NCBI RefSeq assembly: GCF_016097555.1
Contig: NC_054708.1
Span: forward strand, 4,454,796-4,518,795
Direction: 5' to 3'
DNA: 64,000 nt
From: Gigantopelta aegis
Taxonomy: Eukaryota; Mollusca; Gastropoda; Neomphalida; Peltospiridae
In this document: piece by piece, positions 1 to 64,000 of the stretch
Position numbering within the stretch: the first letter of the stretch is position 1
Layout of the letters: the number at the start of each line of letters is the position of its first letter
The notes under the pieces: model-generated
What the model was told of the DNA's origin: nothing
Database searches by the model: none
Seen by the model: only the letters and a program-made list of their open reading frames with translations
Program-made: the position numbers and the translations under genes

Positions 1-778
1 CCAGAAAAGTGTTGTTGGAAAACGTTTGTGATCTATGTATAATTATTATGGCTTGAACTTAAGAATTTGTCCCCCACAGCAATTTGTTTAACTTTTTCAG
101 CATATAAACACGACTAAAACGTTATTTTGCCATACATAGACATATTTCAAATGTTAAAAAGAAGTGTTTTATTTAACAACGCACTCAACACATTTTATTT
201 ACGGTTATATGGTGTCAGACATATGGTTACGGACCACACAGATTTTGAGAGGAAACCCGCTTTCGCCACTACATGGGCTACTCTTCCGATTGGCAGCAAG
301 GGATCTTTTATTTGCTCTTCCCACAGGCAGGATAGCACAAACTATGGCCTTTGTTGAACCAGTTATGGATCACTGGTCAGTGCAAGTGGTTTACACCTAC
401 CCATTGAGCATTGCGGAGCACTCAATCAGGGTTTGGAGTTGGTATCTGGATTAAAAATCCCATGCCTCGACTGGGATCCAAACCCAGTACCTACCAGCCT
501 GTAGACCGATGGCCTGCCACGACGCCACCGAGGCCGGTTTCAAATGTTAAATACTGGAAAATAATGTACACCAAGTGTATATATTTTGCCATTGTTGAGA
601 AGCTTAACCGATGGCATAAAAGTGCCATTGGTGATGCTCCCTACCTACAGCAATTTATATCTCAATGATGGCAATTGCAATCAGCACCATCGTTAAGTTC
701 GAGCCCTGAATTATTATAGTAACTACCAATATTGAGGTGTAAACGTGATCAGTGAGTGACTGTAATCACAGGCCAGAC
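1..778. other. ZZZ3 intron and flank with one SINE
   Basis: Apart from the SINE at 158-538 I see no exon here. The remaining SANT and ZZ exons of the ZZZ3-like gene are expected beyond the left edge. Confidence 0.5.
158..538 (-). mobile_element. tRNA-derived SINE, head A with tail 1, near full length
   Basis: On the minus strand it starts with the tRNA-like head CGGCCTCGGTGGCGTCGTGG, has a B-box-like GGTTTGGATCC, and ends in the tail GTTAAATAAAACACTTC. This is the clearest full-length A-head copy near the left edge; copies of the same type lie at 17377 and 41501. Confidence 0.9.
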
Positions 779-923
779 CTTTTCTGTTCCTCCACTGTCC
801 ACAGCTGGTTGAAGGTGGCCGACTTGGCGTCAGTCTTGATTCGTCCTCTCACCACACGGACGTCACAATCATCCACGGTCGGACAGTAGGACATCCCTGT
901 CTGGCCGGAGGACTTGAGTTCTT
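779..923 (-). CDS. ZZZ3: ZZZ3-like protein, exon leading into the SANT/Myb domain (partial gene)
   Basis: Read on the minus strand this 145-base exon gives 47 codons ending in VRVVRGRIKTDAKSATFNQL followed by WTVEEQK. The family feature is the VRGR ... TFNQLWTVEEQKK stretch that opens the SANT/Myb domain of animal ZZZ3 proteins (recalled, not searched). It is bounded by a TTTGCAG acceptor on the high side and a GTCTGG donor on the low side. ZZZ3 is a subunit of the ATAC histone acetyltransferase complex; its C-terminal ZZ finger reads the histone H3 tail. The rest of the SANT domain and the ZZ finger are not in the window, so the gene must continue past base 1. The next recognised exon upstream is at 1454-1860. 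The exon needs one incoming base; the putative donor of the upstream exon leaves two, so a small exon or a different donor between them is likely. Confidence 0.8.
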
Positions 924-1453
924 CTGCAAACACAACACAAAGTTAAACCATTAGTAATAGGTTACAGTTTTTACTGTGACCACCACAGTACATTTATTGA
1001 ATAAACTCTTTATTTTACACAAAGAAAGGGGGAGGGGGGTTTATGGAGGGGCTCAGCCCCCCCACTTTTTATTTCGGGACTTTAAAATGTCTTATAATGC
1101 TAATACGGAAACCTGACGATAGAACAACCATAAAAATGAGCCCCCCCCCCCTCCCCCAAACTTTGAAAAATCTGTCCTACAGGCCTGTGCAGTTCTGTCC
1201 TATATACTTGATAAAAAGAAAATACATGTACGAGCATTAATTATATTTATCACCTGGGAGTCCTTATACATTGTACCCCTCTACACTTCAAGTTGAAAGG
1301 TGATTTAATACACGTTTCCCCACTCTACTCCAGTTGTTTACATCTTCCAAGGCCTATGTCTATCCTTGCCATGACACTATTTAATACCCACCAAACCAAA
1401 AAGACAAAAAAGGGTAAATCAATAGCACACCATCTGTTGTCCCATGAACTAAC

Positions 1454-1860
1454 TGCTTCTTCAATCTCGTCATGTGACGAACTCCGAAAGATGTAAACTG
1501 TACGTTGCTTGTATACTTCTCCCAGTCAATAGATGGTATAGTTGCAACTTGCTGTAATTGTAAGCTGGGAAAATCAAATTTCTTCCCATTCTGTAGACAC
1601 TCCACAAAGCCGATAGGATCTTGTAAAGCCTTCGTCTGACCTTCGTAAAGCTTGTCGAGGTCCTTTATTGCCTGAATTCGCTGAGATTCGAGAAGTGCGA
1701 TAGATCGGAGAAGTGACTGGTAATCAGGGTTAGACTTGAGAGCAACGTGATCCGACTCAAAGTAGTATGTTTGAGAATCACTGCCGTCATCATTCAACGT
1801 GTGATCCACAAGCTCAGACTTGTCAGACGTTTCAGACAGATCACCACAAGTCTGGTTCAT
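1454..1860 (-). CDS. ZZZ3: ZZZ3-like protein, N-terminal-side exon
   Basis: A minus-strand reading frame of about 135 codons starting MNQTCGDLSETSDKSELVDH. Its core, YYFESDHVALKSNPDYQSLL then LLESQRIQAIKDLDKL and DPIGFVECLQ, followed by IPSIDWEKYTSN, matches the conserved block that precedes the SANT domain in animal ZZZ3 (family knowledge, not a search). The low end is placed at a GTTAGT donor, just before the frame would run into sequence with no resemblance to the family; this boundary is uncertain because its phase does not fit the exon at 779-923. The Met at 1860 may be the true start, since the 5' side is A/T-rich with a possible acceptor, or the exon may be internal with earlier exons outside what I can recognise. 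The acidic, Ser-rich first 30 residues are typical of the family's disordered N-terminus. Confidence 0.78.
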
Positions 1861-3367
1861 CTTTCTAATCCATTTTCTATTTTTTAAAAAAAAGAGAAAA
1901 AAAAGACCTTAAATGTATGCATGTATGATTAGTCAAATCTAAGTTAACCTTTCTATTCCGTTTTCTAAACTAAAAAGACAAAAATATATGCATATTTGAT
2001 TAGTCAAATATAATACATACATGTGTAATTAAAGAAGAAAGAAAGAAAGAAAAAAGACAACATTAAAAAAAGCATTGACAGTAGGCTGGGGTTTCTACAC
2101 TCATTTATTATATTTAAGATTTAGATTTATGCATTGAACGTTCAAGCACACTTTTATTTTCACAAATAAACATCTGGAATGTCTACCCTCATCAACTTCT
2201 TCACAACTGAAAGCTTAGTGAGAGAGAAAACTGGTCGACTTCTCTTCTATTACTGTATCGGCTGAACAGAAGAAGTATGTGTCGCCATATTTAATTCCGT
2301 GTTGCATGTCTGTTTAGCGAAGTAACATGCGAATTCTGTCCATGTATTTATTATAAATAAATAACATTTATCATCGAGTAACGATGTATAGCAACCTCGT
2401 CGGTTCAGTACATACTTTAGTATTTAGTATATATCAAATAATCGTTAAAATGTAAACTTAAACAAGAAAAATCCTGGCGATCTCGCCCCGGCTTGCAAGT
2501 GAAATCGTCAGAAATTTAAACTACCAATGTATTACATTTTACAACAAGAAAATCAAAACATGACTACTGCACATGTATTTACTTAAAGAAGTAAAAATTA
2601 AACTGCTTGTAACTTGAATATTGTTGAGTTATAATGTACTGGCGACTTCGCTAAACAGACGTGCAACACGGAAGTAAATATGGCGATCTCGCCACAGCGT
2701 GTCCCAACACAAAACTAGTAGTATAAGTGGTATAACCCTGTAGTTTTGGTACAAAAACATGCTGATAATAACAGTAGATATATACTATAATATATGTTGT
2801 AATATATGTCTTCTAGCAAGTCTAATATGTATGATAACTTCGCCTAACGATGAAAATAAGTCCTGGCGAACTCGCCCGGGGCGACTTCACCAGGGCGAGA
2901 TCGACACGGCCCACGGGGCGAGATCGCCAGGCTCCGAACAGAAGACCGTGTTATAAACCATAAATGTGTAACTACATGTCAATTTACGAAAAAGCTATAA
3001 TTATGCATGCTCATTAATAAACTCATTGGTATAAAATTAAATTCAGTTTCTAATATTATACCATAAATTATCCAGGAGGCCCAAAATTATTTAAAATTAA
3101 AGGTAATTTGGATATTAATCGACTCTTCCTTTGAGTTCCCTCCCTTTAATAATTTGTGTTTTTGTTGGAATTCCCTCCTTTCAATAATGTTCTACCGTAT
3201 AACGTCTAAAACGTGGACTGAAAGTATTTTACTCATTTTAACAAACAAAAGGAGAAGTTATAGTTTGTTTTGATTAAGGACACCACTAGAGCAAATTGAT
3301 TATTTGTTTTCTGCTGTTGGATGTGAAATCACGGCCTTTGATATAAACTCGATGTAATTGTGTTTAA
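1861..3367. other. Intergenic or 5' flank of the ZZZ3-like gene, no gene seen
   Basis: A/T-rich with no supported coding sequence. A repeated phrase, roughly 'gcgaga/tcgcc' (for example 2480-2500, 2640-2700 and 2860-2930), recurs with the words 'aacagacgtgcaacacggaa' in opposite orientation near 2300 and 2660. This suggests an inverted pair around 2290-2700, possibly a degraded DNA element. A promoter for the ZZZ3-like gene would be expected here but no motif stands out. Confidence 0.35.
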
Positions 3368-3703
3368 AGGGACAGACCCTAGTTTTTAACTCACTGAAAT
3401 CAAACATTACTTATAATTTTATTGTTTAGATTATCCATTTCCGTAGAACTGAAGCGTTTCTGGTCATCCTGTTGTTTCTAATATCACAAAATGCATTTAT
3501 TATATTTTTAAAAACGCAAGTGCGTCTGAGAAGTAGCGCTTATTGATTCGAGTTCTAGTCTATTTTGTAAGGATGTTTTCCGGTATTAACGTCACAGTCT
3601 CTTCTTTCACTTTGTTGTAACTTTAACCAACTGTGTTACAGGTTTGTAGATTAACTAAACTTAGTGTCCATTTTTACGAGTTGAAACTAGCAGGGTCTGC
3701 GCC
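3368..3703. mobile_element. TTAA-flanked MITE (piggyBac-type target)
   Basis: Inverted ends: AGGGACAGACCCTAGTTTTT on the left; on the right, read on the other strand, GGCGCAGACCCTGCTAGTTT. Both ends abut TTAA (3364-3367 and 3704-3707), the target site duplicated by piggyBac-type transposases. It is 336 bp with no coding capacity. Related ends occur at 5167 and 16631. Confidence 0.65.
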
Positions 3704-3819
3704 TTAAACGGCACCTCGGTACATTTTAACGTACAGAGCTCTGTGTGGAGTCTAACATGGTTATATTTCAACATTTGGTTGATAGAGAGAAAGAGATGTC
3801 GAGTAAACTAGCTGTGATC

Positions 3820-3822
<3 letters not shown>

Positions 3823-3882
<60 letters not shown>
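3823..3882. repeat. (AT)n microsatellite
   Basis: About 30 uninterrupted AT dinucleotides. A similar tract lies at 32249-32287. Confidence 0.97.
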
Positions 3883-3884
<2 letters not shown>

Positions 3885-4031
3885 AGGCTTCTCTTACCAA
3901 TAAAACAGAAAAGGGACTTTAATATACACTTTTCCAAAGTCAGCTAACCCTTTGATATGCCAGTGGGTGGGGTAGAAAAAAGGTGAGAGCGATTGTCAGT
4001 TTGAACCATCACACCTTTGGCGAACTCTCTA

Positions 4032-4032
4032 C

Positions 4033-4076
<44 letters not shown>

Positions 4077-4203
4077 GATACACACACACCGTGACACTCA
4101 CGCACACAGTTGCACACACACAGTTACACACACACACACAGTGACACACATACAGTGACACGCACACGCAGACACACACACACACCATGACACACACGCA
4201 GTG

Positions 4204-4287
<84 letters not shown>
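4032..4287. repeat. Compound (CA)n-(GA)n microsatellite
   Basis: A CA run, then about 130 bases of decayed CA/TGACA motifs, then an uninterrupted GA run from about 4212 to 4287. Open frames across it are low-complexity artefacts. Confidence 0.97.
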
Positions 4288-4289
<2 letters not shown>

Positions 4290-4569
4290 GCCTGTAGAGT
4301 TAGAGTTTTTAATACATGTACATGACAAATCTCCTCCCACCCCTTTAAGTGATGCCCCATATAAGAAAGACATGTTAAATAAAAGGAAAGATACATTTAA
4401 TTGTTTATTAAAATTTGTCTGATCAAATTGACCATCTTTGTTGATTTTATACAGAACATATCAATTCACTGCCTGTTGTGTGTGTTTCATTCATTCATTC
4501 ATTCATTCATTCATTGTAACTTATTTTCGTGCTTACCGTATATCCAATTAAGGTTTAAGCACGCTGCAC

Positions 4570-4787
4570 TGGACACACACCTCAGCTGGGCAGTCTGTCC
4601 AATACAGTGGGTAAGTGGTTAGTTATTACCGTAGTCGTTAATGAGAGAGAGGTCGGTGTAGTGGCCTTACACCTACTATACCCATTGACTCGTTCCAATG
4701 AACTCTGAGTGGAAGTCGGTACCGTGCTGCCAGTACCTACCAGCTTTATATTCGATGGCTTAACCAGGACACCACCGAGACCGGTTG
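4570..4787 (-). mobile_element. tRNA-derived SINE, head C type
   Basis: On the minus strand it begins CCGGTCTCGGTGGTGTCCTG with TTAAGCCATCG, then a region mentioning ACACCGACCTCTCTCTCATT, and ends GACAGACTGCCCAGCTGAGG. Related pieces are at 7496-7624 (minus) and 59255-59420 (plus). The body differs from the A and B SINEs. Confidence 0.7.
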
Positions 4788-4841
4788 TGTGTGTTTGAGG
4801 CACTACATTGTATGTAAAGGTACGTTATAGCAATAATAAAC

Positions 4842-4880
4842 ATATTTATTTATTTATTTATTTTATTATTTTATTATATT

Positions 4881-4912
<32 letters not shown>

Positions 4913-4938
4913 ATTATTATTATTATTATTATTTATTT
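4842..4938. repeat. (TTTA)n and (TTA)n microsatellites
   Basis: Runs of TTTA, followed by TTA/ATT trinucleotides. Confidence 0.95.
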
Positions 4939-5166
4939 TGAATTGGTCTTTATCATTTTCCAGTAATAATTCAGAACTTAGCTTCAATAATAAAAAAGAT
5001 TTACTATTAATGTTAATTATTTTAACGCCCTAAGGTTAATTACATTTCTTGGTCAGCCAATATTGAAAATCCGTATGAATAACAACGGGACTGGTATTGT
5101 TTAAGCTTAGCACAGAGAATAGCCCAGTCCTGGTACACGTTCATTTGCTAGTCAGTGTCTGATTAA

Positions 5167-5986
5167 AGCCGCACTCCCTAGTTCCATCCAGCGAAAATAA
5201 ATTATAATTTGGTTAATCTACAAACCTGTAACACACTTAGATCACGTTTTTATCAAATGGAGTGAAAAAGCAGGTTTTATATCGATAAATACCATGGGAA
5301 TCCCCATGTCCCAATTGCTTAAAATAATTTTGAAAGTTTGTATTCTGATGTCACCGGTAGATGTCGCTCGAAGCACAACAATGCCTACGTCACGACAAAT
5401 TTCACAGACTTGGGGTGCGTTCTTTTCACCTCTCCTGGACATGTTCCAACTGTTCTGTCCTGGTTGTATCCCCTCTCCAGATATCGCAGGATTTAGCAAA
5501 ATTATTGGTTTTAAGGGTTTGTAACGTTTTGTATTGAGATACTTACTTGTCTGAACTTTATTGTTACTGAAAATGTTCACGAACTGTGAAGAAAAATCTC
5601 ACAAATGAACAACAACAAATCGGATGTTGATTGCGCGAACCGTGCACGAGAAAACAAACCGAACCAAAATGATAACGGTCACGTGGTATACCAACGTCTG
5701 TGACATTGAAATGGAAATATCCCGTCTAAAAATAGATTAGACCTTGTCTGCTCAACGTTTTTTTCTCAAATGTGCGACCGTTTTTCAGAAATACGAAAAA
5801 TGCATTTTGTGGTATTACAAACACCAGGATTACCAGGATTACCAAAAAACACTTCAGATGAATGGAAATGTATATTCTAAATAATAAACGGTAAGTAAAG
5901 TCAATTTTATTTGTGAAAAAATTGGTTTAATAGCGAAAAACAACGCCGTAATGGTTAAGAACTAGCCGTAAGTAGGGTGTGTCCCT
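5167..5986. mobile_element. TTAA-flanked non-autonomous DNA element
   Basis: Left end AGCCGCACTCCCTAGTTCCA, right end on the other strand AGGGACACACCCTACTTACG, each next to TTAA (5163-5166 and 5987-5990). It is 820 bp with an internal short palindrome at 'atgggaatccccat' and no transposase frame. The ends resemble the elements at 3368 and 16631, so a shared transposase is plausible. Confidence 0.55.
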
Positions 5987-6497
5987 TTAAATCTCCGCCA
6001 ATAAACGGCAATGTAAATACCTATATTTGTGCACGTCGGTGTGAAGCGCTACCGTGTTTTAACCGGTAGCTTTGTCATGACGTGATGTCTCGCGCCAAGC
6101 GTCACCTGTCACCTGCCAGGTAGAACTTGGCAAGGTAATCACTCCCGGGGCAAGGTCACACCAGTTGATGATATTTTTATCCGCTAATTTTGAATATCTG
6201 TGCTGTTACTCTCATACAAATGAAACATATTGGTCAGAACTTGCACCAGCAACATGTTGCTGTAGGCTACTTATTGCATGCTACATTAGCGAGTCTTTTG
6301 TTTTTAAACTGAAAATACAAATTATACTTGAATGCTTCTGGAGTTGTATCATAAATTGGTAGCAGGATCCGGATATTCATAAGTGTCGGAAGGGTTGGGT
6401 GGAGTATGGGGCACTCTCCCACTGTGAAGATATGTTTTACTTCCCGTCCCGCTAAAAGTTAAATAATTATATAGCCGCATATCCCCACCTCTCCAAG

Positions 6498-7444
6498 TAG
6501 CCCGAGTACTCTGACTGTAAGAGAGCTAGACGGACATTTGGACATAAACACGCTCTCATTACAGTCAGAGACCAACCTATGTCTTTTTTTGGCAATTCCT
6601 GACTACAAAACGGTAGGCAACGAGTCCCGCTCTAATACCACAACAATCCTATGTTTGACGTCAAATACCTTTACATCAATCATTTTCGAGTTAAGTGATA
6701 CAAAAAAATCCACATATTAATTACTAATACACTTACTACAGAAAGAAACCCGACAGCACCCACATTCAGCTACGCTTCGTGACACTCCGTCGCAACAATT
6801 GCAAAGCTCGGCGATCTATTTCGAGACGTAGACCACGTGATCGCGCACTGGGCGATTCCGCCTTGTGCAGCAGTTACAGGGGCCGTCTCATATCAAGCGA
6901 AGTTACAACATGGAAGAGTTGGCTAATGCCGTTTTGGATGAATTTGGATTTCATTACGTCATTAAACCAAAACAATTACACATTATTGATTCCATTTTGA
7001 ATTTTGAAGGATACATTTGGGGTGTTATCGACAGGATACGGCAAAAGTATGTGCTACGTACTGCCTCCTCTTATGAGACGACCCCTTAACTGCTGCACAA
7101 GGCGGAATCGCCCAGTCTCGAAATAGATCGCCGAGCTTTGTAATTGTTGCGACGGAGTGTCACGAAGCGTAGCTGAATGTGGGTGCTGTCGGGTTTCTTT
7201 CTGTAGTATGTGTATTAATGATTAATATGTGGATTTTTTTGTATCACTTAACTCGAAAATGATTGATGTAAAGGTATTTGACGTCAAAGATAGGATTGTT
7301 GTGGTATTAGAGCGGGACTCGTTGCCTACCGTTTGGTAGTCAGGAATTGCCAAAAAAAGACATAGGTTGGTCTCTGACTGTAATGAGAGCGTGTTTATGT
7401 CCAAATGTCCGTCTAGCTCTCTTACAGTCAGAGTACTCGGGCTA
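6498..7444. mobile_element. Long fold-back element with long inverted arms and apparent 9-bp flanking repeats
   Basis: The left arm (6498 to about 6897) and right arm (about 7063-7444) are near-perfect inverted copies of roughly 380 bp; the left arm has an extra block of about 22 bp. The ends read TAGCCCGAGTACTCTG. Flanks CTCTCCAAG (6489-6497) and CCCTCCAAG (7445-7453) look like a 9-bp target duplication with one mismatch, which with very long TIRs suggests a Mutator-like element. The loop carries a short frame with a helicase-like N-terminal pattern. Short relatives of the end sequence lie at 26792 and 29451. Confidence 0.7.
6899..7062 (+). pseudogene. Possible captured fragment of a RecQ-like helicase gene in the fold-back loop
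   Basis: The loop between the arms is open in the frame MEELANAVLDEFGFHYVIKP followed by KQLHIIDSILN. The order 'acidic start, EFGF, (I/L)KPKQ, hydrophobic segment' is that of the N-terminal lobe of RecQ-type helicases just before motif I (family pattern, from memory). The Walker A motif that should follow is absent; the frame runs straight into the right arm. It can only be a fragment. The match is short, so an unrelated origin is possible. Confidence 0.35.
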
Positions 7445-7495
7445 CCCTCCAAGTTGCCGTTATTTTCTGATTCTGATGATATTGACTATGAAGCC

Positions 7496-7624
7496 ATTGC
7501 ATTTTTGACCACCAACCCATTGAGTCGTTAAAACTCGCTCTGGGTGGAAGCCGGCACCGAGCTGCAAACTCAGTACCTACCAGTCTCGTGTCCGATGGCT
7601 TAACCACGACACCACCGATGCCGG
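7496..7624 (-). mobile_element. SINE fragment, head C type
   Basis: On the minus strand: CCGGCATCGGTGGTGTCGTG, TTAAGCCATCGG, CTGGTAGGTACTGAG. Only the head region is present. Confidence 0.65.
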
Positions 7625-7639
7625 TAACCATTTTTATTT

Positions 7640-9284
7640 AGGCAATCCACTTGTAAGTAGAATATGAACAACTGCGAGACGTGCCATTCTGTTTATAGAA
7701 ACATACTATTCTCGACAAATAGCCGCTTATTATATCGTATACTATTTTAGGGAGGGGATATAGGCATAAGAAAATTTAGGTCTTTTAAAGGTCAAATTTA
7801 CACACATACCCCACCCAACCCTGTATGTGTCATCCGATATGCTGATGCCGCTTGCTAAAATGTGTTGGTGAAATGGTCAACATTCCTCTCTTTTGTCTCT
7901 CAAGACCATTGTTATAGCATTTGTTCTTAAACGTTTTTGTACCAAGCTAGGGCATCCACGAGTCCAAAATATTGGACTCTAGTATTCGAGGGTCAATCGC
8001 GTCCCGGACCCGAGTACCCGATACTTACACTAGATGACAATGAGACTAAGGAATAAAGTAAAATAGCATGAATTCCAGCGCTGAACATGGATGTCAAATA
8101 TTAATAAATATGAGCGAAGAACAATGTTTGGTAACCAATGTTGGGTGGCTCCTCCCCAACAATCTGCCCCAATAATAAATCTGACTAAACATAAGCGTAC
8201 GAGACAGGTGGCAATGGTAACTGCCCCCACCCCCCACCCCCCTCTATTGCTGGAGCAAAACTTAAAATTTGAGCTAAAATGATGATACAAATATTCGGGT
8301 AAAATGTGCTAACCTGAGACTTTTTTACCATGTATTTTCATGATTATACCCTCAAACTTAGTTGTAATCCATGTAAAAATATGCAGTGATTCGTTTGCAA
8401 CCGTAAATAGTAGTTTGGTAATAATTAAAATATGAATAAATGCTGTTATCCAGATTCGAACATTCTCGTTTAACTCGTGCAAAAGTCAGCCTGCCCCACC
8501 CCACCCTACAAAAATAGGAGCCCGTACGTCTATGTAACTAAAGAAAGATTTCTAAATTCATCCAACAAAGGAGGAAAGTAAAGACGTACAAATATGTGAG
8601 ATATAAGTTTTATTCCTATATATAATATGTCCATCCCCAGCAGCCGAGGCGAGGCCGGGGTGTATATGTATACAATGTTCATCTACATCATGTAAGGCGC
8701 ACTGGTATGGAATATAAACAACTAACTGTATATATACTATGACTTAGAACATTAACAAGTACATGGAATAAACCAAAATGAACATAAAGCGGTGATTACT
8801 GCAGTCTAGTACAGGCATGTATGAGGCACTTATAACACACACTGAGGATGGGGGGGGGGGGGGGCAAGGAGCAGAGAGTTGTTACAAAACGAGGTTGTGA
8901 AAACCTCACTTCACGTGTATATTAATTTAAATGTCTAAATTTATAGACAAAAAAAACACGTAAAACTGCATAGCAATTTACTTAAGACGTTAACAGTAAA
9001 CTTGCGCACATTTTTTTTTTTATTAACCAAAATAATTGTCTTAAAGATGGTGAAAGTAAATTAACACAATCAGTGACTCGCTTCAGATTTCACCTCTATT
9101 ATTTTAATTTTAGCTAGCAAATTACACGGCAGGAAATTTGAGGTAAAACTAATGTTAAGAAGATATTGAGAAGCCGATAAAGCACGTTAATTAGTCATAC
9201 AAGCAGCAGCACCAAATAACAGAGGCGTTGGAGACTAGTGACATTAATTAGGCGAAACGTAAACACACGGAACTTTCATACACT
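7640..9284. other. Stretch without a recognised gene
   Basis: A/T-rich non-coding sequence with C- and G-rich stretches (8219-8245; a G run near 8850-8865). I see no exon and no clear TE ends. Confidence 0.4.
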
Positions 9285-9288
9285 ATGC

Positions 9289-9680
9289 CAGGGGCGTCGC
9301 TAGGCCCTACGATATGGGGGCCCTGTACCGTTTCTACCAGACTATCCCGAATGTATTTAGTACCCTTTGATGAAAATGTTCTCGACATTGTTGAAATTCA
9401 CAAAACAAGTACAACACTTGTTCAACATATGGTTTGTACATCAGTGTACATTGTCGTACAACAATAATCCAAAGGCGGAGGCCAAGGACACCTGTTCCCC
9501 TAAAAAAAACCCATCCCTTTTCTTTTTTTTACAATTTGTTTACAATTTTCATTTACGTGCCCTTTTAAGGCTGTTGTTCCCAACCCTAATATTTCAGGGT
9601 CAGCCCCTGCAATCAGTGTTTAGAGGGGTTAGAACGGTTGGTAGCCCAAGCCCCGAATCTAGAACCTAGTGGCGACCCTG
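9289..9680. mobile_element. Possible hAT-type MITE
   Basis: Left end CAGGGGCGTCGCTAGGCCCT; right end, other strand, CAGGGTCGCCACTAGGTTCT. The CAGGG termini and about 30 bp of imperfect TIR are hAT-like. I could not find a matching 8-bp duplication beside it, so confidence is moderate. Confidence 0.45.
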
Positions 9681-11010
9681 CTAAACGGATTGTCGACACT
9701 TCGCCTGCCCCGTACCAGTCTCATTAACTGTAACTCCTAATGTGTTCAGATTTATAAAACTTCATCCACAATCTATGACACATTACAAAATAAGCACTTG
9801 CATCCATGCATATTGCTTCTAAATTTCATTCTATCGTGATACAAATGTATAATACATAGGATCTTAGAAATAAAAGTACATAGCTTTTTGTGTTGCTTTT
9901 TGAAAGCAGACATGAGAACGTTCTATCACATGCTCTCCCCACACCCTACAATTTCGGAATAAATACCTTAAAATATATTGTGTGGCCCCATTATAATTTA
10001 AGAATGTAAGGAAAATAATCAACATAACACAACATTAAAAACAATACGAGAGCTGGCCTCTGGTTTTTCTATATTTTTCTGAAATCATATTTTCTTGCAG
10101 ACGACAATGTTCGTAAACGGAAACTCAACGATACAAAAGAAAACTACTCAAGTACGTGGAAAAAAGGGCAAAATAATTGAGAGGTAGATCGGAATATTAT
10201 ACATACGTATTAATTGTCAGATTTCCATTTTAAAAAAGGAACCAACAGCTACCGTCTGTCACCAAATAATATGAGTACAAATAAAGTATCATCTGACTTG
10301 TATTTAAAGAAACGATACAGACCCAAACGAAAAGTCAATTCTTGAATCCTAACACCATTAACAGTACAAGTGTACAGTGGAACCTGCTTTAAAGGGAACC
10401 AAGTATAACAACCACCTGTCTATATCGAGCACCAGTTATATCGCTTTAGTATAAATACTAGACATGACATGTATATATTTGATCTCCATGTAAATGCCGC
10501 CTGCTTTTGAAAGCCATGTTGTATAGATCAAGGGCAAAGAGGTAAAACATTTACACTAAACCGAGTTGTTTGAAGCACGCTCGTCGTGGGCTGAATCGGC
10601 TCGTATCGAAGGCAGGCCGTTTGGTATATACACTGGTAGTTATAGATACATGTCTGACTATACTAAAATGAACACTGAGTCAAGGACCTTTTTCCGAGCA
10701 GACGTGAAAATTGTGTCACAGCAGAATTTCCGTAAGAAAACCGAGACGTACAGAGAAAGTGTCGACAGTCGACTAGCCACATGCAGTCTATTCTACACCT
10801 ACATACGAAAACCATTCATTAATCATTCAGTCAACACTGGAGCTGGCTTGCAGCGGATTTGAGACCAGACGTCATACACGTCAACCGAAACGTGGAAAAC
10901 AACAATCAGCTGTTTTTAATGTAGGGTGACACGCGACGACAAGTGACAGATATGTATGACTCCATTCCCAAATCGGATTCCGGCGCCCTGCTGGAGTGTA
11001 GTTGTGAGTG
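9681..11010. other. 3' flank of the LIM gene, no gene seen
   Basis: Mostly non-coding. At 10374 the phrase TACAGTGGAACCTGC resembles a Tc1/mariner-type terminus but no partner end was found. A 98-codon frame at 10566-10862 has no recognisable features. The LIM gene's 3' UTR should lie below 11011. Confidence 0.4.
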
Positions 11011-11104
11011 CTATATGGGAGTCTGCGTGTTCTTGGCCACCACCTCAGACTGGTAGTGGTTTTTACAGTACAGGATCCCATCAGCCTGGGCGTAGTTGTT
11101 CAAA
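11011..11104 (-). CDS. LIM-domain protein, last coding exon
   Basis: After a TTTTTGTTGCAG acceptor the minus strand reads LNNYAQADGILYCKNHYQSE then VVAKNTQTPI and a TAG stop. YCKNHY supplies the last C-X2-H zinc ligands of a LIM domain. The first base completes an Asn codon with the two bases left by the exon at 12759-12880, so the joint reads CKMSLNLNNYAQ, which is in phase and makes a normal LIM spacing. The LIM domain sits 15 residues from the C-terminus. LIM domains bind two zincs and act as protein-interaction modules, often at actin structures; which LIM family this is I cannot tell. The intron start next to it contains a GAT/ATC microsatellite (11140-11262). Confidence 0.8.
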
Positions 11105-11139
11105 CTGCAACAAAAACAAAGAGAAACATTAATACATAT

Positions 11140-11262
11140 AATAGTGATGGTGATGGTGATGATAACGATAACGATGATGATGATGATGATGACGATGATG
11201 ACGATGATTATGATTATAATGATGATGATGATGATGATGATAAACGACAACGAAGATGATGA
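11140..11262. repeat. (GAT)n microsatellite in the LIM-gene intron
   Basis: GATGGT, GATAAC and GATGAT repeats. Poly-Asp, poly-Ile, poly-Met and poly-His frames through it are artefacts. Confidence 0.95.
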
Positions 11263-11759
11263 TGTGAAGCATAAGCGTACGGGCTCCTTTTTTTGTAGGG
11301 GGGGAGGGGGAGGGGAGCAGGGTGAATTTTGCCAGAATTAAACGGAAATGCCCCAATCTGGATAACAACATTTCTTCATATTAGCATTTACATGGATTAC
11401 TAATAACTAATGGTAAAAGAAAGTAACACATTATCCCTGAATATCTCTATAATTATTTTGCCGAATTTGAGGATTTTCTCCAACACGAGGGCCTCCCCTC
11501 CCCCATCTCATACACTTATGATGTGAAGAAAACAAATATAACATAATACATTTATAATTCGTTTATCAAGACTGCCACGTATCGGTTGTATGCACACAAG
11601 CCCTACAAGTCGTTTAATATCAACAGTGAATCATTAATCACGTTCAAGGTTAAGTTACGGTGGTCTTAGATAAAAACAATATTTGTGTTTTGGTTTTTCT
11701 GTGTTGTTTGTTTTTCCCTAGATTTTTAATATAGCAGGCCATTAGGAACCGGCGGAGGG

Positions 11760-11834
11760 GATGTGCCCCCCCCCCCCCGCCCCTCCTCCAACACACACAC
11801 TTGGCTTGTGTCCCCGCCCCCCCCCCCCCCCCCC
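11760..11834. repeat. Two long C runs
   Basis: C runs at about 11766-11779 and 11816-11834 separated by ACACAC and TCC-rich sequence. Confidence 0.9.
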
Positions 11835-11942
11835 CACTAAAGACTGACCCTTTACTAGAGATTGTGACTCCTCTTTCCACTCCAGATAAGGCCTACGGGC
11901 CTGTGTAAGTTAACAAGGAACTACATGTGAATACATTAAGGA

Positions 11943-12110
11943 AAATACCTCGATGACATGGTGGTTAAGCTTAAATCTGGTAGGTGGTGGGTTCGCATCC
12001 AGGTATCGGATCCAAAACTGAGCGAGTTTTACAAGCTGTTTGCAGAGGCCCAATACAACTAGGGCCTACACCGATATCTGTTCCCAACACGTAACACCAG
12101 GGACCCAGTT
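11943..12110 (+). mobile_element. Possible degraded tRNA-derived SINE
   Basis: CCTCGATGACATGGTGGTTA, a B-box-like GGTTCGCATCC and 'agggcctacaccgatatctg' resemble head C SINEs. Degraded; no tail recognised. Confidence 0.4.
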
Positions 12111-12177
12111 TACTAAACTATCCCTCAGTGCGATGCAAACAGACTTACACTAACGATGTGATGTTGTTGTTGAAAGT

Positions 12178-12440
12178 TAGTTTGTTTTGTTTAACTACAC
12201 CACTAGAACACATTAATTTATTAATAATCGGCTATTTGATGTCAAACTCTTGATAATTTTGACAATTAGTCTTAGAAAGGAAACTCATTAAAAAATTTCA
12301 TCATGATAGCACATACCGCATCATTTGATATAACAGTCGTGGTACACTGGCTGAAACGAGAAATAGCCCAATGAGCCCACCGACGGGGATCGATCCTTGA
12401 CCGACCGTTTTACGACTGGGCTAACTACGTCCCGCCCCAT
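12178..12440 (-). mobile_element. tRNA-derived SINE, head B with tail 2
   Basis: On the minus strand it starts GGGGCGGGACGTAGTTAGCC, includes GATCGATCCCCGTCGGTGGG-like sequence and ends with GTAGTTAAACAAAACAAAC. Near full length and moderately diverged. It lies in the LIM-gene intron. Confidence 0.85.
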
Positions 12441-12758
12441 GTTTAAGAGACCTTTGTTTATAAGGGGAGGGCTGGAGGTAACTCGAGCTACATTCAGTAC
12501 AGCCACTCCAGATAGCTGAGATTTGTGAATAGGTAAGGGCGTGTTTGAGCGTTAAGTGGATATAAATAAGCACATAAATGAACGAGGACTTAGAACAAAT
12601 TACGTTAGCAACTAACATTTTATTTGTTACCGCCAGTAACACGTCAAGTGTCATTTATTAAACTTTACTGTGTTTTATTTCCGAGTTATTAATAATTAAG
12701 CACAAAAGACAGCGATTTATAATCTTGACGAAAAATTATCTAGCTTGTAAAATCTTAC

Positions 12759-12880
12759 TTTAAAGACATTTTGCAGTGGCTACACTTGAAGCATTGTTTG
12801 TGGTAGGGGTTTCCTCCCGCCTCGATGCGCTCCTGTGCGTAAACTGTCTTTTGGCAGATACCACATTTCTCTCCTCCTCC
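12759..12880 (-). CDS. LIM-domain protein, exon with the first zinc-binding half
   Basis: Minus-strand translation: GGGEKCGICQKTVYAQERIE then AGGNPYHKQCFKCSHCKMSL. The ligands C-X2-C, H-X2-C, C-X2-C are all present, giving the first zinc site and half of the second; the remaining ligands are in the exon at 11011-11104. The donor is AAA|GTAAGA and leaves two bases that join the next exon in phase. The acceptor is GCATTGAAG. The KTVYAQER and YHKQCFKC phrases are typical of single-LIM proteins of the EPLIN/LIM-and-SH3 kind, but assignment is not possible from one domain. The gene must have more 5' exons; the frame at 14431-15274 is the nearest candidate. Confidence 0.85.
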
Positions 12881-12941
12881 CTTCAATGCAAAAAACAAAA
12901 ACAAAACTTAAAAGGAAAACCTTCAACAAAACTGTAACAAA

Positions 12942-12944
<3 letters not shown>

Positions 12945-13003
<59 letters not shown>
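12945..13003. repeat. (GA)n microsatellite
   Basis: Uninterrupted GA run of about 29 units. Confidence 0.97.
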
Positions 13004-13005
<2 letters not shown>

Positions 13006-14430
13006 TTGTGTAATATGTATCTTGAATTAGCATTTCATCTGCAAGTTGGTGTTTTCCTGTCCCTCCATAACACGACTAATAGACAGTGCCAGTGTCCCCA
13101 ATATATGCTCGTTAGTTACCGATTCGAAACGTTAACGTTTTCAAGTAAAAGTTTCATCTCTGCAGTTTAATTCTGTATGCGTGCTAAGCAAACCTTTAAC
13201 ACACTGAAGTAAATTAAATTTTAAACCAGTTAATTCTGTCTGTGTTTGATGCCTGCGCGTGCATTCATTCTACGAATAACGATCCTGTAAAAACTATATA
13301 CAGTCCGTTTGAATCTAAACAGAACCGATGAATTGGCTTGTAACTCTAAAAAACGAATACAGTTAAAATTCAAATCAAAATATAGTATTACCTTTTAACT
13401 CCATTTTAACTGGCAAAACATTAAACAAAAACCATTTGAAAAAAAAAAATCTCAATGCAAATAAAGAATGTCAATCAAATTACATAGGTTAAATAAATGA
13501 ATGAATATTTAACGACACCCCAGCACAAAAACGGACATCGGCTATTGGGTGTCAAACAAAGGTAAGTATATATACATTTGTATAAGTATGTAAAAAGCCT
13601 AAACACCACAGTGTAAATATCTATGGGTAAAAGCACAATACAATACGAATATCAAAGTAACTATATTTTAAGATTCCGGATAAAAATCAAAACGGAATTT
13701 AAAAGGTTCCAATGTATTTCTGTCACCAAATATATCTTTCCTCGTCTGCATAGGTTATTATTATTATTATTATTATTATTTTATTAAAAAAATAATAATA
13801 ATTGGGGGGGGGGGGGGGGGGATACAGGATACAGGGATGAAGGCAACTGATGGAACAGCTAAGATGAAGTACCCGCGTTTAGTCTTTGTGTACTGCATTA
13901 TTGATTACATCAGGAGAAACTGCATAACTGGGCTGTTCCAGGATTGTGGCTTCACCCCTTTATTACAAATGCGCTTTAATCTACCGGTATATTTATGATG
14001 TTAATTTTGTAAAGAGTGAGTGAGTGAGTAAAAGTTTTACACGTGCGTATATACCACGAAGGTTTCACGCACGCCTGTCACGGCTTAATCTCTGACTTTC
14101 GCCAGTGACTAAGTCCGGGCCAGGAGGGGGGAGGGGTACGTTTGAGGTGGGCGGAATTTGGAATAAAAAATTTAGTGGTCGGTCAAAGACCTAAGTCCTA
14201 AAATCCTAACGACATTCTACACTTCTACACATGTCCGGACTAAGAATTTAAAACCAAAAGTTTTTGACTGCTCGGTCTAAAAGGTTTTAAGGTGATTTGA
14301 GCAACTGATCGGGCACCAAAGTAAAGTGCGTTGGACTATTTATAAAAAAAATAAACATAAGAATTTTGAGCCGCGGCCGAAATTTTTTAAAGTCCAACTA
14401 AGGCCAAAAAAAGAAAAAGGAGGTTGGCGT
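13004..14430. other. Intronic or intergenic stretch, no exon seen
   Basis: Holds a SINE-tail-like scrap at 13494-13556 (TTTAACGACACCCCAGCAC), an (ATT)n run at 13754-13800, a run of about 18 G at 13804-13821, and a GTGA repeat near 14015. No coding exon is supported. Confidence 0.45.
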
Positions 14431-15274
14431 CTACTTTGGCAAGCCTGAAGATTCCCGGAGTAGAGGCAGGAGATGTTGGCGTCGTAGCAAAGTACGCACT
14501 ACAGCTCCGTAATCGGGGCCGCAGACCGCCCGGATCATCTTGTGGATGTTCTTGTTGTCCAACTTGGCCGGAAGTATGACTTGGCGGTAGGTCTTGTCCC
14601 TCTGGTGCGTCACGACTACGGTGTCATGAGTTCCAAACATCTTGTTGTGGAGTTCGTATTTGCTGCCGTCCTCCAGGGATATCCAGTCTGTGTTGAGGTG
14701 GCTGCCTCGTAGCTGCGTCGGGTCAGTCGTGTCCCCCTGCATGTACTGGTGAAGTTGTTTATTCAGTCCGTTCACAGCGACGGTCCATTCGGACTCTTCA
14801 GGGGGAGCGACTACCGGGGCTGGTCTCTCGGCCTTGGCTGGCCGGTCGGTCGGTCGGTGATGTTGCCTTCCTTTTTTCTCCAACGGTGGTCGATCGGGCC
14901 GATGGCGAGGCGACTGGCTGTACCGGAGATACAGGCCAGTTCTTCCTGGGCCATGTGACGTCGGTGATGGAGGGTCGTTGGGCGTCTCACACACCGCAGT
15001 GTTGAGCTCGTCCAGTTCGGTGGCCGACGGTTCCCTTGGGGCTGGTCGCGTCGTCTCAGGTTGGACTGGGGGCGGCGTCGCAGAACGGACCGCCACTGGC
15101 GGTTGAGCCGTCAGCTTAGATCCCCCCCCCCCCCCCCCCCGTGCCGCTCCTGGCGCAGGTTTCCTCTTCCTCCACTTCCAATTCCTTGTCGGTGAGATCG
15201 CGTCCCCGTACACCAAGGTCACGGAAGCCCGTGACCCGGTGTGCGTGACGCGATACTCACTCAGCTTTCCAAAA
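14431..15274 (-). CDS. Unrecognised proline/arginine-rich protein segment, possible 5' exon of the LIM gene
   Basis: An open minus-strand frame of about 280 codons with high GC and coding-like composition. It reads SFGKLSEYRVTHTGSRASVT, LVYGDAISPTRNWKWRKRKP, a Pro/Arg-rich disordered middle, then an ordered-looking part with WISLEDGSKYELHNKMFGTH and LDNKNIHKMIRAVCGPDYG, ending ESSGLPK. I do not recognise the family. A CCAG acceptor after a very long poly-C tract (15291-15330) may start the exon; GTAGAC just before the stop may be a donor. It contains a 19-base homopolymer (15122-15140) coding for Gly, so the frame on either side depends on its exact length. Being on the same strand and 1.5 kb upstream it may belong to the LIM gene, but the exon phases do not settle it. 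Confidence 0.5.
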
Positions 15275-15289
15275 CTGGCGAGCAGTCCC

Positions 15290-15290
<1 letters not shown>

Positions 15291-15330
<40 letters not shown>
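15291..15330. repeat. Very long G run (about 38 G)
   Basis: An uninterrupted G tract on the plus strand, poly-C on the coding strand of the adjoining frame, where it would make an extreme polypyrimidine tract or a poly-Pro codon run. Confidence 0.95.
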
Positions 15331-15331
<1 letters not shown>

Positions 15332-16614
15332 AGTCAAGAGCGCAGCTAACCACGTCTACTCTCATCGCGAGTTGAGTTGAAAGTCTGTTTTGTAAAGAAA
15401 CGTTTTTATTTATATAATCGTGGGGTTTTTTTTGTAGTTTTTTTAATATTATGAGAGTTGGTATGGGTTTAAAACTTAATGTTCTTATATGAATTTTGGC
15501 ATTATACAAAGTGTAGTTATATGCCAATGAATCGGCAAACAGACTATACTTTACAAACCTTGGTATAAAACGAGTAATTTATTTATAAAATGAACGCCTG
15601 TTAATAGGTTTTCATTCCTAATTAACACGGGGATCGATTAGATGGACACGTTTAATACAGCGGTGTCGTGAGACATCTTTGCACAAAATGTATACAAATT
15701 TACACGGGTTCCCTCCATCTATTTGCAGTGACTCTTCAAATATCGTTAAAATGCCTAGCCAGTCTTCGCAATGCTTATGGTAGTGTTGAACTAAGGTGAA
15801 ATTAAAATTGTGTTATCTCACATAGATTTAAAACGCAAAATTTTGGTTACATGCATTAAAACTTTACTGTTGTTATCTTACGCTTTAACTTGTGATGTTG
15901 TGTAGTCCTAGGTCATCATACTGCCCTTTCGCCCCTGCTCCACACATACCATGTTATATATATATATATATAACACCAATATCACCACTAAAAGTAGGCC
16001 CATTATAATAGCTATCAATAAAACTCCCATACCCCCACCCCCGACAACAAAAACCCAAACCCCAAAAAACTTCCAAACCCCCCCCCCCCACAAAAAAACA
16101 TAAAACTTTGGGGGGGGGGGGTGTTAAATTAAAAAAACAACAAACAACAACAGCAAAGCAAAGAAACCCATTGTTTTTAAATATCTACAAAGCCAAACTG
16201 TATTGAATTAACGAAAGCAGATGTATGCGACCGGATTATCAGTGCCAAACTCGATGGTGCTTACTGCACTGACTCGAGTGGACATAAAAACCTCACAGAT
16301 ATTTAACGTGAAACATTAATAGCCTAAAGTGCCACTTAGGTCTCAAAGGCTAATAACGTTAAAACTAGTAAACAAACAACACTTTCTAATTAACACATGT
16401 TTGGACAAGAGTGCATCCATTCACTAACACGTCCTAACACGACTGCACGGGCAACTAAACAAGAGATTTATAGAACCTTTCGAATTATGATCTCCCATTT
16501 CCCCATAAAGGTTTTCAGAATGTTGGTACCGTGGAATACATATAATAAAATAGCATGTCATACTAGTCTGTGAGATGTGTGGTCTTGTCTGTAGGTAAAT
16601 GCACACACAGTTAA
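15331..16614. other. Stretch without a recognised gene
   Basis: A/T-rich. Contains a short (AT)n at 15956-15972 and C and G runs at 16079-16120. No exon or TE ends recognised. Confidence 0.4.
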
Positions 16615-17297
16615 AGTTTGTTTTAGTTAAAGGGACATTCCTGAGTTTGCTCCATTGTACGGGGTTTCCGACTAATAAAATAGTTCTACGATTAAACTTA
16701 CATATTAAATATATTTTCTTGTTCAGAATATCAGTGTCTGTATATTCAATTTGTTTCTGGTCGTCTTAATATTTCTAAGAAGCCCAAATTGGATTTTGTC
16801 TTCAAATAATTTCGTACGTACGAAAAAACAATATTTTAGGAAATAAAAGGAAATTTAACCTAATACAAATATTAGAACGATCAGAAACACGTTTAAAATA
16901 CACACTAATATTTTATGCAGAAAAATATATTTGATATGTAATTACAATCGTTAAAAAGTACCTGTTAGTCGATAACATCTTAAAAATTGCAGCAAACTAA
17001 GGAATGTCCCTTTAACGACATCACTAAAGCACATTGATTTATTAATAATCGGCTATTAGATGTCAAACATTTGGTAATTCTGACTCGTAATCTTCAGACA
17101 AAACCCGCTACATTGTTCCATTAGTAGCAAGGAATCTTTTATATGCACTATTCTACAAACAGGATAGCATATACTATGGCCTTTGATATTCCAGTCGTGG
17201 TGCACTGGCTGAAACGAGAAACAGCTCAATGGGACCACCGACGGAGATCGATCCCAAACCGACAGCGCATCAAGCGAGCTACGTCCCGCCCCAAATC
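16615..17297 (-). mobile_element. tRNA-derived SINE (head B, tail 2) split by a MITE
   Basis: Minus-strand head GGGGCGGGACGTAGCTCGCT at 17297, body down to GTCGTTAA at 17012, then the MITE 16631-17011, then the SINE's last bases CTAAAACAAACT at 16615-16626. The SINE is therefore older than the MITE. Confidence 0.88.
16631..17011. mobile_element. TTAA-flanked MITE nested in a SINE
   Basis: Ends AGGGACATTCCTGAGTTTGC and, on the other strand, AGGGACATTCCTTAGTTTGC. TTAA is duplicated at 16627-16630 and 17012-17015, and the SINE reads correctly if one TTAA plus the element is removed. 381 bp, no coding capacity. TTAA duplication is the hallmark of piggyBac-type transposases. Confidence 0.85.
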
Positions 17298-17376
17298 CAT
17301 ACAAAAGTTAAAAGAACGAGTAGCATGACAGCAGGTTTCCTCTCCAACACCAGAGCGATGTCACTATAATTGTGTT

Positions 17377-17766
17377 GACCGGCCTCGATGGCGTCGTCGT
17401 TAGGCCATCGGTCAACAGGCTGGTAGGTACTGGGGTCGGATCCCAGTCGAGGCATGGGATTTTTAATCCAGATACCGACTCCAAACCCTGAGTGAGTGCT
17501 CCGCAAGGCTCAATGGGTAGATGTAAATCACTTGCTTCGACCAGTGATCCATAACTGGTTCAACAAATGCCATGGTTTGTGCTATCTTGTCTGTGGGAAG
17601 CGCAAATAAAAGATCCCTTGTTGCTAATCGGAAAGAGTAGCCCATGTAGTGGCGACAGCGGGTTTCCTCTCAAAATCTGTGTGGTCCTTAACCATATGTC
17701 TGACGCCATATAACCGTAAATAAAATGTGTTGAGTGCGTCGTTAAATAAAACATTTCTTTCTTTTT
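17377..17766 (+). mobile_element. tRNA-derived SINE, head A with tail 1, full length
   Basis: Starts CCGGCCTCGATGGCGTCGTC, B-box-like GGTCGGATCCC, tail GTCGTTAAATAAAACATTTC then CTTTCTTTTTT. One of the cleanest A-head copies. Confidence 0.92.
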
Positions 17767-17984
17767 TTATAATCGTGTTGAAACCAAAAAACTGAGCAAT
17801 GTGCTAGGGTGTTGTTAATTAACATTCCTTTCCTCTACATAAGCTAATTCTCGATAACAAATAATGAAAGATGCTCTGAATAGAAACATTTGATCATTCT
17901 GTTTCATTGCCCTCAGAGGAAACTCGTTAATTTTTATATCTTGTATATGTACTTTCCCGCAGACAGGACAGCACGCACCACGGA

Positions 17985-18047
17985 TTTTGAGGAGTTTGAA
18001 TCCTGCTACCCAAGCACCTGAGGCAAGCGCTCTACCGACTAACAAGG
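17985..18047 (-). mobile_element. Fragment of a tRNA-like SINE head
   Basis: Minus strand: GTCGGTAGAGCGCTTGCCTC, then AGGTGCTTGGGTAGCAGGAT. This is an A-box/B-box-like tRNA head different from heads A and B, joined head to head with the following SINE. Confidence 0.5.
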
Positions 18048-18778
18048 GCGGTGTGGGATCGATCCCCGTCGGTAGGCCCATTGGGCTATTTCTCGTTCTA
18101 GTCAGTGCACAACGACTGGTATATCAAAGGCCGTGGCATGTACCACCCAGTCTATGGGATGTTGCATGTAAAAGATCCCTTGCAGTTGGCCTCAGATTAC
18201 AGTTATCTTCCCATTTGGTTGTCCAAAATCCGGAAATTTGACCGCGCAAGTAGTCTGCTGTTTGACTGTGATTATTTCATGGCAGACAGCTATGAAGTGG
18301 CAACTGTTTGACTGAAGTAACAGGGGATAGCATGTAGTTTGTAAACATGTGTAACTTGTTGACATTGAAGACTTGTTTGTGGTAATTCCGGCCCATGCAA
18401 AAGTAGTGCTTTTTGTGTAAACTGGGTGTACTCCGGCCTGGTTTAGAGGGTGTGTCTGTTTAAACCAATATGCTGGGAGAAAGAGCTGGACAACAGGGGT
18501 TGTCCTTTTCAGGGTATGTGTCCCCCATGCAGGCAAAGGTACATACAAAACTGCACGGGCCTGCTGATATTAATAAAAATGTTATAGCCACTAAGGCTAT
18601 ATAGAAACATATAGCGAAATTAATTGTGGTCTGAGGCCAGTTAATCGAAAAGTGTAGCCCATCAAGTGGCGACAGCAGGTTTCCACTCTCATTATCTGTG
18701 TGGTATGTCTGACGCCATACAACCGTAAATAAAATGTGTTGAGTGCGTCGTTAAATAAAATATTTCTTTCTTTCTACC
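18048..18778 (+). mobile_element. SINE (head B, tail 1) split by a DNA element
   Basis: Plus strand: GATCGATCCCCGTCGGTAGG, then AAAAGATCCCTTGCAGTT up to 18187; the insertion 18188-18638; then AGTTAATCGAAAAG through the tail GTCGTTAAATAAAATATTTC. Removing the insertion plus one AGTT restores a continuous SINE. Confidence 0.85.
18188..18638. mobile_element. 4-bp-TSD non-autonomous DNA transposon
   Basis: Ends GGCCTCAGATTACAG and, other strand, GGCCTCAGACCACAATTAA. AGTT is duplicated at 18184-18187 and 18639-18642. 451 bp. It is an inverted, SINE-free relative of the elements at 27445 and 30104. Superfamily not assigned. Confidence 0.82.
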
Positions 18779-19387
18779 GACTAATAGTACCACGCAGACT
18801 AATGCACCACAATGACCGCCATTTTACCAAGTTGCATACCGCAGTAAATGGCAAAACGGCCAGCGTGATTATTTTTTTGCCAGTGCAGCTGGTTCGCGCG
18901 TGCGAGCAACTCACCCGAAATAAAGTCACTTATTGAGCACGGAGCCTGCCAAAGAGCAAAGGTTCACAGAACAATGCTGGCGAAAACATGACGCCAGGAA
19001 GCACCGGCTGGCAGCAGAATGTTTTGTCCACATGTAAAAGATGTGTACGAGAACCCAGCACGAGGTACTTCGTAGATAGCCAATAGTGCCCGGCGTTGAG
19101 TTTACAGTTCTCCGCATCACGCTGCCAACACACTGGTTTGTTGGATATCGGATAACTCAACATGTTAATGAATCAAGATAAGTTTACCCCACAGGAATTC
19201 GAATGACCAACAAACAATGAACATCATTCTTTTCTGTATTGCTACTGTAGATAGGTGTACTTCTTTGTTGGAGGTGTTGAGGCAGACACATATCGACCGA
19301 GAGTAATGGAAACCAGTAGATCCTATGAAAACAAAATACTGGACGTGCCTACAAGGAGTGTAAGGAATATTTTGACTAAGTCATAGC
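18779..19387. other. Stretch without a recognised gene
   Basis: No exon or TE termini recognised. Frames at 18736-19163 overlap on both strands and lack family features. Confidence 0.35.
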
Positions 19388-19600
19388 ATACCACGACTGT
19401 TATATCAAATGATGTGGTATGTGTTATCCTGTCTGTGGGATGGGGCATATAAAAGATCCCTTGCTACTAATGGAAAAATGTAGCGGGTTTTCTCTCTAAA
19501 ACTATATGACAACATTACCAAATGTTTGTCATCCAGTAGCCGATTATTAATAAATCATTGTGCTCTAGTGCTGTAGTTAAACAAAACACAAACTTTTTCT
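19388..19600 (+). mobile_element. 5'-truncated SINE, tail 2
   Basis: Begins near TACCACGACTGTTATATC and ends TAGTTAAACAAAACACAAAC. The tRNA head is missing. Confidence 0.85.
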
Positions 19601-19739
19601 GCTTGGGGTATGGTAAAATTGGGTGAGATCCGTTCCTAAATATTTTCTTTGATTTGATGCCCAGGATTAATACTGTATAAGTAACGCAGAACCTCTGTTC
19701 TCTGTGAGTACAATGCTAATGGTGATTTTGTTGGAGGTA

Positions 19740-19838
19740 CCCCCCCCCCCCCCCCAACCCCACACCTCTTCATATATTTAGTTCTTGAAAAATACAAAGT
19801 TAACCCCCCCTCTCTCTCTCTATCTACTCGCTCGCTTC

Positions 19839-19881
<43 letters not shown>
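19740..19881. repeat. C run and (TC)n microsatellites
   Basis: A run of 16 C at 19740-19755 and TC tracts at 19811-19821 and about 19841-19881. Confidence 0.95.
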
Positions 19882-19884
<3 letters not shown>

Positions 19885-21460
19885 GCGAGTGGATGTTATT
19901 GCAAAACAAAGAGCTTTTGTAATGATCTGTAGAATCATCATTTAACGAAATACACGGAAGTATTACTCGCTCTCTTCCCCCATTCTTCTCACACTGTCAC
20001 TGTCACACTCTCTCTCAAAACACACACACACTCACACACTAATTATAAAAAAAATCAAATACAAAACAATAAACACAGAAACAACAGCACGCACATCGTT
20101 ACGTGAAGTGGTTTAAAATACAAAACAAACAGACCAAAAAAAAAAAAAATCCCCCCAAAAACCAAGCGCTAGTACATTTATGTTAACGCTCAGACGGAAA
20201 TTCTCCATAGGTCATGACACATTAACTCCACCCAGATTACTTCACACCTCACAAGCACATCTAACCATTAACTAAAACCCGGCCGTGCCTCTCTACATTT
20301 AAAACAGTTCATTCACGTTACTCGAAACTGACAGGGACGCGTTTGTCGGACAGTTTCCGCTTTCAGTAAGTGCATTATATTGATTGAGATGCACGGAACA
20401 CAACAGCACCAACACAAAGCACAGCTTTATCGACAGGCGCCATGGTTAGAAGCATACCTTTTAAGGTCATCATGACCGAAGTTAAGAATAAAGTAAATGC
20501 AAGTTATTGTCTGCACCATGAAATAACAAATGACACATTATTCAATACAACCACTGGTCACCACGACCGAAAGTAAAAAAAAACCCCACTTAATAGTTAT
20601 TGTCTCAACTATGAAATAACACATGGCATATCCTTTAATAAAACAACTGGTCACCATGATCAAACTTAGAAAACAAGAAATCCTAATAGTTATTGTCTGA
20701 ACCATGCAATACTAAATGACACATCCTATAATACAACCACTGGTCACTATGACCGGAAGTTAAAAAAAAAAAAACTAAAAACTAATGATAGCTATTTATC
20801 TTAATATAAAAATCTTTTCAATTTCTCCACGATCTCAATCTGTTTCGACCTTGTTCTGTCAGTTTCCTCAGATTCTGTCATCAGAGCTGTCTACACCACT
20901 GGCTACCAGCCTCAACTTCCTCCATAGTGGCAGTGACTCTCTATGTACTTCCCTGCACCCATATGGAATTCTCGTCCTCTGCCGCTAATAAAGCTGGTCT
21001 GACCCACGGCACTAACGGACGCCAGTAGTAGGGGAGTATGGTAGGTGGCCAGACTAAGCCCACAGCAAAAGCTGATGAGAAATGGTAGGTGTGTGGCACG
21101 GATGGCCACAAGAGACGAGCGCCTGTCGCGGTTGAAGTGACAAGGACCAGGATGTGGAGGTGGACAGCAAATAAAATTAAAATATAGGAGGAGCTGCCAG
21201 ATTGGAGATTGGATGGAATTCAAAGGAGAGTGGGGGAAAGTGGCTGTTGGATAAAAACAAAAAAATAAAGAGAAAAAAATATCAAATGACACATTTTTTA
21301 ACACAACCACTGGCCTCGAGAATGGGGGATGGGGGTGGGAGCACGACCCGGGACCCTTCCATGTTCGTTCCAAGAATTCGTCTGCCCCCACCCCCCAAAA
21401 AAATCATCCTAGCTTCGACCCCCCAAAAAAATAATGTGACATCAATCCTATGCTTCGAGG
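19882..21460. other. Stretch without a recognised gene; local repeated phrase
   Basis: From 20440 to 20770 a phrase like 'tattgtctgaaccatgaaataacaaatgacacat...acaaccactggtcaccatgaccgaa' recurs about four times at roughly 85-100 bp intervals, with another partial copy near 21285. The segment 20780-21180 is GC-richer and may be an unclassified dispersed repeat; no family recognised. Confidence 0.4.
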
Positions 21461-21722
21461 GATTCCTGTCGTTTTTCGTCAAATAATGTGACTCCCCTCC
21501 CAAACAGTCACACATGTACAGGACTAATGAGGGATTCGTCAAATGCTGTGAGATGTACTGTCTAATGAGGGATTCGTCAAATAATGTGACAGGTACTGTC
21601 TAATGAAGGATTCGTTAAATAATGTGACAGGTACTGTCTAATGAAGGATTCGTCAAATGATGTGAAATGTACTGTAATGAGGGATTCGTCAAATACTGTG
21701 AGATGTACTGTCTAATGAGGAA
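21460..21722. repeat. Minisatellite, period about 36-40 bp
   Basis: The phrase AATGAGGGATTCGTCAAATA followed by ATGTGACAGGTACTGTCT repeats about five to six times with small changes. Confidence 0.9.
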
Positions 21723-21799
21723 GAGCTTATAAAAGTTCCGTACTCCCTTATCGATAGGAGGTGTCTATGAGGCAGCAGCGAGGTTTCTTTGTCGACACC

Positions 21800-22010
21800 A
21801 TATACTAGCACCACAACTGGTCAAAGGATGCGGTATGTGCTTTCCTGTCTGTGGGAAAGTGCATATAAAAGATCCCTTGCTGCATTAGGAAAAATGTAGC
21901 GGGTTTCCTCTGTTGACTACGAGTCAGAATCACCAAATGTTTGACATCCAATAGCCCATGATTAATTAATCATGTGCTCCAGTGGTGTCGTTAAACAGAA
22001 CAAACTTTAA
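21800..22010 (+). mobile_element. 5'-truncated SINE, tail 2
   Basis: CACCACAACTGGTCAAAGGA, AAAAGATCCCTTGCTGC, tail GGTGTCGTTAAACAGAACAA. Confidence 0.85.
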
Positions 22011-22633
22011 ATACCATATAGGCCTACTAATAGCTATAGTTGAAAAATATCATCAGGTGTCCTCAAACAAATATTCTTTTTCTTTCATTTCCGTTGGTTG
22101 GGATCTATTATATTCAAGCCCGTGTCATATACCTACACAGAAAGGTAACGATAGTAGTTGCCATGGCAACAACAACAAAACCCGTTCAAAGGTGTGTGTT
22201 TTTTCGCGAAGAAAACGCCGACATACAGACAGTGATTGATAGCAGACGAGATTCGCTAACCAGGCGTGGGGGTGTGGTGTCATACATGTTGCAGTACTCT
22301 CTAACAATATTTATTTTTATTGCAAGATTTATTCACAAGAGGCGGTTTACCTACGTAACACTTTAGCTGAAGACTAAAAAACAAGGTCGGAACTAGTCAA
22401 ATATAACTGGGGGGTGGGGGTGGGGGGGTGTGTGAGGAAGATATTTTAAAACTGTAAAGGACATATACAGGGGGGGGGGGACAACCAACACTAAACGTTT
22501 TTTTATAGAAGTGCCCCCCCCCCCCACCCCAGCTACACTACTAGACATATTTATATCCGTAGCACCCCCACTAAGTATGGACCTGAAAGGTGTTCCCCGC
22601 CTACACTACACGCTGTTACTTCACTAGCAGCAG

Positions 22634-22712
22634 TCGACGAACTGCCTGGTGTTGGCAGAGTACCTGTCTGACGTCCCCAGATACGTCATTGCCGTATCAC
22701 CTGACACTATCG
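22634..22712 (+). CDS. Candidate isolated exon, unrecognised product
   Basis: Plus strand, between CACTAGCAGCAG and a GTAAGA donor, the frame reads STNCLVLAEYLSDVPRYVIA then VSPDTI plus one base. The composition is protein-like and both splice sites are reasonable, but no partner exon is visible nearby and I do not recognise the family. It could be chance or part of a large gene on the plus strand. Confidence 0.25.
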
Positions 22713-22965
22713 GTAAGAAAGGTTAACCGTGAGGTTGTAGTACACCATTTTCCGTTTCATCGCGCGTATCGCCTCAATGAAAGTAAATACGCTGAAAATA
22801 TCAAACTGGGCGTCTACATAGTTTGCGGTGTGAGCTGTGAATAGATTTACTCATCCATTCAGACACACACACACAGTCAGCGATATAACAGTTAAATGAA
22901 TTCCAATGCCCTTTCAAAATAATCCTAAATAAAACCCAAAGGAAACAATCAATAAAAAGTTAGAA

Positions 22966-23090
22966 CTGTTTAACGATACCACTAGAGCACGTTGATTTAT
23001 TAATCATCGACTATTGGATGTCAAACATTTGGCAATTTTGATATTTAGAGAGGAAACCCGATGTATGTTTCCATTAATAGCAAGACTAGC
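22966..23090 (-). mobile_element. SINE fragment, tail 2
   Basis: Only the 3' half is present: on the minus strand it ends GGTATCGTTAAACAGTTC. Confidence 0.75.
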
Positions 23091-23159
23091 ACGCGGCATT
23101 CATCATTTGACCTGAGCAGGATATAACCGATATATTAAGACGGTAACCAGTTGACCGAG

Positions 23160-23318
23160 TTATTTTATTTATCCTGCAATCCTACATATGACGTAACATT
23201 AATAAATAACAGTTTTATTTATCCTGCAATCCTACATATTACGCAACATTAATAAATAACAGTTTTATTTATCCTGCAATCCTACATATTACGCAACATT
23301 AATAAATAACAGTTTTAT
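23160..23318. repeat. Minisatellite, about 52 bp x 3
   Basis: AGTTTTATTTATCCTGCAAT followed by CCTACATATTACGCAACATT is repeated three times, nearly identical. Confidence 0.93.
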
Positions 23319-24052
23319 TTCACAACTTTGCCGTTTTCCGGAGTAGTATATCTATACATGTTGAATGTTTTGTCACCTATGTACAGAATCTATAAACCAA
23401 CATAAAATTAGGCCTATTTCTTATTTTTAATTTAAAAATTGTCTTCAAAACAGTTTTTAAAAATCGAAATAATCAAATGGAAATAAAAGCTTTGACCAAT
23501 ATAATATTCCTTTACTGATCATAACTAGTGCAAAGGTGGTTCAGTCCCAAAACGCTACATGTAGTCCTTCGATTTAAAATCGCAGACCCTAGTTTTAACC
23601 TGTGAAAATTAACACCAAGTTATAGTTTTATAACAGTTATAGTCATCCTTTCACGATGGATTCGTTTTGTTAGACCACGGTTATTGCGGCCGTTGAGTGA
23701 CGGGTATAATGATCGAGGACATAGTAATGTCTCATTTCAATGATCAAAAACCGGCTCTAATGGTTAAAAATACGCGGTAATGTTTAAAAACTAGCGACTA
23801 TGAAACGCATAAACCAGTCTTGCTAACGTGTTTCTGCTCTGGCTGAACGCAGTCTTGGTATGAAAGCTGCAATAACATGAATGTGAACAACGGGTGAAAG
23901 AGTTTATGTCAACTAACCAGCTCCATGCAGATTTCGCAGGTCGCATAGAGAATGCAGATACGTACACCATGACCATTTAATTAACTAAGAATGCACCCTT
24001 TACACCGTGTGAAGCGACTCCTTAAATCAAGTTATAGAAACATACATGCACG

Positions 24053-24095
<43 letters not shown>

Positions 24096-24471
24096 AATAT
24101 ACAATACAGATGTATAAATATTCATGACCAATCCCCAATGTTACCGACTTATTTCTCTCTCGTGTGGCTAGACTACAAACTACTGCTTACAAACACGAAT
24201 CACACACTGTAATGAATCATCAATACAAAAGGACAGAAAGGAAGTCTACTTTCGTATTAACGTTAGGTGCACTGTTCAGCTTAATGTTGGCATATTGATA
24301 AATAAATACCGGGGGTGGGGTAGGGGTGGGTGATGGTGGTGGTGGTGGTGGGGGGGGGGGATGTGACAGTTAAGCGCCCTCTATTTTGGCCATGAGGTTG
24401 GTCACAAATCTATGGCACACGCACAAAACAAAACCCCCAGAAAAAGTGTAATTTCCTGAAAGTAATTTACT
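23319..24471. other. Stretch without a recognised gene
   Basis: Contains a (CA)n at 24055-24093, a GGT/G-rich tract at 24310-24360, and at 23585 the phrase CGCAGACCCTAGTTTTAACC, which matches the end of the TTAA-type element at 3368; with 'gtttaaaaactagcgacta' near 23780 it may be another, degraded member. Confidence 0.4.
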
Positions 24472-24730
24472 TAGTTTAATACCACACTAGCGCACATTGA
24501 TTAATTAATCATCGGCTATGGGACGTAAAACATTTTGAGTCGATGTTTTCAGAAGAAACCCGAAACATTTTTCCATTAACAGCAAATGATTTTTATATGC
24601 AGTTTCCCACAGACAGGAAACATTAACCACGGCTTTTGATGTACTAATCAGATCATGGGTCCATCAAGATTCGATCCTATGACCAAAACACCTCGGACAT
24701 TCACTCTAACAACTGAGCTAGATTCCGCCT
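24472..24730 (-). mobile_element. Diverged SINE, tail 2
   Basis: The order of SINE landmarks on the minus strand is preserved (GAGTGAATGTCCGAGG, CATAGGATCGAATC, then CATCAAAAGCC, then GTGCGCTAGTGTGG), with many differences, so it is old. Flanks at 24372-24471 and 24765-24868 share 'aatctatggca' and a 'gtaatttcc/ttattttcc...gtaattt' phrase, suggesting the SINE sits between two local duplicates. Confidence 0.65.
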
Positions 24731-25018
24731 TTACTGATAAATAAACACCTGCGGGAAAAGAACGTCTCCTGTTATTTTGGCCGTCAGAGGTTTGAAAACC
24801 TGTGCACTGGCCCAAAATCTATGGCATAGAAACCAGATCATGTGTTATTTTCCAAGAGTAATTATTTTCTCTTCTTGCCTCCAGCGAGACGTCTGATGCC
24901 TTCACGGTTGCCCTTCTCTAGGCAATGTTTGTTCCAGTTCCTATAGATTTGGTACTGTTGGGTCCAGCTTCTTAATTTTGTGCCCCACTAGGATGTCCTA
25001 GATGTGTTCCAGCGATCT

Positions 25019-25129
25019 GGCTCCGTATTCATAAACGTACTTAAGTCAATGTATGATACTTATTTATGTACTTTAAGTATGTATTTAGGTAACATACATT
25101 GACTTAAGTACGTTTATGAATACGGAGCC
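25019..25129. mobile_element. Perfect hairpin MITE
   Basis: GGCTCCGTATTCATAAACGT ... is followed after a short loop by its exact inverse ending ATGAATACGGAGCC. Stem of about 37 bp, total 111 bp. Confidence 0.8.
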
Positions 25130-25652
25130 TGGACTCATGGTTGGCCATGATGAATGGTCGTGGTGACATTTTGCTGAAATAACCATGTTACGGTTCGAAA
25201 ACGGCGTGGTCTCGCCTTATCGTCCATGTAGACAGCCCTGTAGCCAGATGCTGATGATCAAACTGTGGTACAATACATGGTGTACACATAAAATAGGTGC
25301 GATAAAGATTTATTAAATTGTACTGTATGACTGGATCCAGGATTTGTCGCCTATGTCTGTCACTCGTTAGATTCCACTGTACTGAGACCATGCCCAGCTT
25401 GCAGAGATTGGGCAGGCAATATCCCATATCAGGACTGATCCTCCGCCAAATGCGACTGTGGGACGAGTATGCCATGTATGTTTACCACCAGAGCCGAATG
25501 CGCCAGTCTGTGGCACGAAACATCAACCTGGTATCATCCGAACAGGGATCTTCCTCCAGGTCCTAAGGTTCCCGAGTCGTCTCGCCAAACCACGTCACTG
25601 GTGAAGTCAGAGGGTAGGCCTGGGATGGGCATGCCAGAACCTTCATTGGATA
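25130..25652. other. Unrecognised stretch with a weak open frame
   Basis: Overlapping 80-95 codon frames on both strands (25188-25566). The plus frame contains LQRLGRQYPISGLILRQMRL and QSRMRQSVARNINLV, which look protein-like but match nothing I know. Possibly a TE-gene remnant. Confidence 0.25.
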
Positions 25653-25789
25653 TGGACACGTAAAACCCGTTCCCATGTCATGTCAAACAGTGCCTGCGGT
25701 GACGATCTATTAACATAGGATATGGGCACGTAAAACCCGTTCCCATGTCATGTCAAACAGTGCCTGCGCTGACGATCTATTAACATAGG
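25653..25789. repeat. Tandem duplicate, 68 bp x 2
   Basis: GATATGGGCACGTAAAACCC ... GACGATCTATTAACATAGGA occurs twice with one or two changes. Confidence 0.9.
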
Positions 25790-26049
25790 AAGCCTCCTTG
25801 ACCTCAAACAAATTAATTGTGTATGAGGTCTTTTCAATTTTTATACCGATGTCATTTCTTTCTTTGACTCCCAATAGCTGATGTGGTTTTCCTGCTGGGG
25901 TGTCGTTAAACATTCATTCACATACATTTTAAATTTAGTTTTTCTTTTACATTCTTTTACATTCATTCAGACACATTTAAATAAACGTTGTTGTTGTTTT
26001 TTGTCTTACTTTATATAATGAAGATAAAAATCAAGCTTGTACCCAACCT

Positions 26050-26078
26050 CACCCCCCCCCCCCCCCCCCCCCCCCCCC
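26050..26078. repeat. Long C run
   Basis: About 29 consecutive C. Confidence 0.95.
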
Positions 26079-26791
26079 AAACACCGTTGCTCCTGTACTA
26101 AGAGTGTGCCTGCCACTGCAGGTATCGTTCCTACAGACCTGCACCAATTGGTTTTCGGCGGGTCTACACTAGCGGTTCCTTGTTAGAAAAATAATCTATT
26201 AGTTTAACAGATGCGCGCCAGTAACCGACTCTGAAGGCTATATAGCATTGAGCAGATACCAGACACCTACACATATATACTTAACATGCAGTACACACAC
26301 TCCGTGTTTTAAACAGTAAAACTTTCACTTTCATACGATTTGCGAGTGTTAGACACGGTGGCAATTCTTGTACCCTACAACACGCTCTGAATAACGTTTT
26401 CAACACTAATGAACTAAATACTTACGAATTTGGGCGGCATTTTGACGACAACAACAACACAAGCTATGCTCTCTATGCAGCTTTCTCACTCTACGATAAA
26501 TACTCGCCGGCTGTAGATACGGACTGACTCATCTGGCGGGGCGATATCGTTTTGCACACGGCACACACTATTTACAACTTCCATAGTTTCGCCAATCGAT
26601 GAATGCATATTTACTGTAAGCTAACATCTTTACAAACACTTTGATTGCGATCTATCGACAGCAAGTGGTCTTAGTAATCTGTTACAACGCCACACCATAG
26701 CAACCATACTGCATTGTTTAGTTAAAGAAGAGGCTTCAGGGTACCTGGGGGTGGGGGTGGGGTGGGGTGGGGGGGTGGTGGGGGGGGGGAG
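26079..26791. other. Stretch without a recognised gene
   Basis: Unique-looking sequence ending in a G-rich tract at 26747-26790, directly left of the tandem duplication. Confidence 0.35.
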
Positions 26792-26884
26792 TAGCCCAAG
26801 TACTCTGCTTTTCGAGAGCTGTACGCACATTTAAGTTATATTCGCGATTATAACTCTTCAAATGTCCGTCTAGCTCTCGAAAGT
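26792..26884. mobile_element. Short fold-back relative of the 6498 element (copy in duplication 1)
   Basis: TAGCCCAAGTACTCTG, then CGAGAGCTGTACGCACATTT and an inverse AAATGTCCGTCTAGCTCTCG. The same words form the ends of the element at 6498-7444. A second copy is at 29451-29543. Confidence 0.65.
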
Positions 26885-26898
26885 TAAATATATTTTTT

Positions 26899-27195
26899 AC
26901 GTTTAACGACACTACTAGAGCACATTGATTTATTAATCATTGGCTATTGGATGTCAAACATTCGATAATTCCGACATAGTCTAAAGAGGAAACCCACTAC
27001 TTGTTTCCATTAGTAGGAAGGGATATTTTATGTGCAAAATCCCACAGGCAGGAGAGCACATACCACGGCCTTGATATGCCAGTCGTGGTACACCGACTTG
27101 AATGAGAAATAGCCCAATGGACCCACCGCCGGGGATCGATCCTAGACCGACCGCGTATCAGGCGAGCGCTTCACCACTGGGCTACGTCTCGCCCC
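26899..27195 (-). mobile_element. SINE, head B with tail 2 (duplication copy 1)
   Basis: Minus strand from GGGGCGAGACGTAGCCCAGT to GTCGTTAAACGT. A duplicate is at 29558-29854. Confidence 0.9.
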
Positions 27196-27444
27196 TATCA
27201 TCTGCCATGGTCCCACACCCACTTTGCGTATTGTTGTGTCTAGATGGCTGGAAATACCGTATTTGAACACCTACATTTTTTTCTTTTCGGCGGGTCCTGA
27301 CACCGACATTCGCATCCCTCCGAAGACGGAATCCGGGGGTGGGCGTGCCTGGACCGTAGGGATATGGGCACGTTAAATAGTTCCGCATCCGCATCCGCAT
27401 CCCTCAGGCTATCGCGCTGACAGTGACCGGACTATGATCCGTTT

Positions 27445-28137
27445 GGCCACAGACCAAAATTAATTACGCTAAATGTTTCTATATAGCGTTAGTGGCTATA
27501 ACATTTTTATTAATATCAGCAGGCCCATGGATTTTTGTATGTACCTTTGTCTGCCTGGGGGAAACATACCCTGAAAAGGACAACCCCTGTTGTCCAGCTC
27601 TTTCTCCCAGGCGTAGCCCAGTGGTACAGCGCTCGTTCGATGCGCGGTCGGTGGGCCCATTGGGCTATTTCTCGTTCCAGCCAGTGCACCACGACTGGTA
27701 TATCAAAGGGCGTGGTATGTACTACCCTGTCTGTGGGATGGTTGAAAAGAGTAGCCCGTTTAGTGGCGACAGCGGGTTTCCTCTCTCAATATGTGTGTGG
27801 TCCTTAACCATATGTCCGACGCCATATAACCGTAAATTTTTCTTTTGTTTCTTTCGCCCAGGATATTGATTTAAACAAACACGCCCACTAAACCTGGCCG
27901 GAGTACACCCATTTTACACAAAAAGCACTACTTTTGCATGAGCCGGAATTACCACAAACAAGTCTTCAATGTCAACAAGTTACACACGTTTACAAACTAC
28001 ATGCTCTCCCCTGTCAACTTCAGTCAAATAGTTGCCACTTCAAAGCTGTCTGCAATGAAATAATCAGTCAAACAGTAGACTACATGTGCGGACAATTTCC
28101 GGACAACCAAATGGGAAGATAACTGTGATCTGTGGCC
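27445..28137. mobile_element. 4-bp-TSD DNA transposon carrying a nested SINE (copy 1)
   Basis: Ends GGCCACAGACCAAAATTAAT and, other strand, GGCCACAGATCACAGTTATC. GTTT is duplicated at 27441-27444 and 28138-28141. The relative at 18188-18638 lacks the internal SINE and so provides an empty site. Duplicate at 30104-30796. Confidence 0.82.
27610..27860 (+). mobile_element. SINE, head B with tail 1, nested in the DNA element (copy 1)
   Basis: GCGTAGCCCAGTGGTACAGC at the head; the end is near GACGCCATATAACCGTAAAT. Flanks CTCCCAG and CGCCCAG look like its target duplication; the empty site reads TTTCTCCCAGCATATTGG on the inverse of 18455-18475. Duplicate at 30269-30519. Confidence 0.85.
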
Positions 28138-28223
28138 GTTTACGTCAAAAGGGAATTGATAAAGTGACATAAAACTTATATAAAAACATATTAAACGTGC
28201 TTTACAATTACAGTTACAAAAAA

Positions 28224-28592
28224 AGTAAAGTTTGTTTTCTTTAACGACGCCACTAGAGCACATTGATTTTTTTTTATCTTATCATCGGCTATTGAACGTC
28301 AAACATATATAGTCATTCTGACACTGTTTCTAGAGGAAACCCGCTGTCGCCACATAGGCTACTCTTTTACGACAGGTAGCAAGGGATCTTTTATTTGCAC
28401 TTCCCACAGGCAGGATAGCACAAACCATGGCCTTTGTTGAACCAGTTATGGATCACTGGTCGGTGCAAGTGGTTTACACCTACCCATTGAGCCTTGGGGA
28501 GCACTCACTCGGGTTTTGGAATCCCATGCCTCGACTGGGATCCGAACCCAGTACCTACCAGCCTGTAGACCGATGGCCTAACCACGACGCCG
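28224..28592 (-). mobile_element. SINE, head A with tail 2 (copy 1)
   Basis: Minus strand from CCGGCGTCGTGGTTAGGCCA to GTCGTTAAAGAAAACAAAC. It combines the A head with the other tail. Duplicate at 30883-31251. Confidence 0.9.
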
Positions 28593-29154
28593 GTATATAT
28601 ATCAGTTGCAAATGCCATATTTCGCTATTTTTACATTTGTTATAAATAATTACATATTAATCAATCTTTGCATAAATAACTTTGATAAGCCCGCCGGAGA
28701 CAAGTACATGATTGTGTTACGCAACTACAGCGAACATGTTGGCAACACAATTCTGTTGGACGTCATCTAAATATTCTCCAATATTCTATTAGTCTGTCGA
28801 GACAGCTCCAAGGTTCACTGTACGAAGTTTCAGAACCCAATAAAAAATGTTAAAAGAAAGACTTCAGAAATTTCATTGTTAAATTTTTATTTACATTTTA
28901 AAAAAATTAATAAAAATTCAGTCAAAATGTTCGAAATATATATGTAATACCTTGTGAAAAATAAAATAATTCGCCCTGAAAATGTTTATGGTAGCTCTAC
29001 CCAATTGTACCCCGTGCAAGAGGATTAAACAACACAAAACAGAACGCATGGCTCCCACACCCAAAGGAATTTTGTTGAAATGTATACCTCGTGGTGGAAA
29101 ACTATTGATCCTATCGCAGATGTTAAACGTCAGTCTGTGGTACATTCAGACCAG

Positions 29155-29255
29155 AGGCCCAGTTTTACGAAACGATCTTAGCGTTAACATCAACATAAGT
29201 TCATAAGCACTAAAAGGCGATTTTAGCGCTAAGGTCGCTTAGTAAAATGAGGCCT
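29155..29255. mobile_element. Small hairpin MITE (copy 1)
   Basis: AGGCCCAGTTTTACGAAACG ... CGCTTAGTAAAATGAGGCCT: imperfect inverted ends around a short core. Duplicate near 31814-31914. Confidence 0.55.
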
Positions 29256-29557
29256 AGGCCCGTAGGAATGATATCTGGGGGGGGGGGGGTGTAAAAATTT
29301 TTTTAGCTTGTTTTGTTTAACGACACCACTGGAGCACATTGCCTATACTATGGGGGGGGGGGCATGATGAGACACTTGACTGCAATGGCTGATACACAAG
29401 CGTGCATTATAATCCAACATTCTCCTTAAATGGGATAATGAAGAAAAAACTAGCCCAAGTACTCTGCTTTTCGAGAGCTGTACGCACATTTAAGTTATAT
29501 TCGCGATTATAACTCTTCAAATGTCCGTCTAGCTCTCGAAAGTTAAATATATTTTTT

Positions 29558-29854
29558 ACGTTTAACGACACTACTAGAGCACATTGATTTATTAATCATT
29601 GGCTATTGGATGTCAAACATTCGATAATTCCGACATAGTCTAAAGAGGAAACCCACTACTTGTTTCCATTAGTAGGAAGGGATATTTTATGTGCAAAATC
29701 CCACAGGCAGGAGAGCACATACCACGGCCTTGATATGCCAGTCGTGGTACACCGACTTGAATGAGAAATAGCCCAATGGACCCACCGCCGGGGATCGATC
29801 CTAGACCGACCGCGTATCAGGCGAGCGCTTCACCACTGGGCTACGTCTCGCCCC
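29558..29854 (-). mobile_element. SINE, head B with tail 2 (copy 2)
   Basis: Exact duplicate of the SINE at 26899-27195. Confidence 0.9.
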
Positions 29855-30103
29855 TATCATCTGCCATGGTCCCACACCCACTTTGCGTATTGTTGTGTCT
29901 AGATGGCTGGAAATACCGTATTTGAACACCTACATTTTTTTCTTTTCGGCGGGTCCTGACACCGACATTCGCATCCCTCCGAAGACGGAATCCGGGGGTG
30001 GGCGTGCCTGGACCGTAGGGATATGGGCACGTTAAATAGTTCCGCATCCGCATCCGCATCCCTCAGGCTATCGCGCTGACAGTGACCGGACTATGATCCG
30101 TTT

Positions 30104-30796
30104 GGCCACAGACCAAAATTAATTACGCTAAATGTTTCTATATAGCGTTAGTGGCTATAACATTTTTATTAATATCAGCAGGCCCATGGATTTTTGTATG
30201 TACCTTTGTCTGCCTGGGGGAAACATACCCTGAAAAGGACAACCCCTGTTGTCCAGCTCTTTCTCCCAGGCGTAGCCCAGTGGTACAGCGCTCGTTCGAT
30301 GCGCGGTCGGTGGGCCCATTGGGCTATTTCTCGTTCCAGCCAGTGCACCACGACTGGTATATCAAAGGGCGTGGTATGTACTACCCTGTCTGTGGGATGG
30401 TTGAAAAGAGTAGCCCGTTTAGTGGCGACAGCGGGTTTCCTCTCTCAATATGTGTGTGGTCCTTAACCATATGTCCGACGCCATATAACCGTAAATTTTT
30501 CTTTTGTTTCTTTCGCCCAGGATATTGATTTAAACAAACACGCCCACTAAACCTGGCCGGAGTACACCCATTTTACACAAAAAGCACTACTTTTGCATGA
30601 GCCGGAATTACCACAAACAAGTCTTCAATGTCAACAAGTTACACACGTTTACAAACTACATGCTCTCCCCTGTCAACTTCAGTCAAATAGTTGCCACTTC
30701 AAAGCTGTCTGCAATGAAATAATCAGTCAAACAGTAGACTACATGTGCGGACAATTTCCGGACAACCAAATGGGAAGATAACTGTGATCTGTGGCC
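30104..30796. mobile_element. 4-bp-TSD DNA transposon carrying a nested SINE (copy 2)
   Basis: Duplicate of 27445-28137, including the nested SINE at 30269-30519. Confidence 0.82.
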
Positions 30797-30882
30797 GTTT
30801 ACGTCAAAAGGGAATTGATAAAGTGACATAAAACTTATATAAAAACATATTAAACGTGCTTTACAATTACAGTTACAAAAAA

Positions 30883-31251
30883 AGTAAAGTTTGTTTTCTT
30901 TAACGACGCCACTAGAGCACATTGATTTTTTTTTATCTTATCATCGGCTATTGAACGTCAAACATATATAGTCATTCTGACACTGTTTCTAGAGGAAACC
31001 CGCTGTCGCCACATAGGCTACTCTTTTACGACAGGTAGCAAGGGATCTTTTATTTGCACTTCCCACAGGCAGGATAGCACAAACCATGGCCTTTGTTGAA
31101 CCAGTTATGGATCACTGGTCGGTGCAAGTGGTTTACACCTACCCATTGAGCCTTGGGGAGCACTCACTCGGGTTTTGGAATCCCATGCCTCGACTGGGAT
31201 CCGAACCCAGTACCTACCAGCCTGTAGACCGATGGCCTAACCACGACGCCG
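30883..31251 (-). mobile_element. SINE, head A with tail 2 (copy 2)
   Basis: Duplicate of the SINE at 28224-28592. Confidence 0.9.
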
Positions 31252-32246
31252 GTATATATATCAGTTGCAAATGCCATATTTCGCTATTTTTACATTTGTT
31301 ATAAATAATTACATATTAATCAATCTTTGCATAAATAACTTTGATAAGCCCGCCGGAGACAAGTACATGATTGTGTTACGCAACTACAGCGAACATGTTG
31401 GCAACACAATTCTGTTGGACGTCATCTAAATATTCTCCAATATTCTATTAGTCTGTCGAGACAGCTCCAAGGTTCACTGTACGAAGTTTCAGAACCCAAT
31501 AAAAAATGTTAAAAGAAAGACTTCAGAAATTTCATTGTTAAATTTTATTTACATTTTAAAAAAATTAATAAAAATTCAGTCAAAATGTTCGAAATATATA
31601 TGTAATACCTTGTGAAAAATAAAATAATTCGCCCTGAAAATGTTTATGGTAGCTCTACCCAATTGTACCCCGTGCAAGAGGATTAAACAACACAAAACAG
31701 AACGCATGGCTCCCACACCCAAAGGAATTTTGTTGAAATGTATACCTCGTGGTGGAAAACTATTGATCCTATCGCAGATGTTAAACGTCAGTCTGTGGTA
31801 CATTCAGACCAGAGGCCCAGTTTTACGAAACGATCTTAGCGTTAACATCAACATAAGTTCATAAGCACTAAAAGGCGATTTTAGCGCTAAGGTCGCTTAG
31901 TAAAATGAGGCCTAGGCCCGTAGGAATGATATCTGGGGGGGGGGGGGGGGTGTAAATTTTTTTTTAGCTTGTTTTGTTTAACGACACCACTGGAGCACAT
32001 TGCCTATACTATGGGGGGGGGGGGCATGATGAGACACTTGACTGCAATGGCTGATACACAAGCGTGCATTATAATCCAACATTCTCCTTAAATGGGATAA
32101 TGAAGAAAAAACTAACGAAATAATAGTTTAGGAAATATGTTTTAATGAAAACTGGTGTATAAAGAGTTGTAAATGTGCGTAAAACCTGTAAATAATGTCT
32201 TTAAAGGTAGTAACAGTTGAAAGGCTTAGTCGCCTATATATTATTA

Positions 32247-32248
<2 letters not shown>

Positions 32249-32287
<39 letters not shown>
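32249..32287. repeat. (AT)n microsatellite
   Basis: About 19 AT units. Confidence 0.95.
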
Positions 32288-32288
<1 letters not shown>

Positions 32289-33599
32289 TCGAAAACCATA
32301 CCCCCTCCAGAATTTGATAACTTTGCAAATTAGATGTAAATTAATCAAGGTCACGGCACTAGGTTTATTGACATTTAAGCAAATGTACTATGGTGACACT
32401 CCATAATTGACGAATGCAGTCATTCATCAAATAAAAATATTTCAATAGCAATTTTACACTGAAAGCTGTCCAGCGTTCAGAAAACAAAAAACATTATGCA
32501 CTAGTTAAGTTTGATGTAAGGACACCCAAAATGACGTCATTTCCATTAAAAAAGGCACTGCGCCACATATTCTTATGTCATTTGAATATCTGGTAATGGA
32601 GGACTGGAATTAAAGTTGCAGGTACAGTTTACAAAAACGCGTTGTATCAAGCTTGAGATTATATGATAAAGAGATTATTATGCTCGCATAATACATTTTT
32701 TATTCCTAATATATGATATTGACAATACCGAAAAACACTCTGGTACATACATCATGGGCTGATATGGTTGGCGGGACGTAAAGGGATTATACACCTCTCT
32801 TTTTTGACAGACATCTTTATGGTGTGGCTGACAAAACCAGCTTCCTCCACCTGGAAATCAGCTTATATGACACTAGATTTTACTATAAAGGTGTTGGACA
32901 AAATGCCTAAATAACTATTACAAGATAGATATATATAAAAATAGAATTCATCATTTGTATATTGTTATAAAAAATATCAAGCCCTGTCAATTGGAGCTTA
33001 TAATTGCCTTCTCAAAATGAATTTTCTGAGTTTCTTTTTTGAGTTCAGGTCTCACTACACAGATGTCATCTGCCATAAAAACCCCATGTTAAATTGCCCA
33101 ACTTCAAATGAAGATTGCCAACAGAACGGGTTCTCATTGGCACTAACAACATACACCATTGCGAACATACATTATATAAGCATTTAATTTTACTCCAAAA
33201 TTGAGAACATTTCCATCTCAGTTTTTTGCTATATGACCGCATCTAGCCATAGTACCGGACCGAACAGGTGGTTCATTAACCGATTCACTCCGGCTGTCTC
33301 TTACACTATACACCCATGTCCCAAAACGTCGATGCACAATATTACAAAATAACATAGGCAAAATACAGCCAGAAGGCTTACCATTAAACATATATTTTGT
33401 TTTAATTCTTCACCATTTCCTAGAAGTGAATATGTGAACTATAACATGTGTCACAATTAGGAACTATAGTGGACCGTGATGAATGAACTCTGTCCCTGAA
33501 GTGAACTGTGTAGTGAGACCGTAGACATTGATTTTATAAACAATACAAATATTATCCCTAAACTTCAAACAATTCTCTTTTCCTAATAAGTTAATGTTG
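32288..33599. other. 3' flank and probable 3' UTR of the KYAT gene
   Basis: No exon. The 3' UTR of the minus-strand KYAT gene should occupy its high end; AATAAA on the minus strand occurs near 32698 and 32361. The phrase AGAATTTGATAACTTTGCAA (32312) recurs at 52555, so a short dispersed repeat is present at both. Confidence 0.45.
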
Positions 33600-33665
33600 T
33601 CATTTTCCCAGTGATGACTTCCATTCTTTCAAAATCTGTTCTGCTTTCTGTAAAGTTGCATCTTC
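33600..33665 (-). CDS. KYAT3: KYAT exon 13, C-terminus
   Basis: [21 protein letters not shown] and TGA stop. The 'A(T/S)L..A...L..W' ending is that of human KYAT1/3. Acceptor ATTGCAG. Confidence 0.92.
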   Translation of the reverse strand, partial: EDATLQKAEQILKEWKSSLGK

Positions 33666-36600
33666 CTGCAATTATCACAAAAAAAACAATCAGAATTCAA
33701 TCCACTATTGCTAATTCATTTAAAAATAACATTTCTAATAACAAAGTGGCTCCAGAGTGCATGTATACTAAAAATCTTTTAAGGACTTTTAAATACATTT
33801 TTTGTGTTTACAAGAACATTTGTCCGTTACAAGATACCATAACATTACCAACTATACATACATGCACACTTACTGCTCACGTATACAAACATGTACCCAC
33901 AGACTCGGAGACAAGTGAGTTGACATAAGCACTCATAAATTTTCTTACTTAAACACACTTTCCATAAAGGTGATTCCACACATGATTTATTGTGTGTGTT
34001 TCCGGAAATGTGCTTTTCTATATCTGGGTTTTCGCAGGGTCAATTACAAAACAAGAGTTGACGTCAACAAAGTGTACTTTTAAACTGATAGTAAATACTT
34101 CGCGTTATGACGTCACCACTCTGAAAAACTTGCGCATGGAAAATCGCTCATGAATCGTCATTTTTTTCAGTGTGCTAAATACCCACATGTGGAATTGCAT
34201 GTATGGAAAAGGTACTATGTATATGCACTGTATTGTTAATGGAAAGCAGGAGTCAGAAATGTCCAGTTTCAGTGTTTGTATAAATACAAAAATATCTTTC
34301 GGAATATCCATCGTTAAAACATTTCAGCATCACCCCATACTACAAAGCTAGGACTATAGCAAGTATGTGAACCACATGGTATCATATTTATAGGTTAAAT
34401 GTCTCATTAATTGTTGTTTAGACACTGCCAAAGGGATGTTGTCAACTAATTTCAGTGTGTTATTTGAGAGATGGGTTACAATGGCTACAACAAAACCCCA
34501 TTACCTTGATTCCGATGCTATATAACCGTAAATATAATGTGTTGAGTGTGTCGTTAAATAAAACATTTCCTTCCTTCCATTACCTTGATTCCGATGCTAT
34601 ATAACCGTAAATATAATGTGTTGAGTGTGTCGTTAAATAAAACATTTCCTTCCTTCCATTACCTTGATGAAACAAACTCGGATGAAGTTCTCTCCCATGT
34701 GTTTGTGCTCCTTGCTATAAAATGCTGACGGAGGAATTGACGCCAGTTTCTGAAAATTAACAAATATAAGTTTGAAATAAACATGTCTTATAGGATCTTA
34801 GGTATTATCGACTTCTGAAATCAGAGTCAAAGACAAAAAAAGAGAAAGAAATGTTTTATTTAATGATGCACTCAACACATTTTGTTTACGGTTATATGGT
34901 TAACGGCCACTAAGATATCGAGAGAGGAAACCCGCTGTCGCCACTTCATGGGCTACTCTTTTCGATTAGCAGCAAGGGATCTTTTATATGCACCATCCCA
35001 CAGACAGGGTGGTACATACCACGGCCTTTGATATGCCAGTCGTGGTGCACTGGGTGGAGCGAGAAATAGCCCAAAGGGCCCACCGACGGGGATCGATCCC
35101 ACACCGACCGCGCATCAAGCGAGTGCTGTACCACCGAGCTATGTCCCACCCGTGAGTAAAAAACAAAGTCTCTGTCTCAGCCACTGAATTTTCTCAACGT
35201 TTCGTTAATATACTATTAACATCATCAGGGGAAGTTCTGAAATGAATATTTGTAAGACTATAACAAAGATAAAACTCTGTGGCTTAATAAAATGTCATAC
35301 ATTATATTTTACATTAACTAGCATCAAAATGGACCACTGAGCATCTACATTAAAAGAAAAATTGCAGGCTTGCACACTTTGGACACGACGGGCCTGTGAA
35401 TATATTAAATGCAGTTCATTCACAACAAAAGTGAACTGTCACATGGAAGCTGGCTAAGCATTATATTTATTTTGGTATCGTAACTTGATCTTATGTTAAA
35501 TAGTCTACAGACAGGAAATCTGATTATAGTGGACTCTGTCTTAACCAGATTCAGGGAGGACTGACAAAATGCACCAGTATGCAAGCATTGAAATAAGTCG
35601 AGAATGATTGTTCAGGTTACCACATGTCCAGAAAGTAGAGAATAGTACTTTAATAGTACTTTAGTCCTATAGTTCTGCACAAAATCTTATTAAACTAAAA
35701 CTACAGCACCTACATTTTGATCAAGTGAGTGATATTTAGATACACATACAGTACCGGTACAGTGAAAACTGCGACTTGAATGAATAACAAAGTATATCAG
35801 TTTATGTGTGAAGGGATTTTTACAGTAATAATGTCAATACAAATGTTGTAACCTATAGTTTATAGGTATGGTTTAAACAATATTTATTTCACAAAAGAAA
35901 TGGATTGGCAAACAGGCCGTTGGCCTATATTAATGCCTCTCCACACGTACTTTGTTACATACAATTTATAATATACACATATATCAGTTGACATGTTCTT
36001 CAGAGAATTTAAAAGAATTACATAATTGGCACTCAATCATTAAAACAAGTTTAAAAGACCATGAAATTAATATACTTGTCCATGTGCATACATACCCATG
36101 TACATAAATATATGCGATTTTCTAAGATTAACTTACATCAGTGATTCTCGCCCACCGCCCACAGTACAGCAGCCAAACTTTCAAGTGACAATGTGATGTA
36201 GGATAAGTGGCTTTAAGAAGTTTATTGGTATGTATTTTGTGGTAACCTGTACGTGGGTTACCAGACACCTTACTTATTTCGATGCCTGTACACAGAGTGC
36301 TGGATTACACAGAGTGCTGGATTACACAGATTTGATCATTGTAATGAACATGACTTTGAGATTGTGCTGCTGGTTACACAGAAATCTTGATCACACGAAG
36401 TCCACAGTACTTCATTCTCACTAACAACACAAACCTTCTCCTTCGTCATCCACTTGACAAACTTAAAATCTTTTGGTTCATCTTCATCAGACGTGGGAGT
36501 ATCTAAAAGAGAAATTAAAAAAAGAAATAAACTTTGTAGAATGCAAATCTTATGCTGGGCATTTTTATACTGGTTTGACTGTCAAAACAAATGACAAGGT

Positions 36601-39600
36601 CTTTTTTTTAATCGATGTGAAGTAAAACTAAAGTAAACTTAGTAAAAACTAAAATTTGGTTGTGTCTGTGGTGTGATCTTTAAAAGCTGAATTTGCTAGA
36701 CACATTAATAAAAATATGCATTTCAGTGTGTACACAACATACCTGTGTCAATGCAATAACATCAGGACACATTATTTTCCTAATAAGAGAAACAATGGAT
36801 AAGACGTATAACGTTGACAACAAGAATGTTCTTAATAATATACTTTGTCCAAGTAAAGCAAACTAATATCCAGGCCTCTCCTTTATCCTATTTGTGAAAA
36901 GCATGCTTAAACTCAAAATGTTTCCACTGTCAGAACATCAGCTGTAAACATGATGTACTTTAAGATAAAGCTTACAGTGATAACTCTAATTTGTGTTTTC
37001 GTATTACCGTGGATTCAAAACTGATTGTGTCTCTAGAAAGCACTAATGCAAAGTAAATGTATAGCATGTATAAAAGAAGTTTAATGATGATGGCAAGCTG
37101 TTACCTGGTGTATTAACAGACACTTAATTTAATTTGCATCATACAAGCATTTCATAAGAAGAGAGTAAAATCTAACTGTAACATACCAAATGTGGAAATG
37201 TCGGCCAACATGAAATAGCCTCCTTCTGGGATGACGGGAGACATGCCGACGTCCTGCAACATCTGTGCCAGTCTGTCACGCTTCGGCTCCAGGTCCACAG
37301 GGAGCTGATGTAGGTAACTGTCAGGGCTGTCCAGACGACCCAGTTCCACCTCGAAACTCGCAGCTATGGCTTCCTGAAACAGTCCAAGAATGAAAATTGC
37401 TCATGGAATGACAAAACATCTATTACTCATCAAACTGGACAAACAATATTACTCTCTATTTGATGAAGATGACTAAGCTCAGTTTCATTAATAAAATGGA
37501 CCCAAATAATGGAAAATCTTTAAGGAATTTATGATCAAATATATTGGACAAACTCAAGATCTTACAAAAGTTATATAACTGTGTATGATGTTGATGTAAA
37601 ACCACTGATTTACTCAAACTGATCGCAGTGTTTACGAAGTAAAACTATGAATACATAAATTACAACCCATGATAAACTTGTAGTTTTGATAGCTGCAGGA
37701 CACACCAAATAGTTGGTTACAGTATTAAGCTATACTGGAGTGATGCTCAGGCTGAGTCTATAACTTAGGATTGGATCTGTATATTGTGCACAACCATGCG
37801 TTTCAGTACACCTTAAGAATTAACCTATTGTAAACACTTCTGTACACTGAAAAACATTTTCATTTTTTAAGCTAAGTGATATTGATTTGATTGATCTCAG
37901 CAATTAGAACACAAGAGTATCAATCAACAAAGAGGAATGACTGTGTTAAATGCTCACAAGAGGTAAATTAACTTGCAACCATAAACAGGAGACCCATACA
38001 AGGGCAGATGTAAGATTTCAAAGAGGGAGGAACTAAGATTGTAAACTGACTCTTGAATCAATGAAATGACCAGGTCAGCGGATGATCATTTCAGTTTTTT
38101 GTTTAACGACACCACTAGAGCACATTGAATTATTAATCATTGGCTATTGGATGTCAAACATATGGTCATTTTGATAGTCACAGAGAGGAAAACTGCAACA
38201 TTTTTCCATTAGTTGCAAGGGATCTTTTTATATGCACCATCCCACAGACAGGACAGCACATAACACTTCCTGGAACTAGAAATAAGCCAATGGGCCACCA
38301 ATGGGAATCGATCCCAAACTGACCCTGCATCAAGCCAGCGCTTTACCACTGGGCTACATCCCGCCCTGAATATGATAACTAAGACAATTAGTAGAAAGTA
38401 AGTCAAGCAGTGAAAAACTGCCTATAGTATTGATGAATATGGGTAGGTTAAATATCAATCAAAGAGACTAAAGTTATGACGACAAAGACAAAGAGAAGAA
38501 ACCCGCCTGCAGTATTGTTGGACACGTGTAGTTACAGTTCTGATGCATGGTCCTCATCCCCAACATGAGGTGTTCCGGGCCCACAGTCCAACCGAGTTTC
38601 CACCCCGTCACGTTGAACGTCTTCCCTGCACTCCCGATTGTCAGCGTTCTTTCAAACATCCCTGGCAGAGACGCTGTGAAAGAGTAAATAGATCTGTCAT
38701 CAACAACAAAATTTCATTTCTAAACTACAATGTATTCTATGAGTAAACATTAATGGAAACTCACTTTTATTCTTTTAAGATTTATTTATTTGAATTAAAT
38801 TGTTAAATTTGATTGCGTATTGTTTAGGAGGTGGGATGTAGCTCAGCTGTAAAGTCCTCGTCTGATGTGCAACCAGTCTGGGATTGATCTCCGTCAGTGG
38901 GCCCATTTGGCGATTTCTCGTTCCAGCCAGTACACCACAATTGGTGTGACAAACACCGTGGTATGTACTATCCTTTGCCGCTAAATGAAAAAGACCTGCA
39001 TGTTTCGTTTCCTCTCTCATTATCATTGAGGCCCTTAACCATATATCTGATGCCGTATATCACCAAAACTAAAATGTGTTGAATGCATCATTAATATACA
39101 AAAACACATACCAGTTATTTTGCCATGTTATTTATTGCACAAGTTGATAGTACGCAAGATTATTATTCCACGAGACCATGTAGCAGTCGAGTGATATAAA
39201 TCTTTCACACTATAAACAAGAGCAATAAACTGATATGAGATTCTGTATTTATTACATACCACCTTCCTATGTTATGATTATCAAAAGTTTAATTAAATAA
39301 CACAACTTACTTCGTCTGGAAAGTTGACTGAATTTTATGGAACTGACGGAATGCTGAGCATCTTGGCTAGGGACATGATGTCATTCTGGTGAACACGTAC
39401 TACGCACGTGATATTCTGTATCACACATATGTTCAATAAAATATTGTTTTATTGCACGGTCAGAATTGTCATTACTATAGTAAGATTAAATGGGTATCTA
39501 ATAAAACATTTCTTACTTCTTTCTTTGAATATTGTTTAGTGTTGGTTTTAGCACTCACCAATCTTTATGTGTTTGTTCGCTTTGTACACCAGCCATTCAT

Positions 39601-42600
39601 ACACTTCATCAGCAATACACACAACATCATACTTGATACACAGGCCAGCTATCAGCTCCAGTTCGTCCTTTGTGAACACCTAAAATACACACAACATCAT
39701 ACTTGATACACAGGCCGGCTATCTGCTCCAGTTCGTCCTTTGTGAACACCTAAAATACACACAACATCATACTTGATACACAGGCCGGCTATCTGCTCCA
39801 GTTCGTCCTTTGTGAACACCTAAAATACACACAACATCATACTTGATACACAGGCCGGCTATCTGCTCCAGTTCGTCCTTTGTGAACACCTAAAATACAC
39901 ACAACATCATACTTGATACACAGGCCGGCTATCTGCTCCAGTTCGTCCTTTGTGAACACCTAAAATACACACAACATCATACTTGATACACAGGCCGGCT
40001 ATCTGCTCCAGTTCGTCCTTTGTGAACACCTAAAATACACACAACATCATACTTGATACACAGGCCGGCTATCTGCTCCAGTTCGTCCTTTGTGAACACC
40101 TAAAATACACACAACATCATACTTGATACACAGGCCGGCTATCTGCTCCAGTTCGTCCTTTGTGAACACCTAAAATACACACAACATCATACTTGATACA
40201 CAGGCCGGCTATCTGCTCCAGTTCGTCCTTTGTGAACACCTAAAATACACACAACATCATACTTGATACACAGGCCGGCTATCTGCTCCAGTTCGTCCTT
40301 TGTGAACACCTAAAATACACACAACATCATACTTGATACACAGGCCGGCTATCTGCTCCAGTTCGTCCTTTGTGAACACCTAAAATACACACAACATCAT
40401 ACTTGATACACAGGCCGGCTATCTGCTCCAGTTCGTCCTTTGTGAACACCTAAAATACACACAACATCATACTTGATACACAGGCTGGCTATCTGCTCCA
40501 GTTCATCTTTCGTGAACACCTAAAATACACACAACATATTTAATACACAGGCCGGCATCAGAAGATAGAAAATGGCGTAGCCAAAATTTTAGCCATTTGC
40601 AAATTTTATTAACCATGACAGGCGAAAATTAGTTTTATTCTATTTCCAAAACTACTTTAGTATATTAGTATTAACACTCCTAACATACAAAACTATTACA
40701 ACTCTGATCTCACCAAACCATCATTTAACATATAGGCCTACTACAGCAAAACAAAAAAGCAGTGTGTGGGAGGGGGGCTGCGTAATAGAATAAAACTGAT
40801 TTTCATTGATTATTTCTTTCATATTAAAGTGACAAATAAATATTTTGTAACTATATCTATTTAATGATACTCTACCTAATTTAGCATTTACTTATTTGGG
40901 CTCTCATTTATGTACAAGGTGGTGTTTACTCTTGAAATTCAAAGAAAGATGTCAGTAAACAGGTGATTTGCAAATTTATTGGAACACACTATAACAAATT
41001 TTGATTGACATGTGTCAATTTCATTTACCCTTAAAAACAAACTTTTAATTTAAAACTGCAAGTTAACTGAGTATTTTGAATTGCAGCATAAATTATTAAT
41101 TATGACCAGCATATTTAGTGAATATAAATTCAATATAAGTACATTAGAAATGTACACAATCTTGCAACCACTTAAAGGTGCTATATCATAGATATATGTG
41201 AGCATCTGTTTGTGATAAAGATTCTCCAATAAAAATGTATTTTCTACTAGTAGATAAAACTATTTCATTATAACCATTTGTGGGCATATAGTTGAAGGTA
41301 TAGTCGTTAAATTTTAAAGCAAAATTTAATTTAAAATGATTGCAATAGCTGTCATTATGCAACACTGAGATAGCACCTTTAATACCGGTATAATATATCA
41401 CACACTCAGAATGGTTACTGACAGTTTTGCTCAAATGTTACTTATAAATGTCTACAACTATTTTGTTTTGGAGAGGGATACGGGTAAACCATCATCACAG
41501 AAAGAAAGAAAGAAATGTTTTATTTAACGATGCACTCAACACATTTTATTTATGGTTATATGGCGTCAGACATATGGTTAAGGACCACAAAGATTTTGAG
41601 AGGAAACCCGCTGTCGCCACTACATGGGCTACTCTTTCCGATTAGCAGCAAGGGATCTTTTATTTGCACTTCCCACAGACAGGATAGCACAAACCATGGC
41701 CTTTGTGGAACCAGTTATGGATCACTGGTCGGTGCAAGTGGTTTACACCTACCCATTAAGCCTTGTGGAGCACTCACTCAGGGTTTGGAGTCAGTATCTG
41801 GATTAAAAAATCCCATGCCTCGACTGGGATCCGAACCCAGTACCTACCAGCCTGTAGACCGATGCCATCATCACAGATGAATAACAATGAAATTGACACA
41901 TATCATCAAAAAAAATTATAGTCTGTTCCAATAAAGTTCACAAATCACCTATTTTCTTTGAATTTCAAGAGTAAACACCACCTTGTACATCAATGAGAGC
42001 CCAAACAAGTAAATGCTAAATTAGGTTGAGTATCATTAAATACATATTTACAAAATATTTACTCGTCGGTTTAATATGAAAGAAATAATTGATGAAAATC
42101 ATTTTCATTCTATTTCCGACACTACTTTAGTTTTTCAACTGGCTTTTATTTGTTTTTTCTTTGATGTCGGTGAAAACAAAAGGGGGGGGGGGGGGGGGGG
42201 GGGGTGTATTTCAGTTGGGTTTTTTGTTCATATATCACATATTTTGACCAGCTTACAATGGTAAACGAAAGTGACCATACGAAACCTTTCCAAGTGGGTT
42301 GTTGGGTGTGTTCATCAGTATCAATTTGGTTTTCTCGTTAAAAAGACTCTCCAGTTCTTGAGGGTCCAGCTTCCAGTCGGCACTTGATGTTGTTTTCCCA
42401 GACTTAGTCTGAAAATCATAAAAGAACGTTTGTTTGTCAACACCTAAGCACATTTTAAACTATAGCTACCTGGTGTCCAGCAGCCCGTCATGTTGATTAA
42501 TGGTCAAAACTAATCATTTCTGGCACTCGTCCTTTTGTGTAGTCTGAAGAAAATCAATCCTTGAAGTGAGCTTTAACCGTTGATTTTCTTGAGATGAGTG

Positions 42601-45600
42601 TCAGAAAACAAATCTACAAAAAGACGAGTCCTAAAAATATTTTCTAGTTCAATGAATCTTATTATTTTAGTATAATTATTATAAAATTCACTGCATTTTA
42701 TTTTTGTACTGTGATGTCACTCCTTCTCTCAGCTGATATATATTATGTTACTAAAAAGAATGCATGCAGCATTATATATTACATGATGTAACATAATCAA
42801 TAGGTATAAATGGCTGTCTACCTCCTAAGTGACGAGACCAATCGACCAATGAACAGGGTACATTACCATATAGCGGACGTGTTCTAGACAGTTTTTCTAG
42901 CACAGCTTTCTACTGGCTGATTGAACTAGAATATAAGACTGGAAACTCACAGCTATCACATAGGCTACTCCTAATGAATAGCAGAAAGGGATCTTTTATA
43001 CGTGCTCTCTTAAAGATAGGAAGGCCCATACCATGGCTTTTGCTCAACAGCATAGCATGGATTTGATACTGAAGAAAAAGGATAGGCACTAAAACAAAGT
43101 CCTTCTCTATTAAGTCATGTTAGGACAGTATAAAAGGCGGAGGGAAAAATGTGTGATTGAGGGTGGAGGGTGCATGTCCCCACCCCCCTCTTGCCATACC
43201 AATGCCTTTGGTATTGAAGTAATGAAGATGGAGAAAAAAATTAGATTCAATGACAGGTGTTGATCTAATGACCGACAGCTCATCAAGCGAGTCTCCACCT
43301 TAAAAATAAACTGACCATCACATACATCATGTATATGACACTGGGGATTGATAATGACTCTTTTCCTATAAATGACTGGATCAGCAAAACTGATAACCAT
43401 TTGATTTTAAAATCTCATACATTATTTAATCTCTAATTCTGTCAATGAATACAACTTTCAAAGAAGTAAATTTAAAAAGAATTCATGTACTTACTGGTCT
43501 AAGGGGAATAAATCTTGGTACTGCTCCTGCTACTCGTACCATTGGCTCATAGCAGTCAAAGAATGGCTCGATGATGATAACCTACAGAGAATATTTATAC
43601 AGTAGCACCCCAGAATTGTATTTAAGTGTTGGGCTTTCATATATGTGAACTGAAAGGAGAAACCTGCCACTGAATCATACAGGTTACACTTATTAACAGC
43701 CGTCTTTTTACGGGTAGTTTTGTACTTTCACGCAGATAGATTAGCACACACCACAACATGTGATATACTAACTGTAGAGCTTTGCTTAAAACGTTGATCT
43801 GTAAATATAATAACAATTTAGCAACGATGACAACAGTTAAAGATGTCAGAAATGCACAAAAATGTGTACTGCCTTGTGTAAGTGTGAAAAGCCTGACCTA
43901 CTACAACTGAGTGAGTGATGATAGCCCTAGTACAACTCTGTGACCCAAGGCCCACATTTTCGAAGATATCTTAGCACTATGATATCGTAACTGGAAACAT
44001 TGACACATGCACACATTGTGATATGACACACATATGCATGTGTGCCCACACACATACATACACACCATGAATAACCCATTAAACTTTACAAAATCATATC
44101 TCTGGGCAAGGCAGAGTCTAAAGAACAGTTTGGCAATATACCTGGGTCTACTAAGCCCACAATAACATATTTACCTCATCTCCTGGATTCACCAGACCCT
44201 GGATTGCACAGAACAGGGCTCCGTATGCCCCAACCGACACAAGGAGCTGTGACATGGGGTCAATGGTCTGACCAATCAGTGGCGAGTATAGCTTGGCCAG
44301 TGCCTTCACAAGGCGAGGGTGACCCTATCAGAAAAACAAGCAGAAAGAGATACACAATCCAAGAATTATTTTGAATAATCATGTCACAGAAGCTATTCTT
44401 ATGAACGGTAGCAAGGAATATTTGATAAATACTTTTCACAGAACAAATGCACATATTAGGGCCTTTCATATGCCAGTTGTTCATTTCAGTTCAATATAAT
44501 ATATAATGTATATTACCAGATTACCTGACTAGGAGTACCTTCATCAGACTATTACCAGATTACCTGACTAGGAGTACCTTCATCAGACTATTACCAGATT
44601 ACCTGACTACTAGTACCTCTATCAGACTATTACCAAATTACCTGACTACGAATACATATGTACCTTCATCAGACTATTACCAGATTACCTGACTACTAGT
44701 ACCTCTATCAGACTATTACCAAATTACCTGACTACGAATACCTTCATCAGACTATTACCAGATTACCTGACTACTAGTACCTCTATCAGACTATTACCAA
44801 ATTACCTGACTACGAATACCTTCATCAGACTATTACCAGATTACCTGACTACTAGTACCTCTATCAGACTATTACCAGATTACCTGACTACTAGTACCTC
44901 TATCAGACTATTACCAAATTACCTGACTACTAGTATCTTTATCAGACTATTACCAGATTACCTGACTACTATTACCTCTATCAGACTATTACCAAATTAC
45001 CTGACTACGAATACCTTCATCAGACTATTACCAGATTACCTGACTACTAGTACCTCTATCAGACTATTACCAAATTACCTGACTACGAATACCTTCATCA
45101 GACTATTACCAGATTACCTGACTACTAGTACCTCTATCAGACTATTACCAAATTACCTGACTACTAGTATCTTTATCAGACTATTACCAGATTACCTGAC
45201 TACGAATACCTTCATCAGACTATTACCAAATTACCTGACTACTAGTATCTTTATCAGACTATTACCAGATTACCTGACTACTATTACCTCTATCAGACTA
45301 TTACCAAATTACCTGACTACGAATACTTTCATCAGACTATTACCAGATTACCTGACTACTAGTACCTCTATCAGACTATTACCAAATTACCTGACTACTA
45401 GTATCTTTATCAGACTATTACCAGATTACCTGACTACGAATACCTTCATCAGACTATTACCAGATTACCTGACAACTAGTACCTCTATCAGACTATTACC
45501 AGATTACCCGATTACTAGTACCTCTATCATACTATTACCAGATTACCTGACTACGAATACCTTCATCAGACTTACCAGATTACCTGACTACTAGTACCTC

Positions 45601-48600
45601 TATCAGACTATTACCAGATTACCTGACTAGGAGTACCTTCATCAGATTATTACCAGATTACCTGACTACTAGTACCTCTATCAGACTATTACCAAATTAC
45701 CTGACTACTAGTATCTTTATCAGACTATTACCAGATTACCTGACTACGAATACCTTCATCAGACTATTACCAGATTACCTGACAACTAGTACCTCTATTA
45801 GACTATTACCAGATTACCTGACTACTAGTACCTTTATCAGACTATTACCAGATTACCTGACTACTAGTACCTCTATCAGACTATTACCAGATTACCTGAC
45901 TACGAATACCTTCATCAGACTATTACCAGATTACCTGACTAAAAGTGTACCTCTATCAGACTATTACCAGATTACCTGACTACGAGTACATTCATCATAC
46001 TATTACCAGATTACCGGACTATGGGTGTACCTCTATCAGACTATTACCAGATTACCTGACTTGGGTGTACCTCTATCATACTATTACCAGATTACCTGAC
46101 TACGAGTACATTCATCATACTATTACCAGATTACCTGACTACGAGTACATTCATCAGACTATTACCAGATTACCTGACTACGAGTACATTCATCATACTA
46201 TTACCAGATTACCTGACTACGGGTGTACCTCTATCAGACTATTACCAGATTACCTGACTATGGGTGTACCTCTATCAGACTATTACCAGATTACCTGACT
46301 ACGAGTACATTCATCATACTATTACCAGATTACCTGACTACGGGTGTACCTCTATCAGACTATTACCAGATTACCTGACTACTAGTACATTCATCATACT
46401 ATTACCAGATTACCTGACTACGGGTGTACCTCTATCAGACTATTACCAGATTACCCGACTACGAGTACATTCATCATACTATTACCAGATTACCTGACTA
46501 CGGGTGTACCTCTATCAGACTATTACCAGATTACCCGACTACGAGTACATTCATCATACTATTACCAGATTACCGGACTATGGGTGTACCTCTATCAGAC
46601 TATTACCAGATTACCTGACTTGGGTGTACCTCTATCATACTATTACCAGATTACCTGACTACGAGTACATTCATCATACTATTACCAGATTACCTGACTA
46701 CGAGTACATTCATCAGACTATTACCAGATTACCTGACTACGAGTACATTCATCATACTATTACCAGATTACCTGACTACGGGTGTACCTCTATCAGACTA
46801 TTACCAGATTACCCGACTACGAGTACATTCATCATACTATTACCAGATTACCTGACTACGGGTGTACCTCTATCAGACTATTACCAGATTACCCGACTAC
46901 GAGTACATTCATCATACTATTACCAGATTACCTGACTACAGGTGTACCTCTATCAGACTATTACCAGATTACCCGACTACTAGTACATTCATCATACTAT
47001 TACCAGATTACCTGACTACGGGTGTACCTCTATCAGACTATTACCAGATTACCTGACTACTAGTACATTCATCATACTATTACCAGATTACCTAACTACG
47101 GGTGTACCTCTATCAGACTATTACCAGATTACCTGACTACTAGTACATTCATCATACTATTACCAGATTACCTAACTACAGGTGTACCTCTATCAGACTA
47201 TTACCAGATTACCTGACTACTAGTACATTCATCATACTATTACCAGATTACCTGACTACGGGTGTACCTCTATCAGACTATTACCAGATTACCTGACTAC
47301 TAGTACATTCATCATACTATTACCAGATTACCTAACTACGGGTGTACCTCTATCAGACTATTACCAGATTACCTGACTACTAGTACATTCATCATACTAT
47401 TACCAGATTACCTAACTACAGGTGTACCTCTATCAGACTATTACCAGATTACCTGACTACTAGTACATTCATCATACTATTACCAGATTACCTGACTACG
47501 GGTGTACCTCTATCAGACTATTACCAGATTACCTGACTACTAGTACATTCATCATACTATTACCAGATTACCTAACTACGGGTGTACCTCTATCAGACTA
47601 TTACCAGATTACCTGACTACGAGTGTACTGGTTGACTGTGACGTTATCACTCTTTGCTGCATTCACCAGAGCATCCAGTACGTGCTGGGGTGGCATGAAA
47701 TCGGGAAAACCCTGAAACAAACAGAAAGTGTTACGTTGTTCATTCTTCATAATGTTTGCAGTGAAATTCATGTTTGTTAAACAAGACTCAAGCACATTGT
47801 TTAATCTGTGGTTATTACCTGAAGGTATAAAACATGTATGTTACTAATTAGCAGACACAGTTCTTTTCACACTGGCAGAATACTACTAACAGCAGCAGTG
47901 TGATGTATGCTGCTCCTCAACACAGACAGTAATAACTTCATCTGACATTCTTCAGTTACCACTTCCATACAGATCACAACACCAGGCAACATTTTGTTCA
48001 GCATTTGTCACAAATCATTATGCCAGTTTCAGAGAACACTACACAATTTTAAAACATTTAACAGTAGTTGCTAATCAATTTTCAATTGACTAGAAATATA
48101 GCTACTCAAGACTTTGAAAACATTGTTCCTTGAACACAGATCATATCATCATTTGATTCCATTACCCTCACCAGTTCCATACAGATCTCAACAGGTTAAC
48201 CTAATTGTTTATAACCGAGTTAATAACCAACAAGATTCCAAGACATACCTGTCCAAGATTCAAAGCTTTGCATTCTGCAGCCAGCTTCCCAAAATCCACC
48301 CTGTACAACAAATGTAAAGGAAAAAATGTGTAAAAGAAAGCATTTGTAATGGGAGACATTGCGTACATGTCTGTTTTGTTTGTTCATCTATCTGGATCTT
48401 CATCATTATGCTTGCTAACTATGAAAGCTATCCATTGAAGGAGGAGTCTAATTAAGGCAGATGGAGAAACTTAACCACAAATTAACTCGGTGATCGTGGA
48501 CACTTCTATGATGTAGCAACAATACTAAATATTGAATAAAACTGTTGAATCATTTGATAAGCTAGGAAGCATTGTCAATCTGCTGTTTACTGAATCATAT

Positions 48601-50467
48601 GTAAGCAAAGTACTGGACCTATAACTAATGCGGAAAGCAAGAAGGCAGCCTACCTCACCGTTAAACAGGATAACAAGGCTTTTTACCAAGCTGGAGAAGT
48701 CCCTATTTTATTGTGCCCTTATTGTCTTTTTTACTGCTGCTCCCCACCATTATTTTCAATGAGGTACAACCATACAGGAAATTACACACCATATATTTTT
48801 CTCAGTTCCCTTGAGCTTATCAGAGATGCCATGTTTTCCTGTCGACATTTCCTGCAAAAACAAACAATCCAAAATATTCAGTCATAAAGAACCACTAACA
48901 GTAAATGTTTTGCAAGTTGTGGAATACCAAGATGCTTTTTAAAACATATACTGGCACTTTATGACATTAAAAGGGCTTATGTTAATTAAATATGATATAT
49001 TGAACAAGTGGATACAACATCGTGAAGAATAGAGGTGAACACACCGGTGACTATTATAAATAAGGCTTTACTGTTATACATGTTATAGTAGTAAGTCTGC
49101 ATGGAGTGGGGTGAGAGTGAGGTGTGGGGAGGTGGTATTGATTTTTGCTAGAAGTGCTAAACAAAACAAACATTATCAGTTGTTGAAATATGTAACTAAA
49201 TATAATTACCAGAAATAAGTGCAGTCAATTGTTAAATATGTTTTACAAAAAGTAAATTATAACTTGTCATTGCATTCAAGCTATTTCTTTGGCCTCCACA
49301 GATGAAAATGATATGATCTATAGGTATTTCAGTAAGCTTGATGGTATTATATTTAACATATATATGTAAGCTATCTGCAGTCTTAATTTGTTTTGTTAAA
49401 AGGTGGATGGGAGAGCTTTGTGCCACAACACACCATTTGTACAAGTACTTGTATATATCAGGTTGAATTACATGCAATCAGTGACAATTTACATATACAA
49501 GGCCTATTAAGGGGACATTCCACAATTATATGCACTAGGGGAAAGGATAGGCCTATTGTGTAATGCATTATGAAATGATATGGGAGGGAGGGGGCGTAGT
49601 CACACATTACAGAAGGGTGAATAGCCTCAGTGTTTTTGGTTTTTGTTTAACACCACCACTGGAGCACATTGATTACTTAATCATCGGCTATTGGGTGTCA
49701 AACATTTGGTAATTCTGACTAACAGTCATCAGAGGAAACCCGCTACATTTTTCCTATGGGATCTTTTGTGTATGCACTTTCCCACAGACAGGAAAATACA
49801 TACCACGACCTTTGTCCAGTTGTGGTGCACTGGTTGGAATGAGAGAAAAAAAACAATCAGCTGAATGGATCCACAGAGGTGGTTCGATCCTAGCCTCGGT
49901 GATACAAATGTTACATGGTGGGAGCAGGGCTCGAAACTCGACAAAAAATATGTTGGCCCAAAAAATAATAATACATGTTGGCAAATTAAGGTAAGCTAAT
50001 CATGAACCACGAGCTAGATTTTAATGTGGAATAAATATATGCAATACAAATATTAATAGTGGCTCATACTTATAGCTTTAAAGATCAACCAAATAATATT
50101 ATTTGGGTGACTAACACCATTATTTTTTAATATTTAAGTCACCCAAAGAGGACATTGGTCGCATTTGGCGACATGGCCACAGGCCGTTTCGAGCCCTTGG
50201 TGGGAGGGGGTACATAAAAAATGACATGATTGTTGAACAGCACTTAAAATCACAGTATGTACACTACATTATCAAACATTTAAAACAGTGATCCAGCAAG
50301 CTAGATGTTACCAAACTACTGTCACACCATGCATGCTACAGGACCAAAATCAGACTTACTTTAATTCCCACCAAGGGGCAAATAATCCTTGACAGCCGAA
50401 GGCAGTTCTTTGAAGTCATTAATATATAGTTTGAAGAAAGGACTCTTGCTACTCGAACAAACATCAT
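33600..50467 (-). CDS. KYAT3: Kynurenine aminotransferase (KYAT3-like), complete 13-exon gene
   Basis: Thirteen minus-strand exons join in phase to 458 codons: 50360-50467, 48790-48851, 48249-48300, 47613-47711, 44175-44324, 43495-43581, 42286-42408, 39559-39679, 38507-38673, 37187-37373, 36435-36502, 34663-34749, 33600-33665. The product is a fold-type I PLP aminotransferase that converts kynurenine to kynurenic acid and also acts as a cysteine-S-conjugate/glutamine transaminase. Landmarks: LNLGQGFPDF (about 71-80), [18 protein letters not shown] (Asn223), IADEVYEW (Asp251, Tyr254), the PLP-lysine motif SAGKTF (Lys285) and the carboxylate Arg432 in NFIRVCF. Residues 1-36 ([12 protein letters not shown]..., Arg-rich, no acidic residue) look like a mitochondrial presequence; Met38 in exon 2 would give a 421-residue cytosolic form, nearly the length of KYAT1. 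Family assignment is from remembered human KYAT1/3 sequences. Intron 9 begins with GC. Three splice junctions are duplicated by repeats. Confidence 0.93.
34499..34668 (+). mobile_element. 5'-truncated SINE tail at the exon 12 donor, tandemly doubled
   Basis: CATTACCTTGAT occurs at 34499-34510, 34578-34589 and 34657-34668; between are two identical 67-bp pieces of SINE tail 1 (TCCGATGCTATATAACCGTA ... GTCGTTAAATAAAACATTTC). On the coding strand the repeated 12-mer is ATCAAG|GTAATG, the exon 12 end and donor. Confidence 0.93.
34663..34749 (-). CDS. KYAT3: KYAT exon 12, substrate-carboxylate arginine
   Basis: [20 protein letters not shown] then NFIRVCFIK. Arg432 in FIRVCF binds the substrate alpha-carboxylate in this family. 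The exon ends ATCAAG|GTAATG; that donor lies in the target duplication of a SINE fragment (34499-34668). Confidence 0.93.
34845..35151 (-). mobile_element. SINE, head B with tail 1, in intron 11
   Basis: Minus strand from GGGTGGGACATAGCTCGGTG to GCATCATTAAATAAAACATTTC. Mixed head and tail. Confidence 0.9.
35152..36434. other. KYAT intron 11, left part
   Basis: No exon or TE ends seen. 36290-36330 holds a short tandem CAGAGTGCTGGATTACA x 2. Confidence 0.5.
36435..36502 (-). CDS. KYAT3: KYAT exon 11
   Basis: Completes Asp386, then [27 protein letters not shown] is characteristic of the family. The acidic start is the variable loop. Donor AAG|GTTTGT. Confidence 0.9.
37187..37373 (-). CDS. KYAT3: KYAT exon 10
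   Basis: [20 protein letters not shown] then [20 protein letters not shown] and [21 protein letters not shown] and GGYF are family motifs of the small domain. Donor GTATGT. Confidence 0.93.
38093..38366 (-). mobile_element. SINE, head B with tail 2, in intron 9
   Basis: Minus strand from GGGCGGGATGTAGCCCAGTG to GTCGTTAAACAAAAAACTG. Near full length. Confidence 0.9.
38507..38673 (-). CDS. KYAT3: KYAT exon 9, catalytic lysine; GC donor
   Basis: [20 protein letters not shown] then [20 protein letters not shown] and [11 protein letters not shown]. Lys285 in SAGKTF forms the PLP Schiff base. The exon must end after CTGCAG to stay in phase with exon 10 (EAIAASFE), and the next bases are GCGGGT, so intron 9 appears to be of the rare GC-AG class. 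Confidence 0.92.
38829..39100 (+). mobile_element. SINE, tRNA-like head B with tail 1, in intron 8
   Basis: GGTGGGATGTAGCTCAGCTG head, GGGATTGATCTCCG B-box region, and a decayed tail near ATGTGTTGAATGCATCATTA. Diverged. Confidence 0.8.
39559..39679 (-). CDS. KYAT3: KYAT exon 8
   Basis: [20 protein letters not shown] then [20 protein letters not shown] plus one base. Asp251 and Tyr254 of ADEVY contact the PLP pyridine nitrogen and O3'. Only this copy of the repeated start continues into CIADEVYEW and a GTGAGT donor. Confidence 0.93.
39680..40555 (-). repeat. 70-bp minisatellite copying the exon 8 acceptor and exon start
   Basis: Twelve full 70-bp units plus a partial one lie directly upstream of exon 8. 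Each holds, on the coding strand, TGTGTGTATTTTAG|GTGTTC and then exon-8-like sequence encoding [20 protein letters not shown]. Eleven units are identical or nearly so; the outermost differ. The real exon has Leu (ELELIAG) where the copies have Gln. The shared GTTGTGTGTATT at both unit ends is the likely recombination point. Confidence 0.97.
40790..41030 (+). repeat. Inverted-repeat arm in intron 7 (partner 41885-42115)
   Basis: Opposite-orientation partner of 41885-42115. The SINE at 41501-41864 and about 470 other bases lie between the arms. Confidence 0.8.
41501..41864 (-). mobile_element. SINE, head A (slightly truncated) with tail 1, 12-bp TSD
   Basis: CCATCATCACAG is duplicated exactly at 41489-41500 and 41865-41876. 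On the minus strand it starts CATCGGTCTACAGGCTGGTA, missing the first part of the tRNA head, and ends GTTAAATAAAACATTTCTTT. Exact TSD and high identity mark it as young. Confidence 0.93.
41885..42115 (-). repeat. Inverted-repeat arm in intron 7 (partner 40790-41030)
   Basis: CACAAATCACCTATTTTCTT, AGAGTAAACACCACCTTGTA and AGTAAATGCTAAATTAGG are the inverse of words at 40880-40980. About 220 bp, diverged by small changes. Confidence 0.8.
42182..42205. repeat. G run in intron 7
   Basis: About 23 consecutive G, 80 bases from the exon 7 donor. Confidence 0.93.
42286..42408 (-). CDS. KYAT3: KYAT exon 7
   Basis: [20 protein letters not shown] then [21 protein letters not shown]. The second Asn of NTPNN (Asn223) hydrogen-bonds PLP O3'. 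The donor AAG|GTTTCG is weak. Confidence 0.93.
42940..43055 (-). mobile_element. Degraded SINE fragment in intron 6
   Basis: Landmarks 'ataggctactcctaatgaat', 'aaagggatcttttatacgtg' and 'ggcccataccatggcttttg' follow SINE order. Confidence 0.55.
43495..43581 (-). CDS. KYAT3: KYAT exon 6
   Basis: [20 protein letters not shown] then VPRFIPLRP: the [10 protein letters not shown] motif of the family, whose Tyr stacks on the cofactor. Consensus donor GTAAGT. Confidence 0.93.
44175..44324 (-). CDS. KYAT3: KYAT exon 5
   Basis: [20 protein letters not shown], then a segment with [19 protein letters not shown] and NPGDE. GAYGALF contacts the PLP ring and phosphate. The acceptor is TTTTTCTGATAG; donor GAG|GTAAAT. 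50 codons, phase 0 at both ends. Confidence 0.93.
44395..44480 (-). mobile_element. Degraded SINE fragment in intron 4
   Basis: Landmarks in SINE order: GGTAGCAAGGAATATTTGAT, then TTTTCACAGAACA, then GGGCCTTTCATATGCCAGTT. Old and heavily diverged. Confidence 0.5.
44512..47628 (-). repeat. Minisatellite built from the exon 4 splice donor
   Basis: About 77 units of 39-41 bp fill intron 4 from the exon border. On the coding strand each unit reads roughly (C)GTAGTCAG|GTAATCTGGT then AATAGTCTGATGAATGTAC, so each repeats the last bases of exon 4 plus the donor. Near the exon (45945-47612) units alternate as 41- and 39-mers, forming an 80-bp dimer; further away (44512-45940) they are mostly 39-mers with GTAATT or GTAATC donors. 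Confidence 0.97.
47613..47711 (-). CDS. KYAT3: KYAT exon 4, donor seeds a minisatellite
   Basis: [20 protein letters not shown] then [17 protein letters not shown] and NQYTR are family hallmarks (the NQYTR Tyr lines the active site of the partner subunit). The exon ends CGTAGTCAG|GTAATC; this junction is the first unit of the repeat array that fills most of intron 4. Confidence 0.93.
48249..48300 (-). CDS. KYAT3: KYAT exon 3
   Basis: Completes Trp57 and encodes [17 protein letters not shown], the strand leading to the conserved NLGQGFPD turn. Donor CAG|GTATGT. Confidence 0.9.
48301..48789. other. KYAT intron 2, nothing notable
   Basis: A/T-rich intron sequence without exons or recognised repeats. 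Confidence 0.5.
48790..48851 (-). CDS. KYAT3: KYAT exon 2, with internal start codon
   Basis: TTTTTGCAG acceptor, then [26 protein letters not shown] and two bases of a Trp codon. The Met three bases into the exon can start a shorter, leaderless protein if an alternative first exon is used. Donor ATATG|GTGTGT. Confidence 0.85.
48852..49637. other. KYAT intron 1, right part, nothing notable
   Basis: At 49507 TTAAGGGGACATTCCACAAT resembles one end of the TTAA-type MITE at 16631, possibly a solo remnant. Confidence 0.4.
49638..49905 (-). mobile_element. SINE, tail 2, in KYAT intron 1
   Basis: SINE order on the minus strand ending GGTGTTAAACAAAAACC. Head diverged. Confidence 0.82.
49925..50198. 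mobile_element. hAT-type MITE with exact 8-bp TSD, in KYAT intron 1
   Basis: Ends CAGGGCTCGAAACT and, on the other strand, AAGGGCTCGAAACGGCC. GGTGGGAG is duplicated exactly at 49917-49924 and 50199-50206. 274 bp, 161 bases from the exon 1 donor. Confidence 0.88.
50360..50467 (-). CDS. KYAT3: KYAT exon 1: mitochondrial presequence
   Basis: Starts [20 protein letters not shown] and continues [16 protein letters not shown] before a consensus AAA|GTAAGT donor. An in-frame TAA lies two codons upstream of the first ATG, which fixes the start. Five Arg, two Lys and no acidic residue in 36 positions fit an amphipathic mitochondrial import signal. Phase 0 to exon 2. The evidence for belonging to the gene is strand, phase and the fact that human KYAT3 also has an N-terminal extension; no transcript is available. 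Confidence 0.7.
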
Positions 50468-51726
50468 TGATTACTTGATGCAAAAAAATATAAACATTAA
50501 TTAACAATTTGTTTAATATTCTGCACAAAAAAAACACCCATGAGAATTGAAAGGTAACTACAGATATTTGTGTTCTGGTGTGTAATAATTACCTACTTAA
50601 CAATCTATTTAAACAGGATTAGGTTTGAAGGAAAGGCTAGGATTATTTAACGACATCTCAGCACATTTTAAACTATGGTTATTCACACGCACACGCACAC
50701 GCACACCTGGGAATAGGGCGGATCTCAATCCAATGTAGAGTAGATATCAAGTCTGCACTGCTTTCTGGTGTAGATCAGTTGGCAAAGGTAAGCAGGTGCA
50801 GGTGTAGAGGGGGTATTTTGAGGGTCGAAACCCCTCCCTAATCCAAGCAAATTTTATTTTCTTCAATGTATTTTCCGGGAGAGCATGACCCAAACCTCCT
50901 AAAAACTTTGCTCATCATAGTCTAGCCCCACTTGCTCAATTCCCTGCAAATGCACCTGTAAGTGTATGAAAGCCTGCTATTCTCCAGTGTGAAAATCAGG
51001 AATGCTATTCCATGATGAATAAATTAAATAAACAACTGTGGTCGAAAACTAGCAAAATATTTTGATTATCTCAAGGACAACTTTTATTCTCACGACTAAC
51101 TCATGTTCTTTTCACTTGGTTATATTAGTAACAATTTGAACTTATGTATATTCAACATTTTGGCTAATTAATGACCTGATTTCAGGACTCAATCTTAGTG
51201 GTTTCCCGAAATTCACTTTGGCTAACATATTCCAAATGCTGATAGTCTGATAGGCCACTAGCTTTTCCACCTGTAAATACTGTACTAGAGTCAGATTATG
51301 CCAAATTGACCAGTGTCTAAAATTCACCTTTGGTGTGTTCACTCTTGTAACACTAATGGGGTCAACAGTGTTAATATCTCGATGGCAGGTAAAGATTGAG
51401 CTAGCTAATTTTCAACCAAAATGTGACAGGTATTCTGCAATGAGTTACAAGTACTGCAATCCAGTGGCTGAGACAGAATGAAATAAATAAATATAAATTA
51501 ATGCAATATGCAGCAATTTCCTAAAACAGTTATATTGCAGTTTGTAATTTTCAAGAATGATTTTTTTATTTTTATTAAGCTACTACGTGTAGTTACAAAC
51601 TGTACTTCAGTAGATGGAAATTCACATAAAAATCCTGCACAATGTTAATGTTAGCCAAAAGGCAACATATTTTGTGGATTTCCATCTTGGAGCCAGGCAA
51701 GAGCCCTACCCATATCCTCTGATGTC
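50468..51726. other. Upstream of KYAT exon 1, no gene seen
   Basis: A SINE-tail-like scrap at 50645-50690 (TATTTAACGACATCTCAGCA). No promoter motif recognised; untranslated exons may lie here or further right. Confidence 0.4.
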
Positions 51727-52300
51727 ATGTTTCCAGCATCTCACAGACAGGATAGTACATGCCACATCCTTTATCAGGCCTACACCAGTTGTGGAGTACT
51801 GACTGGAATGAAAAACAGCCCAATAGGCCCACTGACTAGAACTGATCGGCCTCGGTGGCGTCGTGGCAGGCCATCGGTCTACAGGCTGGTAGGTACTGGG
51901 TTCGGATCCCAGTCGAGGCATGGGATTTTTAATCGAGATACCGACTCCAAACCCTGAGTGAGTGCTCCGCAAGGCTCAATGGGTAGGTGTAAACCACTTG
52001 CACCGACCAGTGATCCATAACTGGTTCAACAAAGGCCATGGTTTGTGCTATCCTGCCTGTGGGAAACGCAAATAAAAGATCCCTTGCTGCCTGTTGTAAA
52101 AAGAGTAGCCTATGTGGCGACAGTGGGTTTCCTCTAAAAACAGTGTCAGAATGACCATATGTTTGACATCCAATAGCCGATAATAAGATAAAAAATCAAT
52201 GTGTTCTAGCGGCGTCGTTAAATAAAACAAACTTTACTTTTTACTTTAGAACTGATCCGTACATCAAGCGAGAGCTATACCACAGTTACGTCCTGGCCTG
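51727..52300 (-). mobile_element. Old SINE (head B) split by a younger SINE
   Basis: Minus-strand SINE words at 52258-52300 (CAGGCCAGGACGTAACTGTG head) continue at 51727-51847 once the SINE at 51848-52247 is removed. Confidence 0.8.
51848..52247 (+). mobile_element. SINE, head A with tail 2, full length, 10-bp TSD
   Basis: Starts GGCCTCGGTGGCGTCGTGGC, ends GTCGTTAAATAAAACAAACT then TTACTTTTTACTTT. AGAACTGATC is duplicated at 51838-51847 and 52248-52257. About 400 bp: the best reference copy of the A/2 combination. Confidence 0.95.
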
Positions 52301-53869
52301 CTCAACAAGTAGTTGTGACTTGCCAATTTCCAGGCATGATACGGTTTGAACAGTTGTTCATGTGTCATTGTTTCATTGTCAATGTCAAATGGTTTAATGC
52401 GCACATTCAGAACAAGCTGTTACAGCACACATTTTGTATGTATGGTATTGTGTCAATGTGATATATATATAAATATTAATATACATTTATCATATATTAT
52501 CTGGCATATCCAGTGTAATCAAAGTATGTGATAATTTTCAGATCACATACTTTCAGAATTTGATAACTTTGCAAATTAGATGTATATTAATTGAGGTCAC
52601 GACATTTGCTCAACTTATAACACAATTGCAAGACATCAGAATTGTGATATTCTGGTTTTTTAAAATGTTGTCTGTTAACATTGGTTCTCAAGGACTATTT
52701 TGTAATTTGCCTGAAAATATTTAAAATAATTTTTATAAATTATAAGTACATGTTTTGTTGAACAACATACATGTGTGATAAAACACTGAAAGGTTTTGTG
52801 TTGGAAAGTGTTGGTTGTAAGCTATACCACTAAACGTTTCACTAACTGAAACAGGTAACGCAGTTAACAATATTTACAGCTGGTGCCTGCTACAGGTTTT
52901 GACACGTGCAGTAAACTTTGCTACATAGCGGACAATTTAGTGCTCATTTGAAACGTAGAAATACTAATAAAAATGTTGCTATTTGAATAACGATTGTTTC
53001 TTTATAAATATTGTTATGCTTTAGAACTGAATGCTTATGTTCACCGAAATTGATTCACCCATGATGAAAAAAAGGCGTTCCTTGTGGGAAGGACTATAGC
53101 CTATAGTATAGCCTATAGGTTTATTTTAATAAACTAGCTCAGTGGTAGTTCATCAAGATTAACCTCGAATGCATACATGTGCAAGTGCTGGATCAAGTGT
53201 GCATCCACATGCATTTGAGGTTAATCTTGATAAACTAGCTCAGTGGTAGAACATTTCCCTTTTGTTTACAGACCAAACATCACTAATAACACACATCTAA
53301 CAGCTGCCATAGGCAACAATATCATACTGAATATATGCTGAGGTGTCGTTAGGCAAAATTGTAATATCCGCTTTTAAATAAAATAATTAGTCCGAATTTA
53401 TAATCTTTAAGGACATTATTATTAATGATTAATCATTTTTGAGTCATCGATTCAAAATAAACATTGAGTTTACATGCAGGTATGACATACCTCAAGTACT
53501 ATGTAGATAATAGAGGGAAAATCTAACAGCAAAAGAATTTGCGACACACAGTCAATTTACTGGTATATCATTTTAATTTTTATGATTTTTAACAACACAA
53601 CCCAAAGACAAACTCGGTGCCATTCGGAAAATATCGGCCAATTACGGATTTTCCGGCTAGCTTTCGGAAAACCTCGTGTTCACGCAATCAACATCCGACT
53701 TTTTGTCGTCTGCTTGTCATTCATTTGCGAGGTTTTTCTTCGAGTACATTTTCTTTAACAATAACAATAACAATAATCAGTCATGTATTTCAATAGCTAT
53801 CAACATTTTGTTTGTGAGGATGTTATTCTAATAAATCTGTATCACCAGGGTGTTTTATAGAATATATAC
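52301..53869. other. Stretch without a recognised gene
   Basis: Holds an inverted repeat at 53135-53240 (CATCAAGATTAACCTCGAAT against its inverse, each next to TAAACTAGCTCAGTGGTAG), and the dispersed phrase shared with 32312 at 52555. The GC-richer patch 53610-53760 could be a promoter region, without motif support. Confidence 0.4.
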
Positions 53870-54776
53870 AGTGTATACGACAATTGTCTTAAGTGCATGG
53901 GCACATCTACAAAATCTACCTCAAGAACGCACACTTCTACTTGATGCAGCTCAATACTTGATAACAATAACAAAAACAGCTTTCACAACTACACAACAAA
54001 CATGCTTAAGAAAAACTGCATCGACATAACAGCTATTGACACTACACCAAAAAAACAAGAAAACTCAACAAACTAGTAACTGAAAAACTACAACACAACT
54101 ACAGGTAATACTTTAAACAAAAATTAAAAGACTCCGAAAAACTGTTATATTATAAACACATAGTACGACCATATCAACTTGCCCTATACCTCGAAACATT
54201 AAATAATTGTAACCTAAGAAGACATGTAACTAAAATTAGAATATGTGCACACCGCCTCGAAATCGAAAGAGGCAGGTATCACAATATTCTCAGAAAAGAC
54301 CGACTCTGCAAGCTTTGCAAAGAGGCAGTGGAAGATGAGGCACATTTTCTCGTGGACTGCAAACAGCTAGAAACGAACAGAAGAAAATATTTTATTACAC
54401 TCGCACAAGAATTCCCAATATTCCAAACACTAAATAAATACGATTTTTTTTATTATATCATCAACTGCCCTAAAACACAACTCATTACAGTCGCACAACT
54501 CTGCTCAGATTTGGACACAGCACGAACTAGCCTTCTAACTAGACCCCCTGCCACTTAATAATATTTATTTATTTTAATTAACCAAATATCGAAGAACAGA
54601 CAAAAGACAATAGAACCTGTTACACTACATGTACTTTATTAAACAAGAGTTGTAGTTTAGTTTTTTTGATGTTAGCGTTTAATTTTATGTACTTTATTTT
54701 TGCTGGTCAACCAGACTATGTTTTTATTATACATATATGAACATGGAAATAAAGTTATTGTATTGTATTGTATTGT
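53870..54776 (+). mobile_element. 5'-truncated non-LTR retrotransposon (LINE), 3' end
   Basis: The C-terminal end of a LINE polymerase protein, a 3' UTR and a (TTGTA)n-like 3' tail (ATTGTATTGTATTGTATTG at about 54757-54775). The upstream part (53870-54108) continues the same style but is interrupted. Clade not assigned. Confidence 0.8.
54109..54558 (+). pseudogene. LINE reverse-transcriptase C-terminal fragment
   Basis: An open stretch of 149 codons to a TAA stop: KHIVRPYQLALYLETLNNCN, then IRICAHRLEIERGRYHNILR and DRLCKLCKEAVEDEAHFLVD C. The C-X2-C...H-X4-C pattern with 'EDE.HFL..C' is the zinc-binding tail seen after the RT domain in many non-LTR elements. The polymerase domain itself is absent, so this is a dead 3' fragment. 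A stop at 54106 separates it from related-looking sequence upstream. Confidence 0.75.
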
Positions 54777-54857
54777 TGCATGGTTAATTCATAAGTCAAT
54801 CTATTAATAGGCTAGTATTGCATTTGCACTTGCAAAGTGGTGAACAGTCCAGATTTC

Positions 54858-54945
54858 ACCGGCCTCGGTGGCGTCGTGGTAGGCCATCGGTCTACAGGCT
54901 GGTAGGTAGGCTACTGGGTTCGGATCCAGATACCGACTCCTGGAT
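54858..54945 (+). mobile_element. SINE head A fragment
   Basis: CCGGCCTCGGTGGCGTCGTG, GGTAGGCCATCGGTCTACAG, then GGTTCGGATCC; it stops soon after the B box. Confidence 0.85.
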
Positions 54946-55274
54946 ATCTCAGGAATTGTCACCCAAACCAGAACCCATGATTCTGAATCTTTGGTCCATG
55001 CAAATCCCTGAGGAGAAGGAATCTTTTGCTGTGCACTGCTTGTCGGGCATGCTGAAGGAAGGAATCCTGTGTAGGTGGCAGTTTGTCCATTAAACGAATT
55101 TTCACACAGAAGGGCCCCTTGACTGATAGAACTCAGAGGGCTGGTTTCGAAAGGATCAGTGGACATACAACGGCTCAACTGGTTGAAAGGCTATATGCGA
55201 AAATGTCTCTGTGATATTCTCGCAGGCCTGCCAACATTCCAGGTGGATTTCTGATCCTTTCCACTGAAGACAAA

Positions 55275-57810
55275 AGGGCAATTCCACGCTAAAGTGGATA
55301 TGAAGTGAAAAATTAAAATCATGTATTACTTATATATTAAGATTGTTTCTGATGTAAAATTAATTGGAGAATTCAAATCTGATAAGTAAAATATTGTAAA
55401 ATAAATGGATGTGGTTGACTTTAACCATTTTATGAGGATACCGTCACACTAAAAATATGACACTCCCATCATACACACTATGAATTTGTGTACAGCAGCC
55501 ATGTAATATTCTTTTTATTAGTGTTTTTGTTTTACCACTAACAAAGTACAACATTGCATGTTTTTTTAGATACAGGTGAAATTAGAAAACAGAATCAGTT
55601 TGTAATTCCGTTACCGAAAACAAACAAAAAGTTAGATTATATTGTTCATATATATGTAATCAAGGAATCAACTCATATTCTCTGAGTAAATGTTAATGAA
55701 CATAGGCCTAATCATACACATTTACTTTCAAATTCATGCATTATTAGTAAAATTATAGCTGTCAACAATTTTGTAATTCCGTTACCATAGGTTTGTAATT
55801 CCGTTACCGTCTTTGGTATATTTTGTCAAGAAGCACTTTAGTATAAACCTACATAGTACTAAAATGTTGCACTCTTATCCATATAGTCATATACATCAAG
55901 TGATGTACCAACAGGAAGATATATATATATTTTTTTAATCCACACGGTAATACATGTTGTAGTAGTAGTAGTAGTGGCACCAAATGCATTTGAGGAACAC
56001 ACATAGCAAATATAAGTCATCCATTAACAATATAAAAATTAAGAAAATCTTATCAACTTTAACCAAACAGTATTAATTAAAAGCTTATGCTGACTAAAAA
56101 TATGCAAATTCATGACAAAATAATCAAAACTTACTAATATTATATCGAGCTTGAAATATGAAGTAAAATATGCTCCACCATTTTTTTTTTTTTTTAAATT
56201 GCAGGCCAAAAGAAATATGGACAGTACATGGTGTATATAGGGTTTGGGACAGTGTGTGGAAAATTAGGACCTTTGAGATATATTTTAGAGCATTATAAAT
56301 AGGGATGGGACGATTATTCGATATTACCGAAAACCGCGGTTTTAGGCCCACGGTTCGGTGCACCGTTTCACAATTTGCAAACCGCAGGTAATTTCGATTT
56401 TTCATATTATTATTTTTAAATGATACATGTATACATTTTTCTACACCTTGCTGGTAATCCCAATGACCTGAAAAGTATTTTGGCCAATCACAGCATTTGA
56501 TTCCCTTAAACCTGACATGTTTCCATGGGATATAGGTGAGGGATGACGTTCAGATCCTGCCCGGGACCATAAAACTTGTAACCTCCCAAAATAGGGAGGG
56601 ACTGACCTCAGTGATCAATCCGCAGAGAGAATAAACATTTTAAGTACAGGTATGTTTCATCCCAGTCGTCAAAATTTTAAAAAGTAAACATATGTTAACT
56701 TCAAGAATTATAAAATGGTAACCAATTTCAGTCATTAAAACGATTCAACATCGCTAATTTCTGTAAGTTTTTATCGGGATGAAATCATCCACTGATTCTG
56801 AACTACAATGTACACAAACTCATTTGCACTTTTTTTTTTCTTTTTTTTTGTTTAAATAAATCTTTGCAAATTTAGTTTTTTCACTTTCAGTATGAGCGAA
56901 AAAATTAAAATAATAATAACTAGTTAAATAATTCATTATTATATATTATGTGCATGTATTTGTGCTTAAAAAAAATAAAAAAATCAGTGATACCTTTTTA
57001 TGTAACTTGTGTCGAGTTAAATAATCAACAGTAGGCCTATATATACATTTGTGCTTATCGAGTAATCCATCAAGGATTTGACATTATCAAAACAATAATA
57101 AACATTACAGAAATATGTCTCGACAGATATCTTTCTTTTAGACTTCTATAATATGTACAATTGCTGTCAAACATTTTAAACATTTACTATGTAATATGTA
57201 GTTTAGCGCCGAATTACGTCTCCACTCATATACATGTATGTGTACATATTACTGATACTGAAACTAGTTATCAACTGAAATATTAGTATGAATGCTTAAA
57301 ACAAGTATAGTGAGTTATTACTTAACGTATAAAATTATACAAAATATTTGCAAACCAAATTTAAAGTAAATAAATTATTTTGTTCAAATGTAAATTCAGA
57401 GCGGTAATTCCGTTACCGAACTGGGTAATTCCGTTACCGACATTCAACGTTGTACTACAAAATTATGAAAAGATAATTTGCAATATAATTTCTGTATTGT
57501 TGATCTCAAGTCATTAGGTCATCATTTCATCATGAAGATAAATAATTATTTTATCATACTTTACAGAGTTTGTCGATGTTTTGCGGTGCCCGTAAAAATG
57601 GTGTCCGTTTTGCGTAATTCCGTTACCAGACTTTAAGTACTCATGCACTACACCTTGCAGTAGGGAGTCTCACTTCTGCCCTTAACAAGCACTAGTGCAG
57701 TATTAGTGTATTACATAGTTATATCATTATAATTTTTCTTATGTGGACTAGCCGAGTTTAATGCCTGAAATATCTCTCCAACTCGTAATTCCGTTATCGT
57801 GGAATTGCCC
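55275..57810. mobile_element. Unclassified DNA element with repeated subterminal 14-mers
   Basis: Inverted ends GGGCAATTCCACG (55275-55287) and CGTGGAATTGCCC (57798-57810); AAAA lies on both outer sides, a possible 4-bp duplication. Inside, GTAATTCCGTTACC occurs at 55602, 55773, 55795, 57404, 57425 and 57614, and as GTTATC variant at 57785, all in one orientation and near the ends. No transposase frame is visible, so it is probably non-autonomous. The middle (56290-56400) has GGGATGGGACGATTATTCGA, which looks like the end of another element inserted in it. Confidence 0.6.
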
Positions 57811-58686
57811 AAAAGTAGTGTCAAGCCCGAAAACGCACGAAACATTGGCAGTGCCCTTGTCCGTGGCTCCTCCAGATTGGCACTTATGGCAATGATGCTA
57901 TGGTACCTGTCATTTTTATCCACGCCCAGAGCAACCCAGAGATGGATCAAATGTTGAATCATAGACAGATCATGAAATGTATGGATCCCTGAAATGTACC
58001 AATGACGATGACCACATCTGTGTCGACAGTAGTGCAAGGCGCACATTAAATGAATAATTTTCTTAACCACACTTTCTTTCGTTCAGACTATGTCGACAGT
58101 ACATGTATACAGGATAGTAACCCTAGCCCCGAATATAACCCATTTTCTTTCTGGGGGAAGCCCTCCATACCTTCATGTTGACTGCGGCTGCATTCAATTC
58201 CATGATGCCATACCCACAAATTTATTTCTACCTTCTGTCTCCTAAAGTAGCTAGTGGTCTCACCCTCTACCATCATTACACGCATCTGCATCCAGTCTGT
58301 GCATAGCCACACCGTATACAAGTTAATATGGTTAAATGCTGTATAATTTGTGAGAGTGGAATCTGAAACCTTAAAAAATTAAAATGGATTTAAGTTATCA
58401 CAAGCTTTATTCATGAAATAAACATGAGTCCTATACACAAGAGAATACTTTTAAAGTTATATTGTACACAATAATTATGAACAATAAAGTTTTAATACCA
58501 AAAGAGTAAGAAATTGCAAGAAAAATGCACATTCCCACAAAATCTCTCTTTATGACAAACAATCTTGCAATTTTCCAACCTGTGGTGTTAAAATAAATCC
58601 ACCATTATGAACAGAAAACATCTCACTTCAGAAACAAGATCATATAGTGATTGCATAAGGTACTTGCTTGATTGTAAGTCTATTCA
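57811..58686. other. Unrecognised stretch with weak minus-strand frames
   Basis: Two minus-strand frames, 57711-58070 and 58088-58321, contain protein-like phrases (LHYCRHRCGHRHWYISGIHT, MIQHLIHLWVALGVDKNDRY). I cannot assign a family. They may be remnants of a gene or TE next to the element at 55275. Confidence 0.25.
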
Positions 58687-58805
58687 GGGGCCTAATTCAC
58701 AAAGGTCTCTTAAGCTCTGCTACACAACAAAGCATCCTCTTTGCAAGTCTTTTGGCATGGCACTGTGAGATTGCAAAGTTACGAGAGTTTAGTGAATTAG
58801 TCCCC
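58687..58805. mobile_element. Hairpin MITE
   Basis: GGGGCCTAATTCACAAAGGT ... AGAGTTTAGTGAATTAGTCC CC: inverted ends of about 27 bp, 119 bp in total. Confidence 0.65.
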
Positions 58806-60555
58806 AGATCATGAATTATGCTGCATGGGAGTGACAATGCCTTGCATGATTTTCACAATATTTAACACTTGTACTATGAAAGGCACCCGATGTGTGGTAC
58901 CATTATTCTGTAGTCAGTTTCTGCTGCCTATGACGACTAATTTAAAAAAAAATTATTATATGTAGATACACCTAATAATATGCAGTATGACTGAAATGTA
59001 GAAGACTGCAATTAATAGTATTGCAATTACTGTATAGTTATCTGAAGTCTTGAATACTTTATATTAAAAAAAATAAAAAAATAAAACAAAATAAAACGAA
59101 AACGTTTAGCAATTTGACAAATGTGCTTAAATAAAGGAAAACTTGTGACATTCAAAGTGAAATCAGACACTGGATTTTGTTGTTGCCTTATTTGTTGGCA
59201 ATGTAAGCAATGGGATATTTTCAACACATAATGATATCCGTAACTGTCACATCATCAGCCTTGGTGGTGTAGGTACTGAGTTTGCACCTTGGTACCAGTT
59301 GCTACATAGAGTGGGCTCAATGGTTCAGTGGGCTGTGCTTGACCACCACACCGAATTCTCTCTCATTAACCTGGACAGACAGCCCAGATAGTTGAGGTGT
59401 GTGCCCATATCAGCATGCTTGAACCTTAATTGTATATACATATAAGAATATTTTTTTTGAAATGAAAATAAATGTTACATCTCTGAAATGTAGCTTGAGG
59501 GTTAGGGTACAATGCACAAATACCAAATTGCTAAGTTTTTCTTTTAGTATATTTAAAACCATATTTCACTATTTTGCTTCTTAATACCTGCACTTTAAGA
59601 ATATACATGTAAATGGATTAGGTTAGTGTCATTTATTATATATCCTAATCAAATCACACACACACTGACTTGTACATATATGATTCAGATTCTAATGTAA
59701 ATATGTTTTAATCTGAATGTGACCACACTGTCACAGGCCTACAATGTACATGATAAAATGATTTGTGTATAATACTTTATAACTACTAGTTCCATGAATA
59801 AAGTTCAAGGACTATAACATAAAAGAATGAACAAATGACAATCGCAGACTGAACACTAATTTTTGTACCCAAGTGTCACGTGTGAGGGTGGGGTGAGGTG
59901 GAGGCATGATTGCCTGCAAATTACATGTAAACATTATCCTCCCCCTTCAACTGAAAGGCAAATTAATATGCCTGTGCATGCATCAGCATGAGGTTCAACA
60001 TTTCATGAGAAATGTCATTTTGTCTGGATGTCAGTTACTCAACTTTAATTATATGTGAATAACCATTTCATTAATTTAATTTGGTGAATGGTTATACTCT
60101 AAAATTAAATGATGCAAATTTCAGGATCACTGGAACTTTATTCATGAATTGCAGACTGATTTGTGGTCACATTTGTACTATGGTCCTGTATTAAATTGAC
60201 CTTCCAAGCATATGGTAACCAAACTAATTCAGCAATAAAGAGGAGTATTTTTCAACTGACTAATTAATCTGCTTACTAAAATGTGTTAAAAATAGGTGAC
60301 TCCAAATAAGTCTATTAGTTACCTAGGAAAACATATGAGAACAGACCCAAGATTCTGAAAGATTGTTCCCTGTCCACTGGTTGATGAAAGATTTGGGGAA
60401 ATGTGAACATTCGATGATAAAACAATGCTGAGGTACTCCTGGTTAGTAAATTGTATATGTGATGTTAAAAACATAAATATACTGACAAACAATGATTAAA
60501 TTATATTAAACAAATTATTTCTCTGTTTTTAAGTACAAGTGTTTATGAGAACAAA
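58806..60555. other. Stretch without a recognised gene
   Basis: Apart from the SINE-like fragment at 59255-59420, only A/T-rich sequence. No exon supported. Confidence 0.45.
59255..59420 (+). mobile_element. Diverged SINE, head C type
   Basis: CATCAGCCTTGGTGGTGTAG, GGTACTGAGTTTGCACC, CGAATTCTCTCTCATTAACC and GACAGACAGCCCAGATAGTT follow the order seen at 4570-4787 on the other strand. Confidence 0.6.
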
Positions 60556-61116
60556 TTAACAGTCTTCAAGAATGATGATGCTAAAATAATCTTTCTTCAA
60601 TAAACTGTCTATTAGTAACAGATGACAACTGTAAGTCACTGCTCCAGGCGACAGATGTTCAAGAATGATGATGCTAAGATAATCTTTCTTCAATAAACTG
60701 TCTATTAGTAACAAATGACAACCGTAAGTCACTGCTCCAGGCGACAGATGTTCAAGAATGATGATGCTAAGATAATCTTTCTTCAATAAACTGTCTATTA
60801 GTAACAAATGACAACCGTAAGTCACTGCTCCAGGCGACAGATGTTCAAGAATGATGATGCTAAGATAATCTTTCTTCAATAAACTGTCTATTAGTAACAA
60901 ATGACAACCGTAAGTCACTGCTCCAGGCGACAGATGTTCAAGAATGATGATGCTAAGATAATCTTTCTTCAATAAACTGTCTATTAGTAACAAATGACAA
61001 CCGTAAGTCACTGCTCCAGGCAACAGATGTTCAAGAATGATGATGCTAAGATAATCTTTCTTCAATAAACTGTCTATTAGTAACAAATGACAACCGTAAG
61101 TCACTGCTCCAGGCAA
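60556..61116 (-). repeat. 93-bp minisatellite x 6, open in one frame
   Basis: Six nearly identical 93-bp units. As 93 is a multiple of three and lacks a stop in one minus frame, it reads as a 31-residue repeat (PGAVTYGCHLLLIDSLLKKD YLSIIILEHL). I see no flanking exon, start context or family match, so I treat it as non-coding. Confidence 0.93.
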
Positions 61117-61257
61117 CAGATGTTCAAAGCTACATGCATGTGTATCTTATACAATATAACCCATTTTTTTTACTCTTGCATTAAACTGAAGCCATCAGAG
61201 CAGAACGAAGTCCATTTGCAAAGCAGTTGCTTGATGCCTGATCAGACCATTTCTTGA

Positions 61258-61490
61258 TCCAATCAGTTCTCCCAACTGGTGTAACAAAGGCCATGGTATG
61301 TACTATCATGTATGTGGTAGGGCGCATTTAAAGATCTGTTGCTGTTAATTGAAAAGAGTAGCACATGGTGTGAGTGACATCAGCAGATTTCATCTCTCAT
61401 TATATGTGGTCCTTAACCATATGACTGCCACCATAAAACCATTATTAAAATGTGCTGAGTGTGTTGTTAAATAAAACATCCTTTCCTTCT
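61258..61490 (+). mobile_element. 5'-truncated SINE, tail 1
   Basis: CCAACTGGTGTAACAAAGGC, GGTCCTTAACCATATGACTG, tail GTTGTTAAATAAAACATCCT. Diverged. Confidence 0.85.
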
Positions 61491-62610
61491 TAAATTTAAG
61501 CCATAATATACATAGTTGCTATGAGTTACAAACAAATTAAATAGATATGGTAGTGCTAATTTGTTTTCCTTTTTTGTATTTTTTAAAACTTTATTAATAT
61601 ATGCAATAACTATAAGAATGTAAATCTGTTTACAGAATGAGTGGAACATGTAACTAACAAAGACCTGCAAAGAATTAAAAATTCCGTTTCCTAAATTATA
61701 AAACAATAAACTCAACAATAAATAACATACTGCCATCTGAGAAATATTGTTCATGGATTCAAATGAAATATTTAAAATAACAAGATAAAAAGTGTGAAAA
61801 TCTACAAACATTTCAAATTTGTTTTGGCACAACACTAAGATGCTTACAGACATGAAGGCAGTTGAAATACACTAGCTAACTGAAAAGATAAAATTCTTGT
61901 GGGATGTCATCTTAAGTTGTGAGTGAACAGCCATATTCTGATTTGAGGGTGGAATTGAAAGTGAAGAAAACTTGAGGTGTTTTCTCTTTTATGAATACTT
62001 CACCTGTCCTCAAACAAAATGCATATTCCCCTAAGGATAGTAGTCTGGTTCGAACATCCCAACAGACAATGGGATGGCCTAAAATTCTCTTCTACCGAGT
62101 CCTCCTTCCTGTTCTGGTCATGTGACTGTAACTTCTTTTCCCTGAGCAAATCACACGGAAAATTGGAAACGGGAAGGCCTGAGAGGGTATAACCCCTTGA
62201 AGACAGTTGAAGTATTCATAAAAAGTGAAAACACTTCACATTTTCTTTTAAACTTCACCTGTCCTCACATAAAATACAGCATTCAACAAAAGGTGGTGGG
62301 TTTTATACTCCAAAGATGCATTCGTATTCTCCCCATAAACTTGGGATGTTCAAACCAAACCACTATCCTTAGGGGAATATGCATTTTGTTTGAGGACAAG
62401 TGAAGTTGAAAAAAAAAATGCCTTCCTACTTCTACAGACCTCACCATTTAAGGGGAGCTATCACTCAGGCTCTCTATCACTCCCCTGATACTAGTTCTAG
62501 AAGACACATTTTAGCTCCTTAGCTTTTGAATTATTTAAAAAAAAAAAACCCTCCAAAAATGACCCCCAAACCAAGAAAAGGATTAAATATCAATGCTTAA
62601 TATTGTAATA
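61491..62610. other. Stretch without a recognised gene; short inverted pair
   Basis: 'cacctgtcctcaaacaaaatgcatattcccctaaggatagtagtctggttcgaacatccc' near 62002-62060 reappears inverted near 62345-62400. This gives an inverted repeat of about 60 bp with a 280-bp loop, possibly a small DNA element spanning about 61975-62410. Confidence 0.5.
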
Positions 62611-62960
62611 TCTACAATGGCTCCCCATAATCCAATATCTTCAATGGCTCCCCATAATCTAATATCTTCCATGGCTCTCCATAATCTAATATCTTCAATA
62701 GCTCCCCATAATCTAATATCTTCCATGGCTCTCCATAATCTAATATCTTCAATAGCTCCCCATAATCCAATATCTTCAATGGCTCCCCATAATCTAATAT
62801 CTTCCATGGCTCTCCATAATCTAATATCTTCAATAGCTCCCCATAATCTAATATCTTCAACGGCTCCCCATAATCCAATATCTTCAACGGCTCCCCATAA
62901 TCCAATATCTTCCATGGCTCCCCATAATCTAATATCTTCAATGGCTCCCCATAATCTACG
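62611..62960. repeat. 27-bp minisatellite x 13
   Basis: Units of the form CTCCCCATAATCTAATATCT TCAATGG at exact 27-bp spacing (CCATAAT from 62625 to 62949). The length is a multiple of three, so several frames stay open on both strands; these are artefacts. Confidence 0.96.
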
Positions 62961-64000
62961 TTACGGGAACAATTAATCTCTCCCCTCAATTTTGTTTTTC
63001 ATGGCAAGATCTACAAGACAACACCAATATTAATTACTTTTTGTTGTTGTTCAGGTTTGAATCAAATCAAACTGTGGTGTGGTGGTATGATAACCACAGG
63101 CCTGTGTGAGGTGTCTAGTGCTGTAGTTGGCTTGACCTTCTCGCTTTCAGCTGCAGCCACCGGATAGTCTAACGACAAAAAGGTAGGCAGAGGCATGGAA
63201 GTCCTACTCTTCCGGTACATAACCTCTCTGCAGGCAAGACTCTCTCATTGCCCCCTGCTAACATAGCTTGGCACAACACGGTAACTGGGCCCTTACAGAC
63301 TCGGGCTAGAATGAGGGGGATCTCGGAGCAGCTGGAGCCCCAGAGGTGCAGTGTGCACGACCCATCGACGTATGGACATGCTCTGACACTCATTAATCCA
63401 GCTCCTGCCATGGACAAATAGCACGGACGTACAGAGTACGTTAGTCATGAAAGACAATCTGTCTAAGAGATGGAATAAAATAAAACCCGGACAGATGTCA
63501 TTCGTCAGCCTTGGAGGGCAAGACATCTAGAAGACAAAATCAAATCAACCCACTGGATAGAATGGATTCATGAACCCTGTAAAGCAACCATTCTAATAGA
63601 GATAACTTGACAAAAATCACAGCCTGTGTCACTAGGAGTGTAATGTCAGGCTTTGCTGAATACTACATTATCATCAGATCAGAATAACCTGTCATTTTAC
63701 TTTGATTTAAAAAAATATTTTTTATCGTTTTTGCTATAAATGTTTTTAAGTTGTTCACAAAACTTATCCTGAATATATCACTGGACTAAAGAAGTAAAAT
63801 GTTTTAATAAAATTACACAAATAAAAAGATTAATTTAACAGAATTAGTTTGAAAATTATTCTTAAAGATTCTGTCTTTCTTGTAATTCACAGATTTTACT
63901 GATTCAAAATACACAAGGTTTGTGTTTATATTTAATTTATTATAACATTATGTTTCTTATAGTTATTTTGATTTCATCACATATGTGTACATGTTGCAAA
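62961..64000. other. Right edge, no recognised gene
   Basis: 63080-63480 is GC-richer, with phrases such as GGGCCCTTACAGACTCGGGC and GAGGGGGATCTCGGAGCAGC. It looks like a dispersed repeat or TE segment but I cannot name it. The rest is A/T-rich. Confidence 0.35.

Follow-up and report, generated by a model that had tools for sequence, protein, structure and literature searches.

Results

A minisatellite of splice donors in KYAT intron 4

The exon 4/intron 4 border of KYAT in Gigantopelta aegis is followed by a minisatellite of splice donors that is very probably of the mirage type, having arisen by a duplication crossing the border, grown by unequal exchange or slippage, and been tolerated because the exon-side splice site is used. 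The minisatellite had been proposed in a sequence-only reading of the window (the whole 64,000-nucleotide stretch of DNA analysed here) and proves to be real, with Tandem Repeats Finder delimiting it at 44511-47624, at a period of 39 (78.7 copies) or 80 (39.3 copies), and with the minus strand carrying the donor sequence GTAAT[C/T]TGG 79 times, the true site at 47612 included. The features discussed are listed in Table 1.

The identity of the gene and the position of the junction, both given in that reading, agree with our alignments. The 266-residue protein encoded by exons 3-9 has its matches in the Protein Data Bank among kynurenine aminotransferases (best E 1.6e-114), and three alignments to solved members of this family run ungapped across both the exon 4/5 and the exon 7/8 junction, which places the end of exon 4 at the first donor of one array and the start of exon 8 at the last acceptor of another. 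The exon 4/intron 4 junction, at 47613|47612 on the minus strand, reads CGTAGTCAG|GTAATC. Exon 9 has an apparent GC donor at 38507 (CTGCAG|GCGGGT). A search of window positions 34000-49000 against Rfam gave no matches at the gathering score. A second, diverged KYAT-like gene is present elsewhere in the genome (G000:C1467 29829-32009, loci L031 and L032), with no minisatellite found at those of its exons located by three tblastn matches.

Table 1. Splice-border arrays and associated exons (window coordinates, except for CCT6).
Feature	Position	Strand	Basis and remarks
KYAT exon 4 (GFPDF...NQYTRSQ)	47613..47711	-	phase 0, end CAG|GTAATC; ungapped 4/5 alignment to relatives
Donor array: true donor, 78 decoys and the terminal 16 nt of exon 4	44511..47628	-	Tandem Repeats Finder, donor count
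Units 1-6 and units 7-12, identical neighbouring blocks of 240 bp beside exon 4	47133..47612	-	0/240 differences
KYAT exon 5 (GHPRLV...PGDE)	44175..44324	-	ordinary acceptor
Acceptor array: 13 copies at a spacing of exactly 70 bp, TTTTAG|GTGTTCAC and 65 nt of exon 8	39614..40556	-	Tandem Repeats Finder, sequence reading
KYAT exon 8	39559..39679	-	final copy in the acceptor array supplies its acceptor; 7/8 junction aligned
KYAT exon 12 (...RVCFIK)	34663..34749	-	placed by reading the sequence; only first residues aligned to C1467 relative
Tripled donor ATCAAG|GTAATGG around two 66-bp SINE-tail fragments, 79-bp period	34498..34668	-	Tandem Repeats Finder, sequence matching
CCT6 acceptor array	L049 1940-4891		93 bp x 31.8; 32 copies of TTTATACAG|GTG, the real acceptor being the last

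The donor array occupies 94% of intron 4 (3102/3288 nt) and is built mostly of 39- and 41-bp units, with higher-order repeats of 80 and 240 bp. The triplet preceding the donor is CAG in 66 of the 79 (CAG|GTAAT[C/T]; 55 C, 11 T), CGG in 6, TAG in 5 and CCG in 2, with donor-to-donor steps of 39 (56), 41 (19), 40 (2), 37 (1) and 47 nt (1), where one of the 39-nt steps is the final unit, its length set by the counting script. In the 41-bp units the likeness to exon 4 covers ~16 nt and goes no farther; these units bear GTACACCCGTAGTCAG, identical at 15 of 16 positions to the exon 4 end GTACACTCGTAGTCAG, and the 39-bp units have two bases of the exon-like stretch missing. The unit also includes GTAATCTGGTAATA, the same sequence being present at the far end of the array ahead of unique intron sequence, and for 11 bp of the unit (GTCTGATAGAG) no source was found. 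Since exon 4 is conserved in distant relatives, the exon is the ancestor of the repeat, and the likeness of the unit to the final 16 nt of exon 4 and to the start of the intron shows, as the earlier reading held, that it arose from the exon 4/intron 4 border itself. An 18-nt form that encodes RYTRSQ after CTGATAG, also described there, is exact in nine units. A 201-bp junction query against the 1.15-Gb genome (1,149,253,464 bases) returned 35 matches, all within the exon 4 border and the array, in a search that scored the best candidates only and skipped very common words.

The 78 units fall into 28 types. Units 13-18 depart from the two identical 240-bp blocks at only four of their 240 positions, and units 43-78, farther from exon 4, are 39-mers except for two. 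The identical blocks are the youngest-looking part of the array and probably mark a recent expansion; together with 11 identical units in the acceptor array at exon 8, they suggest recent turnover.

Consequences and strength of the decoy donors

Reading past the true donor, the first codons kept would be GTA ATC TGG TAA, and 78 of the 78 main decoy donors give an in-frame stop. The same holds for 459 of the 460 GTs between the true donor and 44400, the sole open one being the true donor. The sequence-only reading had expected wrong donors to shift the frame, which steps of 39 nt would not do, although the point is immaterial as every decoy gives a stop; its suggestion of a variable exon 4 length likewise finds no support, with every later donor giving a stop.

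Scored with a human donor matrix, 66 decoys reach or exceed the true donor (67 donors including the true one), with comparably scoring donors elsewhere on the minus strand of the window at 0.85 per kb. The calculated U1 pairing energy of 54 decoys equals that of the true donor, and 11 GTAATT decoys are weaker. Strength therefore cannot single out the true site, and the silence of the decoys would not be explained by predicted site strength.

Pairing each AG with donors up to 60 nt away gives 541 combinations, 71 of which preserve the frame and are stop-free, nine of these being RYTRSQ. Ahead of the 34 AGs that read TGATAG|AGGTAC, the pyrimidine share averages 0.49, compared with 0.73 for the ten real KYAT acceptors (range 0.56-0.88, exon 8 being the lowest), and inclusion of the 18-nt micro-exon proposed earlier thus seems unlikely. 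A recursive splice site consists of a pyrimidine tract ahead of a juxtaposed AG|GT. The AG|GT sites of the KYAT donor array (n=78) lack such a tract, with a mean pyrimidine share of 0.37 and a maximum of 0.50 compared with 0.73 in real acceptors, making recursive splicing, raised in the same reading, unlikely at this array.

Border arrays at KYAT exons 8 and 12 and in CCT6

The array at exon 8 is the mirror image of that at exon 4, repeating an acceptor in place of a donor. Neither this array, nor the tripled donor of exon 12, nor the precedent in amphioxus figures in the sequence-only reading. Eleven of its 13 units are identical, the first differing at 4 places and the last, which is the real exon, at 2, and each acceptor is preceded by the terminal part of the exon 8 segment that was copied (TGATGTTGTGTGTATT). 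All 12 upstream acceptors lead to a stop, with the last acceptor open.

The donor of exon 12 is present at 34662, 34583 and 34504, with both later copies leading to a stop. The 66-bp fragment has six further matches in the window (82-91% over at least 53 bp), some of which we take to be the ends of SINE-like elements with what are presumably mollusc-like tails. The 13-bp donor-containing repeat looks like the target-site duplication of a truncated retroposon, doubled later, and this case suggests one possible way of seeding a border array. No such retroposon or target-site trace was found in the two larger KYAT arrays.

A 10-kb piece (L049), taken from a genome search with PF00118 and chosen without knowledge of its repeats, holds three minisatellites with a period of at least 15 and codes for part of CCT6 (T-complex zeta). 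One of these repeats the acceptor, all 31 upstream copies of which lead to a stop, and the third ends ~30 nt ahead of an acceptor. The remaining one, a 24-bp array at 6964-7129, repeats the pyrimidine tract of an acceptor and stops one base before the acceptor. The 93-bp unit reads TTTATACAG|GTGTAAG, with a fair pyrimidine tract (0.70), and is a possible recursive splice site.

In all, the frame is kept solely by exon-side sites, namely the first donor at KYAT exon 4 and the last acceptor in the arrays at KYAT exon 8 and in CCT6. From reading frame and homology, we infer that the spliceosome uses these exon-side sites, and misspliced RNA would presumably be destroyed by nonsense-mediated decay.

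Frequency of arrays at splice borders

Minisatellites are abundant in this genome, in keeping with a mirage-type origin of the KYAT array: sixteen evenly spaced 10-kb pieces of two contigs contained 49 minisatellite arrays covering 17.8 kb of 160 kb (11%). In a strict count, which demanded that the Tandem Repeats Finder span (period at least 15) include the junction, three of four KYAT arrays and one of three CCT6 arrays lie on borders, the CCT6 array at 6964-7129 being left uncounted as one base short. When units were placed at random, using our own junction counts of 21 and 17, and excluding the given array, 0.82 of 6 arrays were expected on borders (P(3 or more of 6) = 0.033); the probabilities are 0.006 for 4 or more of 7 when the given array is included, 0.003 for a looser count of 4/6, and 0.41 for CCT6 alone. 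The apparent excess of arrays at splice borders over random placement is modest, and enrichment there no more than a possibility.

Splice-like motifs showed no enrichment in the 49 sampled arrays (mean rank p 0.45 for donors and 0.58 for acceptors), and a threshold count of acceptors, 0 seen against 1.3 expected, is not relied on. A genome-wide pattern of three CAGGTAAGT copies gave 451 matches against 234 for a backward control, with 8 distinct arrays against 3 in the control among the matches listed for the stretch that the two lists share (contigs C1 to C3 at 46.5 Mb), donors being common words. Tandem exon matches were absent from 64 PF00118 matches (87 of 95 candidates scored) and from 14 PF00171 matches (12 of 118 candidates scored), in a check that sees only arrays with a long exon part and in which the CCT6 array did not show. 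Very long minisatellites occur among the sampled pieces at L040 6114-10000 and L046 4175-6615, with several periods in the range 59-225 bp and with 57.7 copies of 42 bp. Within the window, further arrays lie at 62606-62958 (27-bp x 13) and 60565-61127 (93-bp x 6), at which no exon border was recognised by eye in a six-frame reading.

Discussion

In the history that we consider very probable, a short tandem duplication across the exon 4/intron 4 border would have copied 16 nt of exon and ~25 nt of intron, followed by growth into the intron through unequal exchange or replication slippage, the latter already accepted as a possibility in the sequence-only reading, with the latest growth as 240-bp blocks beside the exon. 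Expansion is possible on the intron side only, since the protein would be lost if the array grew into the exon. The spliceosome would take the exon-side site at both borders, choosing the first donor out of 79 at exon 4 and the last acceptor out of 13 at exon 8, with rare misuse of a decoy giving stop-containing transcripts. Exon definition is the pairing of splice sites across the exon; such pairing across a short exon would pick the first donor and the last acceptor, where a rule of intron-side preference would pick the opposite sites. The sequence shows the anatomy, the exonic origin of the unit, the stop that follows every main decoy, and the recurrence of such arrays within KYAT and in CCT6; the order of these events and the neutrality of the array are probable.

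Were the decoy donors functional, so many U1 sites could alter splicing speed, block early polyadenylation, or allow recursive splicing. The predicted strength and U1 pairing of the decoys, their density compared with the rest of the minus strand, the formal AG|GT character of each CAG|GTAAT, and the repeated CCT6 acceptor, with its fair pyrimidine tract followed by GTGTAAG, are in keeping with this proposal. We nevertheless regard it as improbable, with the low pyrimidine share ahead of the KYAT AG|GT sites differing from that of real acceptors, the variety of unit types pointing to free turnover, and the mirror array repeating acceptors and not donors, so that no single U1 function fits both. 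That the array yields micro-exons or longer forms of exon 4, and with them a protein that varies between individuals, seems extremely unlikely; whilst the frame-preserving, stop-free AG-to-donor pairs, including those for RYTRSQ, would permit it, the AGs before the 18-nt form are without a pyrimidine tract, every later donor used without a new acceptor leads to a stop, and the insertion point falls inside NQYTR..GHP, which is ungapped in three alignments.

It is very improbable that the array was inflated during assembly from just one or a few units. Identical units, such as the 11 of 70 bp and the 240-bp blocks, are hard to assemble, and PMC3087553 reports one amphioxus mirage misassembled in a draft. 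However, 28 unit types in ordered higher-order patterns are unlike a simple artefact, further border arrays are present elsewhere in KYAT and in CCT6, and the contig bearing the array measures 91.7 Mb. A mirage-type minisatellite thus remains our preferred reading. The broader proposal that splice borders are birthplaces of minisatellites in this genome, seeded at AG|GT by duplications or by the target-site duplications of retroposons, and that the mirror arrays demonstrate that exon-side pairing decides, and not strength or intron-side closeness, is a tentative one that we consider rather doubtful.

Ordinary intronic minisatellites (VNTRs) have comparable unit sizes, higher-order repeats, and recent change polarised to one end. 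The KYAT array shares its unit size, higher-order repeats, and polarity with these, but unlike them its unit includes coding-exon sequence together with a real splice site, and one edge of the array is fixed at the exon. Intron gain by AGGT duplication places a new intron between the duplicated sites within a former exon, and the duplication in the potato RdRp gene is reportedly one of AG|GT sites. The tandem duplication described for potato RdRp in PMC4974935 creates duplicate splice sites, as in KYAT, whereas the KYAT copies lie inside an existing intron and no new intron has been made, the exon 4/5 junction being colinear with relatives. In earthworm metallothionein, minisatellite-like intron repeats and exon 4 duplications absent from the final transcript, as outlined in PMC12783039, resemble the situation in KYAT; compared by description, the portion of that paper available to us mentions no splice site in the repeat unit.

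The closest resemblance is to mirages, tandem duplications of exon/intron borders named in amphioxus Adh3 according to PMC3087553, which cites Canestro 2002 as their first description. The same paper describes mirages at the 5' and 3' borders of amphioxus globin genes, where RT-PCR suggests undisturbed splicing, and mirage clusters of unstable length, with mirages cited also for TnC and likened to PGBD5 repeats in PMC3902484. The units found here span an exon/intron border of a real gene and repeat the AG/GT signals at 5' or 3' borders (79 donors, 13 acceptors and 32 CCT6 acceptors), and their anatomy, as judged from sequence, thus fits the description of the amphioxus mirages (Adh3, BflGb6, BflGb9, TnC and PGBD5; PMC3087553 and PMC3902484). 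As described for BflGb6, the inner units of the KYAT acceptor array are more alike than its edge units. In contrast to BflGb6, in which border units are described in PMC3087553 as escaping homogenisation, similarity among the KYAT donor units is greatest next to the exon. Copy numbers here are also far higher than the 6 and 3 units given there for the two BflGb6 haplotypes, and, unlike the amphioxus mirages so described, three cases occur in a single gene (KYAT). No reports of mirages outside amphioxus were found in the literature searched, most subscription papers being beyond its reach; as far as these searches show, the scale, the three cases in one gene, and the host other than amphioxus are new.

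Splice-site choice is usually tested with few competing sites. KYAT presents 79 near-identical donors at one border and 13 near-identical acceptors at another, and in each set the protein can be made only from the site on the exon side. Transcripts of this animal would reveal how strict the exon-side choice is and what the decoys cost in waste RNA. If border arrays are common, they would also offer material from which introns could grow and new splice patterns emerge in animals other than amphioxus.
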